Part shown: one piece after another, positions 1 through 64,000 of the stretch
How positions within the stretch are numbered: the stretch's first letter is position 1
How the letters are laid out: every line of letters begins with the position of its first letter
Assembly (NCBI RefSeq): GCF_038066715.1
Contig: NZ_JBBUKT010000003.1
Span: 124,001-188,000, forward strand
DNA: 64,000 nt
Source: Luteolibacter sp. Y139
GTDB lineage: Bacteria > Verrucomicrobiota > Verrucomicrobiia > Verrucomicrobiales > Akkermansiaceae
Direction of reading: 5' to 3'
Position numbers and translations under genes: made by a program
Notes under the pieces: model-generated
What the model saw: only the letters and a program-made list of their open reading frames with translations
Told to the model about the DNA's origin: nothing
The model's database searches: none

Positions 1-2
1 GG

Positions 3-1580
3 GAAGGCGACTCGGGGAAACGGGCGATCGCTGCGGTTCGAGAGGCCTGGGGAATCAAGCCTTCCCCGGGGCTTAGGAATGAAGCGATCGCCGCGCTCTC
101 GCTGCCGGGTGTCGAATTCTTGCCTGCGCTCGGAGGAGACCTCCCGGCCCCGCCCACCGGAGAGCTATCCGTTGCCGATCCTTCAGGCCGTCGCCGCGCC
201 GTCGTCCGTCATCTGCCCGGTGGACGCGCCGATGCCATCGACATCGTGTCGGTCTCTGACGGCAAGGTACTCCACGAACTCAAGAACGACCACCGCATCA
301 CCTGCCTCGACTGGTCGGGCGAGCTGCTCATCGCCGGAGGCAAGTCGATCCGGCTGGTGCAGGTGTGGGATACCACCACCGGCCAGCGCCTGCATCGTTT
401 CGGCGGCCACAATGCCGACCTCGGAGCGGTCGCCTTCCGCCCCGGCGGCCAGGAGTTCGTCAGCATCGCCCGGGATGGCATGCTGAAGGTCTGGCACGCC
501 GGCCTAGGTGCGGAGCTGCTGCGCGTGACCGGCTTGCCCGAGCATGCCGGACCGGTCGCGTGGTCGGAAGACGGCACCGTCCTGCGCGTGCGCCGCTCGG
601 ACGGCAGCGCGGTCGATGGCTTCCGCTTCCAGTGGCCGCGTTTTCTCACCGTGGTCGGTCCCGGAGCGCCCGAACCGCGATCGGAGAACATCGATAGCCT
701 GCACCTCGATGCCTCCGGCCGGGTCGCCGTCACGGTGGATGAAAAGGTCTGCCGACTGTGGTCACTCGCCGAGGGCCGTGAAGTGGCGCGATTCCCAAAG
801 GTCGACGTCGAGTGGATGTCCGCCGCACTCACCCCGGAGACCTTGTGGCTGTGCAGCTGGAATGTGGGGCTCCGGCGAATCCCACTTTCCCCCGGTGCGT
901 GGCCCGCCGTCACCGACCTGCAAGCCACGAAAATCGGCCCCGGTCCGCTGCTGGTCGCGACGTCCCGGGATGGAAAATTCCTGGCCCTCACCAAAAACGA
1001 CGAGGATCCGAAGAACGACCGCGTGCTTCTCGTTTCCACCGCCGACTTCTCGATCCGGAACCTCCCGCAGCAAGACCCCTACTGCGCCGCCTTTTCGCCG
1101 GATGGAACCCTGCTCGTCACCGGCAGCTTCCGCGTCCCCGGTGCCACCTTGCACTCCCTGCAAGGCGGATCACCCCGGCCGCTGGATCACCCCGGCCTCG
1201 TGCTCGGAGCCCTCTTCACCGACGACGGCCATTCCCTCTGGCTCTGGGGCGACCACGCCGTGACGCGCTGGAACACCGCCACGTGGAAATCCGAGACCGT
1301 GCTCACCGGCCAAGCGCCGAACGGCTTCACCGTCTCGCCGGATGGCACCCTCGCCGCCAGCGCCACCCGCCGCGCCGTCATCCTCCACCGCACCAGCGAT
1401 CTCGCGGAAATCGCCCGCCTCGAAATCCCCGCCGCCGTCGGCGAGGTCGGCATGCCCACGCTCACCTTCAGCCCGGACGGCCATCACCTGGCAATCCACG
1501 TCGAAGACGGCGCGGTCATCTCATGGGACCTCCCTACCCTGCGTGCCGAACTCGCGAAGCTCGGGATGGACTGGGAGTGA
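3..1580 (+). CDS. WD40-repeat protein, C-terminal part; 5' end outside the window
   Basis: The frame is open from the first bases, so the gene starts upstream and only its C-terminal part is visible. The translated stretch holds WD40 beta-propeller blades with recognisable GH...W(D) spacing, for example a blade near position 410-500 containing GHNADLGAVAFRPGG and ending LKVWHA. The segment before the first blade (AWGIKPSPGLRNEAIAAL) resembles the linker between the kinase and propeller of large Verrucomicrobiota/Planctomycetota Ser/Thr kinases, so the missing part is probably a kinase domain. That is inference from family resemblance; no kinase residue is visible here. WD40 propellers act as protein-interaction platforms. 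A strong hairpin follows the stop codon. Confidence 0.8.
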   Translation, partial: EGDSGKRAIAAVREAWGIKPSPGLRNEAIAALSLPGVEFLPALGGDLPAPPTGELSVADPSGRRRAVVRHLPGGRADAIDIVSVSDGKVLHELKNDHRITCLDWSGELLIAGGKSIRLVQVWDTTTGQRLHRFGGHNADLGAVAFRPGGQEFVSIARDGMLKVWHAGLGAELLRVTGLPEHAGPVAWSEDGTVLRVRRSDGSAVDGFRFQWPRFLTVVGPGAPEPRSENIDSLHLDASGRVAVTVDEKVCRLWSLAEGREVARFPKVDVEWMSAALTPETLWLCSWNVGLRRIPLSPGAWPAVTDLQATKIGPGPLLVATSRDGKFLALTKNDEDPKNDRVLLVSTADFSIRNLPQQDPYCAAFSPDGTLLVTGSFRVPGATLHSLQGGSPRPLDHPGLVLGALFTDDGHSLWLWGDHAVTRWNTATWKSETVLTGQAPNGFTVSPDGTLAASATRRAVILHRTSDLAEIARLEIPAAVGEVGMPTLTFSPDGHHLAIHVEDGAVISWDLPTLRAELAKLGMDWE

Positions 1581-1597
1581 CCACATGGACATACGAT

Positions 1598-1644
1598 GGA
1601 TTCCGCTTTTACGGTATGTATAGGATACCGGAAAAGCGGAATCC
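1598..1644. repeat. 20-bp inverted repeat (stem-loop) between two genes
   Basis: Positions 1598-1617 and 1625-1644 are reverse complements over 20 bases with one mismatch (the T at 1612-1613 area against G), separated by a 7-base loop. It lies 18 bases after the WD40 stop and 31 bases before the next ATG. No T-run follows on either strand, so it is not a classical intrinsic terminator. It could be a Rho-independent-like pause, an mRNA 3'-end stabiliser, or a copy of a dispersed palindromic element. Confidence 0.7.
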
Positions 1645-1675
1645 CGCCTGAGTGCCTTGCGACAGCGGTTTACGA

Positions 1676-2665
1676 ATGGAAAGCTCCGCCGTGCCGCATC
1701 GCTGGAGCCCGCTGCTGAAAGCAACCGCCGGAAGGGTGCCTGTGGCATTGCTGGCAATCGCAGCCTTGGGCACGGCAGGTTCGCCACTGGGCATTTGGTC
1801 GAGCCACATCGAGCGCATGAGCCACTTCCGCTGGTGGTGGCTCGGGCTGCTTGTGGCACTTGCCAGCTGGTTTTTCAGGAAGCAGAGACGTGCCTTGGCT
1901 GCGATTGCGGCAGCACTGACCGCATGGGCTGCCATCCCCTTGGGGCCCTACTGGATCTCCCATCCCAAGGTCGCGAGTGAAAACGCGCTGAAGTTCCTCG
2001 CTTGGAACGTCCTTTGGGAGAACCCGACAAAAGACCTCGCGCTGCCTTGGCTGGGCCATCAGGAGGCGGACGTCCTTCTCCTCACCGAATGCACGGACGA
2101 GTGGCGCCAGAGGCTCTCGCCGCTGAAGGAAAAGTATCCCTTCCAGATCTCTAGCGGCCGCGACGGGGCGGAAGGCATGTGGCTCTTGAGCCGCTATCCT
2201 TTGGATGTGCCCGACGCTGACGGCATCGCTGCGGACAAGCCGTGGATTTCCACCCTCATGCATGCACCCGGCGGACCAGTCCGGATCCTCGGCATGCATC
2301 CCCGCACCCCGCGCGCGGGGCAGCGCTTCGACCAGCGGAATCAGCAATACGACCACGCGGCGGACATCGCGGCCAACGCCGGAACACCGGTGGTCCTTCT
2401 CGGCGATCTGAACTGCACCCCGTTTTCGCCATGGTTCCAACGCCTGCTGAAACGCGGGAAACTCCACGATTCAGCACTGGGCTTCGGCCTCCCTTCGACG
2501 TGGCACAGCAATGGCATCGGCCTGCCCATCGACCACATCCTCGTCAGCAGCGACTGGCAAGTGGTGGAAAGGAAGGTTCACCCGGACTGGATGGGCTCCG
2601 ACCATCGCCCGGTGATCGCGGTGCTGGCCCTTTCTTCCTCGCCCGACCGCAACGACAAGCAGTAG
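1676..2665 (+). CDS. membrane-anchored endonuclease/exonuclease/phosphatase family protein
   Basis: 329 aa from the ATG at 1676; a GTG 24 bases upstream is in frame but less likely. Three hydrophobic segments fill roughly residues 18-92. An EEP (DNase I-like) domain follows: the LAWNV strand that opens the fold, an acidic TEC motif, GDLNCTPFS near residue 245 (Asp/Asn pair for metal and phosphate) and the C-terminal GSDHRPVI, which supplies the Asp-His pair typical of the family. Membrane EEP proteins of this shape are common and usually uncharacterised; substrates may be nucleic acids, phospholipids or sugar phosphates. The next gene starts 22 bases after the stop, so cotranscription is possible. 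Confidence 0.85.
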   Translation: MESSAVPHRWSPLLKATAGRVPVALLAIAALGTAGSPLGIWSSHIERMSHFRWWWLGLLVALASWFFRKQRRALAAIAAALTAWAAIPLGPYWISHPKVASENALKFLAWNVLWENPTKDLALPWLGHQEADVLLLTECTDEWRQRLSPLKEKYPFQISSGRDGAEGMWLLSRYPLDVPDADGIAADKPWISTLMHAPGGPVRILGMHPRTPRAGQRFDQRNQQYDHAADIAANAGTPVVLLGDLNCTPFSPWFQRLLKRGKLHDSALGFGLPSTWHSNGIGLPIDHILVSSDWQVVERKVHPDWMGSDHRPVIAVLALSSSPDRNDKQ

Positions 2666-2687
2666 TTCTGCAGGTCGTTCACCGCCG

Positions 2688-3521
2688 ATGAAATCCCTGA
2701 GATCCACTCCTCTTTCCGGAATTGCCGCGGCGCTGCTGTCACTGGCCTGCGTCGCCCTGCCGGTTCCGTCCGCCGCCGCCGAACTCTCACCGGCCACGCA
2801 ATTGGAGCATGATCTGATCTCCGGCACTCATGGGGACAATTTGAAGAAGGCCGGCCAGCCCCTCGCCGATCTGGACTCCAAGTTCAGGACCGCCCTGGAG
2901 AAATACCGCGCGGAAACCCAAGCCGCGGGCAAACTCGATGCGGTTGAGAAAATCGACGCAGCCCTCAAAAGCTTCGACGCCGGCAACCCACCGACGGCCG
3001 ACTCATCCGACCCGGAACTCGCCAAGCTCGGAAAGGCCTACCTCGAAAAGCGCACCAAACTGGAAGTCTCTCTCAAGGCTGCATTCATCGACGCTTGGAC
3101 CCTGCATCGGCAGAAGCTCGAAGGACTGGTGACCCGGCTTACCAAGGAGGGCAAGATCGACGATGCGAAGATCGTTCGCGATGAAGCCAGCGCAGTTGAA
3201 AAAACCATCGCGAACCTTTCCGGCAAGCCGCTGATCAAATCCGCCAGGGACCTGATCCTCTCAACGGAATGGGAGGCGAAGCAAGTGGGCGAGAAACCTT
3301 GGACGGTCAAATTCCACGAAAACGGCACCGCCACGCGCGGCGGTGGCGACAAGGGTAAGGAGACCGTCGCATGGAAGTGGAAGATCGAGGACGAGAAGAT
3401 CCTCTGGTGCCACTGGCCCTCCAATGGATGGGTAAAATTCCAGATCCCCGACTTGCGGGCATCCAAGCTCGAAGGCGTCAGCAAGGGCGGCGACAAGTGG
3501 TCGCTCACGCCGCCCTTCTAA
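2688..3521 (+). CDS. secreted hypothetical protein with helical middle and C-terminal beta domain
   Basis: 277 aa with an N-terminal signal peptide (hydrophobic core around residues 10-30, cleavage after AAA near 31). Residues about 35-175 are charged and helical, alternating Lys/Asp/Glu with Ala and Leu, and could form a coiled coil. The last about 75 residues (WEAKQVGEKPWTVKFHENG onward) read as a small beta domain with several Trp residues. The same pattern of helical repeat plus Trp-rich tail occurs in uncharacterised verrucomicrobial exported proteins, but I cannot name a family. It ends 12 bases before the stop of the converging GNAT gene. Confidence 0.75.
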   Translation: MKSLRSTPLSGIAAALLSLACVALPVPSAAAELSPATQLEHDLISGTHGDNLKKAGQPLADLDSKFRTALEKYRAETQAAGKLDAVEKIDAALKSFDAGNPPTADSSDPELAKLGKAYLEKRTKLEVSLKAAFIDAWTLHRQKLEGLVTRLTKEGKIDDAKIVRDEASAVEKTIANLSGKPLIKSARDLILSTEWEAKQVGEKPWTVKFHENGTATRGGGDKGKETVAWKWKIEDEKILWCHWPSNGWVKFQIPDLRASKLEGVSKGGDKWSLTPPF

Positions 3522-3533
3522 CCGGATGCCCCT

Positions 3534-4394
3534 TCAGCACTGGATCGACGGGAAATGCGCCCCGGTGGGCGGAGTGTAGTCGCCGAATGACATGTACGAG
3601 AGCACCTTGCCGGTGCGGTGGCCAGCAGCCATCGCCTTGCGGAAGAGGCCGGTGCGGGCCATCGGGCAGATGTACTTGGCCACCGGTGGCGGCAGGTGAC
3701 GGGCGGCCTGGGAAGCCAGGCCGAGCAGGTCTTCATCGGTCTCGGCACCCGCGTGACCGAACAAGGTCGCGAAGAGATAGGCGACCGGCTTTCCGCCGCG
3801 GAGCTTGAGGAAACCCGGCACCTGAAACTCGATCAGCTGCGCTGCATCGCCTGCGCGCGAGAAGCCGTAGGCGAGGCGCGAAAGTTCGGCGATCACTGGC
3901 AGGTCATCTCCGGTAATCGGCCGGACCTCCGGATCCTCCTCCGCTGCGGGCGCCGCCTGCATCAGCACCGCGCTGTCCCGCCAATCGAAGCCGAGAGCAG
4001 TGTAAAGCGACAGCGAGGTGATATTGAGCGCCTCTTGGAAAAGCCGCACCTGCCGGATCTCCCGCCGCCGGGCTTCATCGATCACCCACTGCATCAGCGC
4101 CCGGCCGATCCCTTTCGACTGCACTTTCGGGTCGACGGTGATCGGCCCCACACCTGCGACCTCATCGGCGAAGGTCAGGAAATTCGAGCCGATGATTTCG
4201 CCATCCAGCACCGCCATCACGCCGGTGTAGTCGGGCCGCTGGACGGTCTGGCCGATGATCATTTCCCCGACTTCGGGAGCGGGAATATCCCTCTCGACCC
4301 CGCAGCGGTCGTGCAGGGCGGAAAAGGCTTCGTGGCAAATGACGGAAAGCCGCGGGATGAATTCCGCGATCGCGGGGACGAGTTCGAGCGCCAT
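3534..4394 (-). CDS. GNAT-family N-acetyltransferase
   Basis: 286 aa, about twice a minimal GNAT domain. The acetyl-CoA-binding motif is visible near residue 90 as QSKGIGRALM after the beta4 strand VGPITVDP, and the typical later strand with LYTALGF follows. The C-terminal half has partial similarity to a second, degenerate GNAT half (PITGDDLPVIAELSR), so this may be a tandem GNAT fold. The acceptor substrate cannot be told from sequence. It lies 51 bases downstream of a small membrane-protein gene on the same strand and converges with the secreted hypothetical gene before it. Confidence 0.85.
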   Translation of the reverse strand: MALELVPAIAEFIPRLSVICHEAFSALHDRCGVERDIPAPEVGEMIIGQTVQRPDYTGVMAVLDGEIIGSNFLTFADEVAGVGPITVDPKVQSKGIGRALMQWVIDEARRREIRQVRLFQEALNITSLSLYTALGFDWRDSAVLMQAAPAAEEDPEVRPITGDDLPVIAELSRLAYGFSRAGDAAQLIEFQVPGFLKLRGGKPVAYLFATLFGHAGAETDEDLLGLASQAARHLPPPVAKYICPMARTGLFRKAMAAGHRTGKVLSYMSFGDYTPPTGAHFPSIQC

Positions 4395-4445
4395 GGCGCG
4401 ATTGAATCGCCCACGTGCGGACCTTTCAATGGTCCCTTTGGCCCA

Positions 4446-4772
4446 TTAGTGCTTGGTCCGGCGAAACGCGTGGGCCCACTTGTGCTCCCACACGTGCAGC
4501 CACGGGTGAGCCCCGTGCTGATCGGACGCCTCATGCGCCGCATAGGCGACTCCCGCCACCCACAGCAGCGGCACCAGGATCAGCGACAGGCCGATCGTGG
4601 CGAACGAGAGCCAGAGGGCGCAGAAGACCATCAGCACGTTGCCGACGATCATGATGGCGAGGCCGTCGACATAGTGGTGCTTGTAGAGGTGCCCCAGGCC
4701 GGGGACCACACTGAGCAGGGCGGCAACCTTGTTGCGGTCCACGTCCCGCCAGGCATCGAACAATTCCTTCAT
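4446..4772 (-). CDS. small integral membrane protein
   Basis: 108 aa. The frame is open further upstream, but the ATG ending at 4772 is preceded by a clear ribosome binding site (AAGGAG about 11 bases upstream), which decides the start. The protein has a charged N-terminus (MKELFDAWRDVDRNK), a first hydrophobic segment with PGLGHLY that resembles TM2-type small membrane proteins, two more hydrophobic segments, and a His/Trp-rich C-terminal tail (HPWLHVWEHKWAHAFRR). Function unknown. The histidine-rich tail might bind metal or heme, which is only a guess. Confidence 0.75.
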   Translation of the reverse strand: MKELFDAWRDVDRNKVAALLSVVPGLGHLYKHHYVDGLAIMIVGNVLMVFCALWLSFATIGLSLILVPLLWVAGVAYAAHEASDQHGAHPWLHVWEHKWAHAFRRTKH

Positions 4773-4924
4773 GGGATTCAAAGCTCCTTTCTCACCTTGC
4801 AGGTTGGCATGGCGATCGCCAGGAAGCAAGAAGCCTGTTTGGGTTACCCAATCGGGGTGAAATGATCGCCCCCGCGGTTCCGTTCTTGGCGTTACGCCAT
4901 CCGGCCACTCAAAATACCGTCAGC

Positions 4925-5734
4925 ATGAAAACGCCGTCCATCCTCGCCCTCCTTGGTGCATTCGCCCTCTCCGCCTCCGCCCAGGAAGTCAAACCGCTCA
5001 AGGTGATGCTCCTCACCGGCGGCTGCTGCCACGACTACAAGACCCAGAAGGACATCCTGAAGAAGGGCCTGGAAGAACGGATCAATGTCACCGTGGAGCA
5101 GATCCACGTGGATGACGGCAGCACCAAGCCGCCGCTCCCGATCTATGGCAATCCCGACTACGCCGCCGGCTACGATCTGGTCATCCACGACGAGTGCGCC
5201 GCCGACGTGAAGGATCTGGAGGTCGTGAAAGGCGTGGTGAAGCCGCACCTTGATGGCATCCCGGCCATCGCCCTCCACTGCGCCATGCACTGTTACCGCG
5301 TCGGCGAGTACCAGAAGAAGGCCACCAAGGACGAGGACACGACTTGGTTCGACCTGCTCGGCCTGCAGTCCAGCGGCCACGGTTCCCAGAGGCCGATCGA
5401 CATCAAGTTCACCGACACCAGCCACCCGATCACCAAGGGAGCCAAGGATTGGACCACGGGGAACGAGGAGCTCTACAACAACATCGACATCCACAAGAGC
5501 GCCACGCCGCTCGCCACCGGCACCCAGGATAAGTCCACGACCGTGGTCGTGTGGACGAACCTCTACGGGCCGAAGAAGACCCGCGTCTTCGCCACCACCA
5601 TCGGCCACAACAACGACACGGTGAGCGACGCACGCTATCTCGACATGGTCGCCAAGGGCGTGCTGTGGGCCACCGACAAGCTCGATGCCCAGGGCAAGCC
5701 GAAGGCGGGCTACGGGCGTCCGGAGAAGAAGTAA
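4925..5734 (+). CDS. secreted ThuA domain-containing protein
   Basis: 269 aa from the ATG at 4925, chosen because it opens a clean signal peptide ending SASAQ; longer in-frame starts add only non-signal sequence. The mature part begins LKVMLLTGGCCHDY and continues with the flavodoxin-like ThuA fold (glutamine-amidotransferase-like class I), including LVIHDEC and ALHCAMHCYR. ThuA proteins are linked to trehalose and other sugar utilisation and are abundant in Planctomycetota and Verrucomicrobiota as exported proteins of unknown reaction. An intrinsic terminator follows. Confidence 0.9.
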   Translation: MKTPSILALLGAFALSASAQEVKPLKVMLLTGGCCHDYKTQKDILKKGLEERINVTVEQIHVDDGSTKPPLPIYGNPDYAAGYDLVIHDECAADVKDLEVVKGVVKPHLDGIPAIALHCAMHCYRVGEYQKKATKDEDTTWFDLLGLQSSGHGSQRPIDIKFTDTSHPITKGAKDWTTGNEELYNNIDIHKSATPLATGTQDKSTTVVVWTNLYGPKKTRVFATTIGHNNDTVSDARYLDMVAKGVLWATDKLDAQGKPKAGYGRPEKK

Positions 5735-5751
5735 TTAAGCAGGGCTTCGCA

Positions 5752-5787
5752 CGGGCGGGAAATTCGGTTTCCCGCCCGATTTGCTTT
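5752..5787 (+). terminator. intrinsic terminator after the ThuA gene
   Basis: An 11-bp perfect stem (5752-5762 with 5768-5778) closes a 5-base loop and is followed by a T-rich tail (ATTTGCTTT). It lies 18 bases after the stop codon. Confidence 0.7.
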
Positions 5788-5884
5788 CGCGTCTTGTAGT
5801 TAGGAAAAGTTGAATGTTAACTAGGGCACGCGCTCGTTCCCCGCAGTGGGAAGCAGCGCGTGCAACCCCCTATCCTAGGAAAAC

Positions 5885-6724
5885 ATGAAGTTCCGCCTAC
5901 TCGTCAGTGCTCTTTTTCTCGCCGCCGGCCTGCGTGCCCAAGCCGGTCTCCCCGTCCGCCCCGAGTGGCTCGCCGGCGTGTCCGAGAACGGCATGCTGGT
6001 AATGTTCGCCAGCGACGCCCCCACGGATGTCACCAAGGTCAAGATCAAGGGCCTCCAGAAGAAGGAGAAGATCCTCGCGATCGATATCCGCCCTGCCAAT
6101 GGCCTGCTCTACGCGCTCGGCAGCAGCAGCCGCCTCTACACCCTCAACTGGGAAACGGGCTATGCCACCCAGGTCGGCAGCGGGACCTTCTCCACGCTGC
6201 TGAATGGCGCCCACTTCGCCTTCGACTTCAATCCAGTGGTGGACCGCATCCGTCTGGTGAGCGATGCCGGCCAGAATCTCCGCCTCAATCCGGACGATGC
6301 TTCCGTTACTTCCGTCGACGCCAGCGTCGCCTACGCCGGCGGCGATCCGAATTTCGGCGACACGCCTTCGATCGCGGCCTGTGCCTACACGAACAACGAC
6401 AACGACCCGGTGACCACCACCACCACGCTGTACGACATCGATGCCTCCCAGGACCTTCTGGTCGTCCAGAACCCGCCGAATTCCGGCACCCTGAACACGG
6501 TGGGTGCCCTCGGCGTGGACGTGACGGAAGTCGCCGGCTTCGACATCGCCGGCAGCAATGGCGTCGCCTACGCCGGCATCGTCGTAAAGGAGGGTAAGAA
6601 GAAAAAATACCGCACCACCCTTTTTACGATCAACCTCACCAACGGCACCGCAACTTCGCTCGGCCACATTGGTGGCCCATGGCCGCTGACCTCGCTCACC
6701 GCGCTGGGACCGGTCGCTGAATGA
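5885..6724 (+). CDS. secreted DUF4394 domain-containing protein
   Basis: 279 aa with a signal peptide (MKFRLLVSALFLAAGLRAQ). The rest matches the DUF4394 pattern: repeated beta-propeller-like strands with the family signatures IDIRPANGLLYALG, FDFNPVVDRIRLVSDAGQNLR and LNTVGALGVDV. DUF4394 domains usually occur in exported proteins, often with a sorting tag; none is visible here. Function is unknown. A strong terminator follows 30 bases after the stop. Confidence 0.9.
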   Translation: MKFRLLVSALFLAAGLRAQAGLPVRPEWLAGVSENGMLVMFASDAPTDVTKVKIKGLQKKEKILAIDIRPANGLLYALGSSSRLYTLNWETGYATQVGSGTFSTLLNGAHFAFDFNPVVDRIRLVSDAGQNLRLNPDDASVTSVDASVAYAGGDPNFGDTPSIAACAYTNNDNDPVTTTTTLYDIDASQDLLVVQNPPNSGTLNTVGALGVDVTEVAGFDIAGSNGVAYAGIVVKEGKKKKYRTTLFTINLTNGTATSLGHIGGPWPLTSLTALGPVAE

Positions 6725-6753
6725 TCACCCGCTCGGCCTGAAATCCGCTTCGA

Positions 6754-6784
6754 AGCCGGAGTCCGTCACAGGCTCCGGCTTTTT
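6754..6784 (+). terminator. intrinsic terminator after the DUF4394 gene
   Basis: Stem 6754-6761 with 6773-6780 (AGCCGGAG/CTCCGGCT), 11-base loop, then a T-run to 6784. Confidence 0.8.
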
Positions 6785-6922
6785 CATGCCCGGATTCCTT
6801 CATGTCCGTGGATCGTCGGGGAGGCTTTGCTTCCAAGATGGCGCTCTGCAACCCTTGTGGAATCGACATTGCGCCGTGTTAGAAACGCTGCTTGGATGGC
6901 AGGGCAACAATCCCCAATCGCC

Positions 6923-7333
6923 ATGTTCAAGGAGTTCAGAGAATTCATCCTCAAGGGTAACATGTTCGACCTCGCGGTCGGCGTCATCATTGCGACCGCG
7001 TTCGGCAAGGTGGTCACTGCTTTCACCGAGCTGCTGCTCTCGGCGATCAGCTTCCCGACCGATTCAACCCAAGTGGGCGCGATCGAGTTGGCAAAGCGGG
7101 TCACCAAGGGTGCCGACGGCAAGGACGTGGTCAAAGCGATCGATATTGCCCCGGTCATCAATTCCTTCATCAACCTGCTGATCGTCGGCTTCGCGCTGTT
7201 CCTGGTGGTGAAGGCCTACAACACCGCCAAGAAGCGCTTCGAGAAACCAGCAGCCCCAGCCGGACCGGAAGAGCTTCCTGCCGACGTGAAGCTCCTCGCC
7301 GAGATCCGCGATCTGCTGAAGAACAAGGCTTGA
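6923..7333 (+). CDS. mscL: large-conductance mechanosensitive channel MscL
   Basis: 136 aa, the normal MscL length, starting at the ATG of MFKEFREFILKG, the classic N-terminal amphipathic helix. TM1 (NMFDLAVGVIIATAFGKVV) is highly conserved, TM2 is INLLIVGFALFLVVKAYN, and the C-terminal bundle helix ends LLAEIRDLLKNKA. It forms a homopentameric inner-membrane pore that opens under tension and protects against hypo-osmotic shock. The end of TM1 and the periplasmic loop differ from the usual sequence: the IMPP-type motif is absent and the loop is charged (ELAKRVTKGADGKDVVKAID). Longer in-frame starts upstream are not needed. Confidence 0.93.
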   Translation: MFKEFREFILKGNMFDLAVGVIIATAFGKVVTAFTELLLSAISFPTDSTQVGAIELAKRVTKGADGKDVVKAIDIAPVINSFINLLIVGFALFLVVKAYNTAKKRFEKPAAPAGPEELPADVKLLAEIRDLLKNKA

Positions 7334-7364
7334 TCCGCGCGCCCGGTCTGCTGGCCTTCCGGCC

Positions 7365-8168
7365 GTGCCTGCCGAGCCCTTCGATTTGACCGACGTCCTG
7401 CCATCCCTTGCGGGGGATGGCTGGCGCGGGATGGCGCGCCGGAGCTTGGAAAACGTGCTCGGACTGACCCGGGTCCGCGCGACCTTCCGCCGTGCTGCCG
7501 CACAACCGGGAGAAGTTTTCACCGAGGCCCTCCACGCCTACGGGCTGGAGGTCGATTGCCCCGGTTTCGACGAAGCGGTACCAGCGACCGGCCCGGTGGT
7601 GGTGGTGGCCAACCACCCTTTCGGCGGGGCGGATGCCATGTCTCTGGGCACCCTGTGCGGGACTCGCCGGCCGGATTCCCTGATGCTGGCCAACCGGATG
7701 ACCGCCGCCATCCCCGGGATCGGGTCGAAAATGATCCCGCTCTCGATCCTGAACGAAGGGGACACGGCCCGTGACAATGCGCGCTCGCTGCGAGCGGCGC
7801 TCCAGCATCTCCGGGCCGGCGGTTTGCTCTCCTGCTTCCCCGCCGGTGAAGTCGCATCATTCCGGGACGGCAAGGTCACCGAGGGACCATGGTCACCCCA
7901 CGTGGCCGCCCTCGCGCTGAAAGCGAAGGCGGATCTGGTGGTGGTCCGCTTTCCCGGCCAAGCGCCGGAATGGTTCCACCAGGCCGGAAAACTGCATCCG
8001 ATGGTGAGGACGGCGCTCCTCCCGCGGGTGCTGCTGGTGATGGATGGCCAAACGGTCCCCTGCCACGCCCAGCGCATTGGTTTTGAAGAAGTCGCGACCA
8101 TGACACCGCAGGATTTATCGGCGTTCCTGCGGGCGCGGGCCATCGGAGAAGAAACTCCGCCCCTGTGA
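7365..8168 (+). CDS. lysophospholipid acyltransferase-family protein (PlsC/GlsA/OlsA-like)
   Basis: 267 aa starting at a GTG, 31 bases after mscL. The acyltransferase signature is present as NHPFGGADA (an NHx-type motif I of the aminolipid O-acyltransferase subgroup), with FPAGEV later as the motif III equivalent. No obvious long TM helix is seen. The subgroup with NHPFG is found next to, or fused with, GNAT-type N-acyltransferases in aminolipid (ornithine, glycine or serine lipid) synthesis, and the next gene encodes exactly such a partner. A simple phosphatidic-acid-type acyltransferase remains possible. Confidence 0.8.
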   Translation: MPAEPFDLTDVLPSLAGDGWRGMARRSLENVLGLTRVRATFRRAAAQPGEVFTEALHAYGLEVDCPGFDEAVPATGPVVVVANHPFGGADAMSLGTLCGTRRPDSLMLANRMTAAIPGIGSKMIPLSILNEGDTARDNARSLRAALQHLRAGGLLSCFPAGEVASFRDGKVTEGPWSPHVAALALKAKADLVVVRFPGQAPEWFHQAGKLHPMVRTALLPRVLLVMDGQTVPCHAQRIGFEEVATMTPQDLSAFLRARAIGEETPPL

Positions 8169-8241
8169 CAAGAACGTCGTCCATCCCCCATCGACCCGCC
8201 CCGAAAATCGGGACTTGATAACATCCACAGCAAGGTTCACT

Positions 8242-8260
8242 CCATCGCCACCGGCGATGG
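8242..8260. repeat. 8-bp hairpin between the two acyltransferase genes
   Basis: CCATCGCC (8242-8249) pairs with GGCGATGG (8253-8260) around a 3-base loop in the 155-base gap. No T-run follows, so termination is doubtful; it could still weaken readthrough into the next gene. Confidence 0.35.
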
Positions 8261-8323
8261 TCGGGATGGAATTCTCAATGAGACTTCCACCGGCGTTTCG
8301 GACATGCTGGCAGGCGAATTGCC

Positions 8324-9259
8324 ATGAACGACTCTCTACAGCCCATCGCCCCGCCGGTGGATCCCACCGAGCTCGCCGCGGAAATCGCGATTCTGAATCG
8401 CCGCGGCCCCTTGGCCTCGCAGGGGCGCTTCGATGTGTTCCTCGCCTCCGCGTGGGAGATTCCCGCGCTGCTCCACGAAATCGGCCGGCTGCGCGAAATC
8501 ACTTTCCGCCAGGTCGGTGAAGGCACCGGCAAGCCGCTGGACCTCGATCCCTTCGACGCCAGCTACCTCCACCTGTTCCTGTGGGACCGCGAAGGCGGCC
8601 AAGTGGCCGGTGGCTACCGCCTCGGCTGCACGGACGTGCTGCTGGCAGCCGGCGGAGCCAGCGCGCTCTACACCTCCACCCTCTTCGACTTCGAGGAGCC
8701 TTTCCTCGATTTCCTCAAGCCCGCCTTGGAACTCGGGCGATCCTTCGTCGCGCCGGACTACCAGAAATCAATCCACCCGCTGGGACTGCTCTGGCGCGGG
8801 ATCGGCCGCTTCGTGGCGGAGCGCCCGCGTTACGCCCGGCTCTTCGGTCCGGTGAGCATCTCCCGCGATTACACGGCGTATTCGCAGGATCTCATTGTCC
8901 GCTTCCTCCGGGATAGCCGGCAAGATCCCACCGTTTCCCGCTGGGTGAAGCCCCGTCACCCGTACGACGGGCTTCCCGACGATGAAGGAATCAGCCACCG
9001 GCTGCAATCCATCGAGGATGTCTCCGCCGCGGTTTCCGCCGCAGAACCCGACAACAAGGGCGTGCCGGTGCTGCTGCGGCAGTATCTCAAGCTGAATGCC
9101 ACGCTGCTGGAATTCAACGTGGACCCTGACTTCTCGGACGTGCTGGACGCTCTGGTGCTCGTGGACCTGCGGCAGGCTCCCGCCGCGGTACTCGCCCGCT
9201 ACATGGGCGAAGACGGCTTCCGGAGCTTCTCGGAAGCCGCCGTTTCGGAGGTCGCGTGA
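8324..9259 (+). CDS. GNAT-type N-acyltransferase (OlsB/GlsB-like)
   Basis: 311 aa. The sequence carries the hallmarks of the COG3176/OlsB group: RLREITFRQVGEGTG, LFLWDREGGQVAGGYRLG, a LELGRSFV strand with the acyl-carrier-binding SFV motif, and LLWRGIGRF. Members transfer a 3-hydroxyacyl group from ACP to the alpha-amino group of ornithine, glycine or serine, giving the lyso-aminolipid that a PlsC-like partner then O-acylates. The preceding gene could be that partner. Which amino acid is used cannot be inferred. Confidence 0.82.
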   Translation: MNDSLQPIAPPVDPTELAAEIAILNRRGPLASQGRFDVFLASAWEIPALLHEIGRLREITFRQVGEGTGKPLDLDPFDASYLHLFLWDREGGQVAGGYRLGCTDVLLAAGGASALYTSTLFDFEEPFLDFLKPALELGRSFVAPDYQKSIHPLGLLWRGIGRFVAERPRYARLFGPVSISRDYTAYSQDLIVRFLRDSRQDPTVSRWVKPRHPYDGLPDDEGISHRLQSIEDVSAAVSAAEPDNKGVPVLLRQYLKLNATLLEFNVDPDFSDVLDALVLVDLRQAPAAVLARYMGEDGFRSFSEAAVSEVA

Positions 9260-9276
9260 ATCCGGTCAAATGAAGG

Positions 9277-9726
9277 TCACTTGGCCTTCACGATGATCTT
9301 GCCAAACATCTTGTCGAAGTGCCCGGGCGAGGAGCAGAAGTAGTGATACTCGCCCGGCTCACCCGCCACGAAGTTCAGCGTGGCGCTCTCGCCGCCGCCG
9401 ATCAGCTTGGTGTTTCCGACCATCAGGGCCTTTGACTCCTTGTCGGTCGGCACGTAGCCCGTGGCCGCAGCGGCATGGCACTTCGGTGCGAACTGGATGA
9501 CCGTGGTGCCCGGCTTCAGCAGCACCACATTGTGCTTCATCGACTTCTCGCCCTTCGCGCTGGCGTTCTTGAAAACCAGCGAGACCTTCTGGCCGCTCAC
9601 CACCTCGAAGGTGGTCTTGCTGTAGACCATCCGGTCATCGGCGCTGAGTTCCAGCTTCACCACCTCGGCCGCGTGAGACACGGCCGAGGCGAGTAACAGG
9701 AGGGATGTGGCGAGAAGCGCGCGCAT
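9277..9726 (-). CDS. azurin-like type I copper protein
   Basis: 149 aa with signal peptide MRALLATSLLLLASAVSHA. The mature cupredoxin keeps the type I copper ligands at His65 (KHNVV), Cys131, His136 and Met140 (YFCSSPGHFDKMFG), with azurin-like spacing. It should act as a periplasmic one-electron carrier. It lies 12 bases downstream of a small cytochrome c gene on the same strand, so the two are probably cotranscribed and exchange electrons. Confidence 0.92.
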   Translation of the reverse strand: MRALLATSLLLLASAVSHAAEVVKLELSADDRMVYSKTTFEVVSGQKVSLVFKNASAKGEKSMKHNVVLLKPGTTVIQFAPKCHAAAATGYVPTDKESKALMVGNTKLIGGGESATLNFVAGEPGEYHYFCSSPGHFDKMFGKIIVKAK

Positions 9727-9738
9727 CGGTCCGCTGGA

Positions 9739-10206
9739 TTACTTCTTCTTGCCGGCTTCTTCGAGCTGGGCGCGGGTCACCGGCGCCTTGATGTCCTTGA
9801 ATTGCTCGCGGAATTTCTTGGCGTCTTCCGGGGTTACCACGGATGCATTATGGTCGAAGGAGTTACGAAGGTAGGTCATCACCGCGGCCAGCTTTTCATC
9901 GTCGAGCGAGGCTTCCAGCGGTGCCATCATGCCAATGATCTTGGTATTGGTGGGGTCCTTCTGGATGCCCTTCAGCACGGCGAGGGCAAACGCGGCGGGC
10001 TCGCCAACCACGATCTTGGAGTCGACCAGGGAAGGAGCCATCTTCATGTCGGGAGGAATCGCCATGCCCTTGGCGTCGGGACCGTGACAAGCCGAGCAGG
10101 TCATGAAGGTGGTCTTGCCGGTTTCCATCAGCTTGGCCTTCTGGGCGTCATCGGCAGTGGCAACCGCGGCGGTCGCGGCGAGGAGAGAAAGAGCGAGGTA
10201 TTTCAT
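9739..10206 (-). CDS. small c-type cytochrome
   Basis: 155 aa from the ATG ending at 10206, which opens the signal peptide MKYLALSLLAATAAVATA; the longer in-frame start adds unrelated sequence. One heme site, CSACHGPDAKG, and a Met ligand candidate in the MAPLEASLDDEKLAAVMTYLRNSF segment, the standard class I cytochrome c tail. A charged extension (EDAKKFREQFKDIKAPVTRAQLEEAGKKK) follows. Upstream of azurin in the same transcript. Confidence 0.9.
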   Translation of the reverse strand: MKYLALSLLAATAAVATADDAQKAKLMETGKTTFMTCSACHGPDAKGMAIPPDMKMAPSLVDSKIVVGEPAAFALAVLKGIQKDPTNTKIIGMMAPLEASLDDEKLAAVMTYLRNSFDHNASVVTPEDAKKFREQFKDIKAPVTRAQLEEAGKKK

Positions 10207-10346
10207 ATCGGTCGTGTCAGGCTGCCCGGCTACGTTGGGAGCTTCGGCGGCCTTTCGCAACCATGAGTTCGCGTCAGCAGACACCGGGCGGAGGCGATCT
10301 GCCCGGAAAATGCTCCTCACAAACCCGCCATTTCCCCCGGGATTGA

Positions 10347-12629
<2,283 letters not shown>

Positions 12630-12646
12630 CTTGTCATCTCACCAAG

Positions 12647-12679
12647 GGCCCGCCGAGCGAAAGCCGGCGGGCCTTTTTT
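12647..12679 (+). terminator. intrinsic terminator after icd
   Basis: Perfect 9-bp GC stem (12647-12655 with 12665-12673) and a run of six T. Confidence 0.9.
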
Positions 12680-12760
12680 GTGTGAAAAACCGATGAAGAC
12701 GGAGTTATGTGGGCAAAGATACTTGCCGCATCGGCGCATCTTCATCCATCTCCGCCGCGC

Positions 12761-13198
12761 ATGAATACTCCCCGAGCCATCATCTCCGCCCTGGTTGCCT
12801 CTGCCGCGCTTGGCCTGGTCAGCTGCGCCAGCGGACCGACTTATGCGGAAGTCTCCAAGACACTGCCTCCAATCCCCAAGGGACAAGGCCGCGTCTTCGT
12901 CTATCGCACCAGCACGCTGGGCATGGCGGTGAAGCCCTCGATCAAGATCGATGGTCAAGCCGTCGGCACCTCGACTGCCCAAGGTTTCTCCTATTCCGAC
13001 CACTCACCGGGTGCCCACGAGGTGTCCCTGGTGACCGAGTGGAAGCACAAGGATACCGTGAACGTCACCGCCGGACAGCCCAGCTTCGTCCGCACCCACG
13101 TCACCATCGGCGCCTTCGTCGGACACGTGATCCCGACCCACGTCAGCCGTGAGGAAGGCGAAAGCGAGATCCAGAAATGCAAGCTGGTGACCGATTGA
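12761..13198 (+). CDS. DUF2846-like lipoprotein
   Basis: 145 aa from the ATG at 12761. The N-terminus is a lipoprotein signal with lipobox LVSC, so the mature protein should start at that Cys and be membrane-anchored. The beta-rich remainder (GRVFVYR, SIKIDGQAVGTS, GAHEVSLV, SFVRTHVTIG) follows the DUF2846 pattern of PEGA-like strands. Function unknown. A terminator follows. Confidence 0.78.
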   Translation: MNTPRAIISALVASAALGLVSCASGPTYAEVSKTLPPIPKGQGRVFVYRTSTLGMAVKPSIKIDGQAVGTSTAQGFSYSDHSPGAHEVSLVTEWKHKDTVNVTAGQPSFVRTHVTIGAFVGHVIPTHVSREEGESEIQKCKLVTD

Positions 13199-13225
13199 GC
13201 ACCTGACGAGAACCCCCGCATCTCG

Positions 13226-13260
13226 AGCCCGCCCGATTGACGTCCGGCGGGCTTTTTATT
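13226..13260 (+). terminator. intrinsic terminator after the lipoprotein gene
   Basis: Stem AGCCCGCC (13226-13233) with GGCGGGCT (13246-13253), 12-base loop, T-run. Confidence 0.85.
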
Positions 13261-13327
13261 TTCGGAGCGATCGGGTGAGATGAAGTCCCCTTATGTCTCG
13301 TAAGGCTCACCTGGCCCCTTTCCCACC

Positions 13328-16300
13328 ATGCGCCGTTTCCTCACCTCGCTCCTTGCCGCACTCTCGATTCAGGTCGCCCATGCTGCGCCGGTCTCGCTGA
13401 TCGACACCGACAAACCGGCCGAGGGATGGACCTTCAACAATGGCCAGGAGTTTCCGGGAGCGAAGGGAAAGCTGGAGGCGATGGAAGGCGGGGTGAGACT
13501 CATCGGTGATTTCACGGGCGGCGGCGGCTACGTCCAAGCGCAGCGCTCGATCGCGGACATCGACGTGCGGGTATTGTCGTTCGACGTTCGCGCGGAAGGC
13601 TCGGAGGAATTCACCCTGCGCATCGGTGACGGCAGCGAGCAGTGCCACCAGATCGTGCTGAAGATCGATCCGGCGAAGAGCTGGCAGCCGGTGAATCTGC
13701 CACTGGAGACGTTCTTCCGCGATCGTGGCACTGCGGGCGCGCTCACGAACATCGCCCGCTATGAATCCTGGGGCGGCGCGAAGGATGGCAAGTGGCATGG
13801 CCCGGCAAAATACGTGTGCTTTCTGTTAGGCAACAGCGGAGGAACCAACAAGGTCCGCACGCTGGAGTTCCGCAATCTCAAGATCGAGCCGATGCCGCAG
13901 GCCGTGGCGGGAGCCGAGGTGGTTGAATCGGTGGACCTCGATGAAGTCATCGATGGAGCGAATGAGTGGAACTTCAGCAATGGTCCGGAGTTCAAGGGTG
14001 CTACTGGCAGCTTGGAGGCAAAGGATCATTTCGAGCTTCGCGGTGACTTCACAAAGGGTGGTGCCTACTGCGCGGCCGTCCGTTCGCTCGATGAATTCCA
14101 AGCAGCCAACCTGAAGGCGATCCGCATGGAGGCGAAGACGAAGAACGCAGCGACGGTGTCCGTTCAGTTGGTCGATGGCACCGGCCAGACGCACCAGAAG
14201 AAGGGCATCCCGATCACCGCCGATGACGTTTGGCACGAAGTCATCATCGACCCGCAGCAAATCGCCGGTGGCGAGCATTGGAGCGGCGCGAACGACGGCC
14301 AATGGCATGGCCCGGCGAAGATGTTCGCGATCTCCGTGACCTCCGGCTCCGACGAGAAAGGCAAGCAACCGGTGCTAGAGATGCGTCACATCCGCGGAGA
14401 GTTCCTGCTGCCGGTCTTTTCCGGAAAGCCGGCCTTGGAAGAAGACTTCAGCCACGGCCTGCCTGCTGGCTGGACGTCTTCCGGCAAAGTTGAAACATCC
14501 ACGCTGAAGCTCTCCCGCACGGTGAACGAGGCGGAGAAGCCCTGCGGATTCTCAACTACGACGTTTCCCGTAGCTCCCGGCAAGTGGCTCGCAAGCCTGC
14601 GCGCCAAGTCCGAGCTGGAGTCGCCGGATAATTCCTACCACGGCGCCGTGACGCTTGAGGTGCTGGGTTCCGGCGGCAAGACGATCGCCACGTTGCCCGT
14701 GGCCGAGGTCTTCGGAAAACGCGACTGGCAGGCATCGCAAGCCACGCTCGATCTACCGGCGGGTGCAACCACCGCGCGCTTGAAAGGCGAGCTTCGCAAA
14801 ACCTGGGGCACGCTGTGGCTCGATGATCTCGCATTGTCTCCGCTCGATCCCGCGCCCCTGCGCGCAGGCCGCGTAGAGCGATTGCTTTTTTCCACCGCCG
14901 CCTTGGGAAACCTGCTGCTTCCCAGCGATCCAAAGACCGTGAATGTGGAAGTGATCTGCCGCAAACCCCTCGCCACGTCATCGCGCTCGCTCGCGTGGAC
15001 GGTGTGCGACTATTGGGGCATGGAGCAGCTGGACCCGGCGAAGGTGTCCTTGGATGGCCCCACGCCGAAAGACGGCAAGTTCGTCTACACCGCCACCATC
15101 GATCTATCGCAAGCATCGTTGGAAACCGGCCGTTACTACGAAGTCCATGCCTCACTCGATGCGGAGAAGTTCAAGAACCACACCGGCCTCGCGATCTTGC
15201 CTGAGGCGATCACTCATCGTTACAAACCCGAAGAGGTTCCATTCACCGCGCGGAATTGGGACAACCGCATCCCCGAGTTCATCCGCCTGACCCATCGCCT
15301 CGGCGTGCGCATGTGCGGCGTCTGGGGTGGCTGGTCGGAGAAGCCTCCCTACACGCCGGAAGCACCCGGCTTGGACCTCGTGAAGGAACTCGGCATGGGA
15401 TGGGTCACCGGAACACCCGCCGCGACGATCGAGCGTGGCTCGACCGACTACGATGAGAAGGCCCTGCGCGAAGGAATGCGGAACTTCCTCACCACCTTCG
15501 GCAAACATCGTCCGCTCGTCGTCAACCTCGGCAACGAACCCCATGGCACCGGCGAACGCGTGATCAAAAATGCCGAAGCCTATCGCGTGCTTTATGATGA
15601 AGTGAAGAAGTTCGACCCCTCCATCAAGGTCGTCGCCACTTCCGTCGAACCCAATGAGGAATACTTCAAGGCTGGCTACGGCAAGTCCTGCGATGCCTTC
15701 GACTTTCACATCTACGAAAGCGCCGAGAACGTCCGCCGGACGATCGGCCAGTATCGTGAACTACAGAAGAAATACGGCGTCGAAAAACCGATCTGGTCCA
15801 CCGAACTCGGCCTCAATAGCCAGGGCATGACCCGGCTCGTCGTCGCTTCCGAACTACCGAAGAAATTCGCGACTTTCTTCGCCGCTGGTGGCGCGAACGT
15901 CTCGTGGTTCGGCCTGCTGTATCCCGATGGCGATGGCTCGAGCCACGGCTCATCGGGCGACTCGCACAATGTCTTCGACTGCCGCTTCAACCGCTATAAT
16001 CCGCGGCTCGATGCGATCGCCTACTACCATGCCGTCAACTCGATCGCGGTGAAGCATTTCGTCGAGGAGAAGCTCTATCCCGACGGCACACGTGCGATGC
16101 TATTTCGCGATGCGGAAAAGCAAAGTCTGCTGGTGACTTGGAACGACACCAAGTCCCGGCAAGTGGAATGGCAGTTGGCGGGCACGCGTGAGCTGAAGCA
16201 CATCGCCATCGACGGCCGCACCACGCAACTAAAGTCGGCGAATGGCAGCTACCGCCTCACGGTTAGCTCGGAACCAGTGATGCTGACGTTTGGCGGCGAC

Positions 16301-16555
16301 GCCAAGCTACCGGCGCAGTTGCCGGATTCACCGGTGCAATTGTCCGCCTCGGCTGGAGAGGTGAAATGCTCCACGGCCAAAGGCTGGCAGGGCCCGAAGG
16401 AGCTGATCGCTCCCCCTCGATGGACCGCCAAGGCGGACGGCGCCGCGGCTTGGAAAACAACTACGCCGACCGCGACGACCGCTCGCGAAGCAGAGTGGAC
16501 CCTGGGCCCCGCGGATAGCGGCACCTGGCTCACCGTTCGCGCACCTCTCCAGTAG
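13328..16555 (+). CDS. large secreted clan GH-A-like glycoside hydrolase with duplicated N-terminal module
   Basis: 1075 aa with signal peptide ending AHA near residue 20. Residues about 35-190 and 208-355 are two copies of one beta-sandwich-like module: each has a PE/QEF.GA.G.LEA start, a GDFT.GG.Y segment and a WHGPAK signature. A further sandwich follows to about residue 500. The catalytic part (about 640-940) has the clan GH-A landmarks: NLGNEPHGTG with the acid/base Glu, and WSTELGLNSQG with the nucleophile Glu at the end of a later strand. A beta domain closes the protein. It probably cleaves a polysaccharide in the periplasm or outside the cell; the GH family (GH39- or GH5-like) and substrate are not determined. 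No sugar transporter is adjacent. Confidence 0.75.
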   Translation: MRRFLTSLLAALSIQVAHAAPVSLIDTDKPAEGWTFNNGQEFPGAKGKLEAMEGGVRLIGDFTGGGGYVQAQRSIADIDVRVLSFDVRAEGSEEFTLRIGDGSEQCHQIVLKIDPAKSWQPVNLPLETFFRDRGTAGALTNIARYESWGGAKDGKWHGPAKYVCFLLGNSGGTNKVRTLEFRNLKIEPMPQAVAGAEVVESVDLDEVIDGANEWNFSNGPEFKGATGSLEAKDHFELRGDFTKGGAYCAAVRSLDEFQAANLKAIRMEAKTKNAATVSVQLVDGTGQTHQKKGIPITADDVWHEVIIDPQQIAGGEHWSGANDGQWHGPAKMFAISVTSGSDEKGKQPVLEMRHIRGEFLLPVFSGKPALEEDFSHGLPAGWTSSGKVETSTLKLSRTVNEAEKPCGFSTTTFPVAPGKWLASLRAKSELESPDNSYHGAVTLEVLGSGGKTIATLPVAEVFGKRDWQASQATLDLPAGATTARLKGELRKTWGTLWLDDLALSPLDPAPLRAGRVERLLFSTAALGNLLLPSDPKTVNVEVICRKPLATSSRSLAWTVCDYWGMEQLDPAKVSLDGPTPKDGKFVYTATIDLSQASLETGRYYEVHASLDAEKFKNHTGLAILPEAITHRYKPEEVPFTARNWDNRIPEFIRLTHRLGVRMCGVWGGWSEKPPYTPEAPGLDLVKELGMGWVTGTPAATIERGSTDYDEKALREGMRNFLTTFGKHRPLVVNLGNEPHGTGERVIKNAEAYRVLYDEVKKFDPSIKVVATSVEPNEEYFKAGYGKSCDAFDFHIYESAENVRRTIGQYRELQKKYGVEKPIWSTELGLNSQGMTRLVVASELPKKFATFFAAGGANVSWFGLLYPDGDGSSHGSSGDSHNVFDCRFNRYNPRLDAIAYYHAVNSIAVKHFVEEKLYPDGTRAMLFRDAEKQSLLVTWNDTKSRQVEWQLAGTRELKHIAIDGRTTQLKSANGSYRLTVSSEPVMLTFGGDAKLPAQLPDSPVQLSASAGEVKCSTAKGWQGPKELIAPPRWTAKADGAAAWKTTTPTATTAREAEWTLGPADSGTWLTVRAPLQ

Positions 16556-16595
16556 CCAGCCTTGCCATCCGCGCCCCTAACGGCTTTGATGGTTC

Positions 16596-17618
16596 ATGCA
16601 CGACCTCCACATCCACCTCGGCGGGGCCGTCCCTTCTTCGGTCTTGTGGGAAATCCTCTGTGACAACGGCCTGCGGACCGGCTTCGACAATTTCACCGCC
16701 TTCCACGACTCGCTCACCGCGCGACCGGACGAGGTGGCCTCGCTCGATGACTTCCTCGGCCGCTACTTCCAGGTCACCGAGGAAATCCAATCGTCGCCCT
16801 CCGCCGCCAGTGTCTCGGCCTATCAGGTCGTCGCCAAGGCCTACCGCCGCGCACAGGTCCGCGCGCTGGAGCTTCGCTTCAATCCCTTCAAGCGCGTCCG
16901 CCACGGCCTGCACACGATGGACGCCATCATCCTCGCGGTGATGCAGGGCCTCGAACGCGCATCGCTCCACTACGGCGTAGCCACCGGCATCATCCTGTCA
17001 CTCGGCCGCGACCTCCCGCTGGAGGCAAACTGGCAAATCATCGATGCCGCTATCAAGTGGCGCAGCCGCGGTGCGCTCAATGGCGCGAACGGAGTCGTCG
17101 GCATCGACATGGCCGGCCCCGAATCGCGTTCACTCGAACTCAGCAAGCCATGGCTCAGCGAGGTGACCACCATGATGGACAAGGCCCGCGACGCCGGCCT
17201 GAAGATCACCTACCACGTCGGCGAAAGCGAAGGCACCGGCGCGGAAGGCATGCTGCGGGTGATCGATGCCATTCACCCCGACCGCATCGGCCACGGCATC
17301 GAACTCCGACGCGCCGAAGGCCGTCTCCGCGAAAGCCTGATCGCCCGCCTGCAAGACGAAGGCATCTGTCTGGAACTCTGCCCCACCGTCAATCGCGTCA
17401 CCCGCGTGGTCCCGGATTTCCAATGGCTCGGCGGCTTCGTGCGCTTGCTCGCCGCCAACGATGTCCCCTTCTGCATCAATACCGACAACCCTTACCTCGT
17501 TCACACGAACCTGAAGAAGGAGCATGAGATCGTCGGCACCGAACTCGGCGACGATGCCGAATCCCTCCTCAAGCTCGCAGGCCAACACGCCGTGCAGCAT
17601 CGCTTCCTGACCGCCTGA
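16596..17618 (+). CDS. adenosine deaminase-family metal-dependent hydrolase, variant active site
   Basis: 340 aa amidohydrolase of the ADA group. Zinc ligands are all visible: His5 and His7 (LHIHLGG), His207 with catalytic Glu210 (HVGES), His233 (RIGHGI) and Asp297. The family motif TDDP reads TDNP (Asn298), and the CPxSN motif reads CPTVN. In adenosine deaminase the second Asp contacts N7 of the purine, so the substrate is probably not plain adenosine; a modified purine, aminofutalosine or another aminated ring are possibilities. It converges with the VOC gene, stop codons lying inside one palindrome. Confidence 0.82.
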   Translation: MHDLHIHLGGAVPSSVLWEILCDNGLRTGFDNFTAFHDSLTARPDEVASLDDFLGRYFQVTEEIQSSPSAASVSAYQVVAKAYRRAQVRALELRFNPFKRVRHGLHTMDAIILAVMQGLERASLHYGVATGIILSLGRDLPLEANWQIIDAAIKWRSRGALNGANGVVGIDMAGPESRSLELSKPWLSEVTTMMDKARDAGLKITYHVGESEGTGAEGMLRVIDAIHPDRIGHGIELRRAEGRLRESLIARLQDEGICLELCPTVNRVTRVVPDFQWLGGFVRLLAANDVPFCINTDNPYLVHTNLKKEHEIVGTELGDDAESLLKLAGQHAVQHRFLTA

Positions 17619-17628
17619 ACCTTCAGGC
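17613..17628. repeat. palindrome spanning two converging stop codons
   Basis: GCCTGAA (17613-17619) and TTCAGGC (17622-17628) are exact inverted repeats separated by CC. Each arm contains the TGA stop of one of the two converging genes. A minimal bidirectional terminator is possible, but no T-run follows. Confidence 0.45.
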
Positions 17629-18057
17629 AGGCGTCATGCAGTTGACCATCCACTGCACGCCGAAGCGGTCGGTGAGCGATCCGAAGTAGGCACCCCAGAA
17701 CATATCCTGCAGCGGCATCTCGATCTGGCCACCATCGGCCAAGGCATTGAAGAGCCTCTCGGCTTCCTCCCGCGTGTCGGGCTCCAGGTTGAGGTAAACG
17801 TTGGTCCCCTGTTTGTGGCCAGCCCTCATTGCCTCCGGTGTATCTGTGCCCATCAGAACGTGACCGCCCAGAATCGGCAACGCCACATGCATAATCAAGT
17901 TCTTCTCCGACTCCGCCATCGGCTGCTCTGGATTCGGCGGAGCTTCGCCGAAGCGATGGATCGGCCCGATGTAGTCGGACTGAAAGACCGTCTTATAGAA
18001 AGCGAACGCCTCTTCCGTGCAGGCGGGAAAATTCAGGTAGGTGCTGGTCCGAGCCAT
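17623..18057 (-). CDS. VOC-family protein, PhnB-like
   Basis: 144 aa, the usual PhnB/3-demethylubiquinone-methyltransferase-like length. It opens with TYLNFPACTEEAFAFYKTVF, the standard first beta-alpha unit, and ends with MFWGAYFGSLTDRFGVQWMVN, a hallmark of PhnB-like VOC proteins. Function in the family is generally unassigned despite the name. The gene starts 5 bases after the stop of the M20 hydrolase gene upstream on the same strand, so it is the last gene of that operon. Confidence 0.88.
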   Translation of the reverse strand: MARTSTYLNFPACTEEAFAFYKTVFQSDYIGPIHRFGEAPPNPEQPMAESEKNLIMHVALPILGGHVLMGTDTPEAMRAGHKQGTNVYLNLEPDTREEAERLFNALADGGQIEMPLQDMFWGAYFGSLTDRFGVQWMVNCMTPA

Positions 18058-18062
18058 GGTTC

Positions 18063-19316
18063 TCAGTTGGATTCAATCCAAGCGATCACCCTGTCCGCCA
18101 ATTTGTCAAAGGCGATGACGGACTGCGCGAGGTGCTCCTCCTTCGTGTCCTCGATCTTGTTATGGCTGATGCCGTGTAGGCTCTGGGTGAACATCATCAC
18201 CGTCGGGATCCCGGCAGCGGCCACTTCGGCGGCATCGTGAAGTGGACCGGAAGGAAGACGATGCGAGACACCACAGGTTTCACGGACCGCCTCGTCGCAG
18301 AAGTCGATCAGTTCATCGTTGAATGGCCGGGGCGCGATCTGCCAGATGCGCTCCCAGGTCACGGAGACGTTGCCCTGCTTCGCGAATTGCTCGCTGGCTT
18401 GCTTCGCTTCTAACAGCATCGTCGCCAGCTTCGCCGGATCGAGATGGCGCTGGTCGAGGGTGATGCGGCATTCTTCGACCACGCTGGTGACGATCCCCGG
18501 CTTGGTGATGCAGGAGCCGATGGTGCACACGCCTTCCCCACTTCGCTCGGCGATCTTGTAAATCTCCTGGCTCATCTTCGCCGCAGCGAGGAAGGCATCA
18601 CGGCGGCGGTTCATCGGCGTGCTGCCGGAATGCGCGGCTTGGCCGTAGAAGGTGATCGCGTGGCGCTCCACGCCGAAGGTTCCGAGCACCGCGCCGAGTG
18701 GAAGATCCAGATCCAGCAAGACCGGACCCTGCTCGATGTGCAGCTCGATGTAGGCGGCGGCGTTCGCGAGTTCCTTGCCACTGGCTTTGACGTTCTCGAA
18801 GTCGATGCCACAGGCAGCGAGTGCATCGGGCAAGGCAATGCCATCCTTGTCCCGCAGGCCGCGGGCCTCGTTCATGTCGAGATTGCCCGAGCAAGCAGAC
18901 GAGCCAAACAAGCTCTTGCCAAAGCGCGCGCCTTCCTCGTCCGCCCAATCGACCACGCACACCGTCACCGGCGGCTTGCCATCGTATTGAGCGTGGAGCC
19001 GGCGCAGGATTTCCGTCCCGGCAAGCACGTTGAGACAGCCATCGAGCCAGCCGCCATTCGGCACCGAGTCGATGTGGCCGCCGATGATCAGGGTCTTCTC
19101 CGATGCTCCACGGAGGGTCGTCCAGAGATTGCCCGCTTCGTCGGTGTGAATCTCTACCGGAAGGCCGTCGTAGAGAGTCTTATACCAAGTGCGGGCCTTG
19201 ATCCATGTGTCAGTGAAAGCCACCCGCTGTGCACCGTTCTCATCGCCGGTGAGTTCGCGCAGTTGCTTCAGTTCGGCGATGGTTCGCTGGGGATCAAGGG
19301 CCATGACTTCATTCAA
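18063..19316 (-). CDS. M20 amidohydrolase, hydantoinase/carbamoylase (AllC/HyuC) type
   Basis: 417 aa, a full-length Zn-dependent peptidase-like hydrolase. Metal ligands in order: GGHIDSVPNGGWLDG (His, Asp), WADEEGARF (Glu-Glu with catalytic base), HIEQGPVL (His) and LHGISHNKIED (His). The group includes N-carbamoyl-L-amino-acid hydrolases, allantoate amidohydrolases and ureidoglycolate enzymes; these cannot be separated by eye, and no other purine or hydantoin gene is next to it. A second ATG four codons in is an equally good start. Downstream of an S41 protease gene by 33 bases. Confidence 0.88.
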   Translation of the reverse strand: MNEVMALDPQRTIAELKQLRELTGDENGAQRVAFTDTWIKARTWYKTLYDGLPVEIHTDEAGNLWTTLRGASEKTLIIGGHIDSVPNGGWLDGCLNVLAGTEILRRLHAQYDGKPPVTVCVVDWADEEGARFGKSLFGSSACSGNLDMNEARGLRDKDGIALPDALAACGIDFENVKASGKELANAAAYIELHIEQGPVLLDLDLPLGAVLGTFGVERHAITFYGQAAHSGSTPMNRRRDAFLAAAKMSQEIYKIAERSGEGVCTIGSCITKPGIVTSVVEECRITLDQRHLDPAKLATMLLEAKQASEQFAKQGNVSVTWERIWQIAPRPFNDELIDFCDEAVRETCGVSHRLPSGPLHDAAEVAAAGIPTVMMFTQSLHGISHNKIEDTKEEHLAQSVIAFDKLADRVIAWIESN

Positions 19317-19349
19317 ACAAGCGGATCTCGCGCCAAGGCGGAAGCAGCA

Positions 19350-20669
19350 TCAATCAAAGTGCAGGTTCTTCTTCTTCGGCTGATAGGCCACCTTGTCCTT
19401 GGTCAGGCCGGCCTTGAGAATCTCCTCCGCGCGGCGGATCTGGGTGTCCACGCCCTTGAGCAAATCCTTCGGATCGTACGGCGTGACTTCGTTCGGCGGC
19501 ACACCGATGCCTTCGATGCCCTTGCCACCATTGAAGCGGCCCTTGTTGCTGGCGACCGCGTAGTAAACCTTGAACATGCCGCTCGGCACCTCAAGCCGGT
19601 CCTTCGAGGCCGACATCCCCGCCGTAGGCGTGTCGCCGATCATCCACGCGCGGCCGTCCTCCTTGAACTGTCCCGCGATCGTTTCCCCCGCCGAACGCAC
19701 TCCCGCATCGACGATGACGACCATCGGACCTGCGTAGGGCGAAGGCCCCGCGCTCTTGTATTGGCGCCAGGCATAGCCCTTCGGCAGGAAGCGTCCGAAG
19801 ACCGCATCATGGTCGCAACCACCACCGCCGTTCGCACGGCAATCGAGGATCAGTCCGGGCACATCGCCGAGATCCTGTAGCATCTGATCGAGCTGCTCGG
19901 GAAGTTCACCGGGCACATCGCGCAGGTGAATGTAGCCCATGCCACCTGTGGTCTTGCCATAGCTTTGCCGGCCCACGGTTTTGAGATCCTTCGGCGGAAA
20001 GACCGGGCCGATGGGCACGAAGTTCGGACCACCTTGCCTCACCAGCTTCACCTCACTCTTCTTCGCTCCTTCCGCGAGCTTGAAGGTGATCGGCGTGCCC
20101 TCCCAATCCGCCAGGCCAGCGTGGCAGGCAGAATACATGGCCATTTGTGCGGTGGAAAATCCGCTCTCGTCGCTGAGCTTCGCCTTCGCCGCTTCCAAGA
20201 ACTTAAGCGCTGGCTTGCCATCGATCTCCAGCACCTCCATGCCCGCCTTCGCGCCCTGATCCGCTGCGGGACCGAAGGCGGTCCGAACATACGCCTTGTC
20301 CCCCACCATCACGAGATGGACCCGCGGCCCGGTGAAGCGGCGGCCTTGCGACTCGTCGGGATACTTCACCTTCAGGTCGACCAGCCCGGCATGGCCATCC
20401 TTCAGGCGCGCGACGAGCCGGTTGCAGAGCTTCACGTGCTCTTCATCACTGTGAACGTCCTTCACGGCCTTCGTGAATTCCTCGCTCACCGACTTCCAGT
20501 CGACGCCCTTCGTTTCAAAGAAATGGCCCGCCTTCTTCGGCAGCTCCTGCAGCATGAACTCCACGTCTTTCGCATAGACGTCCGACTTCTCATCCGCCGC
20601 AGCAGAAAGCCCGGATGTGGCAAGCACGGCTATCCCCGCGCCCATGAGTCGACGGAATCCAAGAATCAT
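19350..20669 (-). CDS. secreted S41-family peptidase with PDZ-like region
   Basis: 439 aa from the ATG ending at 20669, which opens a signal peptide ending SAAAD. A PDZ-like segment (YVRTAFGPAADQGAKAGMEVLEIDGKPAL) precedes the S41 core: MGYIHLRDV, LILDCRANGGGGCDHD and the nucleophile context VRSAGETIAG. The region where CtpA-type enzymes have a catalytic Lys (GxTxGKG) reads GDTPTAGM, so this is a non-CtpA S41 variant. It probably cleaves exported proteins or peptides in the periplasm. Located between L,D-transpeptidase and M20 hydrolase genes on the same strand. Confidence 0.85.
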   Translation of the reverse strand: MILGFRRLMGAGIAVLATSGLSAAADEKSDVYAKDVEFMLQELPKKAGHFFETKGVDWKSVSEEFTKAVKDVHSDEEHVKLCNRLVARLKDGHAGLVDLKVKYPDESQGRRFTGPRVHLVMVGDKAYVRTAFGPAADQGAKAGMEVLEIDGKPALKFLEAAKAKLSDESGFSTAQMAMYSACHAGLADWEGTPITFKLAEGAKKSEVKLVRQGGPNFVPIGPVFPPKDLKTVGRQSYGKTTGGMGYIHLRDVPGELPEQLDQMLQDLGDVPGLILDCRANGGGGCDHDAVFGRFLPKGYAWRQYKSAGPSPYAGPMVVIVDAGVRSAGETIAGQFKEDGRAWMIGDTPTAGMSASKDRLEVPSGMFKVYYAVASNKGRFNGGKGIEGIGVPPNEVTPYDPKDLLKGVDTQIRRAEEILKAGLTKDKVAYQPKKKNLHFD

Positions 20670-20710
20670 TTCCACACGCTGACCGGAGGCGCGTGGGTTG
20701 GCGAGCACGT

Positions 20711-21241
20711 TCAGCGCTGTACGATCACCGGCGTGCCGACCCGAACCGCGTCGTAGAAACGCTTCGCTTGGCGCTTCGGCAGGCGGATACAGCCGCTCGA
20801 TGCTGGATAGCCGGGCAAGCGTCCGGCATGCAACCCGTAGGCACCGCTGAAGCGCAGGAAGTAAGGCATCGGCACTCCCTCGAACTTCGAGCCCGGTGGC
20901 CGGCCGCCTTTACGGACATCGATGTTTTCCTTCACCACCTTCCCATCGCGCACGTAGTTGCCATAGAACGACGAGCGATGGTCGGCATCCTTCTCGATCA
21001 CCGAGAAGCTGCCCACCGGCGAACGCTTGCCCTCGCGCCCCGATGAAATCGGCGACACGGCGACCAGCTTGCCTTGATGATAGAGACGGACCTTCTGTTC
21101 ACCGAGGTTCACCACGATGCGGCGTTGGCTGGTGCTTCCGTTGTCGGCGAGAGCGCCGAGTTCAGGAATGGACGTGCATTGGGTAAGGATGAGTGGGACG
21201 GCAAAAACCATCCAGCGGGCGAGACGAAATAGGGTGTTCAT
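20711..21241 (-). CDS. L,D-transpeptidase (YkuD domain) lipoprotein
   Basis: 176 aa from the ATG ending at 21241. The N-terminus looks like a lipoprotein signal (FAVPLILTQC). The YkuD catalytic motif is complete: HAGRLPGYPASSGCIRLP, with the nucleophile Cys, His and Arg. Earlier strands IVVNLGEQKVRLYHQGKLV and SPISSGREGKRSPVGSF are typical. Such enzymes make 3-3 crosslinks in peptidoglycan or attach proteins to it. First gene of a minus-strand run that continues with the S41 protease. Confidence 0.92.
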   Translation of the reverse strand: MNTLFRLARWMVFAVPLILTQCTSIPELGALADNGSTSQRRIVVNLGEQKVRLYHQGKLVAVSPISSGREGKRSPVGSFSVIEKDADHRSSFYGNYVRDGKVVKENIDVRKGGRPPGSKFEGVPMPYFLRFSGAYGLHAGRLPGYPASSGCIRLPKRQAKRFYDAVRVGTPVIVQR

Positions 21242-21483
21242 GGCTGGCGACGCGCACGTCGTGGCAAGCGGACGGCACTCCGTCAATCGCAGGCCGGATT
21301 TCGTGCAAGCTGCATCCAACCGTTGGGCAATTGGCGCATTTCAAATGACCCCGAACGGTTCACAACCCGGGCAACAACGATGACCAAACCCGCTGATCAT
21401 CAGCGATCGGAAGCAGACTCGCCCTCCATCGAAAATCAGAGGCACCGGCTTTGCTCTTCTAAGGATGACAACCCCATAAAACG

Positions 21484-21738
21484 ATGAAATCGATCGCAAC
21501 TCTCATTACCGCCGGTGCCTTGGCAGTTGCCAGCACCTCGTGCATGACCACTTACGACGCCGCGGGCCGCCCCGTTCAATCGGTTGACCCGGGTGCCGCC
21601 GCCGCAGGCGCAGTCGCCGCAGGCGCCCTTGGCTACGCCATCGGCCAGCACAATGATAATGACCACTACTACTATGGTCGTGGTTATGGTTACCGAGGCG
21701 GCTACTACCGCCACCGCGGCGGATATTATCATCACTAA
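21484..21738 (+). CDS. small Gly/Tyr/His-rich lipoprotein with glycine-zipper segment
   Basis: 84 aa. Lipoprotein signal with lipobox ASTSC (Cys at about residue 20). Residues about 37-55 form an Ala/Gly-rich zipper (GAAAAGAVAAGALGYAIG), a membrane-inserting pattern; the tail is dense in Tyr, Gly, His and Arg. Short outer-membrane glycine-zipper lipoproteins of this type are common and functionally unassigned. A strong terminator follows. Confidence 0.8.
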   Translation: MKSIATLITAGALAVASTSCMTTYDAAGRPVQSVDPGAAAAGAVAAGALGYAIGQHNDNDHYYYGRGYGYRGGYYRHRGGYYHH

Positions 21739-21791
21739 GGACGGCGTTGGCGTCACCCCATGCTAAGGATGCCGCCAGACACTTCATGAAG

Positions 21792-21838
21792 CGGGAGCCG
21801 CGGTGCTTTTCTAACACCGCGGCCATCCCGTTTTTTTT
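21792..21838 (+). terminator. strong intrinsic terminator after the glycine-zipper lipoprotein gene
   Basis: An outer stem (21792-21796 with 21826-21830) stacks on a perfect 9-bp inner stem (21797-21805 with 21815-21823) and is followed by eight T. The loop contains a copy of the TTCTAACA octamer (21809-21816). Confidence 0.92.
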
Positions 21839-21889
21839 GGCCCCGAAAAGTTCTTCCCCTCTTTCGTGCGGACACGTGAAAGTTCGCTC

Positions 21890-22695
21890 ATGTTCATCTT
21901 CTGGGGCACTCGAAAGACCGAAAGAAAAGAAGGCTACGTCGCCGAGTTCTGCCCCATCTGCCGGGAGATCACGCCCTTTGAACTGCTCCGCATCGGGGTA
22001 TCCGATCACCTGTACGGGGTTTCGCTCGGAAAGGGCAAGACCCTCGGCCACGCAGCCATCTGCCAAGCATGCCAAACCCAAATCGGCGCGGACGCGATGG
22101 AATACCGGGCCTTCGCGCGGCGGGCGGACCAACACATCCATGTCTTGATCAACGAGACGTTTCCCAACATCCGGGAGGCGCGCGCGCCGCGACTGGCTCT
22201 CGAGGATCAGCTGAAATCGGGGACGATGGATGAGGCCGACCGGCACGCCATGATGCTGGAGTCTTTCCAGATCCTCTCTGCCTCCACCGAGGCGACTTTC
22301 GCCGGTCAAATCCAGGTTCAGGGCCGGGGTGCATGGGGTTGCCTTGGCACGTTTGCGTTGGCCTTCGTGGCAGGCATTGTCGGAGCCGCGATCTGGGTTT
22401 ACCGGAGCAACGCGAGTATACCACCAACGTCATCACTGGCATCCTGGTGCTGGGCGGACTCTACTCCTTCGTCCAACTGCTGCTGGAGCCACGACGCATC
22501 TTCAACCGGAAGATCCTGCCCCGCTTGGCGAAGGCCTTGAGACCGTTCCATCCCACCAAGGAGGAACTCGCCAGCTATCTCGAACGGTTCAAGCGCGCCA
22601 GCTTCAAGATTGGCAAGAAGGTGAAGCCCGAGGTCCTGTGGGACGCCATCCAGAATGTCGACCGGGAGTCGAGCGGGGCGTTTCAGGCGCCTTGA
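21890..22695 (+). pseudogene. zinc-ribbon membrane protein broken by a frameshift
   Basis: The first part (21890 to about 22410) encodes MFIFWGTRKTERK, a zinc-ribbon with FCPICREIT and AICQACQTQ, a helical middle, and a TM segment. That frame then turns into low-quality sequence and stops at 22540. A second TM segment (TGILVLGGLYSFVQLLL) and a basic C-terminal tail continue in the frame one base back and end at 22695. Joined across about 22400-22420 they give one coherent protein of about 268 aa with two TM helices. One base appears to be missing: either a real mutation, programmed slippage or a sequence error. No homopolymer sits at the junction, which makes slippage less likely. Related to short uncharacterised Zn-ribbon proteins with the MFxFWG start. 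Confidence 0.75.
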
Positions 22696-22763
22696 GGCCG
22701 GCTCTCTACCCGTGCTGGCTATTGCTGCCCAGTTTGTTAAAACAGGGCGAATCAACCCAAAGC

Positions 22764-25700
22764 ATGCAGGCCAAGCACCTCCTCCTCGTCGCTTCCGCCA
22801 CCCTTTGCTGCGCGCCTTTACGGGCCGCGGATCCGGTGAATCCCATCCTCTTCGTCACCCAGGTGCCGATGCCGGAGGAGGTGAACACCCGATCGGTGAA
22901 CATGAGCTACATGTCCTGCGTGTCGCCCTTCGGCAATCACCTCGGCGGCACCGCCTTCGCAGGGCGCGGCGGCTCGCTGTGGGTGCGCTTCGGACCGAAT
23001 GCCACCCCTGCGCTCAATCACCAGCTCGTCGACCTGCTGGCCGTCGCGGATTGGTCGGCGATTCCCGGCGGGAAGCCGTCGGCGAATACGATCGCGGTGC
23101 GCAATCCCCACGTCCATTGGAATGCCGGCCGCGCCGTCTTCAGCATGGTCACCGGCGCTCCCGCGAGCAGCGCGGACACCACCGAGTTCTTCTGGCAGCT
23201 CTACGAGATCACCCTGCCGACCCAGGCGCAGCTCAGTGCCAGCGTGAAGCCGGTGATCACCAAGGTGGCGAACCAGCCACCCTACAACAACATCATGCCG
23301 TGCTACACGCCGGATGATCAGATCGTCTTCTCCAGCGACCGCCCCTACAATGGCCAGTCCCACCTCCGCCAGCGCGAGGAATACCTCGGCCTGCCAACCG
23401 TGAGCGGCCTGTGGAAACTCAATCCCACCACCGCGGCCCTACAGCTTCTCCATCACTCGCCGAGCGGCGCCTTTTCCGCTAGCGTCGACAGCTTCGGCCG
23501 GCTGGTCTTCATCAACTGGGACCACCTCTCGCGCGACATCGAGGGGATGACTGACGAGCGCGACAGCGACGCCTCCTATGGAGAACCCGCACCGACTTCC
23601 TTCGGCGGATGGTTCCGCACCAACAACGGCTCCGGTAACTTCGACGACGAAAGCCCCGCCGCGAATTTCTCCCCGGGCGTGGCCTATGGCACCGGCCCGC
23701 ACCTCGACTTCTTCCCCGAGCCGCGCAATGCCGACAAGAAGACGCTCAAGGACGAGTTCCCCTGGGGAGTCTCCGTCAATGGCACCCAGACCAACGTCAT
23801 CGCCGGCATCACCACCAACATCTTCATGCCGTGGATGCTCAATCTCGACGGCACCGGTGGCGAGCTGCTCAACCACGTGGGACGCCAGGAAGTGATCGGT
23901 GGCGTCACGCGGAAGAGCTTCCTCACCGACAGCAACCTCGTCGACCTGAACTCCGCCATCGCACCCGGCTATGGCGGCATCGCGGTGCACAACGGCTTCG
24001 CGAATTTCTTCTCGATCCACGAGGACCCGCTGAATCCCGGCACCTACTACGGCACGGATTCCGTCGACCTCGGCACCCACACCGCGGGCCGCATCACCAA
24101 GCTGACCAATGCCGGCAACAACGTGAACCCGGACACGATGCAGGTCAGCTTCCTCACGCCGGTGGCGAACCTGCCGATCGTGCAGGTCGGCATGAATGTC
24201 ACCTCGCCGGCGACGCCTTTCACCCCGCTGTCCTCGCCGCTCACCGTCTATCGCACGCCGGTCCCGCTGAAAGATGGCAGCCTCATCGCCTCGGCCGCTT
24301 CGTCCGATCGCGCCGACTACAATCACGGCACGGTGGTCACGCCGCAGTCGTGGTTCACGGCCTTCCGGCTGACCTCGATGAAGCCGCAGAGCGTGGGTTC
24401 CTCCACTTACATCCCGGACGTCGCGCTCACGCCCGGCATTACCATCACCAGCAGCTACTTCATCCCGGGTCAGGCGCAGGCGGTCCAATTCAACAATGTC
24501 ACGGCATGGGAACTCGATCCGGTGGAAGTCGTCACCAAGTCCTTGCCCTCAAGCGTCACCACCTCGCCGGTCGATCCAATCGAGGCCGCCGCCTTCACCA
24601 CTGCGCAGGTTCATTTGCCATCGTTCCAGAAATGGCTGACCGATCACAACTACGCGCTCTCCGTCAGCCGCAATGTCCTGCTGCGCGACCAGCATGATCG
24701 CCAGCAGCCCTTCAACCTCCGCAATGCGTGGTCCGGCATTCAGGTCACCGCCACCGCCGGCACCGTTTACAATGTCGCGTGGTCGCAATTCCTCCAGGCC
24801 GACCTGCGCCGCGGCTATCTGTTAGGCGGCGCCAATCCCGTCCCCGGCCGTCGCGTGGTGGCCACCGCCATGCACGATGGCTTCTCGGAAAACCCGCCCG
24901 CCCCCGGTGCGCCTCCCGGCTCGGTGAAGCTCGGCAATGACAGCTCCGTCGCCGCCATCGTCCCCGCTGGCAAGGCGCTCACCTGGCAGCTTCTCGACAA
25001 CGACGTCCACCTGACCGCCCAGGTCCGAGAGCGCTTCTGGGTCACCTTCCAGCCCGGCGAGATCCGCACCTGCGCGAATTGCCACGGCATCAATACCGCC
25101 AACCAGGTCGGCGGCGGCAAGCCGGTGAATACCCCGCAGGCGCTGCTCGACCTGCTCGCCCACTGGAAGACCAATCACCCGCCTGGCACGCTGCAGTCGC
25201 CCGATGCGCTGGTGAGCTACGTGAAATCCGCGACGACCGCCGATGTCGTGGTCCAACGCAATGGCGGCTCGATGGGTCCCGCGAGCGTCCAGTTCGCCAC
25301 GCAAAACGGCAGCGCGGTGGCAGGCACCGACTTCACCGCCAGATCCGGCACGCTTTCATGGAACGATGGCGATAGTGCGCCGAAGACCGTCTCAGTCACG
25401 CTGCTCCACCCGGTTGCCACCGGCCCTACCAAGTCCTTCTCGCTCCAACTTTCCGCCCCGACCTATGCCACGCTGGGAACTCCGGCGGTCGGTATCGACA
25501 TCACCGAGTCACCGCTCGATGCATGGCTCTTCACTTGGTTCGGTGCGAACGCGAATCACTCCGGCGGTGGCCTGCCGACCGACGATCCCGACGGCGATGG
25601 CCAGACCAACGAGGAAGAATTCATCTCCGGCACCACTCCGAACGATCCCGCGTCGGTCCTCGCCCTGCATCTCGCCATCGGCGGCGATGGTCTTGCCCAT

Positions 25701-25886
25701 CTCACCTTCCAGGCAATCGCCGGCAAGACCTACACCATCCAGTTCAAGGACAGCTTGGAGGACGCCACTTGGCAGCATCAGGCGGACTTCCCGACCGAGG
25801 TCTCGTCGCACCAGGAAGAGATCACCGTGCCGGTTGGCCCGGCCACGCACGGCTTCTTCCGCCTGACCACGCCGCTGGTTCCATGA
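22764..25886 (+). CDS. secreted hydrazine-synthase-alpha-like protein with heme site and Calx-beta domain
   Basis: 1040 aa from the ATG at 22764, which begins a signal peptide ending LRAAD; the frame is open further upstream through the broken gene but that part is a shadow. The N-terminal half is propeller-like with PD40-type motifs (PDDQIVFSSDRP), as in proteins annotated HzsA-related. A single c-heme site CANCHGIN lies near residue 775, followed by a short helical cytochrome-like stretch. A Calx-beta domain (ASVQFATQNGSAVAGTDFTA) comes next, then DPDGDGQTNEEEF, a calcium-binding-like repeat, and a terminal beta domain. HzsA-related proteins are widespread in organisms without anammox, so hydrazine synthesis should not be assumed. 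Likely surface or periplasmic redox protein. Confidence 0.8.
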   Translation: MQAKHLLLVASATLCCAPLRAADPVNPILFVTQVPMPEEVNTRSVNMSYMSCVSPFGNHLGGTAFAGRGGSLWVRFGPNATPALNHQLVDLLAVADWSAIPGGKPSANTIAVRNPHVHWNAGRAVFSMVTGAPASSADTTEFFWQLYEITLPTQAQLSASVKPVITKVANQPPYNNIMPCYTPDDQIVFSSDRPYNGQSHLRQREEYLGLPTVSGLWKLNPTTAALQLLHHSPSGAFSASVDSFGRLVFINWDHLSRDIEGMTDERDSDASYGEPAPTSFGGWFRTNNGSGNFDDESPAANFSPGVAYGTGPHLDFFPEPRNADKKTLKDEFPWGVSVNGTQTNVIAGITTNIFMPWMLNLDGTGGELLNHVGRQEVIGGVTRKSFLTDSNLVDLNSAIAPGYGGIAVHNGFANFFSIHEDPLNPGTYYGTDSVDLGTHTAGRITKLTNAGNNVNPDTMQVSFLTPVANLPIVQVGMNVTSPATPFTPLSSPLTVYRTPVPLKDGSLIASAASSDRADYNHGTVVTPQSWFTAFRLTSMKPQSVGSSTYIPDVALTPGITITSSYFIPGQAQAVQFNNVTAWELDPVEVVTKSLPSSVTTSPVDPIEAAAFTTAQVHLPSFQKWLTDHNYALSVSRNVLLRDQHDRQQPFNLRNAWSGIQVTATAGTVYNVAWSQFLQADLRRGYLLGGANPVPGRRVVATAMHDGFSENPPAPGAPPGSVKLGNDSSVAAIVPAGKALTWQLLDNDVHLTAQVRERFWVTFQPGEIRTCANCHGINTANQVGGGKPVNTPQALLDLLAHWKTNHPPGTLQSPDALVSYVKSATTADVVVQRNGGSMGPASVQFATQNGSAVAGTDFTARSGTLSWNDGDSAPKTVSVTLLHPVATGPTKSFSLQLSAPTYATLGTPAVGIDITESPLDAWLFTWFGANANHSGGGLPTDDPDGDGQTNEEEFISGTTPNDPASVLALHLAIGGDGLAHLTFQAIAGKTYTIQFKDSLEDATWQHQADFPTEVSSHQEEITVPVGPATHGFFRLTTPLVP

Positions 25887-25892
25887 GCAGGA

Positions 25893-27203
25893 TTACTCCA
25901 GTCCCGTCTTCACCGCCTCAAGCTTCTCGAAGTCGATCTTCGGCTCACTCTTGCCGCTCGCTGGCCGGGTGAAGCGGCTGCCGATCTTCACGGTGTCGGC
26001 AAAGAAGCCACCATTGTGCATGAAGAACTCCTTGCCGGTCACACCACCGGCATAGTCGAGACGATAGCCGCGGCGGCCGATGTCATCGGCGCTGAAACCT
26101 GCTTCGGTGATGGGATGCCATTTCCCATCGATGTCGCGCGCCCATTGATTGCCGTAGTGGCCCTCGCGGGTCTGCCAGCCATTGCGGTCCGCGAAGTTCT
26201 CAAGGAAGGAGTGAGCGCCGGTGAGATGCTTGTCGGTCTTCGGCCGCTTGAAGCTGGCGATGAGCTGCCACTTGTTCGTGTCCGACGCAGAGAACCAAGC
26301 GGTGTAAACCGTGTTGCCCTTGCCGTCCGGCTTGGCGCGGTTGAGGAAGCGATAGGTGTTCCCCGCCTTCCATGGGAAGAGCAGGAAACTCTGCCCGCCG
26401 GAGCCTTCACCGCCGAACTCACCGCCGTGCACGCCTTCGCCCTTCGCGAGCAGGCCGATCTTCTGGTCCTCCGGAATCTCGCCCGGATGGTCCGTCGAGA
26501 ATGGACTCCACACCGAGAACAGGACGCGGCGCTCGGTGGGGCCGTTCACCTGCATGCCGAAGTAACCTTCGCCGAAGCCATTCGCCATGAAGTAGGAGCC
26601 GACCGGATCCTTGCCCTCCGGCACGGTGACCTCGTTGTAGAACCACTCGATGGCCGTCTTTTCCGGCAGCTTGTAGTTCAGGTGCACCGATGGCCCTCGG
26701 CGACCCCAGTAGAAGCGGTTGCCCTCGTTGTCCTTCACGAAAGCCACGGTGAGATCGCGGGTCTCGGAGGAAACCACAAGCTGGTCGGCTTCGGCGAAGA
26801 CCGGGCCGTCCTTCTTCACGCCCTGCAAGTCCACGCGGACATAGCCCGCGTCCTTCACCTTGATCGTGCCCAGCGCGAACTCGCCGCTGCCCTTGAGGTC
26901 AACGTTGAAGCTCTTGCTCTCCACCGTGGCGCGGACCTTCGACTCGCCCTGCGGCACGGTGGCCTTCAGTGCCAGATTCAGCTCGGCGGGCTTATCGACG
27001 CGAAAGTAGATCGACCTCACCATCTCCGGCCGGTCCCAACTCGGACCGCCTCGACCGCCCTGTCCACTGTCCCCGGCGGTCACATAGGAATTCCCGCCGA
27101 GCGGGACGGTCCAACTCGCTGCCGCCTTCTCCGCCGCGTGAACGGGCAAGGCGGCGAGACCGGCGATGAGGAGCCAAGGGCGGATCGGAGCAAGCGAATG
27201 CAT
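25893..27203 (-). CDS. secreted DUF3472 (with DUF5077-like N-terminal) protein
   Basis: 436 aa; an ATG ending at 27203 is preferred over a TTG two codons upstream. Signal peptide ends PVHAAE. The N-terminal about 120 residues form a beta sandwich (VTAGDSGQGG, YFRVDKPAELNLALKA), matching the DUF5077 module that usually precedes DUF3472. The DUF3472 part has FYNEVTVPEGKDPVGSYFMANGF, YFGMQVNGPTERRVLFSVWSP and the Trp-rich end WQTREGHYGNQWARD. Likely carbohydrate-binding and extracellular, by analogy. Third gene of a run with a sorbosone-dehydrogenase-like protein and a cytochrome c. Confidence 0.85.
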   Translation of the reverse strand: MHSLAPIRPWLLIAGLAALPVHAAEKAAASWTVPLGGNSYVTAGDSGQGGRGGPSWDRPEMVRSIYFRVDKPAELNLALKATVPQGESKVRATVESKSFNVDLKGSGEFALGTIKVKDAGYVRVDLQGVKKDGPVFAEADQLVVSSETRDLTVAFVKDNEGNRFYWGRRGPSVHLNYKLPEKTAIEWFYNEVTVPEGKDPVGSYFMANGFGEGYFGMQVNGPTERRVLFSVWSPFSTDHPGEIPEDQKIGLLAKGEGVHGGEFGGEGSGGQSFLLFPWKAGNTYRFLNRAKPDGKGNTVYTAWFSASDTNKWQLIASFKRPKTDKHLTGAHSFLENFADRNGWQTREGHYGNQWARDIDGKWHPITEAGFSADDIGRRGYRLDYAGGVTGKEFFMHNGGFFADTVKIGSRFTRPASGKSEPKIDFEKLEAVKTGLE

Positions 27204-27261
27204 GCCCAAAAAGACGCCGAATCAGTCACTTTATTTCAAGAAATATTACAAAACAGGCATT

Positions 27262-28749
27262 TTACGGCAATTCACTCGCCTGATAATCGACGGATTTACC
27301 TTCCAAGCCCTTGCCGTCTTCTGACCTCAGCCCGCCCAGATCGAAGCGATGGATGTCTCCGAGCTTCGGCGTCACCGAGAGCAGCCACTCGTGACCGTCG
27401 CCGACTTTCTCGCGCTTGGTGATCTCCACCGCGGCCTCATCGACCTTCGGCGAGCCGTATTCCTCGTGATAGAGATAGTTGAAGCGATTGATGCGGATCG
27501 AGTTCACCGAGGGCAGCGGCTTGTTGAAGGAAATCCGGAAGGCATGGCCCTCCGGGGTCTTCTCCAGCTTCACGCCCGTAACGATGAAGGAATCGCCGAT
27601 CTCCACGGGAGTGACTTTCACGAGACCTTCTGCACCGGCCCACGAGAGGTGGGTCTTGCCCACCCACAGCGTGCCGTCTTTGCCAAAGGCGAGGCGGTGA
27701 TTGCCATTGCCGAGGTCGGTGCCGTCGAACATCGGGATGAGCGCCCCTTGGCGGAAGCCGTTCACATCGTCGGCGAGGAAGCGGACCATGCGCTTCTGGT
27801 TCATCTCACCGATCAGCGTATGCCGGGCATACGGCCCCCAAGTCGCCGGAATTACCACCGGCTGGGTCGGCGAGTTCGCGAGTTCGCCTTGAGCGAAGCG
27901 CCCGCTCTCTTTGGTGCGCATCGCATCCAGCTTCTCCACTGGCAGCTTGCGCGGGTCGCCCTGATTCCAGCCTTCCTGCCACACCAGCGACGCCGGATGG
28001 CCATGGAAGCCGCCGGGCTTCAGCGCGTGTAGCGGCGAGGTGCCGCGCCAGTCGCCCTGGTTGTCAGTGACCAGCACATGGCCGTCCGCATCCACGCCGA
28101 TGCCGTCCGGCGAACGGAAGCCGCAGGCGAAGGGCGTCATCGTCTTGCCGTCGGGGGAAAGCTTCAGCACCCAGCCGCGCCACGGCACGCGCGAGTACAT
28201 GCGGCCCGCCTGTTCGGCACGCTTGCCCCACTCGTTGTCGGCGATCATCTGCTTGAAATCGAGAACACCGGGCTCCGACCACTTGCCGCGGATCTCCTCG
28301 CGCACGCCTGCTCCATTCGAAGCGAGATTAAGCGAGATGTAGAGCGAGCCATCCGGGCCCTTGGCCGGGCCGAAGGCGAACTCATGGTAGTTCCCCGTCA
28401 TGCCGAAGCCGTCGAAGAGGGTCTCATATTCGTCCGCCTTGCCATCGCCATCGGTGTCCTTGAGCCGGGTCAATTCCGCCCGCTGCATGACCAGCCACGA
28501 CGAAGGCGACTCAGCGAGCACTCCGAGCGGCTCCTGCAAGCCTTCCGCAAATTTGCTCCACGTCTTGGCCGCAGGATCGAAGACCATGGCCTCACCGCGG
28601 TGAAACACGACCGCGACCTTGCCATCCGGCAGCACATCCACGCCGCCGATCTGCGGGTCCACGCCCGGAGGATTCGGCATGCGTTCGACCGTGAAGGACG
28701 CGGCGGCAACGGTGCCGAGCAGCGCGAAGTACGAGAGATGCCGTATCAT
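27262..28749 (-). CDS. secreted sorbosone-dehydrogenase/PQQ-propeller-like protein
   Basis: 495 aa with a short signal peptide (MIRHLSYFALLGTVAAAS). The protein reads as a six-bladed propeller: GVDVLPDGKVAVVFHRGE, LTRLKDTDGDGKADEYETLFDGFG, FACGFRSPDGIGVDADGHVLVTDNQGDW and LAFGKDGTLWVG are typical of L-sorbosone/glucose dehydrogenase-like proteins of Verrucomicrobiota. Its start codon overlaps the stop of the upstream cytochrome c gene by 4 bases (ATGA), so translation is probably coupled and the cytochrome may be its electron acceptor. The substrate and cofactor are not visible. Confidence 0.85.
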   Translation of the reverse strand: MIRHLSYFALLGTVAAASFTVERMPNPPGVDPQIGGVDVLPDGKVAVVFHRGEAMVFDPAAKTWSKFAEGLQEPLGVLAESPSSWLVMQRAELTRLKDTDGDGKADEYETLFDGFGMTGNYHEFAFGPAKGPDGSLYISLNLASNGAGVREEIRGKWSEPGVLDFKQMIADNEWGKRAEQAGRMYSRVPWRGWVLKLSPDGKTMTPFACGFRSPDGIGVDADGHVLVTDNQGDWRGTSPLHALKPGGFHGHPASLVWQEGWNQGDPRKLPVEKLDAMRTKESGRFAQGELANSPTQPVVIPATWGPYARHTLIGEMNQKRMVRFLADDVNGFRQGALIPMFDGTDLGNGNHRLAFGKDGTLWVGKTHLSWAGAEGLVKVTPVEIGDSFIVTGVKLEKTPEGHAFRISFNKPLPSVNSIRINRFNYLYHEEYGSPKVDEAAVEITKREKVGDGHEWLLSVTPKLGDIHRFDLGGLRSEDGKGLEGKSVDYQASELP

Positions 28750-29600
28750 TGCCAGCGGAAGGTGAGGGTGAAGGATTTGGCGGAGGCCGGAATCTCGGCA
28801 CTGCCGGTGGAAGACGTGACAGCGACCTTCTCGGCCGCAGCCGTCATCGCCTTGCCAGCATCGAGCTCAAAGCTGCGCTCGATGCCCGTGCCATCGGACA
28901 AGGGCTTGATCGTTTCCGTCCACGTCGCCCCGCCACGTTGATAGCGGAACGAAGGCAAGCCGTCCTTGCCAACACGATAGCCGAGGAACTTCGGTGGAAG
29001 CTCTTCACCAGCGAGCGGCCACGTCAGCGGAAAGCGCGACTCACGATAGATCACTTCGCCCGCGAGCTTCGCCTGCGAACTGCCATTGCCTTTCCAGTAG
29101 CCCCATCCATCGATGAAGCCACCCTTCCACACATAGCGCAGGCGGCATTCACTGGCATCGAAGCAGAACGAAAGATCACCCGGCAACGCCACCGCGATCG
29201 CCGCGGGCGAGGCATCCGGCAAGAAGACCCGCTGCACCTGCGGCCGGCGAACTTGGGAGCCCGCCACGGCAAATGGATCCACGTCCGCCTTCTTCTGCTC
29301 CTTCTTCCCGGCCGCCTGGCCGATGATGTACTTGTGCAGCTCGCGAAGCGTTGGCTCGCCGAGATGGGCCATCGAGGGCATCTCGATCACGCCCTCGCGC
29401 TTGTGATGCGGTGCCACGCACCACTTCACAAAGCCGTCAGGATCCTTGCCGTAGATGCCGGAGATCTCGACCAGCGACGGACCGACGAGCATCTGGTCCA
29501 CCACGTGGCAGGCCGAGCAGTTCATCTGGAAAACCTGCGCCGGCGGGTCCGCCGCGCGAAGCGCCGCGGTAGCGAGGAAAAGGAGGTACAGCGGTTTCAT
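28746..29600 (-). CDS. secreted c-type cytochrome with C-terminal beta domain
   Basis: 284 aa from the ATG ending at 29600, opening the signal peptide MKPLYLLFLATAALRAAD; upstream in-frame sequence is not signal-like. One heme site near residue 30 (MNCSACHVVDQ) and a likely Met ligand in IEMPSMAHLG. After the about 95-residue cytochrome domain a beta-rich domain of about 170 residues follows (RYVWKGGFIDGWGYW, FRYQRGGATWTETIKPL), of a type attached to cytochromes in verrucomicrobial oxidoreductase clusters. Overlaps the next gene by ATGA. Confidence 0.87.
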   Translation of the reverse strand: MKPLYLLFLATAALRAADPPAQVFQMNCSACHVVDQMLVGPSLVEISGIYGKDPDGFVKWCVAPHHKREGVIEMPSMAHLGEPTLRELHKYIIGQAAGKKEQKKADVDPFAVAGSQVRRPQVQRVFLPDASPAAIAVALPGDLSFCFDASECRLRYVWKGGFIDGWGYWKGNGSSQAKLAGEVIYRESRFPLTWPLAGEELPPKFLGYRVGKDGLPSFRYQRGGATWTETIKPLSDGTGIERSFELDAGKAMTAAAEKVAVTSSTGSAEIPASAKSFTLTFRWQ

Positions 29601-29736
29601 GAAGTGCGCCTGAGTCTTGCGGGCTTGCGTGGCCACGCAAGGCTGCGTGCCGAAAATTACAGCTCCCAAATGAGTGGGGAAGAACCCCTTAAACAAACGC
29701 GGCGGCGTTTCCATCCCTCTTCGGAGGGAATATCGA

Positions 29737-30765
29737 TCAGGCCCCGCTTCCGGACCCCAGATCCACGTTCGGAAAGTGTTCCTTGAGGCACTTTTCGCAG
29801 ATCCCGTGGCTGAATTTCGCCTCGCTGTGGCGCTGGATGTAGGCCTCGAGCTGGTGCCATTTCCCCTCCTCGTCGCGGATGTCCTTGCAGTAGCTGCAGG
29901 TCGGCAGAAAGCCACGCAGCACCTTCACCTCCTGCATCGCTTGCTGGAGCGACTCGATCAGCTGCACGTTTTCACGCTCCACCTCCTTGCGGCGCTCGAT
30001 CTCCCGCTGCGCCAGGCTCAGCTCCAGCCGCACCCGGGTGACCTCCTTGAGAATGGCGAGCACCGGGCGGTTTTCGATTTCCATGCCGTTCTTCCCGCTC
30101 TGCCACGCCAGATACCAGTAGAGAAAGGGAAAGGCGAAGATCCCGATCACGAAGCGGCTGATGAAAGTGCCGCTCATGATCTTCAGGTAGTCCGGCGTGC
30201 CGGCGAAGGCCCCGGTGGCGAAAAGCACCACATCCAGCCACAGCACGCCGAGCAAGGTCAGGAAAGCGCGCAGCCACAGCCGCACATTGAGCTTCGGCTG
30301 GCCGAGGAATTCCCACGCAATCGCCAGGAAGATCAGGTCGGCAAAGGCAGCAAATACCGAAGCCGAGTAAATGCGCAGGCTCTGCGGCGGGAAATAACTC
30401 ACACCATCCGGCTGCGAAAGCCGCAGCTGCCAGTGCAGCACCAGCGTCACCACCGGCACCATGACTGAAACCCCGATGATCGTGGAAATCGCAATCCGCG
30501 TCGCTCGCGGGCCGTCGAAGACATAGACCACGAAGACCCCTAACAGGAGCGCGGTGTAGAACACCGTGGACCCCACCATGAAAGACACGCCGGGGATATT
30601 CACCCGCACGCCGGCATCCGTGACCCAGACCATGACTGCGGTCAGGCTGCCGATCAGCGCATAGAAATGGGCAAGTCCGAGACGACTGCGCAGCGAGTGC
30701 GCCCACAAGACGAGGAAATACACGGCGATCGCTTCAGCGATCAGGATCAACAATTCATTCGTCAT
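29737..30765 (-). CDS. multi-span membrane sensor ending in a CSxCK...C-x2-C response-type motif
   Basis: 342 aa from the ATG ending at 30765. About seven hydrophobic segments span residues 1-240. A coiled-coil-like helix (LELSLAQREIERRKEVERENVQLIESL) follows. The tail carries LPTCSYCKDIRDEEGKW, then SHGICEKCLKEHFP, a module otherwise seen at the C-terminus of hybrid kinases, PAS proteins and response regulators (usual form CSSCKKIRDDxGYW...SHGICPxC). Four Cys in two CxxC-type pairs suggest metal binding or redox sensing. No HATPase, GGDEF or receiver domain is present, so output must go through a partner. It stands alone. Confidence 0.75.
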   Translation of the reverse strand: MTNELLILIAEAIAVYFLVLWAHSLRSRLGLAHFYALIGSLTAVMVWVTDAGVRVNIPGVSFMVGSTVFYTALLLGVFVVYVFDGPRATRIAISTIIGVSVMVPVVTLVLHWQLRLSQPDGVSYFPPQSLRIYSASVFAAFADLIFLAIAWEFLGQPKLNVRLWLRAFLTLLGVLWLDVVLFATGAFAGTPDYLKIMSGTFISRFVIGIFAFPFLYWYLAWQSGKNGMEIENRPVLAILKEVTRVRLELSLAQREIERRKEVERENVQLIESLQQAMQEVKVLRGFLPTCSYCKDIRDEEGKWHQLEAYIQRHSEAKFSHGICEKCLKEHFPNVDLGSGSGA

Positions 30766-30870
30766 GCCGGCGTGAGGCGCGGGTCGATGTGTCTCCGCAC
30801 GCGCCGGAAAGCAACCGGCATTTCTCCGGCATGTCATCAAAGAGCCAACCCATTGCTTTCCGCAATGGAA

Positions 30871-31470
30871 TCAGAAGCCACGCCCGCGGCCGCCTCCGCC
30901 GCCGAATCCGCCACCCCCGCGGCCGGCAAAACCACCGCGGTCACGCCGGTTGTCGGGATTGGCCATGCGCTCGGAAATGCTTTGGACCATGGCTTGCTGC
31001 TCGGTGGCATCGAGCGAACCGTCCTTGTTGGTATCCGCGCGGGTGAAGCCGCGCTGCATCGGACCAGTCAGTTCATTCTGCGTGATCAAGCCGTCACCGT
31101 TCGCGTCCTGCTGCTTCAGGCGGGTGGTCATCTGCTCGGCGACGCGGGCGATCCGCTGCTGGCGTGCCTCGTTGCGCTTTGCCTGGGCTTCCTCCGGGGT
31201 AAGGGTCGGCGCCTGTGGAGTGGTCTGCGGGGCAGGAGTTGCAGCAGGCGGTGGCGTTTCCTGAGCCACTGCCGGATCGACAGGCTCCGCTTCGGGCTCA
31301 GGCACTGGCGCGGGCGCGGGCTTCGTTGCTGCCGCAGCTTTGTCCGGCGTGAAGCGCTTGGTGGTTGATGCCGGCTTCGGCTGGGCGGCGGCTTTCGGTT
31401 CCTGTTTCTCGTCGCAGGCGGCCAAGAGCACCGCGGTGACGACCATCCATGGAAGCTTCGTTTTCATCAT
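30871..31470 (-). CDS. EF-hand lipoprotein with Gly/Arg-rich tail
   Basis: 199 aa; two adjacent ATG codons give almost the same protein. Lipobox LLAAC. A Pro/Ala-rich linker (about residues 25-95) leads to two EF-hand loops, DANGDGLITQNE and DTNKDGSLDATE, separated by about 12 helix residues, so paired calcium binding is likely. The tail is Gly/Arg-rich (GGFAGRGGGGFGGGGG). Such EF-hand lipoproteins are common in Planctomycetota and Verrucomicrobiota; function unknown. Confidence 0.85.
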   Translation of the reverse strand: MMKTKLPWMVVTAVLLAACDEKQEPKAAAQPKPASTTKRFTPDKAAAATKPAPAPVPEPEAEPVDPAVAQETPPPAATPAPQTTPQAPTLTPEEAQAKRNEARQQRIARVAEQMTTRLKQQDANGDGLITQNELTGPMQRGFTRADTNKDGSLDATEQQAMVQSISERMANPDNRRDRGGFAGRGGGGFGGGGGRGRGF

Positions 31471-31688
31471 GACCGGTGAGGAGCGAGACGGTGGCCCGGG
31501 GGGAACCAAGCGCTGCAACCGGCGGAAAAACGGAAAGTTGCGGGCGTGATTTGCTTACGTGTCGCTACGGACCAGGGGAAATTCGCCTCGACCCGAAGCT
31601 CCGGAAATGCTTTATACCACCGCGTCCCCAGCACTCCCCATGGACGCGGCACTGACCCCTCCCGGTCAGGACCGCCCGCGAAGTCCCC

Positions 31689-33581
31689 ATGAGTTCCTCG
31701 AACGACGAGACCTGGAGAAAATCCACGGCCTTCGGAGTGCGGCGATTGACCCGGTTGCGGGTCGCAGTCGTTGCCTGCGGATGCCTCTTCGTGCCCTTGC
31801 TCCTCGGTGGCGTGGCCGCGGCGAAGGACTACTATGCCACCACCCAGACCGGCTTCAATGCGCTGAACTCGGCCAATTTCGAGCCCGGTGACCGGATCCT
31901 GCTGGCGGGCGGCACCACCTTCACCGGCACCCTCAATCTCGGCTCGCAGGACACTGGCACGGACGCGCTGGGCAACCTGATCGCCCCCATCCTCATCACC
32001 AGCTACGGCACCGGCCGCGCCACCATCGCCGCTGGTGATGGTGTGGCGATCAACGGCTACAACATCGGCGGGATCGAAATCAGCAACCTCATCCTGACCG
32101 GATCCGGCGTCGCCGCGAATGGCACTACGACCAGCACCAAGAGCGGCATTTCCTTCTACTGCGATGCGCCGGCGAACCTGAAGTTCCGGCACGTCTACAT
32201 CGACAACGTGGAGGTCAGCGGCTTCGGCAGCCGCGGCATTTCCATCGGCGGCTACAATGGCAGCGCGGGTTTCGATGACGTGCGGATCAGCAACTCGAAC
32301 ATCCACGACAACCTTCACGCCGGCATCGAGATCTACGGCTATCCGGGAATCACGAATGCGCTGACCAACGTCACGATCTCGAACTGCAATGTCCACCACC
32401 AGCCGGGCAAGGCGGCCAGCTCGGGGAATACCGGCAGCGGCATCGTGCTCGCCGGCGTCACTGGCGGCGTGGTCGACCATTGCGTGTCCCACGACAACGG
32501 CGCGAACAATACTACCTCGGAAGGTCCCGTCGGCATCTGGGCCTATCACTCGGCCAACATCGTCTTCCAATACAACGAGGTCTACGGCACCCAGACCCTC
32601 GGCGGTGATGGCGGCGGCTTCGACTTCGACATCGGCACCACCAACTCGGTGATGCAGTACAACTACAGCCACGATAACGATGGCGCCGGGTTTCTGCTCT
32701 ATGGCGTCGCCGACCCCGAGGCCAGCACCGGCCATGTGATCCGCTACAATGTCTCCTACAACGACGGCCGCGACTCCGCCTCCGGATCGGCCAGCGGCAT
32801 CAGCCTCTCGAACAACGTCCGAGATCTCTCCGTGTATGGAAACACGGTGCTGCTCCCTGCGCCCTCGGGCAGCACCTCGATCCCCGCGATCAAGTGCGCC
32901 GCCACCAACCAGCAACCGGACCGGATCGTCGTCTCGAACAACAACTTCGTCACCACCGGCGGTTCGCGCCTGGTGAGCCTCTACACGACCGGCACCGTGA
33001 CTTTCGCGGGAAACAATTACTGGTCGAGCGGCAGCACCTTCCTGGTCCAGGACGGCGGGACGAACTACAGCTCGCTCGCTGCGTGGCGCACCGGCAAGGG
33101 ACGTGAGAAACTCAATGGGCTGAACACCGGCTTCAATGTGGATCCGCTGTTCCAAGCGACGCCATCTTCCGGAGGAAGCACGTCCCTCACCTCACCAGCG
33201 GGACTGACAGCCTTCAAGCTGAAGCGTACTTCTCCACTCGTGGACGCAGGCCTCGATCTGAAGGTGAAGTTCGGCATCAACGTGGGACCCACCGACTTCT
33301 TCGGAACGCGGATCGCTCAGGGTGCGGGCTACGAAGTCGGCGCCCATGAGGTCAGCATGGAAGCGCCGGCCATCAAAAGTTTCAGCTTCTCGTCTAACAA
33401 CCGCACGGCGACGCTGCGGTATCAATCGGAGACCGGCACCTCCTTCCTTGTCCGTCGCTCTTCCGATCTTCGCACCTGGACCGACCTGCCCGCCACCGCA
33501 GCTGGCGACGGCAGCGTGATGGAATACACCGACACGCCACCTGCGGGAGTGAAGTGGTTCTACGTGCTGGCGAGAGAGTAG
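31689..33581 (+). CDS. secreted right-handed parallel beta-helix protein
   Basis: 630 aa. The signal peptide is long (Arg-rich n-region to about residue 24, hydrophobic core, cleavage near VAAAKD). Residues about 60-470 have regular beta-helix rungs (GIEISNLILTGSGV, VRISNSNIHDN, GIWAYHSANIVFQYNEVYG), as in pectate-lyase-like and polysaccharide lyase folds; NHxxD-type catalytic residues are not obvious. The last about 75 residues form the beta domain seen at the end of several large proteins of this window (TSFLVRRSSDLRTWTDLP ... FYVLARE). Probably an extracellular polysaccharide-active or adhesive protein. Confidence 0.82.
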   Translation: MSSSNDETWRKSTAFGVRRLTRLRVAVVACGCLFVPLLLGGVAAAKDYYATTQTGFNALNSANFEPGDRILLAGGTTFTGTLNLGSQDTGTDALGNLIAPILITSYGTGRATIAAGDGVAINGYNIGGIEISNLILTGSGVAANGTTTSTKSGISFYCDAPANLKFRHVYIDNVEVSGFGSRGISIGGYNGSAGFDDVRISNSNIHDNLHAGIEIYGYPGITNALTNVTISNCNVHHQPGKAASSGNTGSGIVLAGVTGGVVDHCVSHDNGANNTTSEGPVGIWAYHSANIVFQYNEVYGTQTLGGDGGGFDFDIGTTNSVMQYNYSHDNDGAGFLLYGVADPEASTGHVIRYNVSYNDGRDSASGSASGISLSNNVRDLSVYGNTVLLPAPSGSTSIPAIKCAATNQQPDRIVVSNNNFVTTGGSRLVSLYTTGTVTFAGNNYWSSGSTFLVQDGGTNYSSLAAWRTGKGREKLNGLNTGFNVDPLFQATPSSGGSTSLTSPAGLTAFKLKRTSPLVDAGLDLKVKFGINVGPTDFFGTRIAQGAGYEVGAHEVSMEAPAIKSFSFSSNNRTATLRYQSETGTSFLVRRSSDLRTWTDLPATAAGDGSVMEYTDTPPAGVKWFYVLARE

Positions 33582-33593
33582 GACGAGGCTCTG

Positions 33594-34238
33594 TTAGAAC
33601 CCCGCATCGCGGAGCCGCCCTCCCTGCCGCTCGTCCTCATCGGCCTCTTCATTCCGGCCGAGTTCGCGCAGCAAGGTCGCGCGACGTTCCAGATTTGAAG
33701 GCGTCAGCGGATCCAGCGCCACCATCATGTCGTAGTCGGCCAAGGCCTTCTCCTTGCGTTTCGTGAACGCCAGCAACACGCCGCGCGACTCGTGGTAGGC
33801 ATAGACGCGAGGATCCTTCTGGATGGCGGTGTCGAATTCCTTCAGCGCTTCATCGTTCTTGTTCAGCTTCCACAATGTCAGGCCCCGCTGGTGATGGGCA
33901 TTTGAGCTCGCGGGCTGGTCGGCAATCACACGCGTGAAATCCGCCAATGCCGGCTCGAGCTTGTGCATCTCGTAGTAGGTGCGGCCGCGGGCAAATCGGG
34001 CATCGGTGTACTTGTCGATGAGAGTGAGTGCCTCGGTGAACTTCGCTACCGCCTCGTCACCCTTTGCTTGTTGGAAGAGCTTCAGCCCTTCGTCGTATGC
34101 CTGCTTGGCCTTGGCCCAAGTGATGATGCCGGAGAGCTTTTGGAGCTTCTCTTCTTCCGCGGTGAGTTTGGGTTCTTGGGCGGGAAGAGCGCTTGGAAGA
34201 CAAAATAGGAGCGCTAGCAGAAAGGGAGCTGCTTTCAT
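33594..34238 (-). CDS. secreted tetratricopeptide repeat protein
   Basis: 214 aa from the ATG ending at 34238 (signal peptide MKAAPFLLALLFCLPSALPAQ). About four TPR units follow, with consensus Trp/Leu-Gly-Tyr-Ala-Tyr spacing, for example LKLFQQAKGDEAVAKFTEAL and RGLTLWKLNKNDEALKEFDTAI. Likely a periplasmic scaffold. It converges with the beta-helix gene; its stop codon lies within a TGTTAGAA octamer. Confidence 0.82.
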   Translation of the reverse strand: MKAAPFLLALLFCLPSALPAQEPKLTAEEEKLQKLSGIITWAKAKQAYDEGLKLFQQAKGDEAVAKFTEALTLIDKYTDARFARGRTYYEMHKLEPALADFTRVIADQPASSNAHHQRGLTLWKLNKNDEALKEFDTAIQKDPRVYAYHESRGVLLAFTKRKEKALADYDMMVALDPLTPSNLERRATLLRELGRNEEADEDERQGGRLRDAGF

Positions 34239-34330
34239 GATTGCGGGTATTTTCCTCAACGAGTCCGCAGGAGCAATGAGATTTCCGGCGTCTTCGAATG
34301 CAGTGACGGTCATAGACGCGCCGCTACATA

Positions 34331-34362
34331 AGAAAAACGGCCGGGATTACTCCCGGCCGTTT
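34331..34362 (-). terminator. intrinsic terminator after gnd
   Basis: Perfect 12-bp stem (34335-34346 with 34351-34362), 4-base loop; read on the minus strand it ends in a T-run. It is 27 bases beyond the gnd stop. Confidence 0.92.
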
Positions 34363-34388
34363 GAGGAAACGTTAGGCTCTCAGCCTTC

Positions 34389-35807
34389 TCAGCCGATGAC
34401 TTCCGGCCATTCGGTGTGGAAGAACTCACCGCGTGGCTTGTCGGCGCGCTCGTAGGTGTGGGCACCGAAGAAGTCGCGCTGGGCCTGGAGCAGGTTCGCG
34501 GGCAGCACGGCGCTACGATAGCTATCGTAGTAGCCGAGCGAGGCCGAGAACGCTGGAACCGGGATACCGGCGAGGGTGGCGGTGGCGATGACTTCGCGCC
34601 AGTTCTGCTGGAACTCGTTGAGGAGGTTCGTGAAGAACGGAGCAAGCATCAGGTTGCTCAGGCTTGGATCCGAGCGGTAGGCGTTCGTGATGTCGTTCAG
34701 GAAGCGGGCGCGGATGATGCAACCACCGCGCCAGATGGCGGCGATCTTGCCGAGGTCGAGACCCCAGTTCTTTTCCTTGCCCATGGCGGCGATCAGGTCG
34801 AGGCCCTGTGCGTAGGAGATGATCTTCGAGGCGAAGAGTGCGTCGTGAACCTTCTTCACGAGTGCTGCCTTCTCGGCGGAGATCTCGGCCTTCGGGCCTT
34901 CGAGCTTGGTGGAGGCAGCGACGCGGGCGTCCTTCATGGAGGACAGGATGCGCGCTTCCACGGCGGCATTGATGGTGGAGATCACGACGGCGTTTTCGAC
35001 CGCGTTCATGATGGTCCACTTGCCGGTGCCCTTCTGGCCGGCGGTGTCGAGGATGAGGTCCACGAGCGGCTTGCCGGTTTCCGGATCGACCTGTTCGAAG
35101 ATCTTCGAGGTGATCTGGATGAGGTAGCTCTCGAGGTCGCCATTGTTCCAGTCGGTGAAGACGGTGGCGAGTTCGGCCGGGGTGAAGCCCGCGGCCTTGA
35201 AGATGTTGTAGGCTTCGCAGATGAGCTGCATGTCGCCGTACTCGATGCCGTTGTGGATCATCTTCACATAGTGACCGGCACCGCCGGGACCGATGTGGAT
35301 CACGCAAGGCTCGCCATCAACCTTGGCGGCGATGGATTCGAAGATCGGCTTCATCACGTCCCACGTGGAGGCAGGGCCACCGGGCATGATGGACGGACCC
35401 TTGCGGGCGCCTTCTTCACCACCGGAAACGCCGGCACCGATGAAGCGGAAGCCAAGATCGCCGAGCCACTTGTCGCGGCGCTCGGTATCGGTGTAGAGCG
35501 AGTTGCCGCCGTCGATGATGATGTCGCCCTTATCAAGCAACGGGATGAGGCTCTCGATGACCGCGTCCACGGGACCACCAGCCTTGACCATGATCATGAT
35601 CTTGCGCGGGGAAGCGAGGGACTGGACGAACTCCTCGAGCGACTTGGAGCCGACGAGCTTCTTGTCCGGATGCTTGCTGACGAATTCGTCGGTGACCGAG
35701 GTGGTGCGGTTGTAGACGGACACCTGGAAGCCGCGGGATTCCACGTTCAGGACGAGGTTCTGGCCCATGACGGCCAGGCCGATGAGGCCGAAATCACTGT
35801 TACTCAT
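34389..35807 (-). CDS. gnd: 6-phosphogluconate dehydrogenase (NADP, decarboxylating)
   Basis: 472 aa, normal length, from the ATG ending at 35807 (MSNSDFGLIGLAVMGQNL, the NADP-binding Rossmann motif). The active-site blocks GVSGGEEGARKGPSIMPGG and HYVKMIHNGIEYGDMQ, with catalytic Lys, are intact, as is KGTGKWT. It oxidises 6-phosphogluconate to ribulose 5-phosphate and CO2 in the pentose phosphate pathway. Divergent from pgsA with about 100 bases between starts. Confidence 0.97.
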   Translation of the reverse strand: MSNSDFGLIGLAVMGQNLVLNVESRGFQVSVYNRTTSVTDEFVSKHPDKKLVGSKSLEEFVQSLASPRKIMIMVKAGGPVDAVIESLIPLLDKGDIIIDGGNSLYTDTERRDKWLGDLGFRFIGAGVSGGEEGARKGPSIMPGGPASTWDVMKPIFESIAAKVDGEPCVIHIGPGGAGHYVKMIHNGIEYGDMQLICEAYNIFKAAGFTPAELATVFTDWNNGDLESYLIQITSKIFEQVDPETGKPLVDLILDTAGQKGTGKWTIMNAVENAVVISTINAAVEARILSSMKDARVAASTKLEGPKAEISAEKAALVKKVHDALFASKIISYAQGLDLIAAMGKEKNWGLDLGKIAAIWRGGCIIRARFLNDITNAYRSDPSLSNLMLAPFFTNLLNEFQQNWREVIATATLAGIPVPAFSASLGYYDSYRSAVLPANLLQAQRDFFGAHTYERADKPRGEFFHTEWPEVIG

Positions 35808-35907
35808 GATCTTGAAACGGTTCGGGAAACGAGGGCCGTGTAAGGAACCCGGAGCCATGGTGCAACCCCTTGTTGCCATGCTGCCATGCATTCCCCACAT
35901 TCGCGCC

Positions 35908-36498
35908 GTGAACTTGCCCAATGCGATCACAGTCTCCCGTTTGATCCTGACGGCAATTTTCGTGATCGCCGTGGGTTTCCCGGGAACCGCAGGCCACGTG
36001 GTGGCGCTGATCACGTTCTCGGTGGCCGCAGCCACGGACTGGCTGGATGGCTACCTCGCGAGGAAGCTGGGAATGGTCACGCCGCTCGGAAAACTGCTCG
36101 ATCCGCTGGCCGACAAAATCCTGGTGTGTGCGGCGTTCGTGTATTTTTCCGCCCAACCGGTAGGCGGCTACCATTGTCCGGTGTGGATCACCGCCACGAT
36201 CATCGCGCGTGAGTTCCTTGTGACGGGATTGCGACAAATCGCGGTCGAAGCGGGCCAAGTGCTGGCGGCGGACAATCTCGGCAAATGGAAGACCACCTTC
36301 CAGCTCACCTACTGCATCACCGGACTGGTGTGGCTGACCTTCCGTGCAAGCGAAGGCGGACTTGCCGGGCTGCTGGCCAATCTCTCGAAGCCCACCGGCT
36401 GGCTGATGCCGGTTTCGCTGTGGACGGCAGTAGCGCTCACCTTGATCTCCGGTTCCAACTACGTGTGGAGCAGCAGGAATTTGCTGAAGGCGCGGTAA
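35908..36498 (+). CDS. pgsA: CDP-diacylglycerol-glycerol-3-phosphate 3-phosphatidyltransferase
   Basis: 196 aa from the GTG at 35908, chosen because VNLPNAITVSRLIL is the classic PgsA N-terminus; ATGs at 35857 and 35878 are in frame but would add unusual sequence. The CDP-alcohol phosphatidyltransferase signature is complete: DWLDGYLARK..G..LDPLADK. Five to six TM helices. It makes phosphatidylglycerol phosphate in the inner membrane. No clear terminator follows; a weak inverted repeat is at 36533-36557. Confidence 0.93.
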   Translation: MNLPNAITVSRLILTAIFVIAVGFPGTAGHVVALITFSVAAATDWLDGYLARKLGMVTPLGKLLDPLADKILVCAAFVYFSAQPVGGYHCPVWITATIIAREFLVTGLRQIAVEAGQVLAADNLGKWKTTFQLTYCITGLVWLTFRASEGGLAGLLANLSKPTGWLMPVSLWTAVALTLISGSNYVWSSRNLLKAR

Positions 36499-36580
36499 AA
36501 GCGGATGCCAGAGGTGCGGCATGCACTTCACTATTCCCGAATGCCTATATTGGGAATTACGGGAGTAACTTGATCGCGGA

Positions 36581-37147
36581 TCAGAGCTTCTCCCGGATCT
36601 GCGCCAGCACCGAGTCAAACGCCAGACCCTCGGCATCCGGCTCGCGGCTGGTGGAAACGAAACGCGGAATCACGCCGGGTGGCACGCCGAGCCGGTGATC
36701 CATTTTCTCCGGTTCGAAATCCGGATAGAGGTCCGCACGGTGATACTGGATGGCGAGGCCCACCGAATGTAGGTCGAAGCCATTCCGCTTCGTGTTGTCG
36801 GAGAGCCGCATCAGGCTGTCCCACGTCATCTTGAACTTGGCCGGATCGACATCGACCACGAAGACGATACCCGCCGCATCGCGGACCAGCAGTTCCTCCG
36901 CGGCATTGTACTCCACGCGGCCGGTCAGCGAGTGAACGGCCACCTTGAGAAAGCGGCCGTCCGGCAGGGTGTGCGGCTCGATCCACTCGACGCGATGCAC
37001 ATGCACCGCGCCAACGGAATGCTCGCGGACGGTCGCAGTGCCGAAGCGGCCGGCGATGGCGCGCAAAACGGCCAGCTTGCCGGTGTCGGCCGCCCCGGTG
37101 AGGGCGACCTTCACGGATACCTGCCGGCCATTTTGCTGGACCGTCAT
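36581..37147 (-). CDS. MglA-like small GTPase homologue with degenerate nucleotide motifs
   Basis: 188 aa. Aligns by eye along its length with MglA, the cell-polarity Ras-like GTPase: VKVALTGAADTGKLAVLRAI over the P-loop, SLTGRVEYNAAEELLVRDA over the G3/switch II region (VPGQVFYDASRKLIL in MglA), GIVFVVDVD, and AIQYHRADL over VIQYNKRDL. Key residues have drifted: the P-loop is GxxxxGKL instead of GK(S/T), and the NKxD guanine-specificity motif is HRAD (136-139). It may therefore bind nucleotide weakly or not at all, acting as a pseudo-GTPase. It lies 13 bases after a roadblock-like gene, the same order as mglB-mglA. Confidence 0.8.
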   Translation of the reverse strand: MTVQQNGRQVSVKVALTGAADTGKLAVLRAIAGRFGTATVREHSVGAVHVHRVEWIEPHTLPDGRFLKVAVHSLTGRVEYNAAEELLVRDAAGIVFVVDVDPAKFKMTWDSLMRLSDNTKRNGFDLHSVGLAIQYHRADLYPDFEPEKMDHRLGVPPGVIPRFVSTSREPDAEGLAFDSVLAQIREKL

Positions 37148-37160
37148 GCCGGCGACGGCG

Positions 37161-38042
37161 TCACAGCTTGGCCAACTCGCGCGCCACGATGATGAGCGTT
37201 TCCTTCACGCCCGGGGCGAAGCTGCCATCGTTCTGGATCGCCAGGACGACATTGCCTTCGCGGATGAACTCGATCGGCGAATTGCCAGCGACGAGTCGCA
37301 CCTGACCAGCGGGGAAGCCGAGGCCGTTCACGATCTTCTTGAACGCATCGACCGTGGCGACTTCGGCAGCCGGGATACGGGCGACGTGGCGGATGCCGGA
37401 AAGGCTGCGGGCGCGCTGGAGCATTTCCTCGGCACCGAGTTCACGATCGACGCCGAAGATGGCGCGGAGGGCAAGCTGGCGGATGGAGCTGGAATCGATT
37501 TCGGCGCTTTCGGTCACGGCAGAGGAAGAAGTCGGGGCTGGGGAGGCGGCCACCGGCGTGGCGGCAGGAGCAGGAGCTGGAGCAGCGGCGACGGGAGTCG
37601 CAGCAGGCGCAGGAGCGGCCACGGCAGCAGCCACAGGTGCTGGCGCGGGAGCAGCGGCAGGCTCCGCGGCGAAGCCAAACGGGCTGGAAGCAGGGGCCGC
37701 AGCTGGCACCGGCGGTGGCGAGCTGGCGAAAGGAGACGTGGCCTGAGCCGGCGCATCGAAGGGAGACGGGCTGGAAGTCTCAACCGTCGCGAAGGGCGAG
37801 CGGGCTTCCGGCGCCTCACCGGCAGCAGGACGACGCTCCGGAAGCTTCACCGGACGTCCGGGCTCGGCCGCCAGGCGGGTCGGATGGTCATCCTTCATCG
37901 CGGCAAACGGGGATTCCGGTTCGGAGACGATCGCGAAGGGGCTGGTCGCCGGGCCTTCGTCGGCGACGGCGAAAGGGCTCTTGGCGGGAGGGGCTGGAGC
38001 GAACCCCTCCTGGGGCTCGAAAATACCGCGGCTGCTGTTCAT
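37161..38042 (-). CDS. roadblock/MglB-like protein with N-terminal SPFA repeats
   Basis: 293 aa in two parts. Residues about 1-185 are low-complexity Ala/Pro with seven copies of a short motif S-P-F followed by A, D or G (AKSPFAV, TSPFAI, ESPFAA, RSPFAT, SPSPFDA, TSPFAS, SSPFGF). Residues about 190-293 form a compact alpha/beta domain (RQLALRAIFGVDRELGAEEM; VRLVAGNSPIEFIREGNVVLAIQNDG; ETLIIVARELAKL) compatible with a roadblock/LC7 fold. MglB-type roadblock proteins are GAPs or scaffolds for MglA, whose homologue is the next gene. The repeated SPFA peptides could be docking motifs. The roadblock call is inference. Confidence 0.65.
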   Translation of the reverse strand: MNSSRGIFEPQEGFAPAPPAKSPFAVADEGPATSPFAIVSEPESPFAAMKDDHPTRLAAEPGRPVKLPERRPAAGEAPEARSPFATVETSSPSPFDAPAQATSPFASSPPPVPAAAPASSPFGFAAEPAAAPAPAPVAAAVAAPAPAATPVAAAPAPAPAATPVAASPAPTSSSAVTESAEIDSSSIRQLALRAIFGVDRELGAEEMLQRARSLSGIRHVARIPAAEVATVDAFKKIVNGLGFPAGQVRLVAGNSPIEFIREGNVVLAIQNDGSFAPGVKETLIIVARELAKL

Positions 38043-38061
38043 TGGGGCTGACTTTTGTTAG

Positions 38062-38092
38062 AAAAACGAGCTATCCGGAGCAGTGAATAGCT
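38062..38092 (-). terminator. probable terminator of the tonB-exbB-exbD-def transcript
   Basis: Read on the minus strand, AGCTATTC (38092-38085) pairs with GGATAGCT (38076-38069) with one wobble, then CG and five T. A TTCTAACA octamer overlaps the T-run. Confidence 0.55.
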
Positions 38093-38133
38093 TTGGCTTC
38101 CCAAAAAGTCGAGCCTTCAATCCCCGTGGGACG

Positions 38134-38682
38134 TCATTCCTCCGCAGCCAGTCGCTTTAACTTCCGCCGCAGGCTGATCTTGGTGGCCGGTGCCACGCGA
38201 TCAATGAAAAGGATACCATTGAGATGATCCGTCTCGTGCTGCAATGCGCGGGCGAGCAGACCATCGGTCTCGATCTCCAGCACCGTGCCATCGAGCTGCG
38301 GCAGCTTCGCCTTCAACGCGCCGGGCCGGCTGACATCGGCACGCAGGTCGCGGATGCTGAGGCAGCCCTCGGTGTCCTTCTCCTTGGGGCCGGTGAATTC
38401 CAGCTCGGGATTGATGAAGACGAGCGGCATGATCGAACTCAGCGGCGCGTCTTCACCGGCGACCTTGAGGAAGGTGATGCACTCGGGATCATGCGCCACA
38501 TCGACCACCGCGAGGCGGATGGCCACGCCGATCTGCGGCGCGGCGAGGCCGACGCCATTGGCATCATACATCGTTTCGAGCATGTCGGCGGCAAGCTTGC
38601 GCAGGTCGTCATCGACCGTTTCGACGGGCTTGCAGCGTTCGCGGAGGACGGGGTGTCCGTATTGGACGATATCGAGGATCAT
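38134..38682 (-). CDS. def: peptide deformylase
   Basis: 182 aa, normal length. All three deformylase motifs are present: GVGLAAPQIG, EGCLS with the metal-binding Cys, and QHETDHLNG with the two His ligands and catalytic Glu. It removes the N-formyl group from nascent proteins. The start codon overlaps the exbD stop by 4 bases (ATGA), so translation is probably coupled to the Ton/Tol-type operon. Confidence 0.96.
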   Translation of the reverse strand: MILDIVQYGHPVLRERCKPVETVDDDLRKLAADMLETMYDANGVGLAAPQIGVAIRLAVVDVAHDPECITFLKVAGEDAPLSSIMPLVFINPELEFTGPKEKDTEGCLSIRDLRADVSRPGALKAKLPQLDGTVLEIETDGLLARALQHETDHLNGILFIDRVAPATKISLRRKLKRLAAEE

Positions 38683-39119
38683 TTCGAGGAACTATCCGCA
38701 TCCTGCGGCAGGCGGATACGGGCGGGCACGTCCTTAATCGGGATGCCCGCGCGGGTCAACGCGTCCCACACGCCGAGCAATTTCTCCAGCGGCACCTGCT
38801 TGTCCGCCTCCAGCTCCAGCTTGCGGCCGGGGTTCTCCTTCGAGAAGGCCTTCAGGTAGGAATCCAGCAGCTCCACATCCGGCACGGACACGGCGTCGAG
38901 GGTGATCTTGCCTTCCTTGTCGAGGGCGAGGATCGAGCGCACATCGATCACGGATGAGCCAGAAACCTCCTTCACCGTGGGCAACTCGATCGGCAGCACG
39001 CTGCGCGGCTTCTTGAAGGTGGTCGAGACCACCAGGAAGATCAGAATGACGAAAAGCAGGTCGATCATGGGGACCACCGGCACCCCACGGGACTTGCGGA
39101 CAGGATGTTCGAATCGCAT
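38679..39119 (-). CDS. ExbD/TolR-family biopolymer transport protein
   Basis: 146 aa from the ATG ending at 39119 (10 bases after the exbB-like stop). One N-terminal TM helix with the conserved, proton-path Asp in VPMIDLLFVILIFLVVS, then a periplasmic domain of about 100 residues. Works with the ExbB-like neighbour as the proton-driven stator. ExbD and TolR cannot be told apart here. Confidence 0.92.
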   Translation of the reverse strand: MRFEHPVRKSRGVPVVPMIDLLFVILIFLVVSTTFKKPRSVLPIELPTVKEVSGSSVIDVRSILALDKEGKITLDAVSVPDVELLDSYLKAFSKENPGRKLELEADKQVPLEKLLGVWDALTRAGIPIKDVPARIRLPQDADSSSK

Positions 39120-39129
39120 GGCCGGCGGA

Positions 39130-39837
39130 TCAGGCGGTGACTTGCGCGGACGGACGGGCGGGCACGGCGGCGGTGACCTCACAGGTGCGGGCGAAGCCGG
39201 CCAGCAGCCCCTCCAGACGGGCCACGAACATGTCGATGCGGCGGAGGAAAATGGCGTGGGCGACGATCGCGGGCACCGCCAGCGCCAGACCGAAAACGGT
39301 GGAATTCAGCGCCTCGCTGATACCCCGCGAGACCAGCGTGGGATCGGGATTCTCGCCCAGGCCGCCGAACATCACGACCAGGCCGCTGGCCATGCCGAGC
39401 AGTCCTAACAGCGGAGCCAGGCTGACGATGACGTCGATGGCGGACATGCCGGTGTGGAGGCGCAGCACTTCCTCGCGGGCCGACGCCTGGACGGCGGTGG
39501 TGATTTGCTCGCGGGTCTCGCCGCGATGGCGCAGCGCGATGCCACAGAGCCGGGCCAAGGGTGTGCGACCGTCCTTGATCTCGTCGAACAAGCCGGGGCT
39601 CGCCTCATGCTGGTGCTCATATTCGCGCAGCTTCCGCTCCAGGCCGGTTGGCACGATGAGATCGCGGCGCAGCGAGAGCAGTTTGAAGAAGATCGCTGCC
39701 ACTAGGACGAAGGAGCAGAGACCCAGCAGGATCATGCAGTAGCCGCCATCGGCGAAGAACTGCCAGACCTTCCCGACGATGGACTTTTCCGGGCCCGGCG
39801 CGGTGACGGCGGCAGCGAGATACAAAGGAAGGGACAT
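39130..39837 (-). CDS. ExbB/TolQ/MotA-family proton channel protein
   Basis: 235 aa. An N-terminal TM near residue 35-55, a cytoplasmic loop, and a C-terminal pair of TMs with the family signature VSLAPLLGLLGMASGLVVMFGG and ISEALNSTVFGLALAVPAIVAH. Three TM helices total. Start is 4 bases after the tonB-like stop; forms the motor with ExbD. Confidence 0.94.
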   Translation of the reverse strand: MSLPLYLAAAVTAPGPEKSIVGKVWQFFADGGYCMILLGLCSFVLVAAIFFKLLSLRRDLIVPTGLERKLREYEHQHEASPGLFDEIKDGRTPLARLCGIALRHRGETREQITTAVQASAREEVLRLHTGMSAIDVIVSLAPLLGLLGMASGLVVMFGGLGENPDPTLVSRGISEALNSTVFGLALAVPAIVAHAIFLRRIDMFVARLEGLLAGFARTCEVTAAVPARPSAQVTA

Positions 39838-39840
39838 GAG

Positions 39841-41058
39841 CTAGAAACTGAAACGGTAGAGAAGTTCGAGCGGCTCGCCATCGAGCTGCTTTTTCAGATC
39901 CGCCGGCATGGCGGGAATCTCGGCGTGATTGATGGCGTTGAGAGTGAATCCTTTGGGGATCGCGCCGACCTGGAGGGCCTCGACGACGCGGATCTCTTTC
40001 ACCTTCCCCTTGGCATCCAGCATGAAGCTCATGGTGAGCATGCCGGGGGTGATGTAGTCGCGGTTGCGGACGCAGTTGAGCTGCCACTCCTTTTCCACTG
40101 CGCGGCTGACAGCGGCGTGATAGCGGCCGAGCACGGAATCCTCCACATTCAGGGCGGAGCGGCCGCTGCGGGAGATAGAGCCGACGAGGCGGGTCTTGCT
40201 CTGGTTGCCGCGGAAGCCGGGCGCGTTCGGATTGGTGGCCGGTTTCGGCTGCTGCTGGGCCTGTTGTTGCTGCGCTTGCTGGCCTTCCGACTTGCGCTCT
40301 TCCACGGCCTTCTTGGTCTCGTCTTCCGGCTTGGCCTCCTTCACCCGGCGCTCCACCGGCAAGGGGCCATCCGCCAGGCGCTCACGGGTTTCTTCGGTCG
40401 GCGGCGTCTCCGGTTGCGGCTCGGTCGTTGTTCCCTCGTGCTTCGGAGTCGTCTCCGCGGTCGTGGCCGGGGAGGGCTCGGCAGGAGTGGGAGCAGGAGG
40501 AGTCGGAGGAGCTGGAGTCGACAAAGGCGAAGGCATCTCCGGCTCCTTCGTGGCGTCCCGCTTGATGCGGTCGTGCGCCAGATCTCCGTCCTGATAGTGG
40601 CTCCGGGTGGTCTCCAGCTCGTCCTCGTAAAGCGTATCCCTGCCCTTCTGGGCGATCTGTTCCTGCGCCCCGGTAACCGGAGTGTCATCACTGGTCGCGC
40701 GGGTATTCCGCTCGCCCATGAAATCCGGCCGCTCGGGCGCCACTTCTTCCTGATCCACCGAAGTCCGGGCGAATTGCGACGGTGGTGGTGGCGGAGCCGC
40801 GGGCTGGGCCGGAGCTGGCTCGACCGCAGGAGCAGGCGGCGGCGGGCTGGGTGCAGCCCGCTCGATCATTTCGGGAATGATCGTCGCCACCGAGCTGCTG
40901 GTGGCGACGGGGTCCCGCGGCGGGGTGTGCAGGGCGATCTTCGCCAAAACCCACACGGCGATCACCGACAGCCCCACCAGATTGACCAGTGCAGACGCGA
41001 CGAAAGCCACCACCCACAATCGGGCTTGGCTTTCGTAAGGATTTGCGGCCGCGCTCAT
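39841..41058 (-). CDS. TonB/TolA-like energy transducer
   Basis: 405 aa from the ATG ending at 41058. One TM helix at about residues 14-43, a long Pro/Ala/Glu-rich periplasmic spacer with a Gln-rich stretch near residue 275, and a C-terminal domain of about 100 residues (SVLGRYHAAVSRAVEKEWQL ... GMLTMSFMLDAKGKVKEIRVVEA) that matches the TonB-C/TolA-C fold. Followed directly by exbB- and exbD-like genes. It would transmit inner-membrane proton energy to outer-membrane receptors or the Tol-Pal complex; no receptor is adjacent. Confidence 0.87.
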   Translation of the reverse strand: MSAAANPYESQARLWVVAFVASALVNLVGLSVIAVWVLAKIALHTPPRDPVATSSSVATIIPEMIERAAPSPPPPAPAVEPAPAQPAAPPPPPSQFARTSVDQEEVAPERPDFMGERNTRATSDDTPVTGAQEQIAQKGRDTLYEDELETTRSHYQDGDLAHDRIKRDATKEPEMPSPLSTPAPPTPPAPTPAEPSPATTAETTPKHEGTTTEPQPETPPTEETRERLADGPLPVERRVKEAKPEDETKKAVEERKSEGQQAQQQQAQQQPKPATNPNAPGFRGNQSKTRLVGSISRSGRSALNVEDSVLGRYHAAVSRAVEKEWQLNCVRNRDYITPGMLTMSFMLDAKGKVKEIRVVEALQVGAIPKGFTLNAINHAEIPAMPADLKKQLDGEPLELLYRFSF

Positions 41059-41116
41059 GGGAACACGGCGGCGACCCTTCACCGAAACGGGCGATCCTGC
41101 AATCCGGGAAATCCGC

Positions 41117-41560
41117 TCACCATTCTTCCACGTTCGACGGCTCGTGGGCTCCGGTAGTCGCGAGCGAGCACCCGAGATACAGGCTGCCGAGCGGAGGAAT
41201 GAGATCTCCGGTCGTGGAGTAGTTGCCGTGGCCGGGGCACTCCGGCATCACTTCCACGTAGCGGCCGAGGCCGATGATTTCGGACTGCAATCCCGAGACG
41301 GTTTCGCCCGGATTGTGACCGCTGAGGTTGGAATAGCTGCGGACGCCCTTCTGAACCGATTGCAGGTTCAAGATGCACAGCACCCGGTCGGAGCCGTTCT
41401 TCCAAGCGTTTGCGCCAATGAAGAGGACGGAGATCAGGGTGAGCAGGACGAGGATGACGACAGTGAGCTCTAGGAGGGTCATCCCCCGAGCCCGGACATG
41501 GTTAGTACGGCGGCTCCGGCGGGAAAACCCGGAGTGCCCGATTTGGCTGGCTGGTTTCAT
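41117..41560 (-). CDS. type II/IV pseudopilin-like protein
   Basis: 147 aa from the ATG ending at 41560. Basic leader (MKPASQIGHSGFSRRSRRTN) then RARGMTLLELTVVILVLL: a prepilin-peptidase site G/MTLLE with Glu at +5 and a hydrophobic helix. The C-terminal globular part is short. Single pseudopilins of this kind are abundant in Verrucomicrobiota without a neighbouring secretion operon, as here. Confidence 0.88.
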   Translation of the reverse strand: MKPASQIGHSGFSRRSRRTNHVRARGMTLLELTVVILVLLTLISVLFIGANAWKNGSDRVLCILNLQSVQKGVRSYSNLSGHNPGETVSGLQSEIIGLGRYVEVMPECPGHGNYSTTGDLIPPLGSLYLGCSLATTGAHEPSNVEEW

Positions 41561-41654
41561 GGGTGGGACAGGTGAACATTGCGGGGAGCACCCTAAGATT
41601 AAAATATCAGCCCTCTGAAACAAGCTTATTCTAAAAACATTCTCGCTTAACGTA

Positions 41655-42986
41655 TTATCGACCTCGCGAGAGCTTCCAGCACTCCAGGAACCCGCTGGCG
41701 AAGTCCTCCGGCCGGGCGGCGATCCACCGGTCGAGCTCATCCGGCCGCATCCACATTGCGGCCTCCACTTCCGCACAGGGGAAACGCGGGGAGCCATCCC
41801 ACCGGCAAACATAAAGCCGCACGTGCTCCCATCCGGTGGCTTCGCACGGGAGAATGCTGCCAACTTCCTGAATCGGCACCCCGGTGACGCCCATTTCCTC
41901 CTCCAACTCGCGGACCGCGGCAACGGCGTAGTCCTCGCCGGCATCCAGATGCCCGGAAACACTGGAATCCCAGACGCCCGGGTGGGCGTCCTTGAAGCGC
42001 GACCGCTTTTGCAGCAACAGGTCGCCGTGACGATTCACGACGAAGACGTGGACCGCACGGTGGAGCAGGCCCTTTTCATGGACCTCCCGCCGCGTCGCCT
42101 GCCCGGTGACCTGGTCGTCCATGTCCACAACGTCGAAGATCTCCTCGCCGCGCTGGGGCACATCCCGCAGCGGATGATCGTCGTAAACCCGGGCCAGCTC
42201 GATCCATTGCTCCAGTGAAAGCGCCTCCCCTCTGACCGTGGCAGGCACTCCGAGGCCGGTATGGACCTCCTCCCATGGCGGATTTTCGGGCATCTGCTTG
42301 CCCATCTGCTTGCGCCGTTGGGCGAAGCCACGGCGGATCATCTCGTCGAAACGGCGGGCGTCGAAGGCCGGAAATTCTTTCCCCCGCGGGGTCAGCAGCG
42401 CCACCGAGGAGTCGATCTGTGGCCGCGGATGGAAGGCCTCCGGCGGCACCGTCCGCAGCGGCTTCACCTGCCACTCGCTCTGCACCCGCAGCGTCAGCAC
42501 GCCGTAGTCCTTGGTGCTCGGGCCGGCGGCGAGGCGGTCGATCACCTCCTTCTGCAGCATGATGACGGCGAGTTCGAAGGGATTCGGGCGGGACAGGAAA
42601 TTCCGCAAAATGGCGCCGCCGCAAGAATAGGGCAGGTTTCCCAAAAACTTCACCGGACGGTGCTGCCACAGCACCCGCGAGTCGAATTTCACCCCATCGG
42701 CGTGATGGACCTCCACGCTCGGCTCATGGGCGAAGCGTCCTTTCAAAAACGCCGCCAGCCGTGAGTCGAACTCTACCAGCACGATCCGCCGCACCCGGCC
42801 GACGAGGTGCTCGGTCAGCGCTCCGGTACCCGGGCCCACCTCCACGATGGTATCCTCCGGCCGGGCATCCAGCTGGTCGGTGATCCACCGCGCCATGTTC
42901 GGATCGCTGAGGAAATTCTGGCCAAGCTGGCGGCTGGGCATCACCCCGGCAACTTCCAGGGCATCGCGGATCTCGTGTCCCGTCAC
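41655..42986 (-). CDS. ksgA: KsgA (16S rRNA dimethyladenosine transferase) fused to a NUDIX hydrolase
   Basis: 443 aa, against about 270 for normal KsgA. Start is taken as the GTG ending at 42986 because VTGHEIRDALEVAGVMPSRQLGQNFL is where KsgA begins; the frame remains open upstream but that part does not look coding. Residues 1-272: KsgA, with SAM motif VEVGPGTGA (48-56) and catalytic NLPY (117-120). Residues about 283-430: NUDIX hydrolase of the Idi-like group, with FDVVDMDDQVTG at its start and a complete NUDIX box GHLDAGEDYAVAAVRELEEEMGV (345-367). The two parts are joined without a stop. KsgA dimethylates A1518/A1519 in ribosome assembly; the NUDIX substrate is unknown. Confidence 0.9.
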   Translation of the reverse strand: MTGHEIRDALEVAGVMPSRQLGQNFLSDPNMARWITDQLDARPEDTIVEVGPGTGALTEHLVGRVRRIVLVEFDSRLAAFLKGRFAHEPSVEVHHADGVKFDSRVLWQHRPVKFLGNLPYSCGGAILRNFLSRPNPFELAVIMLQKEVIDRLAAGPSTKDYGVLTLRVQSEWQVKPLRTVPPEAFHPRPQIDSSVALLTPRGKEFPAFDARRFDEMIRRGFAQRRKQMGKQMPENPPWEEVHTGLGVPATVRGEALSLEQWIELARVYDDHPLRDVPQRGEEIFDVVDMDDQVTGQATRREVHEKGLLHRAVHVFVVNRHGDLLLQKRSRFKDAHPGVWDSSVSGHLDAGEDYAVAAVRELEEEMGVTGVPIQEVGSILPCEATGWEHVRLYVCRWDGSPRFPCAEVEAAMWMRPDELDRWIAARPEDFASGFLECWKLSRGR

Positions 42987-43059
42987 GCCGCGAGCGATGC
43001 CCCCTTGTCCGCCCCGCGACAAGAGCGCTTTTGTGTCCGGGCGTTGGAAATCCTCCCCG

Positions 43060-43242
43060 AAAAAAATCTGAGAAACCTTTGAACGGATCTCTGAATGGCA
43101 GGTCAGACCCCTTTGAAAACCGCGCGCAAGTGCAGTTTTCATGTAAGGGTGAACAGCAGTTGTCAGCTTTCGCCAGGCTTGCCTGGCAGGGTTGACGAAC
43201 TTGGCCGCCGGGGAGTGGGTGCTCCCCGGCGGCTCTTTTTTT
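43060..43242 (+). ncRNA. candidate small RNA or attenuated leader ending in an orphan terminator
   Basis: The 361-base gap between the divergent ksgA fusion and the PpiD-like gene contains a plus-strand terminator with no plus-strand gene before it. Upstream of it are further inverted repeats: TGAAAAC (43114 area) with GTTTTCA (43134 area), and GCCAGGC (43172-43178) with GCCTGGC (43181-43187). The start at 43060 is a guess. Either an independent small RNA or the leader of the gene starting at 43348 is possible; I recognise no known family. Confidence 0.4.
43204..43242 (+). terminator. strong intrinsic terminator with no gene upstream
   Basis: Perfect 11-bp stem (43204-43214 with 43223-43233), 8-base loop, tail TCTTTTTTT. 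On the minus strand no T-run follows the stem, so the direction is plus. The nearest upstream gene is on the opposite strand. Confidence 0.9.
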
Positions 43243-43347
43243 GCCCGGATGCGTCGTGTTTGAGGCCGCGAATAAGGGTTGAAGCCGTCCCGACGGGTCC
43301 CTTTACTTCCGCGCCCCGCGAGGGACACCCAAGAAGAAGTAGCGTCC

Positions 43348-44988
43348 ATGATCGAACACCTCCGCAAATACACCGGCCTGATCATCTTTGTGATCGCCTT
43401 GCTTTTCGTCGGCCTGGCCTTCTTCGGCGACAATGTGGCCAAGAGTCATCGCGGCACGAACGATCCCCTGGCCCTTTCCGTGGATGGCCGCCAGTACACC
43501 ATGAGCGAGGTGCAAAAGCTCGGCAGCGCCCCGATGGTGATCGCGCAGAACTTCCGCATGTTCGAGATGTTCGATTTCCTCAGCACGCTGGGAGCTTTCG
43601 GCGGTGGGGATGAGACGGAGCATCGCTTTTTCGTCAACCGCTTGAACGTCCGCCAGGCTGCCGAGGAGTTCGGCGTGTATCCTTCGAAGGAGGACATCAC
43701 CGCGGAGATCAAGAAGATGACCAGCTTCCAGGGCGCCGATGGTGGCTATGACCAGCAGCGCTACAATGACTTCGCCAAGTCGCTCGGCCACGGCATGACC
43801 GAGACCGACTTCATCGACATCATTCGCGACGTCCTCGCCACCCGCAAGCTGAGCGAAATCATCGGCGGCGGCCTCGCAGTCGACCGCACCCTGGCTGCCC
43901 AGCAGGTCACCAGCCGCGACCAGCAGGTCGCCATCCAGCTTGCCCGCGTTCCGCTTTCGAAATTCCAAGAGGAGCTGAAGCCCACCGATGACGAGCTGAA
44001 GGCCCAGTGGGAAACCACCAAGGAAAAGTACCAGACCGACCGGAAGATCAAACTCTCCTACGTCATCGCCAAGCCGACCTACCCGGAACTGCCGAAGGAC
44101 GAGGCCAAGCTGCCCGACGCCGTCACCGACGAGCAGAAGAAGGAAGCCGAAAAGAAAGCGGCCGACAAGAAGGCCGCCGACCAAGCCAAGCTCGACGAGG
44201 ACAAGCGCCGCATCGACACCGAACTGGCCGACACCGTGGACAGCTTCCTGCAGCAGATCGAAGCCAGCGAAGGCAAGGACTTCGCCAAGCTCACCGAAGA
44301 GAACGGCTGGAAGATCGTCACCACCGATCTCTTCGCCCGCAGCGCCCTGCCCGTCGAACTGAACGGCAACACCCGCTCGAAATCCGATCCCGTTCCGGTC
44401 GGCGACATCCTCTTCAAGATCACTCCCGGCACTGACACGATGTCGCGCTACAGCGAGGCCCTGCCGATCGCCGACGGAGCCTTCCTTGTCGCCCACCTCG
44501 ACGAAGCCGAGGAGCCGCGCACCAAGACCTTTGACGAGGCCAAGGAACAAGTCCGCGTCGACTACATCGCCGACAAGGCCGGCGAAGCGCTCAAGAAGGC
44601 CGCTGATGAAAAGGCCACCAAGATCCGCGAGGCTCTCACCGCCGGCAAGTCCTTCGCTGATGCCGCCAAGGAGCAAGGCCTGGAAGTGAAGTCGCTCGGA
44701 CCCTTCAAGGCCACCGACAAGATCCCCGACGAAGCCGACGTCTCGACCCTCTTCGAAACCGCCTCGATGGTGGATCCTGGCAAGCTCGCCGATCCCGTCA
44801 TGAAGCCGGACGGTGCCACCTTCGTCTTCGTCGAAAAGCGCGAGGTCGTGAGGGATGACAAGCGTGCCGAGCGCATCAACCAATCCGTGACCGGCCTCAC
44901 CACGAACCAGCAGCGCATCGCCTTCTCGGCATGGCTGGAGGAAAAGCTGACCGCCACCCAGATCACCGATCTTCGCAAGAAGCCCTGA
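43348..44988 (+). CDS. membrane-anchored PpiD/SurA-like periplasmic foldase
   Basis: 546 aa from the ATG at 43348 (purine-rich AAGAAGAAG about 10 bases upstream). Short cytoplasmic start (MIEHLRKYTG), one TM helix (LIIFVIALLFVGLAFFG), then a SurA-N-type helical domain (ALSVDGRQYTMSEVQKLG, AAEEFGVYPSKEDI), a Lys/Ala-rich charged helix around 285-320, and a C-terminal parvulin-like region with PVGDILFKITPG. Architecture matches PpiD, which chaperones outer-membrane and secreted proteins near the translocon. First of a run with a TPR gene and metG. Confidence 0.85.
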   Translation: MIEHLRKYTGLIIFVIALLFVGLAFFGDNVAKSHRGTNDPLALSVDGRQYTMSEVQKLGSAPMVIAQNFRMFEMFDFLSTLGAFGGGDETEHRFFVNRLNVRQAAEEFGVYPSKEDITAEIKKMTSFQGADGGYDQQRYNDFAKSLGHGMTETDFIDIIRDVLATRKLSEIIGGGLAVDRTLAAQQVTSRDQQVAIQLARVPLSKFQEELKPTDDELKAQWETTKEKYQTDRKIKLSYVIAKPTYPELPKDEAKLPDAVTDEQKKEAEKKAADKKAADQAKLDEDKRRIDTELADTVDSFLQQIEASEGKDFAKLTEENGWKIVTTDLFARSALPVELNGNTRSKSDPVPVGDILFKITPGTDTMSRYSEALPIADGAFLVAHLDEAEEPRTKTFDEAKEQVRVDYIADKAGEALKKAADEKATKIREALTAGKSFADAAKEQGLEVKSLGPFKATDKIPDEADVSTLFETASMVDPGKLADPVMKPDGATFVFVEKREVVRDDKRAERINQSVTGLTTNQQRIAFSAWLEEKLTATQITDLRKKP

Positions 44989-45016
44989 CCGCCTCCGTTC
45001 CGGAGCCCCGCAGCCC

Positions 45017-45364
45017 ATGCCCGACTCCGAACTCGACTCGCTCTTTGACGATGCCAACGGCGCCCTTGCCCTTGGCGAGCTGGACGAAGCAGCGGCCCTC
45101 TATCGCCGCTGCGTCGCCATCGATCCCGACTTCTTCGATGGCTGGCATGCCCTCGGCATGTGCCTGTTGAAGCTCGGCCAAGTGAAGGAAGCCATCGGCT
45201 GCGGCCTGCAGGCGACCACCCTGCGGCCGAACGACCTGCTCGCCTGGACCGGCCTCTCGCAGATGTACGTCCGCGACGGCCAGATTGGCGAAGCCGAGTT
45301 CGCCAAGGGCAACGCGCGCATTCTCTCGTTAGGCGGTAAGGTGGTCAGGGATTCTTCCCACTGA
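45017..45364 (+). CDS. small cytoplasmic TPR protein
   Basis: 115 aa without a signal peptide. Two to three TPR units: ANGALALGELDEAAALYRRC, GWHALGMCLLKLGQVKEAI and AWTGLSQMYVRDGQIGEAE. It sits 28 bases after the PpiD-like gene and 33 before metG, so it is probably cotranscribed; partner unknown. It contains the TTA codon in TCG-TTA-GGC noted under the octamer finding. Confidence 0.85.
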   Translation: MPDSELDSLFDDANGALALGELDEAAALYRRCVAIDPDFFDGWHALGMCLLKLGQVKEAIGCGLQATTLRPNDLLAWTGLSQMYVRDGQIGEAEFAKGNARILSLGGKVVRDSSH

Positions 45365-45382
45365 TCACCTGTCACTGATCAC
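45359..45382. repeat. 10-base direct repeat upstream of metG
   Basis: CACTGATCAC occurs at 45359-45368 and 45373-45382, 14 bases apart, just before the metG start. Each copy contains the palindrome TGATCA. It could be an operator, or chance in a short gap. Confidence 0.4.
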
Positions 45383-45397
45383 TTTTCACTCTCTGCC

Positions 45398-46960
45398 ATG
45401 TTCTACATCACCACCGCCATCGACTACACCAACGGCGCCCCGCACATCGGTCACGCCTATGAGAAGGTGCTGGCCGACGTCATCGCCCGCTATCAGCGAC
45501 TGAAGGGCGAGGAGGTCTACTTCCTCACCGGGGTGGACCAGCATGGCCAGAAGGTCCAGCAGAACGCTGAAAAGGAAGGCATCAATCCGGCGACCTTCGC
45601 GAAGAAAACGACCAAGCTTTTCATCAACCTCTGGAAGAAGCTCGGCGTGAACTACGACGGCTGGGCGGAAACCATGGACGATCGCCACAAGGCCTGCGTC
45701 ACAGCCATCCTCAGCGACCTGAAGGAGCGCGGCGAACTCTACAAGAAGGGCTACAAGGGCTTCTACTCGGTGCGTCAGGAGCAATTTCTCACCGACCGTG
45801 ATCGCAATGAGGCCGGTGAATTCGGCCCGGAGTGGGGCGAGGTCGTCGAGCTTGAGGAAGAGAACTGGTACTTCCGGCTGAGCGCCCACGCCGAGTGGCT
45901 GAAAAACTACGTTTCTAGTAATCCCGACTTCGTCGGCCCGAGCTTCCGCCGCAACGAGCTGCTCGGCGCGCTGGCGAACTCCGGTGAACTGGACCTCTGC
46001 ATTTCCCGCCCGAAGGAGCGCCTGCGCTGGGGCATCGAGTTCCCCTTCGATCCTGACTTCGTCACCTACGTCTGGTTCGACGCCCTGATCAACTACATCT
46101 CCTTCGCCGGCTATGGCGCGAAGGAGGGCTCGGACCTGCCTTCCTTCGAGAAGCTCTGGCCCTGCGCGGCCCACGTCATCGGCAAGGATATCCTCGTCCC
46201 CGCACATGGCATCTACTGGCCATGCATGCTTCACGCGATGGGCTTCAGCGATGAACAGATGCCGAAGATCCTGGTCCACGGCTGGTGGAACATGAAGGGC
46301 GAGAAAATGTCGAAGTCACTCGGCAACGTCGTCAATCCGGACGAGCTGGCCGACAAGTTCGGCGCGGACGCGCTGCGCTACTATCTGGTGCGCGACGTGA
46401 CCACCGGCAAGGACGCGGACTTCGATCTCGACCGCCTGGTGATGCTCTACAACCAGGAGCTGGCCAACGAACTCGGCAACCTTTGCAACCGCGCCCTCAA
46501 CATGACGGGCCGCTTCTGCAATGGCGTCGTCACGACCGGTGGCGAAACCAATGACGACGACCTCGACCTGCGCGCCTCGCTGGAGACGGTGCTCGGTGAC
46601 TATCGCGCCGCGATGGACTCCTTCGACGTCGCCGAGGGCCTCAAGGCTCTCAATCGCCACGTCACCTTCTGCAACGCCTACACGGATCGCAACAAGCCAT
46701 GGGAGCTCGGCAAGGACCCCGCGAAACAGTCGCGCCTCGAAACCGTGCTCGCGAACCTGGTCGAGAGCCTGGCCCACTGCGCGGTGCTGCTTTCGCCCGT
46801 GCTGCCTGACCCCGCCGAACGCATCGCCGCCCAGCTCCGCATGGATGATTTGCTGAAGCTGAAGCTGGATGACCTGAAGTGGGGCCTCGTTCCGAACGGC
46901 CACGAAACAGGCAAGCCGAAGCCGGTCTTCCCGAAGATCGTCATCGAGGAAGCGGAATGA
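45398..46960 (+). CDS. metG: methionine-tRNA ligase
   Basis: 520 aa. Class I signatures: PHIGHAYE (HIGH) near the N-terminus and EKMSKSLGN (KMSKS). The connective peptide lacks the CxxC pairs of the zinc-containing form, matching the shorter, zinc-free bacterial MetRS type, and there is no C-terminal EMAP/Trbp111-like tRNA-binding extension. It charges tRNA-Met in the cytoplasm. Confidence 0.96.
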   Translation: MFYITTAIDYTNGAPHIGHAYEKVLADVIARYQRLKGEEVYFLTGVDQHGQKVQQNAEKEGINPATFAKKTTKLFINLWKKLGVNYDGWAETMDDRHKACVTAILSDLKERGELYKKGYKGFYSVRQEQFLTDRDRNEAGEFGPEWGEVVELEEENWYFRLSAHAEWLKNYVSSNPDFVGPSFRRNELLGALANSGELDLCISRPKERLRWGIEFPFDPDFVTYVWFDALINYISFAGYGAKEGSDLPSFEKLWPCAAHVIGKDILVPAHGIYWPCMLHAMGFSDEQMPKILVHGWWNMKGEKMSKSLGNVVNPDELADKFGADALRYYLVRDVTTGKDADFDLDRLVMLYNQELANELGNLCNRALNMTGRFCNGVVTTGGETNDDDLDLRASLETVLGDYRAAMDSFDVAEGLKALNRHVTFCNAYTDRNKPWELGKDPAKQSRLETVLANLVESLAHCAVLLSPVLPDPAERIAAQLRMDDLLKLKLDDLKWGLVPNGHETGKPKPVFPKIVIEEAE

Positions 46961-47055
46961 CTCCTGCTGTGCGGTTGCCCTCCCATTCGGGTGGTTGCCA
47001 GAAAGACGCAACGTCGCAGTCTTCCTAGCCTGCCCTGCTACCCTGACATCCGCCG

Positions 47056-47895
47056 ATGACCCGCCACCTGCTGCCGCTGCTTTTCACCGCCACCGCGCTC
47101 GCCCAAACGGAGGAGCCGGCTTCGCCGCCACGCGATCCGGCCTACAAGCTCGTCTGGTCGGACGAGTTCGAGGGCGATGGCGCGGTGGATGAAAGCAAGT
47201 GGCGTCTCGAGGAAGGCTTCCAGCGCAACCACGAGCTCCAGTGGTATCGCAAGGAGAACGCGGTGAAGAAGGACGGCCTGCTGGTGATCGAAGCCCGTCG
47301 TGAGAAGGTTCCGAACCCGAGGTTCCGCGAAGGGGCCAGGGATTGGCGCGACCAGCGGAAGGAAGCCGACTATACCTCCGCCTCGCTGACCACCGCCGGG
47401 AAGCATGATTGGAAGTTCGGACGCTTTGAAATCCGCGCCCGCTTCACCGCCCGGCCCGGCCTGTGGCCCGCCATTTGGACTACCGGACGCGGACGCTGGC
47501 CTCATGGCGGCGAGATCGATATCCTCGAGTACTATGGAGGTCGTATTTACGCGAACTTCTGCTGGGCGGGCAAAGGCGGCCGCGATCTCTGGAGCACCGG
47601 CTCGCATTCCATCGGACGCTTCGATGACGGCAGCTGGCAGGACCGCTTCCACACCTGGGTGCTCGAATGGGACGCGGAGAAGCTGACCATCTGGCTCGAT
47701 GGCCAGCCGCTCAACACGCAGCTGATGCAGCACGTGAAGAATCAGGATGGCCCTCCGGTGAATCCCTTCCTCGCCCCGCAGGCGATGCGCCTGAACTTCG
47801 CCATCGGCGGCATGAACGGCGGCGATCCTGCCGGCACGAGTTTTCCGCAGCGCTACGAGGTCGACTACGTGCGCGTCTATCAGAAACCCGAGTGA
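47056..47895 (+). CDS. secreted GH16-family glycoside hydrolase
   Basis: 279 aa with a short signal peptide (MTRHLLPLLFTATALAQ). Full GH16 fold: LVWSDEFEGDG, HELQWY, GKHDWKFGRFEIRARF and the catalytic ExDxxE motif HGGEIDILEYYGG, ending YEVDYVRVYQ. GH16 enzymes cut beta-1,3/1,4-glucans, agarose, porphyran or similar; the exact glycan cannot be read. The ruvX start lies 2 bases after its stop. Confidence 0.93.
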   Translation: MTRHLLPLLFTATALAQTEEPASPPRDPAYKLVWSDEFEGDGAVDESKWRLEEGFQRNHELQWYRKENAVKKDGLLVIEARREKVPNPRFREGARDWRDQRKEADYTSASLTTAGKHDWKFGRFEIRARFTARPGLWPAIWTTGRGRWPHGGEIDILEYYGGRIYANFCWAGKGGRDLWSTGSHSIGRFDDGSWQDRFHTWVLEWDAEKLTIWLDGQPLNTQLMQHVKNQDGPPVNPFLAPQAMRLNFAIGGMNGGDPAGTSFPQRYEVDYVRVYQKPE

Positions 47896-47897
47896 TC

Positions 47898-48320
47898 ATG
47901 GACGAGGGGCCCCATCCTGCGCTTGGCATTGATCACGGCGACGCCCGCATCGGCATCGCTGCGACGGATCCGCTCGGCATCCTCGCTCATCCGGTGGAGA
48001 CCATCGATGTGCGCGCGAGCGATCCCATCGAACGCATCGCGCAGCTGGTGCAGCAGCGTGGCATCCGCACCCTTGTCGTCGGATTGCCGGTGAGGATCGA
48101 TGGCACCGAAGGCACGTCGGCGGAAAAGGTCCGTCGCTTTGCGGCGAAGATCTCAAAGAGACTTCCCGCGGTGCCGCTGGAGTTCGTTGACGAAGCCTAC
48201 ACCACCATGGCCGCGTCGGCGAAGCTGCGCGAGGCGGGCCGCAAGGCGAAGCAGCAGAAGGGCGTGATCGACCAGGCCGCTGCGGTCGAGATCCTTGAAG
48301 CTTGGATGAACGGACTCTGA
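47898..48320 (+). CDS. ruvX: RuvX/YqgF Holliday-junction-resolvase-like nuclease
   Basis: 140 aa, normal length, from the ATG at 47898, 2 bases after the GH16 stop; the frame extends upstream only through the overlapping gene. Motifs: LGIDHGDARIGIA (catalytic Asp), VVGLPVRIDGTEG, and VDEAYTTMAA with the second acidic residue, and the C-terminal VIDQAAAVEILEAWM with the third. The conserved role is 16S rRNA 5'-end maturation. Confidence 0.93.
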   Translation: MDEGPHPALGIDHGDARIGIAATDPLGILAHPVETIDVRASDPIERIAQLVQQRGIRTLVVGLPVRIDGTEGTSAEKVRRFAAKISKRLPAVPLEFVDEAYTTMAASAKLREAGRKAKQQKGVIDQAAAVEILEAWMNGL

Positions 48321-48667
48321 TTCCGTTCAGCACCGGGGTTTTATGCCGTCTGCGACAGCTGTGTATGTTGGCGTCACTACGTCTTTCCCCGCAGTCTGAG
48401 CATCGCATTGATCCATCAGCGCTGCTGTCATGAAGACGGCAAATTGTTAGAAGCGGATCGCGGAGATTTCTAACAGATCATTCTGGGCCACTTCACAAGC
48501 CCTCGGTGGAGATCACGCCAATCGCGGCGGATTTGTGCCGATTCGGCAGTGCCGGGAGCGATTCGCAGGGCCGTGGTATCGGCGTTGCTGGTTTTGCATG
48601 CAAGTGCTCCACGGAGGCGCAGGCACCCGTCGCCACCGCGGAGCATGGACAACTCATGCCCGACCTC
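48321..48667. other. 347-base intergenic stretch
   Basis: I see no gene. The only notable structure is an exact inverted pair TGTTAGAA (48445-48452) and TTCTAACA (48468-48475). It precedes a large secreted-protein gene and probably holds its promoter. The frame of that gene is open back to 48506, but the sequence there does not look coding. Confidence 0.5.
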
Positions 48668-51325
48668 ATGAATCTGCCCTATCACCACGAAAAATCCCCA
48701 CGGCGGACCCACGCCGCTGCCGCACTTGCCATCCTTGTCTCCCCCGCTCTCGCCATCGATGTCAACCTCACTGCCACGAACGCCATCGACACCAGCTCGT
48801 TCGCCACGAATCTCTCGTGGTCGAACGCCGCGGTTCCTTCTGCCGGCAATGCCTACTTCGTCGCGAGCAACTATAACCTTCGTACTCCGGCCGGTGGCAC
48901 CACCGACCTCACCTTCGCCGGAGACTCGCTGACCATCACCGGGGCCAACCTCGTCTACAAGGGAAGCACCAACGTCAACACGATCACCATCAACAACCTC
49001 ACGTTGAATGGCTCGCTCGTGAACAACGCGAGCAATTCTTCCACCGCCTTCACCCTTGCCGGGAACAAGATCACGATCGCCGGCACCGGCACCACCACGC
49101 TGTTCTCCAACAATGCCACGATCACGGTCACGGCACCCATCACCGGTAACAGCGGAACGCTGCTCCTTCAGACCAACAACACCACCGGCCGCCAGGTCGT
49201 GCTGGCCGGTGCCAATACCTACACCGGCAACATCACCGTCACTGGTGCCAGCGGCGCGGCACTTGCCACCACCGGTGCACTGGCATTCAAGATCGGTGCC
49301 ACCGGCGTGAACAACACGATCACCGGCACGGTTCCCTTCACCTTCGACGGCACCTTCAATCTCGATCTCACCACCGCCGGCAACACGGTCGGAGATCACT
49401 GGACCCTGGTGGATGCCGCGAATCTCGTCGAAACCTTCGGCGTGAACTTCAACATCCCGGGCTTCACCGAGAACAGCGGCTTCTGGACCTCGGCCGATGG
49501 CAAGTACCAGTTCAACGAAGCGACCGGCGTGCTCACCCGCATCACCGCGGACACCGATGGCGACGGCCTGGCCGACTCGTGGGAAATGACCTACTTCTCC
49601 AGCCTCGCCCAAGGCGCCACGGATGATCCGGACGGCGACTATTGCAACAACCTCCTGGAGTACCAGCGCGGCACCAATCCCAACCTCGCCTCGTCCTATC
49701 CCGATACCGATGCCGACGGGCTGAACGACGGCTGGGAACTCTACTACTTCACCAACCTGGCGCAGGTCGCGAATGGCGATTTCGACGGTGACCACAATAC
49801 CAACCTGGCCGAGCAGACCGCCAACTCCGATCCCACCACCGCCTTCTCCTTCCCGGATACGGACAACGACGGCCTCAACGATGGCTGGGAAGTCTTTTAC
49901 TTCACCACGCTCGCGGCCGCTATCCCCACCGCCGATCCCGATGGTGACCTCTTCACCAATGAGGATGAAATGTGGGCCTCGACCAATCCCACGGTGCAGA
50001 TTTCCTCGCCGGACAGCGACAACGATGGCTCCGGCGATGGCCTGCCCGATGGCTGGGAAGTGAAGTACTTCCGCGTCGGCAACGAGACGCTCGCCGAAGC
50101 GACCGCCCGCCAGAACGGCACCGGCGATCCGGATGGCGACGGCGTGAACAACAAGCTGGAATACCTCGCCGGCACCGATCCAACGAACGCTGCCTCGGCG
50201 CAGACCACGCTGGGCTACTGGCGCTTCGAGGAAGCCACCACCGGCGAAGTTCCCGCCGGCGGCAATGGCCAATACCTGTATCCCACCTCGATCCAGGACT
50301 CCTCGGTCTACGGCAACCACATGATGGCATGGGCCGACTACAGCCGCCCGAACTACGACTCGGTTGTCCCCTCGGCCACGGTTCCGGTCACCGGCGTCAC
50401 CGATACCGGCTCGCTGTATTTCCAGCGGAATAACAGCGGCGTCTACTTCATCGAGGCGATCTTCTCGACGCCGACCGCCAACCTCGGTGGCGGACAGGCA
50501 ACGCTGCGGACCTATCCCTTCACCGCCTTCACCGTCGAGGCGAGCTTCAATACCAACCTCACCGGCCAATGGCAGGTGCCGGTGTCCAAGCTGGGCAATC
50601 CGGTCGCTGGCCAGCCGCCTTTCTCGATCAAGATCGACACCGCCAACAAGCTACGCGCCGGCATGGTGGATGGCTCGGGCACCGCTCGTGAGATCATCGG
50701 CACCTCCACCATCGCGGCAGGTTCGTGGTATTCCACCGCAGTCACCGCCACTGCCACGGAACTGAAGCTGTGGCTGAAGAAACCCGGCGATGCCGCCTAC
50801 GTGCTGGAAGGCACGGTCGCCATCACCGGCGCATGGTATGTGCCGCCGACGGGTCCGCTCGATACGCCCTGGAACATCGGCCAAGGCATGTGGAACGGTA
50901 CCGCCACCGATGCCTTCCAAGGCAACATCGACGAAGTCCGCATCAGCGCGGTCGCCTTGCCCGAGTCCAAGTTCCTCTTCCACCAGGACGGCTCGCCCTT
51001 CCAGCTGTGGGCGGCACAGAATATCCCGGACGTCAGCCTGCGTGGTGAAACCGCCGATCCTGACCACGACGGCACCTCAAACCTCGCCGAATTCCGGCTC
51101 GGCTTGAATCCGATGAGCGGCTCCTCGTTCTTCGGTGTGAACCTGAGTGGCAGCACCCTCAGCTGGCCAGCGGCTACCGGCATCCAGTTCACGATCCAGC
51201 GGACCACCACGCTGGCTGGCTGGAGCGACGTCGCGACCGTCACCGCCAGCAGCTCGGCCGGATCCTGGACAGACCCCTCCCCCCCGGCTGGCAAGGCATT
51301 CTATCGTGTGGTGTTCACTGAATAA
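48668..51325 (+). CDS. large secreted protein: autotransporter-associated repeat, TSP3-like repeats, LamG-like domain
   Basis: 885 aa from the ATG at 48668 (an ATG at 48656 is equally possible); the signal peptide has an Arg-rich start and ends SPALAID. Residues about 20-230 form beta-repeat sheets like the autotransporter-associated strand (TGRQVVLAGANTYTGNITVTG). Then four calcium-binding-like DxDxDG repeats (DTDGDGLADSWEM, DTDADGLNDGWEL, DTDNDGLNDGWEV, DSDNDGSGDGLPDGWEV). A LamG/concanavalin-type domain follows (LGYWRFEE...TVEASFN...NIGQGMWNG..FQGNIDEVRIS). The terminal beta domain ends KAFYRVVFTE. Likely a cell-surface or matrix adhesin or glycan binder. Terminator follows. Confidence 0.88.
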   Translation: MNLPYHHEKSPRRTHAAAALAILVSPALAIDVNLTATNAIDTSSFATNLSWSNAAVPSAGNAYFVASNYNLRTPAGGTTDLTFAGDSLTITGANLVYKGSTNVNTITINNLTLNGSLVNNASNSSTAFTLAGNKITIAGTGTTTLFSNNATITVTAPITGNSGTLLLQTNNTTGRQVVLAGANTYTGNITVTGASGAALATTGALAFKIGATGVNNTITGTVPFTFDGTFNLDLTTAGNTVGDHWTLVDAANLVETFGVNFNIPGFTENSGFWTSADGKYQFNEATGVLTRITADTDGDGLADSWEMTYFSSLAQGATDDPDGDYCNNLLEYQRGTNPNLASSYPDTDADGLNDGWELYYFTNLAQVANGDFDGDHNTNLAEQTANSDPTTAFSFPDTDNDGLNDGWEVFYFTTLAAAIPTADPDGDLFTNEDEMWASTNPTVQISSPDSDNDGSGDGLPDGWEVKYFRVGNETLAEATARQNGTGDPDGDGVNNKLEYLAGTDPTNAASAQTTLGYWRFEEATTGEVPAGGNGQYLYPTSIQDSSVYGNHMMAWADYSRPNYDSVVPSATVPVTGVTDTGSLYFQRNNSGVYFIEAIFSTPTANLGGGQATLRTYPFTAFTVEASFNTNLTGQWQVPVSKLGNPVAGQPPFSIKIDTANKLRAGMVDGSGTAREIIGTSTIAAGSWYSTAVTATATELKLWLKKPGDAAYVLEGTVAITGAWYVPPTGPLDTPWNIGQGMWNGTATDAFQGNIDEVRISAVALPESKFLFHQDGSPFQLWAAQNIPDVSLRGETADPDHDGTSNLAEFRLGLNPMSGSSFFGVNLSGSTLSWPAATGIQFTIQRTTTLAGWSDVATVTASSSAGSWTDPSPPAGKAFYRVVFTE

Positions 51326-51348
51326 ATCCCCTCGCTCATGGTGAAGCT

Positions 51349-51387
51349 GGCGGGCATCCGGGATACCGGGTGCCCGCCTTCTTTTTT
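51349..51387 (+). terminator. intrinsic terminator after the large surface protein gene
   Basis: 13-bp stem (51349-51361 with 51366-51378, one wobble pair), 4-base loop, then a T-run to 51387. The stem also lies beyond the end of the converging FAD oxidoreductase gene. Confidence 0.93.
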
Positions 51388-51399
51388 CCAAATACTAGG

Positions 51400-53616
51400 T
51401 CAGTCGTACTGCAGCCCGTCGATCATGCCGCGGGTCGGGTAGCCGGTCAGATGGTGCGCCGCGAGCATCGCAGAAGTGACGGCGGACTCGACGCATCCGA
51501 TGTCGATGGAATTGCGGCACCAGTCGCCGGAGAAGACCAGGTTGTTGAAGCCGCTTTCCCACGGCCACAGGCGATTCGGCGCGGAGGTATTGGTCGAGAG
51601 CACGTAGCGCTCGCCGGGGTCGATGTTCATCCGGAAGTACTGCCAGTCGAGCCGCTGCTCGACGGTGGCATTCTTGTCGGGATGATAGAGGGCCATCGGG
51701 TCGAGGGTGCTGGTGTTGGGATAACACACGCCCGGCCACAGTGAGGCCTCTTCCTGGATCCACTTCAGGGCCGTCGCCTTCGCCCGCGCCTTCTCCCGTG
51801 CCGGATAACCCGGATCACTGTCGGCCGGGGGCTCGTTCGGATCGTTCGAGGCGGGTCCGCACAGGTAGAGCAGGTGACTGGCACCGGGAGTCGCCTCGGT
51901 CCTGAGGATGTTCGTCGCCTCGATGATGATGTTGAAGGGATCCGGTCCGGAACCGGCCATGGCCAGCTCGCAGAAGTAGTCGTGCCCCTGCCACCCAAGC
52001 GCGTCCTGATTGATGAACCAGAACTGGGCGGCGATGGTGCGGATCGTCTCCGCGGTGCTCACCATCACCCGGAAGCGGGTATCCCTCTTCAGCAAATCCT
52101 TCGCCAAATGCGGATGAGCCGCGGGCGGAATGGCCAGCACCACGTGATCGAATCGCTCGTGCCCATTGGCCGAGGGATCCATGCGATCATACAGCTCCAC
52201 CGTGCCGCTGGTGTGCGTGCTCCAGTGCGACTCCAGCCCGGGATCATCCGCAGGCGGCAGCGTGGCTGGATCCAGCTGGTCTTCCATCGGCTTCTCCGGC
52301 CACACCGGCCAGATGATCGGCGGCTTGTCAGCCTGCGGGACGGCCACCTGCTTGATTGGATCGTAGTGGTCTTTTCCTGCCGCCAGATCGACTTGCCTGT
52401 TGATGCGAATCTTGGTGACGCGATTGCCCAGGGCATTCGATTCGAGTGCTTCGACGCGATGGAAGAATTCAAAGCGGACTCCCCGTTCCTTCAGCACGCG
52501 ATAGAGAGGGATGAACACGCACTCGCCCATGCCGAGGTTCATGCGATGCACGTAGCAGCCCTTGTAGCCGAAGAAGATGCGGAAGAAACCGCGCAGCGCG
52601 GCACCGGCGGCAAAGTTGGCATTGTTCGTATCGTGCGCCTGACCCTTGGAGAAGGCGAACGGCGTATCGTAATAGCCGCGTAGGAAAGGAGACTCCTTCA
52701 CCGTGTGGAAACCCGCGCCATGCATCTTCAGCCACGCGAGGAATTCATGCTGGTCCAGCTGGCGGAACATCTCGTCGCGAAGCAACAGATCGACCAACGC
52801 ACCGCGCAAGCACGTGCGATAAAGATCCGCGATGCACAGCTCGCGGATCTCCGCGCTCGTCTTCGCCCGTTTTTTCATGCGGCGCAGCTTCCAGCCGACG
52901 TAGTCGAGCAGCAGCTTGAAGCCGCGGCCGATCAAGGGCTCGCCATACCAATGACGCTCGTCACCCGCAAGATGCACCAACCGACGGGAGAGGTAGCTCG
53001 CCCAGCCGCTCGGATCGCCGGGATCGACGCCGACCGGACAGGTCATCGCCTTCTGCCACGCCACGCTGCGGCCGAGAATCTTCTCCATCACCTTGAGGAA
53101 TCGCGTCGCGATGGGGCCGAACGCTCCGACCTTGCTGAGGTTGAGCGCGAGGTGGTCGGCCATGCGCCACAGATTCGAACGGATGTCCGGGCACGGCGTG
53201 CCATCACCCGGCTCACCCGCATACTCCGGCAAGGTCATCTTCCACGGCTCCCATTTGTTCGCCGCCTCGTCGTGGTGATAAAAGACGCCTTCGTGCGCCT
53301 TCATGAAGAGATCATCGATCGTATTGAAGCGCCCGATCGTGTAGCCGAGCCGCTGGTGCTCCTCCATCGCCCCGCGCAGCGTCTTGAAGGCATTCTCATA
53401 GAAGCCGAACCAGACATGCGGCCCGTGTTCCTCGCTGCGGTGCTGGTCGCTTTCGCCACGACTGCTGGCCCCCTTGCCACCGAGTCGCCAACCGGTCTGG
53501 TAGAGCGTGACGCGATACTTCGCGCGCAGCTCCGGGGTAGCAGTCAGCCAGTAGGCGGCGGCACATCCCCCGACGCCGCCGCCGAGGATGACTATGTGTT
53601 CACGGGAATCGATCAT
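51400..53616 (-). CDS. FAD-dependent oxidoreductase, phytoene-desaturase/amine-oxidase-like
   Basis: 738 aa from the ATG ending at 53616, opening MIDSREHIVILGGGVGGCAAAYWL, the dinucleotide-binding GxGxxG motif for FAD ADP. A Glu-rich RLGGKGASSRG stretch follows, and the C-terminal FAD motif NNLVFSGDWCRNSIDIGCVESAVTSA is complete. Length exceeds typical phytoene desaturases (about 500). No TM helix. The start codon overlaps the upstream STAND ATPase by 17 bases. Substrate unknown; oxidation of an amine, lipid or polyene ring is suggested by the fold only. Last gene of the four-gene minus-strand run. Confidence 0.85.
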   Translation of the reverse strand: MIDSREHIVILGGGVGGCAAAYWLTATPELRAKYRVTLYQTGWRLGGKGASSRGESDQHRSEEHGPHVWFGFYENAFKTLRGAMEEHQRLGYTIGRFNTIDDLFMKAHEGVFYHHDEAANKWEPWKMTLPEYAGEPGDGTPCPDIRSNLWRMADHLALNLSKVGAFGPIATRFLKVMEKILGRSVAWQKAMTCPVGVDPGDPSGWASYLSRRLVHLAGDERHWYGEPLIGRGFKLLLDYVGWKLRRMKKRAKTSAEIRELCIADLYRTCLRGALVDLLLRDEMFRQLDQHEFLAWLKMHGAGFHTVKESPFLRGYYDTPFAFSKGQAHDTNNANFAAGAALRGFFRIFFGYKGCYVHRMNLGMGECVFIPLYRVLKERGVRFEFFHRVEALESNALGNRVTKIRINRQVDLAAGKDHYDPIKQVAVPQADKPPIIWPVWPEKPMEDQLDPATLPPADDPGLESHWSTHTSGTVELYDRMDPSANGHERFDHVVLAIPPAAHPHLAKDLLKRDTRFRVMVSTAETIRTIAAQFWFINQDALGWQGHDYFCELAMAGSGPDPFNIIIEATNILRTEATPGASHLLYLCGPASNDPNEPPADSDPGYPAREKARAKATALKWIQEEASLWPGVCYPNTSTLDPMALYHPDKNATVEQRLDWQYFRMNIDPGERYVLSTNTSAPNRLWPWESGFNNLVFSGDWCRNSIDIGCVESAVTSAMLAAHHLTGYPTRGMIDGLQYD

Positions 53617-56600
53617 GGCGGGAGGCGAGTTGCTGGAAAAACGCGGCCTCCGCGCTTGCACCACATTTTTCCAATAGGGTCAGTCCATCCTGAAGCCGCG
53701 CCGAAACGGGTGATTTCAGCGCGTGATAACAACGTGCGCGGGCTTTCAAGAAATCCGCTCCCAACCGCTGTGCCGCGCTTTCCGCGGCCACAAACTCCTT
53801 CCCCCCGCCCGGGCCATGCAGGCCACGGGCGCAGTGAAGGATCGCACCACCCAGGGAGAAACTTTTCGCGAAGGCGGCGGCGCGTTTCATGAAACGCTCT
53901 ACCAGCCCGCCGAACATTGGATCGGCTTCCAATTCAGGCGGGCCCCATGAACGCATCTCGCCTAACAGGACCGCGGCATCCGCCAGCAGGAACTGTGTCG
54001 AGGAGACCGGCGGATGCTGGCCGGCCAGGTCCTCCGCATCGCGCAGGCATTCCATCGCCTGCCACGGATTGCCGGAGCGCCACGCACACATCGCGCGCAT
54101 CACGTGGATCGATGACTGCGTGATCGCATCGCCTCCGTGCACCGGCACCTTCTTGCAATGCGCCTCGGCCTCCTTGGTCCCGAGACTGGCAAGGGCATGC
54201 AGGCTGCCCATCATCGCCGCCCACGTCCGCGACTGGCGGTCGGTGCGCTTCGAGGCGGAGTCCTGTAGCACGCGCGACCATCCGGCCGCGCGCTCGAGTT
54301 CGCCGCGGAAATAATCGACGAAGAAGGCATGCGTCGCCGCCTCCTCAACACGGCGGCCATGGCCGTGGGATTTCCAGTAGGCCACATTGCCGGCGGCTCG
54401 CTCGGCCGCTTGAGGCCAGCGTGTCTTGTCGAGGTCGACCAGACAGCCGACGTGCTCGATGTAGGTCTGCTCGGTGTGATCGCCGACCCGCGCGATCATC
54501 CGCCGCGCGATATTGCGGTAGCGCTCCGCCAGCCAGCGTGGCCGCTTGCCGGACAGCGGGCAGGCAATCGCCGCGCACAGCGACGCCAGCATCGCGCTCT
54601 CGCCATTCTTCGACGCGAGGTCGAGAGCAGTGACGCAGCAGTCGGCGGAGCGCTTCTGGTCATTCTGGAAATAGGCGATTTCCGCCAGCATCAGCGCCGT
54701 GCGCGCCGCGCCTTCCCGCACCGGTGAGACGGTCTTGTCGACCCACGGCTTGCCCGTGACGAAGAGCCACATGTGGCGCAGCAGCATGCCCGCCTTGATG
54801 GGGAATACCCCCGCTTCCGGACTCACCCGGTAAAGCACCAGCGCCTTTTCTAACAGACCCGCGGCATCCTCGACCATGCCCCAGTGGAAAGCCGCCTCTC
54901 CCTCGATCTGATAGCGGCGGGCGCGTTGGGCGATCGCAACCGGATCACCCGAGTGCTCGTTCACGCGATCCAGATCCAGCGCCGCCCGCGCTGCCTCGCG
55001 TGCTTCCCGCAAGGCGAAGCGCCCCAGGGCCGCCCGCGCCGCACGGTCGAACAACTCCACCGCCACGTCGTCGCGACCCGACTCACGCGCGTGAAAGGCG
55101 GCCTCGGCAGGCGACAAATCCCGCAGCGGCCGTGCGGTCATCCACTCGAGCGCAGCCCCGTGGCCCATGGCCCGGTCACGATCCGCCATCAAGGACAGCG
55201 CGGCCTCCCGCAGCAAGTCATGGTAGAATGAAAAGCGCCCCGTCGCGCCCGGAGTGGCGACGATGAACTCGCCTAACAGCGGCGATGCCCAGCACGTCTC
55301 GAACTCGATTCCAGGACTGCACGCCTTGGCCGTCGTCTCCGCCTGCTCCTTGGTGAAAGGTTCCCGCCAGATCGCACAGGCACCGAGCAACGAACGCAGC
55401 CGCGGCGAGAGATCGCGGAAGCGCCCGGTCAGCGGCGTCTCGTGCAGCGACTCCGCCGAGGAATCCGCAGGCGCGAGATCAAGCGTGCCACCCATCGCGA
55501 TGAGACGCCGACGCTGGCTCAGCATCGAATGGACTTCCCGCGACACCAGCGGCAGCCCGCCGGAGATGCGGTGGATCTCCTCATTCAGCGCATCCGTGAT
55601 CTCCGCATGTCCGGACAGCTCCGCCAGCAGCTTGCGGTGCTCTTCCACCGACATGGGACCCAGCACGATGTCTTCCGGCACCGGCTGTCCGCGTCGTCCC
55701 AGCACCAGCAGCAGTGGCACTCCGGCATGCTCCAGCGCCTCCGTCACGCCGTGGCTGCCCTCATCCATCCACTGGATGTCATCGATGATCGCCGCACATG
55801 GCCTCCCCGCCACCAACCGCGCCAAGACGCCGGCAATGAACGCGGGAAGGATGTCCTTGTACTGGAGCGGGGAAAGCCCACTCTCGTCCGTGTCGGCGTG
55901 GACCGGCTCGGAAAGGAAGCGCACGAGATTCTTCACCAGCTTCTCGTCCAGGGTCAGCGCCGCGCCGGTTGCCGCGATCGCCGCGGACAAGTCATCGCCG
56001 CCGAATTGACCAAGCAGCGAACGCCATGCCGCAAAGGTGCCGGGCACATCCGTCGGCAGGCAGGACACACGAGCCACCTCCTTGCCCCGCGAAGCGAGCC
56101 AAGCCGCCAGCGCTCCGATCACATGCGACTTCCCCGCACCGGCGGGACCGGAAATCGACACGCGCAGCAGCCCATCTCCCTGCGCCTCGATCCGCTCCTG
56201 CAGCTTCTCCCATAGCAGCGCACGCGCAGGTGCCTCGACTATTTGCAGCGCCGCCGTCCGCACCTCGAGCCGGTGCGCACAGAAGGGCTCGGAAAGGATG
56301 CCCGGCAGGAAACCAATGCGCTCGGCGCGATACGGCGGTGGCAGCTGCGCCGCCGTCCGCTCGTCCATGATCAAGCCATCGAGCCCCATCGCCGCCAGGC
56401 CTTCGAGCAATTGCGACACCGGCTCACTGCCCGCACGCCCGGAGCGCAAGGCCAGCAGCGCCGCGGCGTCCTTTTCTAACAGAACCGTCGCCTCTGCGAG
56501 CAGCACCTTCAGGAGGTCCGCCGCGTCACCAGCCTCACCGGGAAGCCGGGTGCAGGCATCATCCGCTTCATGCCGCCAGATTTCCCAAGCGGACGGTTGG

Positions 56601-56626
56601 TCGGGTATGCGATCTTCTCCGGACAT
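53600..56626 (-). CDS. STAND-type AAA ATPase with TPR-like tail
   Basis: 1008 aa from the ATG ending at 56626, 7 bases after the upstream stop. About 150 residues of helical N-terminus precede a P-loop: Walker A SISGPAGAGKSHV (Gly160-Ser167) and Walker B CAAIIDDIQWMDEGS (Asp282-Asp283), as in signal-transduction ATPases fused to cyclases or MalT-like regulators. The remaining about 600 residues are helical with TPR-like repeats (WLAERYRNIARRM, LERAAGWSRVLQ). No DNA-binding, cyclase or kinase domain is seen. It may sense a ligand and act through a partner encoded in the same operon. Confidence 0.85.
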   Translation of the reverse strand: MSGEDRIPDQPSAWEIWRHEADDACTRLPGEAGDAADLLKVLLAEATVLLEKDAAALLALRSGRAGSEPVSQLLEGLAAMGLDGLIMDERTAAQLPPPYRAERIGFLPGILSEPFCAHRLEVRTAALQIVEAPARALLWEKLQERIEAQGDGLLRVSISGPAGAGKSHVIGALAAWLASRGKEVARVSCLPTDVPGTFAAWRSLLGQFGGDDLSAAIAATGAALTLDEKLVKNLVRFLSEPVHADTDESGLSPLQYKDILPAFIAGVLARLVAGRPCAAIIDDIQWMDEGSHGVTEALEHAGVPLLLVLGRRGQPVPEDIVLGPMSVEEHRKLLAELSGHAEITDALNEEIHRISGGLPLVSREVHSMLSQRRRLIAMGGTLDLAPADSSAESLHETPLTGRFRDLSPRLRSLLGACAIWREPFTKEQAETTAKACSPGIEFETCWASPLLGEFIVATPGATGRFSFYHDLLREAALSLMADRDRAMGHGAALEWMTARPLRDLSPAEAAFHARESGRDDVAVELFDRAARAALGRFALREAREAARAALDLDRVNEHSGDPVAIAQRARRYQIEGEAAFHWGMVEDAAGLLEKALVLYRVSPEAGVFPIKAGMLLRHMWLFVTGKPWVDKTVSPVREGAARTALMLAEIAYFQNDQKRSADCCVTALDLASKNGESAMLASLCAAIACPLSGKRPRWLAERYRNIARRMIARVGDHTEQTYIEHVGCLVDLDKTRWPQAAERAAGNVAYWKSHGHGRRVEEAATHAFFVDYFRGELERAAGWSRVLQDSASKRTDRQSRTWAAMMGSLHALASLGTKEAEAHCKKVPVHGGDAITQSSIHVMRAMCAWRSGNPWQAMECLRDAEDLAGQHPPVSSTQFLLADAAVLLGEMRSWGPPELEADPMFGGLVERFMKRAAAFAKSFSLGGAILHCARGLHGPGGGKEFVAAESAAQRLGADFLKARARCYHALKSPVSARLQDGLTLLEKCGASAEAAFFQQLASRHDRFP

Positions 56627-56633
56627 CTCTGCT

Positions 56634-57614
56634 TCAACTGGTCCAGAGGGTTTTGCCAAGCGACAGGTCGATCTGGAACTCCGATCTGATCGGAGCGCCA
56701 ATCGGCCCGCTTTCCACGCCGATTTTCTTCAGCAGGCGGCTGCTGTACCACTCCGGCACTTCTAGTTCCCAGTCGCCACTCTCACGGCTCATGCTCGTGA
56801 GATGGGAAAACTCGAGCACGCATTCCGCCACCGCACGATAGCAGGCGCGATCCGGATTCTCGACGTCGCGGAACTGCTTCAGGAACACGAACTCCTGCCC
56901 GATCTCCAGCCCCTCGAACAGGTCCACCACTCCCCTGAAGGTGAAATTCAGCACCTTGCGCGCCGGGTTCAGGTTTAGCAAATGGCCCAGCACGCTGTCA
57001 TCGATCTCGCCTAACAGCTCGTCCTTCACCATCTCCGCCAGGCCCTTGCTGAAGGAGTCCGGGATGGAGGCAGGCCCGCTGGCCTTCTCCCGCCGCAGCG
57101 AGAGCAGCAGGCCATTTTTGTCCGTGGTGGCTTCTCCCGGCTTCCGGCACACCTCGGTATGGACCACGCCGCCATCGGGCCCGATCTCGACTTTCCCCAG
57201 CATCTTGGGGAATCCGAAAACCTCACGCCCGCTGATGAGCGCCGGCCCGGAATCGAGGCACAGCACGATCGGGTAAAACTTCAGCTTCGGCAGGGACGGG
57301 AATCCTTCGTTGTCCCACTCCAGGACCGGCAGGGTCACCACCATTTCCGATTCGGACGTGGCTCCCCATGCATCGTGCGGCGGATTGATCGAGCACATCG
57401 ACTTCATGTGCATGAAGATCACGAAGGCGATCGGCAGGGCGGTGAACTTCGGCGTCACGTCTTCTCCCTGCGGCCGCCAATTCAATGTCTCATCCAGCCA
57501 CTGCTGCGCCGCAGCCGTATCGATCTTGCGAACCGCTGACAGCGCCTCGACGCCGGTGATTCGATAAGGGGGACGGAAGTTCAGGTCCGTGTCTCGCTCG
57601 GTATAGGGAATCAT
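56634..57614 (-). CDS. acetoacetate-decarboxylase-like protein
   Basis: 326 aa. Family signature SGREVFGFPKMLGKVE is clear, with the strand LPKLKFYPIVLCLDSGPAL before it. In acetoacetate decarboxylase two neighbouring lysines (YPKKLG) make the Schiff base and lower its pKa; here the first Lys (137) is kept and the second is Met138, so decarboxylase activity may be changed or lost. It may instead bind or isomerise a keto substrate. Second gene of the four-gene run, 81 bases after the response regulator and 7 before the STAND ATPase. Confidence 0.82.
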   Translation of the reverse strand: MIPYTERDTDLNFRPPYRITGVEALSAVRKIDTAAAQQWLDETLNWRPQGEDVTPKFTALPIAFVIFMHMKSMCSINPPHDAWGATSESEMVVTLPVLEWDNEGFPSLPKLKFYPIVLCLDSGPALISGREVFGFPKMLGKVEIGPDGGVVHTEVCRKPGEATTDKNGLLLSLRREKASGPASIPDSFSKGLAEMVKDELLGEIDDSVLGHLLNLNPARKVLNFTFRGVVDLFEGLEIGQEFVFLKQFRDVENPDRACYRAVAECVLEFSHLTSMSRESGDWELEVPEWYSSRLLKKIGVESGPIGAPIRSEFQIDLSLGKTLWTS

Positions 57615-57695
57615 TGGGGGCGGGACGATCCGGCAAGATCGAACATGACAACTAACAAAAACTCCGCACCGCGGCCAATCGAGAACTTTGTAAAC

Positions 57696-58355
57696 CTATC
57701 CCCCACCCTGGGTCGACCTCAGCCAGTCGCGCGCCTTGAGCAATAGCTCGGTCTTGTTCGCGCTGCCGAGCTTGCCCTTCATGTGCTCGATGTGGCTATC
57801 CACGGTCTTGGTGCTGATCTTCAGCCGCAGCGCGATCTCCTTGGTCGAGTGCCCTTCCGCCAGCACGCGGAAGACCTGGTACTCCCGGTCGCTGAAGGTT
57901 TCGATGCCGGTATGGGCGGGCTTGGAAACGCTGCGCATCAGCTCCTCGGTCAGGGCCGGTGACGCGTAGATCCCGCCGGACTCGATCTTGCGGATCGCCT
58001 CGACCACCGCCGAGACCTTGTCACCCTTCATGAGGTAGCCGTTGGCACCGGCCTTGAGCGCCCGCGCACCGTAGTGCAGTTCGTTCTGCATGCTGAACAC
58101 CAGCACCGCACAGGAGGGCGCGGCGTCCTTGATCCGGCGAATGAGATCCAGCCCGTCGCCGTCCGGCAGGGAGATGTCCACCACCGCCACGGCGGGCTTG
58201 CACTTCTCTATCATGACCAGCGCATCTGCCACGGTGTGGACGGTATGCGGCATGTAGCCGGTGAGCATGGTCTCGACCAATGACTTCACCGCCAGGGTGA
58301 TGATCGGATGGTCGTCCACGATGAGCAGGTCTCGCTTGGCTACCGGAGGGGGCAT
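57696..58355 (-). CDS. NarL/FixJ-type response regulator
   Basis: 219 aa: receiver domain (acid pocket Asp14-Asp15, phosphoacceptor Asp60 in VVDISLPDGDG, Lys near 110) and a LuxR-type HTH (FSDREYQVFRVLAEGHSTKEIALRLKISTKTVDSHIEHMKGKLG). No histidine kinase is next to it. First gene of the minus-strand run, so it may autoregulate and control the downstream genes. Confidence 0.94.
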   Translation of the reverse strand: MPPPVAKRDLLIVDDHPIITLAVKSLVETMLTGYMPHTVHTVADALVMIEKCKPAVAVVDISLPDGDGLDLIRRIKDAAPSCAVLVFSMQNELHYGARALKAGANGYLMKGDKVSAVVEAIRKIESGGIYASPALTEELMRSVSKPAHTGIETFSDREYQVFRVLAEGHSTKEIALRLKISTKTVDSHIEHMKGKLGSANKTELLLKARDWLRSTQGGG

Positions 58356-58502
58356 GAGTCACCCGATCCTCTATCAGACGGCCGCCACGGGGGGACAGGG
58401 AAAACCGCACCCCTCGCCTTCAAGTCCCCGGCGGTCCCGCCCCGGAGGGCGGTCTTTCGGCTTTCCGCGGCGGGCGTTCTGGTTTTTCCTCCCGCGCCCG
58501 CC

Positions 58503-59291
58503 ATGTCCGACAAGCTCGCCGAGATCATCGCCACCAAGCATCAGGAAGTCGAAGCGCTGCTCGCCCGCGCCGGCCACCTGCGCGCCGCCGCGTTGCAGCG
58601 CAATGAGTTCCGCGGCTTCCGCACGGCCCTCGACCTCGGCCCGGACCGCCTCGGTGTGATCGCGGAGGTGAAAAAGGCCTCCCCCTCGGTCGGCCTGATC
58701 GACCCGAATTTCGACCCGATCCGGCAGGCGAAGCGCTACTTGGACGGCGGAGCCTCCTGCCTCTCCATCCTGACCGACGAGAAGTATTTCCAAGGCTCGC
58801 TCAGCTACCTCTCGAAGATTTCCGAATTCTCGGACGCCCCGCTGCTGCGCAAGGACTTCACCGTCCACCCGGTGCAGATCCACGAGGCGATCGTCGCCGG
58901 GGCCGATGCCATCCTGCTCATCGTCGCCGCGCTGGATGACGACACTCTGAAGCGCCTCTACAACGAGGCGAAGGACTTCCAACTCGATGTGCTGGTCGAG
59001 GTTCACAACTTCCCTGAAATGGAGCGGGCCCTCGAACTCGGCGCCGATCTGATCGGCGTCAACAACCGCAACCTGAAGACCTTCGACATCGACCTTGCGA
59101 CCACCGAGGAATTGGCGGACGAGGTGGGCGACGATGTCATTCTCGTTTCCGAGTCCGGCTTGCGCACACCGGAAGATGTGCAGCGAGCCCTCGATGCCGG
59201 CGCGAATGCGGTGCTCATCGGAGAATCCCTGATGCGCGCTCATAATCCTGCCGAGGAAATCGAGGCATATCTGGCGCTCCGGGCGATTTAA
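58503..59291 (+). CDS. trpC: indole-3-glycerol phosphate synthase
   Basis: 262 aa from the ATG at 58503; upstream in-frame sequence is not conserved. Catalytic landmarks are intact: IAEVKKASPSVGLI, LLRKDF, VLVEVHN and IGVNNRNLKTF. Catalyses ring closure to indole-3-glycerol phosphate in tryptophan synthesis. It is not next to other trp genes. A short hairpin followed by TCTTT (58437-58457) lies in its leader and could be a weak attenuator. Confidence 0.95.
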   Translation: MSDKLAEIIATKHQEVEALLARAGHLRAAALQRNEFRGFRTALDLGPDRLGVIAEVKKASPSVGLIDPNFDPIRQAKRYLDGGASCLSILTDEKYFQGSLSYLSKISEFSDAPLLRKDFTVHPVQIHEAIVAGADAILLIVAALDDDTLKRLYNEAKDFQLDVLVEVHNFPEMERALELGADLIGVNNRNLKTFDIDLATTEELADEVGDDVILVSESGLRTPEDVQRALDAGANAVLIGESLMRAHNPAEEIEAYLALRAI

Positions 59292-59339
59292 GTCACTTCC
59301 CCCTTTCCTTCACGGGCGGCCTTTCCATAGCATGTCGGG

Positions 59340-60425
59340 GTGAAAGCCCTCGTGCTCGCCGCCGTCCTCTTCGCCGTCAATCTCCACGCTCAGGAGATCA
59401 CGACCGGCGAGATCGATGGAGCGAAGTACATGATCGCCGCTCCGCCGGAGTGGCAGGGCAAGCTGGTCATGATCGCTCACGGCTATCGTGCCGAGAACGA
59501 GCCGTTGAAGGCCGACATCGAAATCGATCCACGATTCGCGAAGCCGCTGTTAGAGAGAGGCTGGGCGATCGCGTCCACCAGCTACCGGCGCAATGGCTGG
59601 ATCATCGAGGATGCCATCCTCGACCTGAAGGCGCTGCGCGATCATGTCGCCAGCTCCAAGGGCGAAGTGAAGCGCTGCATCCTGGTCGGCAGCTCGATGG
59701 GAGGGCTGGTTGGCACCCTCGCTTCCGAAGGTGCCATCGACAATCTCCACGGCGTGGTCGCGATCGGCGCCTATCTCGGCAATCGCGAAACCGGTGCCTA
59801 CTACGAGACGCTTTCCTGGAAGCCGAAGGTGCCCATCCTTTTCCTGACCAACGAGACCGAACTCGATCACCCAAGCCACTATCGCGAGAAGGCCAGTGTC
59901 GAGAGCACCGCGCTCTGGGAGGTCAAGCGGCCGGGGCACTGCAATGTCTCCGCGATCGAGCGCTACAACGCCGTGCTCGCGGTCGACAGCTGGGTCGATG
60001 GCACCGTGCCGGAGCAGGACCGGGACAAGGACGGCACCGTCCGCCCGCCCGCGCGGGAAAGCACCGCCACCAAGGTGGAAGGCGGGCTGGCCGGCAAGAT
60101 CACCTTCGTCTCCGCGAGCTTCGGTAATCTCTCCAGCAACCTGGTCTCCGCCGATCTCGATACGCTGGGCCTCAAGGTCGGCGACAAGGTGATCGTGAAG
60201 GGCGGCACGCAGCTTGAAGCCACCGTCGCGCTCTATCACACGGACGTGGAGGAAGGTAAGGCCGCCGTCTATGTCACGCCCGACGGCTGGGTGGCGATTG
60301 TCATCAATAGCGGCAATGCCGCGGAAGCCCTCCAAGTGAAGAATGGCGATCGTGTAACGCTCTCCCCCGCCCCTAAGGAAGAGCCGAAAGAGGAGCCGAA
60401 GGCCGAGCCCAGCGAGGGCCAATGA
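59340..60425 (+). CDS. secreted alpha/beta hydrolase fused to a SAM hydroxide adenosyltransferase C-terminal-type domain
   Basis: 361 aa, GTG start, signal peptide MKALVLAAVLFAVNLHAQ. Residues about 40-235: alpha/beta hydrolase with nucleophile elbow GSSMGG (Ser119) and a late His in the PGHCN segment. Residues about 250-345: a beta domain with KITFVSASFGNLSSNLVSAD and VAIVINSGNAAEALQVKNGDRVTLS, matching the C-terminal adenosine-binding domain of SAM hydroxide adenosyltransferase/chlorinase-type enzymes; their N-terminal catalytic half is absent. A Glu/Lys/Pro tail ends the protein. The role of the appended domain outside the cytoplasm is unclear. Follows trpC by 48 bases. Confidence 0.82.
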   Translation: MKALVLAAVLFAVNLHAQEITTGEIDGAKYMIAAPPEWQGKLVMIAHGYRAENEPLKADIEIDPRFAKPLLERGWAIASTSYRRNGWIIEDAILDLKALRDHVASSKGEVKRCILVGSSMGGLVGTLASEGAIDNLHGVVAIGAYLGNRETGAYYETLSWKPKVPILFLTNETELDHPSHYREKASVESTALWEVKRPGHCNVSAIERYNAVLAVDSWVDGTVPEQDRDKDGTVRPPARESTATKVEGGLAGKITFVSASFGNLSSNLVSADLDTLGLKVGDKVIVKGGTQLEATVALYHTDVEEGKAAVYVTPDGWVAIVINSGNAAEALQVKNGDRVTLSPAPKEEPKEEPKAEPSEGQ

Positions 60426-60429
60426 CCCC

Positions 60430-61893
60430 CTAGGCCACGATCTCCTTCACCACGTGTCCGTGCACGTCGGTCAGCCGGTAGCGGCGGCCTTGGTGAAGGA
60501 ACGTCAGCGCGGTGTGATCAATGCCCATGAGGTGCAGGATGGTCGCCTGCAGGTCATGCACGTGGACCGCGCCGGGCGTGTAGATGTGCTTGTCGGCCGT
60601 GAGTGGATTGCCGTCGGCATCGGCGATGTTGTAGCCATACGCATCGGTATGGCCGTGGGTCATGCCCGGCTTCACACCGCCGCCGGCCATCCAGATCGTG
60701 AAGCAGCGCGGGTGGTGATCGCGACCGTAGTTGTCCTTCGTCAGCTTGCCCTGCGAGTAGGAGGTGCGCCCGAACTCGCCACCCCAGATGACCAGCGTGT
60801 CTTCGAGGAGGCCGCGCTGTTCCAAGTCACGGACTAGAGCTGCGGAAGCCCGATCGGTTTCCTGGCACTGGCCGGGAATGGCGGACGGCAGGTTATCGTG
60901 CTGATCCCAGCCCTGGTGGTAGAGCTGGATGAACCGCACGCCGCGCTCGGCCAGACGCCGGGCGAGCAGGCAATTCGCCGCGAAGGTTCCCGGCTTCCTA
61001 CTATCTTCCCCGTAGAGCTGGTAGACGCTCTCCGGCTCGCTGGAGAGATCGGTCACGTCCGGCACGCTCGTCTGCATGCGGTAGGCCATTTCGTACTGGG
61101 CGATGCGCGATTCGATCTCGGGATCGAGCTCGCTTTCGAACTGTGCGCGGTTGAGTGCCGACAGCTTGTCGAGCATAGCCCGGCGACCGGACTGGCAAAT
61201 GCCATCGGGATTCGAGAGGTAGAGCACCGGATCCTTCCCCGAGCGGAATTGGACGCCCTGATACTTCGAGTCGAGGAATCCATTTCCCCACAGCCGCGCA
61301 TACAGCGGCTGGTCCCCCTGCCCCGCCGAAACGAGCACGATGAAATCCGGCAGGTTCGCATTGTCCGAGCCGAGGCCATACGATAGCCATGATCCCATCG
61401 ACGGACGGCCCGCGATCTGCGAGCCGGTCTGGAAAAAGGTGATCGCCGGATCATGGTTGATCGCGTCCGTGAACATCGACTTCACGAAGCACAGCTTGTC
61501 CGCGATCGCCGCGGTATGCGGCATGAGCTCGGAGACCCACGCGCCCGATTGGCCGTGCTGCTGGAACTTGAAATGACTGCCCGCCAGCGGGATCGATGCC
61601 TGCTGCGCCGACATGCCGGTGAGCCGCTGCGTGCCGCGAACGTGATCGGGCAAGGGCTGGCCGTTCTTCTCATTGAGCAGCGGCTTGTAGTCGAAAAGAT
61701 CCTGCTGCGCCGGTCCGCCGGATTGGAAGAGGTAGATGATGCGTTTGGCTTTCGGCGCGAAGGTCGGTGGAGCGGCAGCCCGCAGACTTTCACCGAACAT
61801 CGAGGCCAGCGCGGCCCCACCGATGCCCGTGGCTCCGGCCTTGAAGAAGTGGCGGCGCGTTAGCCCGGAAAACGAATCAAGGGTAGGATTCAT
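60430..61893 (-). CDS. exported DUF1501 domain-containing protein
   Basis: 487 aa from the ATG ending at 61893, which overlaps the upstream stop by ATGA; a GTG three codons earlier is also in frame. Tat-type signal [21 protein letters not shown]1501 core motifs: [72 protein letters not shown]. The alkaline-phosphatase-like fold is paired with DUF1553/PSD1 partners in Planctomycetota and Verrucomicrobiota, where they are thought to act on sulfated or complex glycans; the reaction is unknown. Confidence 0.92.
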
Positions 61894-64000
61894 CGGTTCC
61901 ACACGGAAGCGTCGAGGTTTAGGATGGCCGAACAGGTTACGGTGAGCGCGGCGGTTTCGACGGGATCAAGGTCGCGACCTGCCGGGCTTTCGCCTTGGGT
62001 CAGGTATTTCTTCGCGTCCTCGGGGTTGGCTTTGAACTGTTCGAGTTGCTCAGCCTGAAGCTCGCCCAGCAACTTCGCTTCAAGATCAGTAGGAGGACGC
62101 GAGGCGCAGGCAGTGAAGGCCGCCGCAAGCCGTTGTTCAGCGGGCAGCGGCTGCACCTTCGTTGCCAGCGCTCGGGCCGCCTCAAGGAACTGCACGTCAT
62201 TGAGCAGCACCAGCGCCTGCAAGGGAGTGTTCGTCTGCGGCCTGCGGATCGTGCAGACCTCGCGGGTCGGACTGTCGAAGGCCTGCATGTTCGGCAGCGG
62301 CGCGGTGCGCTTCCACACCGAGTAGAGCGAGCGGCGATAGAGATCAGCGCCTTTGGATTGGTGATAAGCGGGCGACATCGAATTCGACTCGCGCCACAGG
62401 TCACCGCCCGGTTGATACGGCGAAACCGGCGGGCCACCATCGCGCTGCTGGAGCAAGCCGGACGATGCCAACGCGAGATCGCGAACCTGCTCCGACGAAA
62501 GCCGCCGCGATGGGCCGCGGGCCAGCAGCCGATTCGAGGGATCGCGCTCCCGAAGATCCGGGCGCATTCTACTATCCTGACCGTAGGTCGCGCTGAGCAC
62601 GATGGACCGGCACAGCCGCTTGAGATCCCAGCCGTGGGAAACGAAGTCGCGCGCCATCCAGTCAAGCAGCTCCGGATGGCTCGGCAGCGACCCTTGCAGG
62701 CCAAAATTGTCGGACGTTTCCACGATGCCGGCACCGAAGAAATTCGCCCAGATGCGATTGACGAACACCCGCGAAGTCAGGGGGTGGCGCGGATCCGTCA
62801 GCCACCGTGCGAGACCGAGGCGGTTGCGCGGCGCATCCTTTGGAAAGGGAATCAGGATCTGGCCGAAGGTATCGCGGTTCACCTCGTTCTCCTTGCCACG
62901 AGGAGCATCGTAGGCACCGCGGGCCAGAATGTGGGACGGCCGCGGAACTTCCGTATCCCGCATCGTCGGGATTTCGAAGATGGGATTCTCGGCACCTATC
63001 ACGGCGGCTCGTGCATTGCGGAGTGATACTAGTGCTTCGCGATAACTCGCATCGGTGGAAAGCACCCATGCGGCCTTGAGCGCCGTCCGTTGCGCGCCGG
63101 AACCTGCAAGCGCCGCCGCCCATTTCGCCGGGTCCTGCAATGCCGCAACCTCCAGAGGCGCGAGCTCGCGCTTCCAGATTCGCAGGTCATCAATCTCGCC
63201 GCCATTAAAGCCGCGGTCGCGGAAGCGCTGCCCGATGACGGCCGGTAAGCCACCGTGATTGTCGAAGGCCGTGGACTTCACCAGCGAGTCCGCCGTGACC
63301 TCGGTTTCCATGGGCTGGCCATCGAGGAACAACCGCAGCCCGCGCGCGCTACTAGATCCATCGTAGGTCCAAGTCACCCGGGCCCATTGATCGCGCGGGA
63401 TTCCCTGGATGGTCTTCACACCGATCGCATTGCCCGGCCAATCACGGACAATCATCGCCTCGATGCGGCCGCCCGCGAGACGCAGCTCAATGCCATTGTA
63501 GCCGACATCCGTTCCCGAGCTGCGATGAAGAACCAGCGTTGAAGCCGGATTGGCCAAAGTATCCCGCAAGACGATATCGACCGTGAATGGATCGCAGCGC
63601 TCAAAGGCGAGTCGGTTCGCCAGATCAACCCCGGTATCGCCATCCAGTCGCACCGCCGCTCCGGACTTGCCCGGCACGCGCGGCAGACCATTGCCATCCG
63701 CATTCGGGGCGCCCGCTTCGTCCTTCAATTGCGAGGCCAGCCCTTCGCCATCGAAGGTGAGATGGGACACCAGATCGACCGCAGGCAGTCCCGGCGACGT
63801 GGCCAGCCATGCCTCGAAGTCACCATCGGATTCCGACATGCGCTTCTCCACGGCAGCGAACGCGGCAACGGCAGCCACATTGGCATCGGTGAGTTTCTTT
63901 TCCTGCCCCTCGTTCGGCAGCAGCAAGGTCGGCGATGGCTGGACGCTGCCGCTGCTATAGAAGCCGCGCTCGGGAATCGAATTGAAGAACGCGCCGAGCG
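61890..64000 (-). CDS. DUF1553 (PSD1)/LamG domain protein, 5' end cut by window end
   Basis: At least 703 aa; the frame is open to the last base, with [12 protein letters not shown], typical of the middle of PSD-type proteins, so the start lies beyond the window. A LamG-like domain ([11 protein letters not shown] ... [24 protein letters not shown] ... [13 protein letters not shown]) precedes the DUF1553 part ([42 protein letters not shown]). N-terminal cytochrome (PSCyt1/2) domains are expected but not visible. Same-strand partner of the DUF1501 gene with ATGA overlap. Confidence 0.92.

Follow-up and report, generated by a model that had tools for sequence, protein, structure and literature searches.

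The window, the whole 64,000-nucleotide stretch that was analysed (G000:C3:124001-188000, in the 7.1-Mb genome of Luteolibacter sp. Y139), carries a block of four genes encoding, in order, a response regulator (RR), a protein of the acetoacetate decarboxylase (ADC) superfamily, a STAND ATPase and a large FAD-dependent oxidoreductase (Table 1). A sequence-only reading had described four co-directional genes with gaps of 81 and 7 bases followed by a 17-base overlap of the STAND and FAD genes, and the open reading frame coordinates bear this out to the base. Upstream of the block lies trpC, in divergent orientation, and downstream a large convergent gene; just past the FAD stop codon sits the strongest hairpin of a terminator scan, with a T-run on the plus strand. 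A scan of the block region for sigma-70-type promoters found no site, which says little, since the host may use other promoters. Also in the window, at 60430-63926, are adjoining genes that resemble by eye the DUF1501/DUF1549 pair that is typical of Planctomycetes and Verrucomicrobia.

Table 1. Features of the four-gene block and of the associated transporter-kinase pair (window positions unless a contig is named).
Feature	Position	Strand	Remarks
RR, NarL/LuxR-type response regulator	57696-58355	minus	219 aa; first gene of the operon; Pfam Response_reg 6e-21 and GerE 1.5e-16
ADC-like, ADC-superfamily protein	56634-57614	minus	326 aa; Pfam ADC 8.8e-12
STAND ATPase	53600-56626 (ATG at 56626)	minus	1008 aa; Pfam AAA_16 8e-11
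FAD, large FAD-dependent oxidoreductase, phytoene-desaturase/HpnE-like family	51400-53616 (ATG at 53616)	minus	738 aa; NAD_binding_8 3e-9, DAO
Hairpin, 13 bp	51349-51378		terminator scan; between the convergent FAD and downstream genes
FadL-kinase pair of the window genome	C3:274861-277339		outside the window

Orthologues of the ADC, STAND and FAD proteins were found in five of the 18 genus genomes (G000, G008, G009, G011 and G012), and no full-length orthologue of any of the three in the other 13. All five carriers keep the order RR-ADC-STAND-FAD as far as their contigs reach, with an RR orthologue upstream of ADC in each; the layout is therefore not due to chance and the block is real. The three large genes, on whose linkage the earlier reading had staked its case, are thus intact in 5/5 genomes within the genus. 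The distribution is patchy: TrpC of the non-carriers G015, G007 and G004 is 92-93% identical to that of G000, and that of the carriers G009 and G012 91-92%. In these two carriers the block lies away from trpC, and its chromosomal sites differ between genomes, which argues that it moves as a unit. A TrpC tree built for counting gains and losses did not resolve the subclade of these genomes, and a comparison of empty sites at trpC found no synteny and was uninformative. A search for FAD relatives in a sample of 388 Verrucomicrobiota genomes gave no match outside the genus at 1e-40, so that acquisition of the block by transfer is likely. A further locus named Luteolibacter (L033) encodes an FAD protein 74% identical to that of the window.

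In G009 the FAD gene is adjoined by genes for a histidine kinase (HATPase_c, HisKA_3) and for an outer-membrane transporter of the FadL type (Toluene_X 8e-41). Orthologues of both, with 75-77% identity, occur in exactly the other four carriers, where they form an adjacent pair ~7 to 93 kb from the block. The kinase orthologue is present in 5/5 carriers and 0/13 non-carriers (p ~1e-4, assuming independent genomes and uncorrected for relatedness, with two of the 13 non-carrier genomes only 61% and 72% complete), and the best FadL match in genomes other than the five carriers is ~35% identical. HisKA_3 kinases commonly pair with NarL-type regulators, and the FadL-linked kinase is therefore the probable partner of the window RR.

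The ADC-like protein matches PF06314 with 45.5 bits, above the curated cut-off of 29.8, and its Schiff-base lysine (Lys137 in the window) is kept in 67 of 71 homologues, so that the enzyme probably works through an imine; the classical decarboxylation of acetoacetate is no more than a possibility. In clostridial ADC a second lysine adjoins the Schiff-base lysine. The sequence-only reading had singled out an "altered lysine pair", and the second lysine is indeed absent (Met138), but this is a trait of the whole family, whose members usually have tyrosine there, and not a peculiarity of the window protein. The folds were assigned using an AlphaFold model of the ADC-FAD fusion protein of Shewanella ANA-3 (L054; pLDDT 80, pTM 0.69). 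Its ADC domain matched several ADC structures, MppR among them (E 6e-11 to 2e-9), whereas the best match of its FAD domain was the plant phytoene desaturase 5mog (E 2e-12, TM 0.72 over the target), and through this homologous domain the window FAD protein is predicted to be phytoene-desaturase-like. A sequence search of the PDB with a profile of the fusion gave no match. The module ADC thus shares with the ADC superfamily (PF06314; ADC, MppR) the fold (E ~6e-11 to ADC structures) and the Schiff-base lysine, and differs in being ~60-80 residues longer, in the replaced second lysine and in having an FAD enzyme as its partner, separate or fused. Similarly, the module FAD protein has the N-terminal FAD motif and the predicted flavoenzyme fold of phytoene and zeta-carotene desaturases and of the hydroxysqualene dehydroxylase HpnE, but is ~250 residues longer, is coupled to an ADC, and falls far below the equivalog cut-offs (46 bits against 283 for HpnE, TIGR03467; carotene-desaturase profiles also match far below theirs).

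The two enzymes were followed beyond the genus by scanning 84,980 species genomes, which yielded at least 583 FAD relatives, and the best 80 loci were studied; these are the best matches and not a random sample, include many close relatives, and were annotated with mechanically called open reading frames and profiles built from few seeds. Among 83 non-genus loci, ADC is fused to FAD in 46, in both domain orders: N-terminally in 35, C-terminally in three and, by inference from a C-terminal extension, probably in eight, a group of which one tested member has a Pfam ADC match of 21.5 bits, below the 29.8 cut-off. An unfused ADC gene lies within 500 bases of FAD in 21 loci and farther away in five, and none was found in 11. 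Fusion in both orders is strong evidence that ADC and FAD act jointly, as one functional unit. A tblastn search of plasmids with the FAD protein matched 11 records from four genera: ADC adjoins FAD in Catenovulum and is near it in Azospirillum, a Qingshengfaniella plasmid encodes both in one protein followed by a cyclase-AAA_16-TPR gene, and in Rufibacter a kinase-AAA_16-GAF-cyclase gene is divergent from FAD. Three loci from Acidobacteriota and Chloroflexota (L063:10034-16454, L072:9971-16317 and L083:10073-16427) have three tandem, mutually divergent FAD paralogues, as if for a multi-step pathway. Sphingomonad loci (L087:13549-15965, L110:6100-8504, L079 and L085) have two tandem ADC genes, accompanied in L087 and L110 by a converging gene whose ~790-aa product has a BTAD domain of the AfsR type (Pfam was run on L087 only). 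Searches of the open-access literature turned up no description of an ADC-FAD/signalling module, which is widespread and apparently undescribed. In Anabaena, the lipid-droplet proteins include both an FAD oxidoreductase and a member of the ADC family (PMC12923008); these are possible relatives of the pair, to which they could not be tied by sequence.

The neighbours of the pair were counted against an internal control drawn from the same loci, namely the genes at a distance of 3-10 kb (458 kb within 3 kb, 819 kb beyond). With p values uncorrected for relatedness, AAA_16 STAND genes numbered 27 within 3 kb and 0 at 3-10 kb in the 83 loci (p 1e-12), 7TMR-DISM receptors 30 against four (p 4e-10) and signalling genes of any kind 73 against 17 (p 2e-18); when the STAND loci are reduced to 14, roughly one per lineage, the enrichment keeps p ~6e-7. 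A signalling gene lies within 3 kb in 54 of the 64 loci with complete flanks. The STAND neighbours come from Pseudomonadota, Cyanobacteriota, Verrucomicrobiota, Acidobacteriota, Myxococcota, Planctomycetota and Bacteroidota, and other loci pair ADC-FAD with kinases. When the partner class was mapped on a 100-row FAD tree, 33 changes were counted, against a minimum of 6 and 65 after shuffling: partner classes are clustered on the tree, yet have been repeatedly exchanged. The three-gene linkage of the earlier reading therefore holds outside the genus for ADC and FAD, which stay together, and not for STAND, which is one of several interchangeable signalling partners. A single-linkage "ATPase" cluster covering 65/88 loci was discarded as inflated by kinase/GGDEF chaining, and domain-profile counts were used instead. 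Uptake genes also occur: FadL adjoins the enzyme genes in a few lineages (Azospirillum, Planctomycetota and one relative within the genus), and TonB receptors lie near them in Alteromonadales. In the Pseudoalteromonas loci L080, L088, L093, L096, L107 and L112, a TonB receptor and a 7TMR-DISM hybrid kinase follow ADC-FAD, and small conserved genes lie upstream, one of them YceI-type, lipid-binding-like by eye. A kinase at L015:2201-3580 and L119:6856-8214 (minus strand), which co-occurs with the module, shows the usual order of domains reversed, with HATPase_c preceding a HisKA_3 segment at the C-terminus.

The window STAND protein consists of an N-domain of ~130 residues, an AAA_16 P-loop NTPase whose Walker A (GPAGAGKS) and Walker B (IIDDIQW) motifs are intact, and a helical, TPR-like C-terminus with weakly supported repeats (TPR E ~0.1); Pfam detected neither an effector nor a DNA-binding domain, and NCBIfam no effector. 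It is the best of 32 AAA_16 matches in its own genome. The N-domain is conserved (GLDGLIMDERTAAQLPPPYRAERIGFLPG) and sits where the Rhodobacterales partners have a cyclase domain, which makes it a candidate degenerate cyclase: its local alignment to that domain is plausible, with an hhalign probability of 0.1, no Pfam match and a model pLDDT mostly <50. Class III cyclase-AAA_16-TPR and kinase-AAA_16-GAF STANDs, which adjoin the same enzyme pair in Rhodobacterales, Myxococcota, Bacteroidota, Cyanobacteriota, Planctomycetota and Azospirillum, resemble the window protein in joining an AAA_16 NTPase to helical repeats; unlike in them, neither a cyclase nor a kinase or histidine-kinase domain could be detected in it. 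Its similarity to the other module STANDs is weak (best E 4e-5), and the Luteolibacter association may therefore be an independent event.

That the STAND protein uses ATP to assemble or chaperone the enzyme complex, and is not a sensor, would suit a gene placed between both enzyme genes and overlapping that of FAD, but appears very improbable: elsewhere, STANDs encoded at this genomic position have signalling outputs, and some fused enzymes have no STAND at all. The alternative offered by the sequence-only reading, a defence-like conflict module in which STAND would be the sensor of an anti-phage system and the enzymes its small-molecule effectors, fared no better. The NTPase model, a weak one, does match Apaf-1/NLR NB-ARC structures (E ~5e-4 to 1e-3; Apaf-1 E 7e-4), an architecture that together with the patchy distribution in the genus would fit defence; against this, PADLOC had no match for ADC or STAND and, for FAD, none better than a desaturase model at E 0.0037, the block encodes no nuclease, protease or pore, the recurrent neighbours are signalling and outer-membrane uptake genes, with housekeeping genes also nearby, and the FAD-ADC core occurs in many loci without STAND, all of which makes this reading barely credible. 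No PADLOC model of a known anti-phage STAND (Avs-like) matched the window protein.

The reading given preference, with about even confidence, is that the block forms a sensor-coupled module whose enzymes act on a hydrophobic compound. FadL would admit a lipid- or isoprenoid-like compound, which the FAD protein would oxidise or desaturate; the ADC protein could form an imine with the resulting keto compound, followed by decarboxylation or cleavage. The STAND protein might serve as an ATP-driven oligomerising switch that senses substrate or product, while the kinase/RR pair would set expression of the operon; in relatives, STAND-cyclase, STAND-kinase or 7TMR-DISM receptors would do the same job. 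The presence of FadL in three lineages and the TonB receptors near the enzymes in Alteromonadales favour the processing of an external compound. Of the "regulated small-molecule pathway" proposed earlier, the ADC/FAD pair thus proves genuine (46/83 fused, 8 of them inferred) and is joined by STAND neighbours in 27/83 loci; its substrate and chemistry are putative.

Two other readings were weighed. The layout of the window operon and its NarL-type RR would also be expected of an ordinary catabolic or biosynthetic operon, in which the signalling neighbours provide transcriptional control and STAND is a MalT-like activator or a scaffold. MalT-type regulators likewise tie a STAND ATPase to a metabolic pathway, but the window STAND differs from them in having no detected DNA-binding domain, the regulator being a separate protein; moreover, cyclase-STAND and 7TMR-GGDEF partners are not local transcription factors and the association spans many phyla, so that this explanation is unlikely. 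Alternatively, ADC-FAD might make or destroy a diffusible lipophilic signal whose receptor is the adjacent STAND, 7TMR-DISM or kinase, with cAMP, c-di-GMP or phosphorylation as the output. The enzyme is constant while receptor types interchange, and family clustering of the neighbours found no other metabolic gene family common across lineages, which would be compatible with a signal-synthase role; many partner output domains are, in addition, second-messenger enzymes (Guanylate_cyc, GGDEF). Nearby FadL/TonB uptake genes suit instead an enzyme that consumes a compound from outside, the RR of the window operon is a DNA-binding regulator, and in none of the loci studied were enzyme and receptor found fused, so that signal synthesis is entertained here as a tentative, somewhat doubtful possibility. 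Equally tentatively, the ADC-FAD proteins may make up a new family of enzymes for lipophilic signals that spans phyla and in which each member is coupled to a receptor of its own, be it STAND-cyclase, STAND-kinase, 7TMR-DISM or two-component; if true, the family would supply a ligand system for the adjacent orphan 7TMR-DISM and cyclase-STAND receptors.

The recruitment of varied signalling proteins by one enzyme pair across phyla points to an unrecognised metabolite that is monitored by many bacteria. For 7TMR-DISM proteins and cyclase-AAA_16-TPR ATPases, receptors with no known input, the sensor-coupled module provides a testable ligand hypothesis, and it likewise offers a hypothesis of function for genes annotated just as "acetoacetate decarboxylase family" and "NAD(P)-binding protein".
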